Below are positions 1-10,722 of a DNA stretch of 10,722 nt, in pieces. Each line of letters starts with the position of its first letter. Positions within the stretch are counted from its first letter, which is position 1. Position numbers and translations under genes: made by a program. Origin of the DNA: Candidatus Neomicrothrix sp. UBA4742 (GTDB lineage: Bacteria; Actinomycetota; Acidimicrobiia; Acidimicrobiales; Acidimicrobilacustridaceae). Under the pieces are notes generated by a model that was given only the letters and a program-made list of their open reading frames with translations, was not told where the DNA came from and made no database searches. Where the stretch lies: the NCBI GenBank assembly GCA_002403895.1, contig DHIQ01000077.1, positions 2,213 through 12,934 on the forward strand. Direction: 5' to 3'.

Positions 1-612
1 CTCAGGGTCCTCGCCGGCCTGCTGCCCTACGACTCGGGCGACGTTCGAGTGATGGGCGCACCGGTGAAATCACCCAGACCGGAAGTCGGGTTCATGTTCC
101 AGGGCCTTGCTCTGCTGCCGTGGCGAAACGTGCTGCAGAACATCCTGTTGCCGGCGGAACTGGTTGGGATGGACAAGGAACTTGCCTCCGATCGAGCTCG
201 CGTGTGCATCGACATGGTCGGACTCACCGGATTCGAGAAATACCATCTGAGAGAGATCTCCGGGGGCATGCGCCAACGAGTTGCCCTGGCCAGGATGCTG
301 ATGACCGAGGCCCGCCTGCTGTTGCTCGATGAGCCGTTCAGCAGCCTTGATGAGCTGACCCGCGAAGTGATCGACATCGTCTTCATGGACGTCTGTCTCA
401 AGGCGGGGAGCTCGTATCTGATGGTGACGCACAGCATCTACGAGGCCGTCCTCATGTCCGACAAGGTGTTCGTGATGTCGCGAGCGCCGGCCCAGGTCAT
501 CGGCGCGGTGGACGTGGCCCTGCCGAAGCCCAGGACCAGGGAGACCGTCAGCGATCCGGAGTTCGTGAACGCCGCGAACGAGGTAAGGAAGATCTTGGAG
601 ACGTCGTCATGA
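1..612 (+). CDS. ABC transporter ATP-binding protein, nitrate/taurine/thiamine-precursor type (5' partial)
   Basis: Cytoplasmic ATPase that powers the importer encoded by the next two genes. The reading frame is open from base 1, so the N-terminus, including the Walker A loop, lies outside the window; 203 residues are visible. In visible numbering I see the Q-loop FMFQ (Q34), the ABC signature ISGGMRQR (87-93 region), Walker B LLLLDEP (106-112), the D-loop SSLD and the H-loop histidine in MVTHS (H144). The GMRQRVALAR form of the signature region is typical of the SsuB/TauB/NrtD/ThiZ group. The internal GTG at 49 is not a plausible start, because homology continues upstream of it (LRVLAGLLPYDSGDV). 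The stop overlaps the permease start by 4 bases (ATGA), indicating translational coupling. Substrate specificity cannot be read from the ATPase. Confidence 0.95.
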   Translation, partial: LRVLAGLLPYDSGDVRVMGAPVKSPRPEVGFMFQGLALLPWRNVLQNILLPAELVGMDKELASDRARVCIDMVGLTGFEKYHLREISGGMRQRVALARMLMTEARLLLLDEPFSSLDELTREVIDIVFMDVCLKAGSSYLMVTHSIYEAVLMSDKVFVMSRAPAQVIGAVDVALPKPRTRETVSDPEFVNAANEVRKILETSS

Positions 613-1484
613 GTGCCGTTCCCCTATTGAGCGAGCGTGCGCTCGGGAGCGGTGCCCGGATCCTGCACGTCGGATGGTCGACCACGAGGAAGTTGTTCTT
701 CCCGGTGCTCGGCTTTGTGGCCATCGTGGGGATCTGGCAACTCAGCATCGGGCTGACGCACATCCCTTCCTATATCGTTCCAAGGCCGACAGACGTGGCT
801 CGCGCCACCCTCAACGCACCTGGCTTGCTGTGGAGTGGGGTGTTGACGACTGCCGCGGCTGCCGCCGCCGGGCTGCTCCTGGCAGTGGTGATCGGAGTGG
901 CCGGCGCGACCTGCCTGGCGTTCTCGGCCGTGGTGGAGAGGAGCTTGTTCCCGTACGCAATCGTGCTGCAGACCACCCCGGTGATCGCGATCGCTCCCCT
1001 CGTGGTCATCTGGTTCGGGGCGAACATCCGCTCGATCATCGTGATCGTGTTCCTGATCAGCTTCTTCCCCATGCTGTCCAACACCTTGGTCGGACTCCAT
1101 TCCCCGGATCCGGACATGCGGGGGCTATTCCGCCTGTACAAGGCGTCTCCCATGAAGACGATGCTGAAGCTTCGAGTGCCTGGCTCGGTGCCCTACATCA
1201 TGGCTGGGCTCAAGATTGCCGGCGGGCTCTCGGTCATCGGCGCCATTGTTGCGGAGTACGTCGCCGGGGTGGGAGGGGGTCAGGGAGGCCTCGGATATCT
1301 GATCGCGGTTTCCGCGCAGCAATTGAACACCCCCTACCTGGTCGCGGCCGCCCTGTGCGGTTCGCTCCTTGGACTGATCTTCTTCGGGGCGGTCGCCATC
1401 GCCTCCAAGGCGCTCGCCACGCGGCACGATCCGGGTGCCGAGGCGGAAGTGAGAGGAGGGATCACGGGTCGCGTAGGAGGATAG
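609..1484 (+). CDS. ABC transporter permease, SsuC/TauC/ThiX-like
   Basis: Inner-membrane channel subunit of the importer, 291 aa, a usual length for the family. Six hydrophobic segments are visible at roughly residues 30-49, 82-108, 114-136, 140-163, 197-221 and 242-268. The cytoplasmic coupling (EAA-type) loop lies around residues 172-200, with the conserved pattern LRVPGSVPYIMAGLKIA just before the fifth segment; this loop docks on the ATPase. The leading Glu-Ala-Ala is degenerate here (LYKASPMKT), which is common in this group. The ATG overlaps the upstream stop (ATGA), and a GGAG at 597-600 sits 8 bases ahead, so the start is well supported. A 76-base gap holding an inverted repeat separates it from the binding-protein gene. 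Confidence 0.95.
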   Translation: MSAVPLLSERALGSGARILHVGWSTTRKLFFPVLGFVAIVGIWQLSIGLTHIPSYIVPRPTDVARATLNAPGLLWSGVLTTAAAAAAGLLLAVVIGVAGATCLAFSAVVERSLFPYAIVLQTTPVIAIAPLVVIWFGANIRSIIVIVFLISFFPMLSNTLVGLHSPDPDMRGLFRLYKASPMKTMLKLRVPGSVPYIMAGLKIAGGLSVIGAIVAEYVAGVGGGQGGLGYLIAVSAQQLNTPYLVAAALCGSLLGLIFFGAVAIASKALATRHDPGAEAEVRGGITGRVGG

Positions 1485-1504
1485 TCGGCGGGCAGTTCAC
1501 GGCG

Positions 1505-1540
1505 CTCGCGGCGAACATCGGAACGCGTTCGAGCCGCGAG
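1505..1540 (+). promoter_or_regulatory. Inverted repeat/hairpin between permease and binding-protein genes
   Basis: CTCGCGGC at 1505-1512 is exactly complementary to GCCGCGAG at 1533-1540. Inside it GAAC (1513-1516) pairs with GTTC (1527-1530), giving about 12 base pairs with a 2-base bulge and a 10-base loop. It sits between the permease stop and the Shine-Dalgarno of the binding-protein gene and is not followed by a T run. The loop side also contains the 10-base palindrome GAACGCGTTC (1521-1530). It could stabilise or separate the binding-protein transcript, or be an operator; the role is inferred. Confidence 0.45.
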
Positions 1541-1560
1541 GCGAGAGGAGGAAGGGACCA

Positions 1561-2589
1561 ATGGTTGGCTTGATGGGCTCACGGTTCGGAGGGCGGTCGA
1601 TACTTGTCCTCGCAGTGTTCGCCCTTGCCCTTTCGGCGTGCTCTTCCAGTGGGTCCCCCAGCGGAGGCGCCCCGAGCGGCAGCGCTACGCCCACGCCCAC
1701 GACCCTGACCAAGGTCACGGCCATTTTGGGTTGGTACGCGGAGCCCGCGCGGGCGGGCTTCTACGCCGCCCAAGACCAGGGCTATTACCGGAACGTGGGG
1801 ATCGACGCGAACCTGGAGGCGGGCGCTGACGTCTCACCCGAGCAGGTCGTGGGATCCGGCCGGGCGGCCTTCGGCCTGGATGACGCCGATGCTATCCTCC
1901 AAGCGATTGCGCAAGGCGTCCCCATCGTCGCCCTCATGGCCGCCTATCAGCACACGGGCTTCATCATCATGTATCACCAGGGGCAGGGGATTCAAGGGTT
2001 CCAGAATCTCGGGAATCGGACCGCCTACATCTTCCCCGGATCCCTCTGGTGGGACTACATCGTCAAGAAGTACGGGCTGAAGGGAGTGCACCAGGTCGCC
2101 TACTCCGGTGCCCTACAGCCGTTCATCCAGGATCCGACGGCGATCAATCAGGAGTACATCGGGGTCGGGAACGTGACCCTCGCCAGTAAGGGGATCAAGT
2201 TCGGGTACTTCCACGTCTCGGACTCCGGCTACGACCCGTACTCCAATGTCCTGTTCACGACCAAGTCCTACCTGGCAGCCCATCCAGACGTTGTGAAGAA
2301 CTTCGTCCAGGCCACGGTCAAGGGGTGGAATTCGTACCGAACGACCTATGCAACCCTGGACCGCTACATGCAGCAGTTCAACAAGGGTTTCCCAGCCTCT
2401 GCCATGGATCAGAACGCGGTGCAACAGGAGAGCCTGGTCTACGGCGGAGACGCCGCAACGTACGGCATGGGATACATGTCGGCCCAGAGGTGGTCGCAAG
2501 TCGAGGATGCTCTGCTGTCTCTGGGCGCTATCAAGAAGAGGATCGATATTTCCACCGTGTTCACCAACCAGTATCTGCCCGGTCCTTAG
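1561..2589 (+). CDS. NMT1/THI5-like ABC substrate-binding lipoprotein
   Basis: Extracytoplasmic ligand-capture protein of the importer, 342 aa. The N-terminus has a short basic region (R8, R12), a hydrophobic stretch (about 14-24) and the lipobox LSAC with the lipidated cysteine at position 27. A Ser/Gly/Pro/Thr-rich tether follows to about residue 50. The mature domain begins KVTAILGWYAEPARAGFYAA with a nearby GYYRNVGID, matching the start of NMT1/THI5-like proteins. GSGRAAFGLDDAD (98-110) fits the family's ligand-pocket loop. Characterised relatives bind pyrimidine thiamine precursors, riboflavin, sulfonates or nitrate, so a small heterocycle is plausible here, but the ligand is unknown. 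The start at 1561 is preferred because AGGAGG at 1546-1551 lies 9 bases ahead; ATG at 1573 is an in-frame alternative. Confidence 0.93.
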   Translation: MVGLMGSRFGGRSILVLAVFALALSACSSSGSPSGGAPSGSATPTPTTLTKVTAILGWYAEPARAGFYAAQDQGYYRNVGIDANLEAGADVSPEQVVGSGRAAFGLDDADAILQAIAQGVPIVALMAAYQHTGFIIMYHQGQGIQGFQNLGNRTAYIFPGSLWWDYIVKKYGLKGVHQVAYSGALQPFIQDPTAINQEYIGVGNVTLASKGIKFGYFHVSDSGYDPYSNVLFTTKSYLAAHPDVVKNFVQATVKGWNSYRTTYATLDRYMQQFNKGFPASAMDQNAVQQESLVYGGDAATYGMGYMSAQRWSQVEDALLSLGAIKKRIDISTVFTNQYLPGP

Positions 2590-2635
2590 CTGGGCTCGGA
2601 CCGAGGATATGACGCGGGGGGACATGCGGTTGCCT

Positions 2636-2670
2636 GCCTGGGTGCCGGCGCCCGTTCGCCGGCGCCGGGC
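2636..2670 (+). terminator. Strong GC-rich hairpin after the binding-protein gene (possible terminator or mRNA stabiliser)
   Basis: GGTGCCGGCG (2641-2650) pairs with CGCCGGCGCC (2657-2666) over 10 pairs with a single G-U and a 6-base loop. With one bulged G the stem extends through GCCT (2636-2639) against GGGC (2667-2670). There is no T tract after it, so it is not a canonical intrinsic terminator, although many high-GC bacteria lack long T tracts. It lies between the importer genes and the first UbiD gene and may partly insulate or stabilise the upstream message. Confidence 0.45.
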
Positions 2671-2709
2671 AAGGATCTCCCGGACTTCGCACACGCCGAA
2701 GGGAAGAGA

Positions 2710-4071
2710 ATGGTGAGCATAGAAACTGGGCAGACGGTCGCGGTTTCCGACCTGCGATCGATGGTCGCGGCTCTGCGGGCCCAGGACTGCCTTGTGGAGA
2801 TCACCAGCGAGGTCGATCCGGTCCATGAGCTTGGCGCGGTGCTCCACGCTTGTGAAAGGGCCGGCAAGGCGGCCATGTTCCACAAGGTGAAGGGGCACCA
2901 GATCCCAGTGGTGGGGAGCGTCCTCGGATCGTACGAACGGATCGCGATCGCCCTCGGCTGCGAGCCGCAACAGATTCACCAGCGGATGGTGGCGGGAAGG
3001 GCGGCTCCTACCCCGCCTGAGGTGGTCGATTCGGGTCAGGTGCAGGAGGTCGTGGCGGACGGAGACATCGACCTGGCGACCATTCCGATCCCAACGCATG
3101 CCCCGCTCGACGGCGGCCCCTTTATCAATGCTGGGATCGTCATCGCCCGTGATCCGGAGTCGGGCAGACACAACCTCTCCTTCAACCGGATGCAGATTTT
3201 CGACCGCGACCTGGCCGGGGTCAATATGAACGTCTGGCGGGATGTTCGGGAGTTCTTCCTGAAGGCCGAGGCGGCCGGCGAGAATCTTCCGTTCTGCGTT
3301 GCGATCGGGGTCGATCCGGTTCTCCTGATTGCCGGGGCGTCCAAGTACGAGGGCGATGAGTACGAGATCGCTGGGGGTCTTCGAGGGGCGCCCGTCCCGG
3401 TTGTTCGCGCGCTCAGCTGTGATGTGCTCGTTCCGGCGCTCGCCGAGATCGTCCTGGAGGGCGAGGTGCTCGCCGGGGAGCGGCGCGAGGAGGGGCCGAT
3501 GGCCGAGTTCACCGGCCATTACTCGGGGACCGGGCCGCAAACGGTCGCCCGGATCAAGGTCATCACCACCCGACGGGACCCCATCTTCGAGACCATCGCC
3601 GGGGCGTCCTTCGAGCATCTGATTCTCGGCAACGCCGTGACCAGGGAGCCGCTCCTGGATGCAGCCGTTCGTAAGCTCAGCCCGCGCATCGGGCAGGTCT
3701 ATCTGCCCCCGTACGCGTGTGGGTTCACAGCGATCATCAGCATGCGCGGGCCGGAGCCCGGAGAGCCCCAGACGGTCGGATTCGCCGCATTGGCCTCGCA
3801 TGTCAACGTGAAGACGGTGATCATCGTCGATGACGACGTCGATATCTTCGACCCCGCTGACGTGATGTGGGCGTTGTCGACCCGGGTCCGCTGGGACCAG
3901 GGTTCCTTGGTCGCGCCTCACGCACGCGGGAACGACCTGGATCCATCTTCGGACGAGAACGCCGTTCAATCCAAACTGATCGTGAACGCGACGCTCGGGC
4001 GCGGCAGGTCGGAGCGATACACGAAGGTCCGGTACCCGACCGTGGACCTTCGGGAGTACGACGTGACCTGA
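2710..4071 (+). CDS. UbiD-family decarboxylase (first copy)
   Basis: Predicted cytoplasmic prenylated-FMN-dependent (de)carboxylase, 453 aa, near the usual family length. Visible family landmarks: DIDLATIPIPTHAPLDGGPF (119-138); NLSFNR (155-160), whose Asn and Arg match the metal-binding Asn and catalytic Arg of UbiD/Fdc; EYEIAGG (217-223) with the second acidic metal ligand; and PALAEIVLEG (242-251), carrying the two glutamates of the Glu-Arg-Glu catalytic set. EEGPMAEFTGHY and VIIVDDDVDIFDPADVMWA are also typical. Two oddities: the stretch where the family usually has a metal-binding His reads NVWRD (174-178) with no His, and the C-terminal GLDAT-like segment reads IVNAT (424-428). The ATG has GAAGGGA at 2698-2704, 5 bases ahead. 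It is followed after 56 bases by the split-barrel gene. The substrate is unknown; ubiquinone synthesis is unlikely given the neighbours. Confidence 0.92.
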   Translation: MVSIETGQTVAVSDLRSMVAALRAQDCLVEITSEVDPVHELGAVLHACERAGKAAMFHKVKGHQIPVVGSVLGSYERIAIALGCEPQQIHQRMVAGRAAPTPPEVVDSGQVQEVVADGDIDLATIPIPTHAPLDGGPFINAGIVIARDPESGRHNLSFNRMQIFDRDLAGVNMNVWRDVREFFLKAEAAGENLPFCVAIGVDPVLLIAGASKYEGDEYEIAGGLRGAPVPVVRALSCDVLVPALAEIVLEGEVLAGERREEGPMAEFTGHYSGTGPQTVARIKVITTRRDPIFETIAGASFEHLILGNAVTREPLLDAAVRKLSPRIGQVYLPPYACGFTAIISMRGPEPGEPQTVGFAALASHVNVKTVIIVDDDVDIFDPADVMWALSTRVRWDQGSLVAPHARGNDLDPSSDENAVQSKLIVNATLGRGRSERYTKVRYPTVDLREYDVT

Positions 4072-4110
4072 GCGAGGGACAAGGTGGCAAAGGTCGATGG
4101 TGGCAGCCGT

Positions 4111-4119
4111 GGAGGAAGG
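4111..4119 (+). promoter_or_regulatory. Ribosome binding site that sets a GTG start
   Basis: GGAGGAAGG lies 8 bases before GTG 4128. It decides the start of the small split-barrel gene, whose frame is also open far upstream inside the preceding UbiD gene with no real coding signal there. Confidence 0.7.
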
Positions 4120-4127
4120 CGGGATCG

Positions 4128-4592
4128 GTGTCGACGCTGGTAGGGCGTGAGCTGCCGCAGCAGATGCAGACCGAGCTCGACGGTCGGAACCTCGAGACCA
4201 AGAGCAATCTTGGGTACCTGATTGTCACGGTTGACGAGGACGGCGCTCCCAGACCCTGCATGCTCAGCGTCGGGGAAATCCTCGTCATGGACGAGCACAC
4301 CATCCGCCTGGCGGTATGGCCGAACAGCACGACGGCCGCGAACCTTCGGCGGGGAAGCGGGGTGCTGCTCTCCTATGTAGCCCCCAACACGGTCCTGTAC
4401 GTGAGAGGCCACACGCTTCGGACCTGGCAGGCAAGGGTACTGGCGGCAGAGATCGGCGTGGACCAGGTCACGACGGACGAGCATCCGGGATTCACCGTGA
4501 CCGATGGGATCCGGTTCGAGTACGAAGGACGGAGTGAATCACTCGCCACTACATGGGGGAGACAACTGGCCCTGCTCCGAGAGGTTTCCTAA
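4128..4592 (+). CDS. Pyridoxamine 5'-phosphate oxidase-like split-barrel protein
   Basis: Small protein of 154 aa resembling the FMN/F420-binding split beta-barrel superfamily. The core is GYLIVTVDEDGAPRPCML (29-46), then HTIRLAVWPNSTTAANLRRG (57-76) and GVLLSY (78-83). This is the usual arrangement of a first strand pair, then a Trp/Ser/Thr-rich phosphate-binding loop and helix in front of the next strand. The C-terminal half (QARVLAAEIGVDQ, FTVTDGIRFEY) is less diagnostic. The GTG start is chosen from the strong Shine-Dalgarno; a longer reading would run into the UbiD gene in another frame. It sits between UbiD and the molybdenum hydroxylase, so a flavin-linked reductase, flavin-handling or heterocycle-modifying role is possible. 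True pyridoxine oxidase activity is not implied, and the superfamily call is from pattern only. Confidence 0.75.
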   Translation: MSTLVGRELPQQMQTELDGRNLETKSNLGYLIVTVDEDGAPRPCMLSVGEILVMDEHTIRLAVWPNSTTAANLRRGSGVLLSYVAPNTVLYVRGHTLRTWQARVLAAEIGVDQVTTDEHPGFTVTDGIRFEYEGRSESLATTWGRQLALLREVS

Positions 4593-4643
4593 TGGTCCCA
4601 GCTGGCGCCGCTGTCCTCCGCCCCTCGGGCGCATGGAAGCCAA

Positions 4644-7010
4644 GTGGCGTGGGGTGAGTCCTTGAGGGTTCGCGTGCGCGCCCGGACCATCACCTCGCCG
4701 AGGCGGGTGGTCGTTCGCGAGGGCGTCGGCACCAACGCGCGGCACCCGGACGCAACCGTCAAGGTGAAGGGCGAGTTTGTCTACTCCTCCGACCTGCATC
4801 GGGACGGCATGTTGTGGGGGCTGACCCTTCGGAGCCCGCATCCGTACGCCCGGATTCGGGAGATCGACGTGACCGGCGCGCGAGGGATGCCGGGAGTCCG
4901 AGCCATCCTGACCCACCGGGACGTGCCGGGGCGGAAGACCTACGGCATGAAGGTGGCCGACCAGCCGGTCTTGGCCTCCGATGTCGTCCGGTACCAGGGG
5001 GAGCCGGTGGCGGTCGTGGCCGCCGATCACCCCGAGGCTGCTCGGAGGGCGCTGGCGCGGATATCGGTGGATTACCAGGTCCTCGAGCCGCTCGTCGATC
5101 CCCGGGCCGCGCTCGAGCGAGACGCCCCGCTGCTCCACCCTGGGGGCAACCTCGTTCGCCACGTCAAGATCCGACACGGGGACGTGGAGCTGGCCCGGGC
5201 CGCCGCGGAGGTGGTCGTCACCGGCGAGTACGAGATCGGCATGCAGGACCAGGCGTTCCTCGGGCCCGAGTCCGGCCTCGCGGTTCCGACGGAGGATGGC
5301 GGGGTCGACCTCTACGTTTCCTCCCAGTGGCTCCATGAGGACCTGGAACAGGTGGTCGCGAGCCTCGCGTTACCGCCGGAGAAGGTGCGCATCGTGCTCG
5401 CCGGGGTGGGTGGCGCGTTCGGGGGTCGGGAGGACCTCTCCATCCACATCCACGCCTCCATGCTCGCCCTTCGAACCGGTCGGCCGGTGAAGATGGTCTA
5501 CGGACGCGAGGAGTCGTTCTTTGGCCACGTGCACCGCCACCCGGCTCTGATGCGGTTCGAGCACGGAGCGACCCGAGACGGCAAGCTCGTCTTTGTCGCC
5601 GCCCGGCTGCTGCTTGACGGCGGAGCGTACACCTCCACGTCGCAGGTGGTGATCGCCAACGCCTCGTACTTCGCCGCGGGCGCCTATGAAGTGCCCAACG
5701 CTCGGATCGATGGCTTCGCCGTCTACACGAACAACCCGCCAGCCGGCGCCATGCGCGGGTTCGGGGCGGTGCAATCCTGTTACGGCGTCGAGTCGAACAT
5801 GGACAAGCTCGCCGGGGCCCTTGGGATCGATCCCCTTGAGCTTCGCCTGCGAAACGCTATGGGCACTGGAACGGTCCTCCCCACGGGCCAGCCCATCGAT
5901 GGCCCCGCACGAGTCGAGGATCTCCTGTCCCGTCTTCGGGCCATGCCCTTGCCTGACGTGCCCCCCGGGGCCGAAGCGTGGATGTTGCCCGGGGGCCACG
6001 GCAACGTGACGCACGGGGAGGGCGTCCGACGGGGCGTGGGCTACGCGCTGGGGATGAAGGCGATCGGGTACTCCGGGGGCGCCGACGACTACTCCACGGC
6101 GCGGGTCCGTCTCTCGGTTGTCGATGGCGAGCCGACCGCCGAAGTTTGGAGCGCGGCCGTCGAGTGCGGCCAGGGGATCCTGACCGTCCAGGCCCAGATC
6201 GCCCGCACGGAGCTTGGCTTGGAGACCGTGATCGTGCACGAGGCGGACACCTCGATCCCCAACGCCGGTTCCTCCTCGGCATCGCGCCAGACCTGGATGA
6301 CGGGGGGAGCGGTAAAGGGGGCATGTGAGGCCATCCGACGCCGCGTCCTCCAGGGGGCCTCGGGCGCGCTCAGCCGCTCCCTGGACGAACTCATGTTCGA
6401 GGGTGGAGCGGTGGTGGAGATCCGAACCCGCAAGGTCGTGATGCCTCTCGCCGAGGTGCTGGATGATGAGGCGGTCGAGGAGTCCTTCGAATACCACCAC
6501 CGGCCGACGACGTCCATCGATACGGAGACCGGTCAGGGAAACGCCCACGTCGCCTTCGCCTTCGCCGCCCAGCGGGCCGTCGTCGACGTGGATCTCGATC
6601 TGGGACTCGTTCGGGTGGTCGAGATGGCCATCGCCGAAGACGTCGGCAGGGCCATCAACCCGCTCGCCGTCGAGGGACAGATCGAGGGCGGGATCGCCCA
6701 GGGCCTGGGACTGGCGCTCCTGGAGGAACTGCAGGTCGTCCATGGGAAGCTGCGCAACCCCTCGTTCACCGACTACCTGATCCCGACGGTGGCCGATATG
6801 CCGCCGGTGCGCATCGAGTTGCTCCAAACGCCCCACCCGGACTCGCCGTACGGCGTCAACGGGGTGGGCGAGCTCTCCGCGCTCTCCTCGACGCCGGCCA
6901 TCGTGAACGCGCTGCGCAATGCGACCGGTCTGTCCTTGCTGCGCATCCCGGTCCGTCCGGAGGACATCGCGCTCGCGGCTCGGGGAACCGCAGCTGCTGC
7001 CGGTCCATGA
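4644..7010 (+). CDS. Xanthine dehydrogenase-type molybdenum hydroxylase, molybdopterin-binding large subunit (PucD/XdhD-like)
   Basis: Catalytic subunit that would hydroxylate a ring carbon of an N-heterocycle (or an aldehyde) with water as oxygen donor. Up to 788 aa. The N-terminal a/b hammerhead-like domain (about 28-155) has RSPHPYARI and YQGEPVAVVAADHPEAAR. The molybdopterin domain follows, with GGAFGGRED (256-264), the Moco-contact motif AMRGFG (369-374), ECGQG (507-511) and C-terminal GVGE, whose Glu743 matches the catalytic base of xanthine dehydrogenase. The HVHRHPALM and ECGQG..TVQAQIARTELG patterns resemble the PucD/XdhD branch of purine-catabolic dehydrogenases. The start is uncertain: GTG 4644 has a GGAAG 4 bases ahead, while TTG 4662, GTG 4674 and GTG 4707 are in-frame alternatives, and clear homology begins only at VGTNARHPDA. 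The stop overlaps the amidohydrolase start (ATGA). Its [2Fe-2S] partner starts at 10597; no FAD subunit is in view. Confidence 0.93.
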   Translation: MAWGESLRVRVRARTITSPRRVVVREGVGTNARHPDATVKVKGEFVYSSDLHRDGMLWGLTLRSPHPYARIREIDVTGARGMPGVRAILTHRDVPGRKTYGMKVADQPVLASDVVRYQGEPVAVVAADHPEAARRALARISVDYQVLEPLVDPRAALERDAPLLHPGGNLVRHVKIRHGDVELARAAAEVVVTGEYEIGMQDQAFLGPESGLAVPTEDGGVDLYVSSQWLHEDLEQVVASLALPPEKVRIVLAGVGGAFGGREDLSIHIHASMLALRTGRPVKMVYGREESFFGHVHRHPALMRFEHGATRDGKLVFVAARLLLDGGAYTSTSQVVIANASYFAAGAYEVPNARIDGFAVYTNNPPAGAMRGFGAVQSCYGVESNMDKLAGALGIDPLELRLRNAMGTGTVLPTGQPIDGPARVEDLLSRLRAMPLPDVPPGAEAWMLPGGHGNVTHGEGVRRGVGYALGMKAIGYSGGADDYSTARVRLSVVDGEPTAEVWSAAVECGQGILTVQAQIARTELGLETVIVHEADTSIPNAGSSSASRQTWMTGGAVKGACEAIRRRVLQGASGALSRSLDELMFEGGAVVEIRTRKVVMPLAEVLDDEAVEESFEYHHRPTTSIDTETGQGNAHVAFAFAAQRAVVDVDLDLGLVRVVEMAIAEDVGRAINPLAVEGQIEGGIAQGLGLALLEELQVVHGKLRNPSFTDYLIPTVADMPPVRIELLQTPHPDSPYGVNGVGELSALSSTPAIVNALRNATGLSLLRIPVRPEDIALAARGTAAAAGP

Positions 7011-8386
7011 CTCGGGACGGGGACCTGCTCGTGCGCAACGCAACCGTCTGGAGCGGTGGGAGCTGGGCCGGGCCGCGAGACATCTCGGTCCGGGACGGGC
7101 GGATCTCCTCAATCGCTCCACCGGGCGAGACCGTGGCCGCGCCGGGCATTCGCACGCTGAACGCCACCGGGTGTCACGCGCTTCCGGGATTCATCAACAC
7201 CCACACCCACCTCTTTCAGGCGCTGCTACGAGGCGTCGCGGACGGCAAGGGGCTGGGCGACTGGCTGCTTGCAGTGACCGGGGCCTACATCGCTGCCGAC
7301 CCCGAACAGGCCTACGTGGCTGCGGCCTGTGCTGCGGCCGAGGCCTTGCGTTCGGGTGCCACCACGATCGTCGAACACGGCCATCCTCATCCGAACCGGG
7401 AGTTCCACGAGGCGATCATCACTGCCGTCGACGACGTCGGTGTCCGAGCCGTTTACTGCCGCGGCGTGGCAGACAGGGCCGACCCGGCACGGGAGTGGGG
7501 GTTCGAGCCCCGGCTCCTCGAGCCGTACGAGGACCAGCTGGCGCATGTGGAGGAACTTGCAGTGCGGTTCTCGGTTCCTGGGTCCAGGCTCACGGCTGGG
7601 TTGGCGGCCCCCAACCCGCGGTCTCTCAGCCCCGACGGTATGCGTGGCGCGCGAGAGCTGTCCGACCGATACGGCCTGTGTGTCAGCGTGCATGTATGTG
7701 AGACGGGCCTCGATGACCGCGCGTGCCTGGCTCATACTGGGAAACGGGCGCTGCCCTACCTCGACGAGCACGATTTCTTGTGGGATCGGTTCCTGGGCGT
7801 TCATTGCGTCCAAGTTCTGCCCGAGCACAGGGCGCTCATGGCGGCCCGCCGGTGCGGTGTCTCCTACAACCCCATCAGCAACCTACGCCTGGGAAGCGGG
7901 TTCGCGCCGATCCCGGAGTTCCTCAATCTGGATGTGCAGGTGGGCCTCGGCGTTGACGGGGCCGCGAGCAACGACACGCAGGACATGTTCGAAGCGATCC
8001 GCTACGGTGCGTACGTGCAGCGGGGTCGACTGGCCGATGCAGACGCGTTGAGCGCGCAGGCGATGCTTCGCATGGCGACGACTGGATGCAACAGCGTCAT
8101 CGGGGTTGAACCTCGGCCGAAGGGACTCCAGCCGGGACTGCAGGCCGACATGCTGCTCATACGTTTCGACCGCGATCTCTCATCGGTTCCGTTCGTGGAC
8201 CCTACCGTCACGCTGCTGACCCAGGCGACCAGCCGGACCGTGGAGGCAGTCGTCGTGGGGGGAGAGGTGGTAGTGGAGAATGGTCGCTGCACCCGCGTGG
8301 ATGAGGAGGATCTGATCCGCCGCATGGTGCACCTGGGCGCGTCCTCGCCGTTCCGGGGAATCGAGGGAGATGCGGTGCGGCCGTGA
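7007..8386 (+). CDS. Amidohydrolase/deaminase of the cytosine deaminase-8-oxoguanine deaminase-TrzN class
   Basis: Predicted metal-dependent hydrolase of the amidohydrolase superfamily, 459 aa. It would remove an amino group or similar leaving group from a heterocycle. The N- and C-terminal beta-sandwich strands (LLVRNATVWSGG; AVVVGGEVVVENGR) flank a TIM barrel carrying the metal motifs: HTH in GFINTHTHLFQ (H66, H68), VHVCE (H229, E232), GVHC (H266) and GVDGAASND (D317). The HVCE plus HC plus D-G-x-x-S-N pattern is that of the COG0402 group, which includes 8-oxoguanine, isoxanthopterin, S-adenosylhomocysteine and s-triazine hydrolases. The exact substrate cannot be assigned. The ATG overlaps the stop of the molybdenum hydroxylase large subunit and has no good Shine-Dalgarno of its own, so translation is probably coupled. 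That suggests the two act in consecutive steps, hydroxylation and then deamination. Confidence 0.9.
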   Translation: MTRDGDLLVRNATVWSGGSWAGPRDISVRDGRISSIAPPGETVAAPGIRTLNATGCHALPGFINTHTHLFQALLRGVADGKGLGDWLLAVTGAYIAADPEQAYVAAACAAAEALRSGATTIVEHGHPHPNREFHEAIITAVDDVGVRAVYCRGVADRADPAREWGFEPRLLEPYEDQLAHVEELAVRFSVPGSRLTAGLAAPNPRSLSPDGMRGARELSDRYGLCVSVHVCETGLDDRACLAHTGKRALPYLDEHDFLWDRFLGVHCVQVLPEHRALMAARRCGVSYNPISNLRLGSGFAPIPEFLNLDVQVGLGVDGAASNDTQDMFEAIRYGAYVQRGRLADADALSAQAMLRMATTGCNSVIGVEPRPKGLQPGLQADMLLIRFDRDLSSVPFVDPTVTLLTQATSRTVEAVVVGGEVVVENGRCTRVDEEDLIRRMVHLGASSPFRGIEGDAVRP

Positions 8387-8525
8387 GGGCCAATGAGCTG
8401 CTGTCCAGACGCAACCGGAGGCATAGAGCGGGGCGAGTCTGGCCGGTGCTCGGGTTCCGGCCACGAGAACACGCCACCCCCGCGCGTGCGCGCGCGCGGC
8501 ATCTCGGCCCGGAGTGGATGGCTGC
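8387..8525 (+). other. 139-base gap with a hairpin and an alternating CG tract
   Basis: This gap between the amidohydrolase and UbiX genes holds no supportable gene. TGGCCGG (8440-8446) pairs with CCGGCCA (8457-8463) around a 10-base loop. Downstream, 8481-8498 is an unbroken alternating pyrimidine-purine run (CGCGCGTGCGCGCGCGCG), the type of sequence able to adopt Z-DNA. No convincing -35/-10 pair was seen. It may mark a transcript boundary or secondary promoter before the UbiX-UbiD pair; that role is inferred. Confidence 0.4.
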
Positions 8526-9113
8526 ATGAACCAGCGCGAGCGCCTCGTCGTCGGAATCTCGGGGTCCAGCGCACCTCATTACGGCGTCATGTTGCTCCGC
8601 GTCCTGCGGGACCTCGGCACCATCGAGACCCATCTGATCCTGTCGGAAGGAGCGCGCCAAACGGTCAGAGTGGAGATGGACATGGATCCCGCCCAGGTGG
8701 AATCGCTCGCGGATGTGACCTATGACCCCAGGGACCTCGGCGCCGCGGTGTCCTCGGGGTCGTTCCTGACGGTGGGGATGGCGGTGGTGCCCTGTTCCAT
8801 GAAGACGCTTGCGGCCATATCCTCCGGTCACGCAGCAGATCTGCTATCCCGGGCGGCCGACGTGACCCTCAAGGAACGGCGGCGCTTGGTCCTCGTCACT
8901 CGCGAGACGCCGCTCAGCCTCATCCACCTTCGCAACATGGTCGCAGCGACGGAGGCGGGAGCCGTCATCCTTCCTCCGATGCCAGGCTTCTACCACCACC
9001 CGAGGTCGATCGAGGATCTGCTGATGCACACGGTCGGCAAGGTCCTTGACCAGTTCAGAGTGCAACACGACCTGTTCCGCCGGTGGGCCGGTATCGAATC
9101 GGAGGACGGGTGA
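8526..9113 (+). CDS. ubiX: UbiX-family flavin prenyltransferase
   Basis: Predicted cytoplasmic enzyme that joins a dimethylallyl group to reduced FMN to make prenylated FMN, the cofactor of UbiD decarboxylases. It is 195 aa, a normal UbiX length. Landmarks are the FMN-binding GISGSSAPHYG (10-20), PCSMKTLAAISSG (89-101), KERRRLVLVTRETPL (116-130) and ILPPMPGFYHHP (148-159), all in the standard family order. The N-terminal loop has Ser and Pro where many members have GASGA, a modest variant. ATG 8526 is chosen; GTG 8514 in the same frame would add four residues (MDGC) that do not belong to the fold, and a GGAG at 8511-8514 lies 11 bases ahead of the ATG. The stop overlaps the next UbiD start (GTGA), so the cofactor maker and at least one cofactor user are translated together. 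It probably serves both UbiD copies. Confidence 0.95.
   Translation: MNQRERLVVGISGSSAPHYGVMLLRVLRDLGTIETHLILSEGARQTVRVEMDMDPAQVESLADVTYDPRDLGAAVSSGSFLTVGMAVVPCSMKTLAAISSGHAADLLSRAADVTLKERRRLVLVTRETPLSLIHLRNMVAATEAGAVILPPMPGFYHHPRSIEDLLMHTVGKVLDQFRVQHDLFRRWAGIESEDG
9101..9106 (+). promoter_or_regulatory. Ribosome binding site favouring GTG 9110 for the second UbiD
   Basis: GGAGGA lies inside the end of the UbiX gene, 3 bases before GTG 9110, which itself overlaps the UbiX stop as GTGA. The spacing is short, but the site makes 9110 a better start than GTG 9083 deeper inside UbiX. TTG 9134 is a weaker in-frame alternative. Confidence 0.5.
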
Positions 9114-10495
9114 GTCCGGTTCACGGTTCCGACTTGTCAAAGAAGCAGGACGCACGTCGTTTCTTGGACGACTACCGCGCCGACTATCCGGAGGACGTGC
9201 TCGTCATCGAGGAGACTGTCAGCGCAGATCAGGGCGTGACCGCTCTGGTGAGCGAGCTGTCGGACCAGGGCCGGGCACCGATCATTATGTGTACCCACGT
9301 CGATGGAATCTCGGTCCCGGTCGTCACGAACCTGTTCGCAGCCCGGGAGCGGATCGCCCGTTTCCTCGGGTCGAGCCTCGAGGGCCTCCACGACGCTTTC
9401 GTTGCCGCCAGCTCCCGAGCCATGCCTCCTCGGATCGTGCCCGACGGCCCGGTGCTTGAGGTGGTGCAGAAGGACGAGGAGGTTGATCTGAGCCGACTGC
9501 CCATGCTGACGCACTTCGCGCAGGACCGGGGTCCGTACCTGACCAGCGCGATCATCGTGGCCGAGGATCCTCGCAGCGGGATCGGGAACGCCAGTTACCA
9601 CCGGTCGATGATCGTTTCGAGAACCTCTCTCGCCACGAGCCTGCACTCTCGGGGCCACCTATGGCGATACCTGCTAGCTGCATCCGAGGCCAAGGTGCCC
9701 TTGCCGGTGGCGGTGGTCATCGGCGGGCACCCCCTGTTCATGCTCGCCAGCGCCGCCCGGGTCGGCATCGACCGGGATGAGCGAGATATCGCGGGTGGCC
9801 TGTTCGCCGAGCCGCTCGAGCTCGTGACCACGCCACAGTACGGCATCGGTGTCCCGGCGAGTGCTGAGATCGTACTCGAGGGTGTGATCGACGCGACGAA
9901 ACACGCCGACGAAGGGCCGTTCGGGGAGTTCTCCGGATACGCCACATCTCGGTCGACGAATAACCTCATCGAGGTCTCTGCGATGCTCAGCCGCCGCGAC
10001 CCGATCCTCATCGATGTGGTCTCCGGCAACGCGGCGGACCATCTGAATCTCGGCCGGGTTCCTCGGGAGTCGGAGATGTCGGCCAGGCTGAGCGAGCGGT
10101 TCCCCGATGTGCAGGCGCTTGAGTACCCCGCCTCCGGCACGCACTTCCATTGTTACGTATCGGTGCGTCAGAGCACGCCGGGAATGGCCCGGCAGGTGGC
10201 GCTCGGGCTCCTGGGGTGGGATCCCTACCTGAAGCTGGTCGTCGTCGTGGATGACGACATCGACATCAGGAGAGAGGATCAGGTGCTGTGGGCCGTCGCG
10301 ACGCGCTTCCAGGCTGACCGCGACATGCTCATGATCGGCGGCCTTCCGGGCAGCATGCTCGATCCGTCTTCAAACGGAGGCGCGACGGCCCGACTTGGGC
10401 TGGACGCCACTCGACCCCCTGGGTTTGCCGCGGAGCGGGTGACCGTCGCCGAAGAAGCGTTACTGCGCGCTCGAGAGATCCTGGGGGGGCACTGA
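9110..10495 (+). CDS. UbiD-family decarboxylase (second copy)
   Basis: Predicted prenylated-FMN-dependent (de)carboxylase, 461 aa from GTG 9110. It carries EVDLSRLPMLTHFAQDRGPY (124-143), NASYHR (160-165) with the metal-binding Asn and catalytic Arg, RGHLW (181-185) offering the expected metal-ligand His (H183), ERDIAGG (224-230) with the acidic metal ligand, and PASAEIVLEG (249-258) with the two catalytic-site glutamates. VVVVDDDIDIRREDQVLWAVATRFQ and a C-terminal GLDAT segment are also typical. All expected active-site positions therefore look intact, unlike the first copy. The two proteins are clearly diverged paralogues rather than a recent duplication. Overlap with UbiX by 4 bases implies coupled synthesis. 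The substrate is unknown; family members act on phenolic acids, acrylic acids, furan, pyrrole and indole carboxylates, among others. Confidence 0.93.
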   Translation: MSPVHGSDLSKKQDARRFLDDYRADYPEDVLVIEETVSADQGVTALVSELSDQGRAPIIMCTHVDGISVPVVTNLFAARERIARFLGSSLEGLHDAFVAASSRAMPPRIVPDGPVLEVVQKDEEVDLSRLPMLTHFAQDRGPYLTSAIIVAEDPRSGIGNASYHRSMIVSRTSLATSLHSRGHLWRYLLAASEAKVPLPVAVVIGGHPLFMLASAARVGIDRDERDIAGGLFAEPLELVTTPQYGIGVPASAEIVLEGVIDATKHADEGPFGEFSGYATSRSTNNLIEVSAMLSRRDPILIDVVSGNAADHLNLGRVPRESEMSARLSERFPDVQALEYPASGTHFHCYVSVRQSTPGMARQVALGLLGWDPYLKLVVVVDDDIDIRREDQVLWAVATRFQADRDMLMIGGLPGSMLDPSSNGGATARLGLDATRPPGFAAERVTVAEEALLRAREILGGH

Positions 10496-10550
10496 ACCGT
10501 GAACGGCACTTCCCTCTTCTCGGTGGGGAGGAGCTGAATCCCTCCTGCCT

Positions 10551-10575
10551 GTCTGGGAGCCTCGGGGCCTCAGAC
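10551..10575 (+). other. Imperfect hairpin before the [2Fe-2S] subunit gene
   Basis: GTCTG (10551-10555) is complementary to CAGAC (10571-10575), with AG/CT and CC/GG pairs inside and small bulges. It lies in the 101-base gap between the second UbiD and the iron-sulfur subunit, just ahead of that gene's Shine-Dalgarno. There is no T run. A second weak stem (AGGAG 10529-10533 with CTCCT 10542-10546) lies just upstream. Function is unknown; it could be incidental. Confidence 0.25.
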
Positions 10576-10596
10576 GGGCGATCGAAGGGAGCGGCG

Positions 10597-10722
10597 ATGA
10601 TTCTGCGAGCAAGAGTGAACGGCGAGTGGCGGGAAGCCGACTCATGGCTGGGGTCGAGCCTCTTGTCGGTGCTGCGAGAGGATCTCGGGCTCGCTGGATC
10701 CAAGAACGCGTGCGAGCAGGGC
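10597..10722 (+). CDS. [2Fe-2S] small subunit of a xanthine dehydrogenase-type molybdenum hydroxylase (3' partial)
   Basis: The first 42 residues are visible before the window ends; full members are about 150-180 aa. The sequence opens with a ferredoxin-like strand (MILRARVNGEWREAD), then SLLSVLREDLGLAGSKNACEQG. The run Leu-x-x-x-Leu-Arg-x-x-Leu-Gly-Leu-x-Gly-x-Lys-x-x-Cys-Glu-x-Gly is the classic lead-in to the plant-type [2Fe-2S] cluster. C39 is its first ligand, and the next cysteines fall beyond the edge. ATG 10597 has AAGGGAG (10585-10591) 5 bases ahead. This would be the electron-transfer partner of the large subunit at 4644-7010, but it is separated from it by three other genes. A FAD-binding subunit, normally needed to complete the enzyme, may follow downstream. 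Confidence 0.9.
   Translation, partial: MILRARVNGEWREADSWLGSSLLSVLREDLGLAGSKNACEQG

Follow-up and report, generated by a model that had tools for sequence, protein, structure and literature searches.

The UbiD2, UbiX and AH2 genes of the operon described here are, as judged by sequence, members of a gene module of proteobacterial plasmids, in which AH2a, AH2b, UbiD, UbiX and CobW were found in all 16 loci examined. With about even confidence, the operon is read as one that breaks down an oxidised pteridine or purine-type ring compound, in a general pathway class linked to xanthine. A pteridine or purine substrate and not a furan is indicated by the module content, by a xanthine riboswitch in Sinorhizobium and by a 2PAJ-like deaminase in Caballeronia.

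The window, i.e., the whole 10,722-nt stretch of DNA that was analysed, consists of ten genes on the (+) strand: an importer set, two UbiD genes, UbiX, a Mo-hydroxylase large subunit, a deaminase, a small ORF and the start of a 2Fe-2S subunit gene (Table 1). The preliminary description of ten co-directional genes with short gaps or overlaps is borne out by profile matches and measured distances. Overlaps of 4 bp join ATPase to permease, Mo-hydroxylase large subunit to deaminase and UbiX to UbiD2, and the remaining gaps are 51–139 bp; the likely starts of UbiX (8526) and UbiD2 (9110) correct the first reading. In a longer 16.3-kb copy of the contig that contains the window (L005), a GntR regulator and the Amidohydro_2 gene AH2 lie upstream, and Walker A, signature-like and Walker B motifs are seen in the ATPase. 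There are five 4-bp overlaps in total between GntR and UbiD2, which argues for a single operon; that the window represents most of one operon is thus supported. The 2Fe-2S subunit gene lies beyond UbiX-UbiD2, so that the Mo-hydroxylase genes bracket this pair. Extension of the contig, which had been suggested as a way to find further catabolic genes, added AH2, GntR and the full 2Fe-2S subunit, but no FAD subunit was found among the L005 genes; three PF00941 genes above cut-off are present elsewhere in genome G000. No second (AH2a-type) copy, CobW or XdhC was found on L005.

Table 1. Genes of the window, with the AH2 gene found upstream in the longer contig copy (L005)
Gene product	Position	Strand	Profile match or remark
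AH2, Amidohydro_2	L005:1023-1979		outside window, just upstream; 4-bp overlap with ATPase
ABC transporter ATPase	1..612	+	PF00005; 5′ end cut by window edge, start at L005:1976
ABC transporter permease, SsuC/TauC type	609..1484	+	PF00528, 82.6 bits
NMT1/THI5-like substrate-binding lipoprotein	1561..2589	+	PF09084, 115 bits
UbiD1, prFMN-type decarboxylase	2710..4071	+	TIGR00148, 319 bits (cut-off 244.85); E-R-E residues
Small ORF, 154 aa	4128..4592	+	PF01243, E 0.003, below cut-off; weakly PNPOx-like
Mo-hydroxylase large subunit, PucD type	4644..7010	+	TIGR03196 (pucD), 848.2 bits (cut-off 783.65)
COG0402-type aminohydrolase (2-amino-4-oxopyrimidine deaminase-like)	7007..8386	+	PF01979; PRK08203 and PRK12393 below cut-off
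UbiX flavin prenyltransferase	8526..9113	+	TIGR00421, 235.8 bits (cut-off 108.9); NF004685, 258.3 bits (cut-off 188)
UbiD2, AH2-linked UbiD group	9110..10495	+	TIGR00148, 277.8 bits (cut-off 244.85); E-R-E residues
[2Fe-2S] subunit of Mo-hydroxylase, first 42 codons	10597..10722	+	PF01799 and PF00111 in L005:12836-13300 (complete gene)

In the plasmid set, relatives of UbiD2 occur in 97 records and those of AH2 in 91, all from the same ten genera. AH2 is the most conserved partner of UbiD2. Identity to the cluster proteins is 73–78% for AH2 (b type), 55–60% for UbiD2 and 51–57% for UbiX. In the tree UbiD2 falls among the cluster UbiDs, apart from HmfF and UbiD1, with the fork drawn open. An NCS2 nucleobase permease is present in 14 of the 16 loci, and a deaminase in 12, eight of them PRK07583-like and four PRK12393-like. 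The Mo-hydroxylases of the module loci are XDH-like; nine loci have the close type and three more a distant large subunit. The Mo-hydroxylase of the window is only 33–35% like those of the clusters, and its deaminase only 31–33% like the Burkholderiales deaminases. Since AH2, UbiD2 and UbiX co-occur in other replicons, their grouping is beyond chance. A search for conserved co-occurrence of the families across genomes had been suggested as a check; such co-occurrence held for these three genes but not for the THI5-type importer, UbiD1 and the small ORF, which are grouped with the module on this contig alone. These are local additions outside the conserved module.

Two MAGs from different classes, G000 and G313, contain the same contig, which leaves its host uncertain. 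At E≤1e-90 for the deaminase, 1e-100 for UbiD2 and 1e-60 for AH2, relatives were found in only 2 of 396 genomes of the phylum, each time these two MAGs with the same contig, and UbiD2 is present in 1 of the 27 genomes of the class of G313. The deaminase at 1e-40 has matches in 34/148 class genomes and UbiD1 has relatives in 9/148; outside their own genome these are at most 34% and 40% identical, respectively. No match to the deaminase was found in the plasmid set at 1e-50. A second organism is represented by P0001 (AH, 68%) and P0126 (UbiD2, 72%), for both of which the longest contig is given as 36,590 bases. The composition of the contig is atypical for both MAGs, and a transposase-like ORF lies close to the end of L005. 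These two features, together with the different neighbours of a UbiD1 relative (below), would suit a mosaic, in which AH2-UbiX-UbiD2 came together by chance with the importer, UbiD1, small ORF, Mo-hydroxylase and deaminase, and the genes serve unrelated substrates. Such a mosaic is very unlikely, as AH2 shares a 4-bp overlap with the importer genes and UbiX shares one with UbiD2, and most clusters also carry a Mo-hydroxylase and a deaminase beside the module.

The nearest relative of UbiD1 is a Burkholderiales protein (61–62% identical) in locus L007, where the neighbours, as read from their translations, are MmgE/PrpD-like, acyl-CoA synthetase-like and TTT-type binding proteins. Because this neighbourhood is different, UbiD1 gives no pathway clue, and it was set aside as a key gene; its plasmid relatives are only 38–40% identical. 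Both UbiD proteins have as best PDB match 6h6v, which we take to be HmfF, and share with it the residues H at position 296 and R at position 304. This likeness is what would speak for an hmf-type furan catabolism, which is nevertheless hardly credible. Genes for an AMP-binding ligase, an enoyl-CoA hydratase-like protein or a GMC protein were not found on L005, unlike in the hmf-like clusters L047 and L048, where an AMP-binding protein occurs together with a GMC oxidoreductase; UbiD1 is about 38–40% identical to the UbiDs of these clusters and lies on a separate tree branch. The furan route was rejected on gene content and UbiD branch. The earlier argument against a plain hmf-type route, that no CoA ligase is visible, therefore holds also for the 16.3-kb contig, where no furoyl-CoA ligase-like ORF was found among those scanned and the UbiDs are distant.

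The small ORF is an unproven candidate for a prFMN helper. It has no significant PDB match and no relative in the 147 other genomes of the class, and its structure model (pLDDT 33.6) is too poor for a structure search. A prFMN maturase of the PhdC/YclD type, which would have a split-barrel flavin reductase-like fold, is at most a tentative identification, the PNPOx_N match being weak and below cut-off.

A xanthine riboswitch (RF03054) is found in front of AH2a in 5/5 Sinorhizobium loci, and one 1.64-Mb replicon has no other match; control genomes show 0/14. None was detected in the window or L005, or in 14 scanned non-Sinorhizobium cluster loci (L045 left out). The five copies are near-identical and count as one lineage, and as the riboswitch is present only in Sinorhizobium loci it does not define the module group as a whole. 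According to PMC7373994, this class acts as an OFF switch on genes that, when expressed, would increase oxidised purines; the genes associated with it include those for PRK12393-like deaminases and NMT1/THI5-like proteins.

The NMT1/THI5-like lipoprotein of the window has a lipobox-like LSAC in its translation, and its PDB relatives are 4nmy, THI5 and the ThiY-type 3ix1. The PucD-type large subunit is 58% identical to a Nonomuraea and 55% to a Streptomyces protein; with ten ORFs scanned, the neighbours of these show no purine-degradation family, the exceptions, both in Streptomyces, being an FAD subunit and an XdhC-type gene. The deaminase is below curated cut-offs (PRK08203, 241 vs 532 bits; PRK12393, 226 vs 543 bits); H66, H68, H229, E232, H266 and D317 (metal/catalytic) are invariant in 26 alignment rows. 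Its AlphaFold model (pLDDT 92.7) resembles purine/pyrimidine deaminases. A pterin deaminase identity was not singled out by the structure comparison: 2PAJ, which we take to be an isoxanthopterin deaminase, is only at rank 23, after adenosine, isocytosine and 8-oxoguanine-type deaminases. For the Caballeronia cluster deaminase 2PAJ is the best PDB match (457 bits), and three further Burkholderiales loci have copies 81–90% identical to it. The PRK07583-like deaminases of eight of the 16 clusters are closest in the PDB to cytosine/5-methylcytosine deaminase (two of eight tested), which would also fit a pyrimidine. A carboxylated pyrimidine pathway, with the deaminase acting on the cytosine form and UbiD on 5-carboxyuracil (from 5-carboxyuracil or 5-carboxycytosine), would agree with this and with the isocytosine deaminase near the window model; the xanthine riboswitch, the 2PAJ-like deaminases of four loci and the XDH-like Mo-hydroxylases make it highly improbable.

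The AH2 of the window operon groups with the AH2b copies in the tree (100/100), and retains H6, H8, H123, H155, H183 and D235. H6, H8 and H123 are missing from the AH2a copies but kept in AH2b and in the AH2 of the operon. A single active amidohydrolase site, with AH2a degenerate, would be a better match for one isomerase than for two independent hydrolases. This bears on a clostridial-type xanthine breakdown, a scheme in which amidohydrolases form 4-amino-5-imidazolecarboxylate, UbiD converts this to 4-aminoimidazole, and a deaminase follows. The nucleobase permease and xanthine link of the clusters would suit this scheme, as would the chemistry, since imidazole C4/C5 is better suited to prFMN and HudA, a related prFMN enzyme, converted 1.3% of imidazole-4-carboxylate (PMC7976604). 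It is quite unlikely all the same: the loss of three histidines in AH2a makes two metal amidohydrolases doubtful, an OFF switch of the kind outlined in PMC7373994 would stop xanthine breakdown when it is needed, and no formiminoglycine-type genes were found among annotated features of the cluster loci inspected (some loci are without annotation).

In the pathway preferred here, the ring compound would enter through the THI5-type ABC importer, oxygen would be added at ring carbons by the PucD-type Mo-hydroxylase (its FAD subunit coming from elsewhere, the large and 2Fe-2S subunits from this operon), and the deaminase would take off the amino group of a 2-amino-4-oxopyrimidine ring. AH2, a metal amidohydrolase, would open and reclose the second ring, UbiX would make prFMN and UbiD2 would remove the resulting carboxylate. 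Pterin or isoxanthopterin would be converted to 2,4,6,7-tetraoxypteridine, this to xanthine-8-carboxylate (AH2), and the latter to xanthine and CO2 (UbiD2); tetraoxypteridine and xanthine-8-carboxylate are isomers, both C6H4N4O4. These exact reactions are put forward tentatively. If they are true, UbiD2 would be the first prFMN enzyme to act on a purine. It should be noted that HudA gave no decarboxylation of imidazole-2-carboxylate in PMC7976604, whose authors argue that C2 is too electron-poor; xanthine C8 is such a position, and the last step is thus partly disfavoured. Against the pathway class itself stand the window without a riboswitch, the distance of its Mo-hydroxylase and deaminase from those of the clusters, and the contig without an FAD subunit.

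It had been proposed that a carboxylated, amino-bearing heterocycle is imported, hydroxylated, deaminated and decarboxylated. A nucleobase- or pterin-like ring is indeed favoured by NCS2, the Sinorhizobium riboswitch and the 2PAJ-like deaminase; the AH2 step was absent from that scheme, and its importer and UbiD1 are outside the conserved module. Close to this proposal, UbiD1 and/or UbiD2 might directly decarboxylate pterin-6-carboxylate or lumazine-6-carboxylate from folate breakdown, with AH2 acting later on the ring. The operon does have two UbiDs along with a deaminase and a Mo-hydroxylase, and lumazine-6-carboxylic acid is named in PMC9513972 as a candidate folate-degradation intermediate. 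This is unlikely, as it leaves the xanthine riboswitch and the constant AH2-UbiD pairing unexplained, and UbiD1 is not part of the conserved module. In the route through xanthine-8-carboxylate, UbiD1 may, as a weak guess, act on a side-chain-derived carboxylate, e.g., pterin-6-carboxylate.

Pterins arise wherever folate and biopterin decay. A tetraoxypteridine isomerase/xanthine-8-carboxylate route was reportedly described by McNutt in the 1960s; the reactions proposed here are the same, and no gene assignment for that route, and no description of the present gene combination, was found in the open-licence PMC papers searched. The island and its proteobacterial relatives may, though this is doubtful, represent the missing genes of the pteridine-to-purine route, with AH2b as isomerase (aided by AH2a in Proteobacteria), UbiD2 as decarboxylase, and xanthine shutting the Sinorhizobium operon off. 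If right, this would assign genes to bacterial pterin breakdown and extend prFMN chemistry to purines. Soil bacteria that are easy to work with, including the laboratory strain Sinorhizobium meliloti 1021, carry the module on plasmids and megaplasmids, so that an old biochemical question can be approached by gene deletions and purified enzymes.

Among known systems, the pterin deaminase Arad3529 is said to begin an undescribed pterin degradation route (Fan et al. 2013); the likeness, by enzyme type, is in pterin deamination by COG0402-type enzymes. With PucD xanthine dehydrogenase the operon shares a large subunit above the NCBIfam cut-off, a predicted family only, but here it sits with UbiD/UbiX and without an FAD subunit. 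The hmf furan clusters have a Mo-hydroxylase and UbiD/UbiX in common with the operon, whereas their CoA ligase and other hmf genes are missing from it and the UbiDs are distant. The closest likeness in AH2, UbiD and UbiX, with a Mo-hydroxylase and deaminase nearby, is to the uncharacterised AH2a-AH2b-UbiD-UbiX clusters of Sinorhizobium, Ensifer, Paracoccus, Shinella, Caballeronia and others found in this analysis. The window operon differs from these in having one AH2 and not two, a PucD-type Mo-hydroxylase, a deaminase of another clade, a THI5-type ABC importer in place of NCS2, neither CobW nor XdhC among the genes found, and the extra UbiD1.

The window carries ten genes, all on the plus strand, and the gene list of the preliminary description was correct (see table). 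The surroundings can be read on DHWS01000072.1 (Actinobacteria bacterium UBA5176; locus L005), an identical but longer contig of 16.3 kb found in GTDB. Upstream of the window, L005 has a GntR/FCD regulator gene and an Amidohydro_2 gene, here termed AH2. Downstream are the remainder of the 2Fe-2S subunit gene, an oxidoreductase, a cyclo-ligase-like ORF and a transposase-like ORF.

Genes of the window in order, with other features for which coordinates are available. UbiD1 and UbiD2 are the two prFMN-type decarboxylase genes; UbiX is the flavin prenyltransferase.
Feature	Place	Strand	Coordinates
ABC ATPase, cut at window edge	window gene 1	+	
Permease	window gene 2	+	
NMT1/THI5-like lipoprotein	window gene 3	+	
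UbiD1	window gene 4	+	
Small ORF, weak PNPOx likeness	window gene 5	+	
PucD-type Mo-hydroxylase large subunit (MoL)	window gene 6	+	
COG0402-type deaminase	window gene 7	+	
UbiX	window gene 8	+	
UbiD2	window gene 9	+	
[2Fe-2S] subunit, first 42 codons in window	window gene 10	+	
FAD-dependent oxidoreductase (tryptophan halogenase-like family), then 5-formyltetrahydrofolate cyclo-ligase-like ORF	downstream of island		L005:13506-15373
Helix-turn-helix ORF, transposase-like	close to contig end		L005:15534-16070
UbiD of S. meliloti RCAM1115	Sinorhizobium locus L042		L042:14986-16359

Neighbouring genes overlap by 4 bp at five junctions (GntR/AH2, AH2/ATPase, ATPase/permease, MoL/deaminase and UbiX/UbiD2), and the 2Fe-2S subunit gene is placed beyond UbiD2. 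These features argue for a single operon of twelve genes. A gene for the FAD subunit of the Mo-hydroxylase was not found on the contig; PF00941 genes above the cut-off number three elsewhere in G000, the MAG of the window, and three in G313, a second MAG with the same contig. Elsewhere in G000 another UbiD gene adjoins a UbiX gene (L002, contig C188). This UbiX matches the window UbiX at 51%, and the UbiD groups near HmfF.

G000 is a MAG of 3.55 Mb, 79% complete, and contains the window at C266:2213-12934. The window is contained letter for letter in L005, which is itself contained in G313:C35, and the two MAGs that include this contig, as G000:C266 and G313:C35, belong to different classes. 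In the G000 contig (L004), 268 bases of N lie directly upstream of the window, and the same stretch is readable in L005. The contig is atypical in composition in both MAGs: its G+C is 65.7%, compared with 69% in sampled stretches of both, and by four-letter word distance it lies 0.219 from G000 and 0.162 from G313, the values for most 20-kb stretches, each left out in turn, being 0.07-0.12. The contig is either misbinned in at least one of the two MAGs or has been transferred.

Relatives of UbiD2, with identity up to 60%, are found in 97 plasmid records, of which Sinorhizobium accounts for 63; those of AH2 are found at 181 places in 91 plasmid records, and in the same ten genera. Sixteen proteobacterial loci, picked for variety from these records, were compared with one query set. 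All 16 have two AH2 paralogues (AH2a and AH2b), UbiD, UbiX and a CobW-type GTPase, and 14 have an NCS2 nucleobase permease. In 9/16 the large subunit of the Mo-hydroxylase is of a single close type (at least 72% to Ensifer); the other loci show a distant large subunit (three), a 2Fe-2S match only (one) or none in the stretch (three). The deaminase is of the PRK07583 type in eight loci, two of which are cut by the stretch edge, and of the PRK12393 type in four, with neither type within the stretch in the remaining four. An XdhC match is found in 7/16.

In AH2a genes (L034, L035, L037, L039, L042-L044) three histidines that are retained in AH2b are lost. Judged from these residues, the tandem pair consists of an enzyme, AH2b, and a likely pseudo-enzyme, AH2a. 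In the UbiD of S. meliloti RCAM1115, the E-R-E triad has Ala in place of its first Glu; this position is Glu in four other Sinorhizobium records.

An Rfam xanthine riboswitch, RF03054, is present directly upstream of AH2a in all five Sinorhizobium loci, with 43.4 bits in L041, L042 and L079, 41.5 in L076 and 41.4 in L077 (gathering score 36). All 1,641,120 bases of the S. meliloti RCAM1115 replicon gave no match other than the one upstream of AH2a, and none of 14 control genomes has one. Because the five riboswitch sequences are almost identical, they are counted as one lineage. Rfam scans gave no RF03054 match on the window contig or in 14 other cluster loci (L043 included, L045 left out). 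According to Yu and Breaker (PMC7373994), the riboswitch is an OFF switch responding to xanthine and uric acid, and the neighbours of its class include NMT1/THI5-like, transporter and PRK12393-type deaminase genes. Since it is an OFF switch in that account, xanthine or urate would seem to be made rather than consumed by the operon.

The pathway proposed for the operon would begin with uptake through the THI5-type ABC system. The ring would be hydroxylated after import, the 2-amino group removed and the ring remodelled by AH2, and UbiD2 would carry out a decarboxylation with prFMN, the cofactor made by UbiX. In its sharpest version, tetraoxypteridine would be converted to its isomer xanthine-8-carboxylate and then to xanthine. 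A tetraoxypteridine isomerase was reportedly studied in the 1960s; a literature search of open-licence papers found none on this enzyme. Against this version, HudA, a related prFMN enzyme, left imidazole-2-carboxylate undecarboxylated and converted 1.3% of imidazole-4-carboxylate (PMC7976604). The general pathway class is supported, and the exact substrate is a candidate only.

The operon is real, and it appears to be a local version of an uncharacterised pathway module carried on plasmids. A relative of the window deaminase (P0001, 68%) and one of UbiD2 (P0126, 72%) each list a longest contig of 36,590 bases, in another organism, which suggests, without proof, that these two genes are neighbours. 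Compared with the proteobacterial clusters, the window contig is without NCS2, CobW and XdhC, and differs in the clades to which its Mo-hydroxylase and deaminase belong. Common to both are UbiX, UbiD2 and AH2 of the b type, the AH2 of the contig grouping with AH2b in the tree with support of 100/100.
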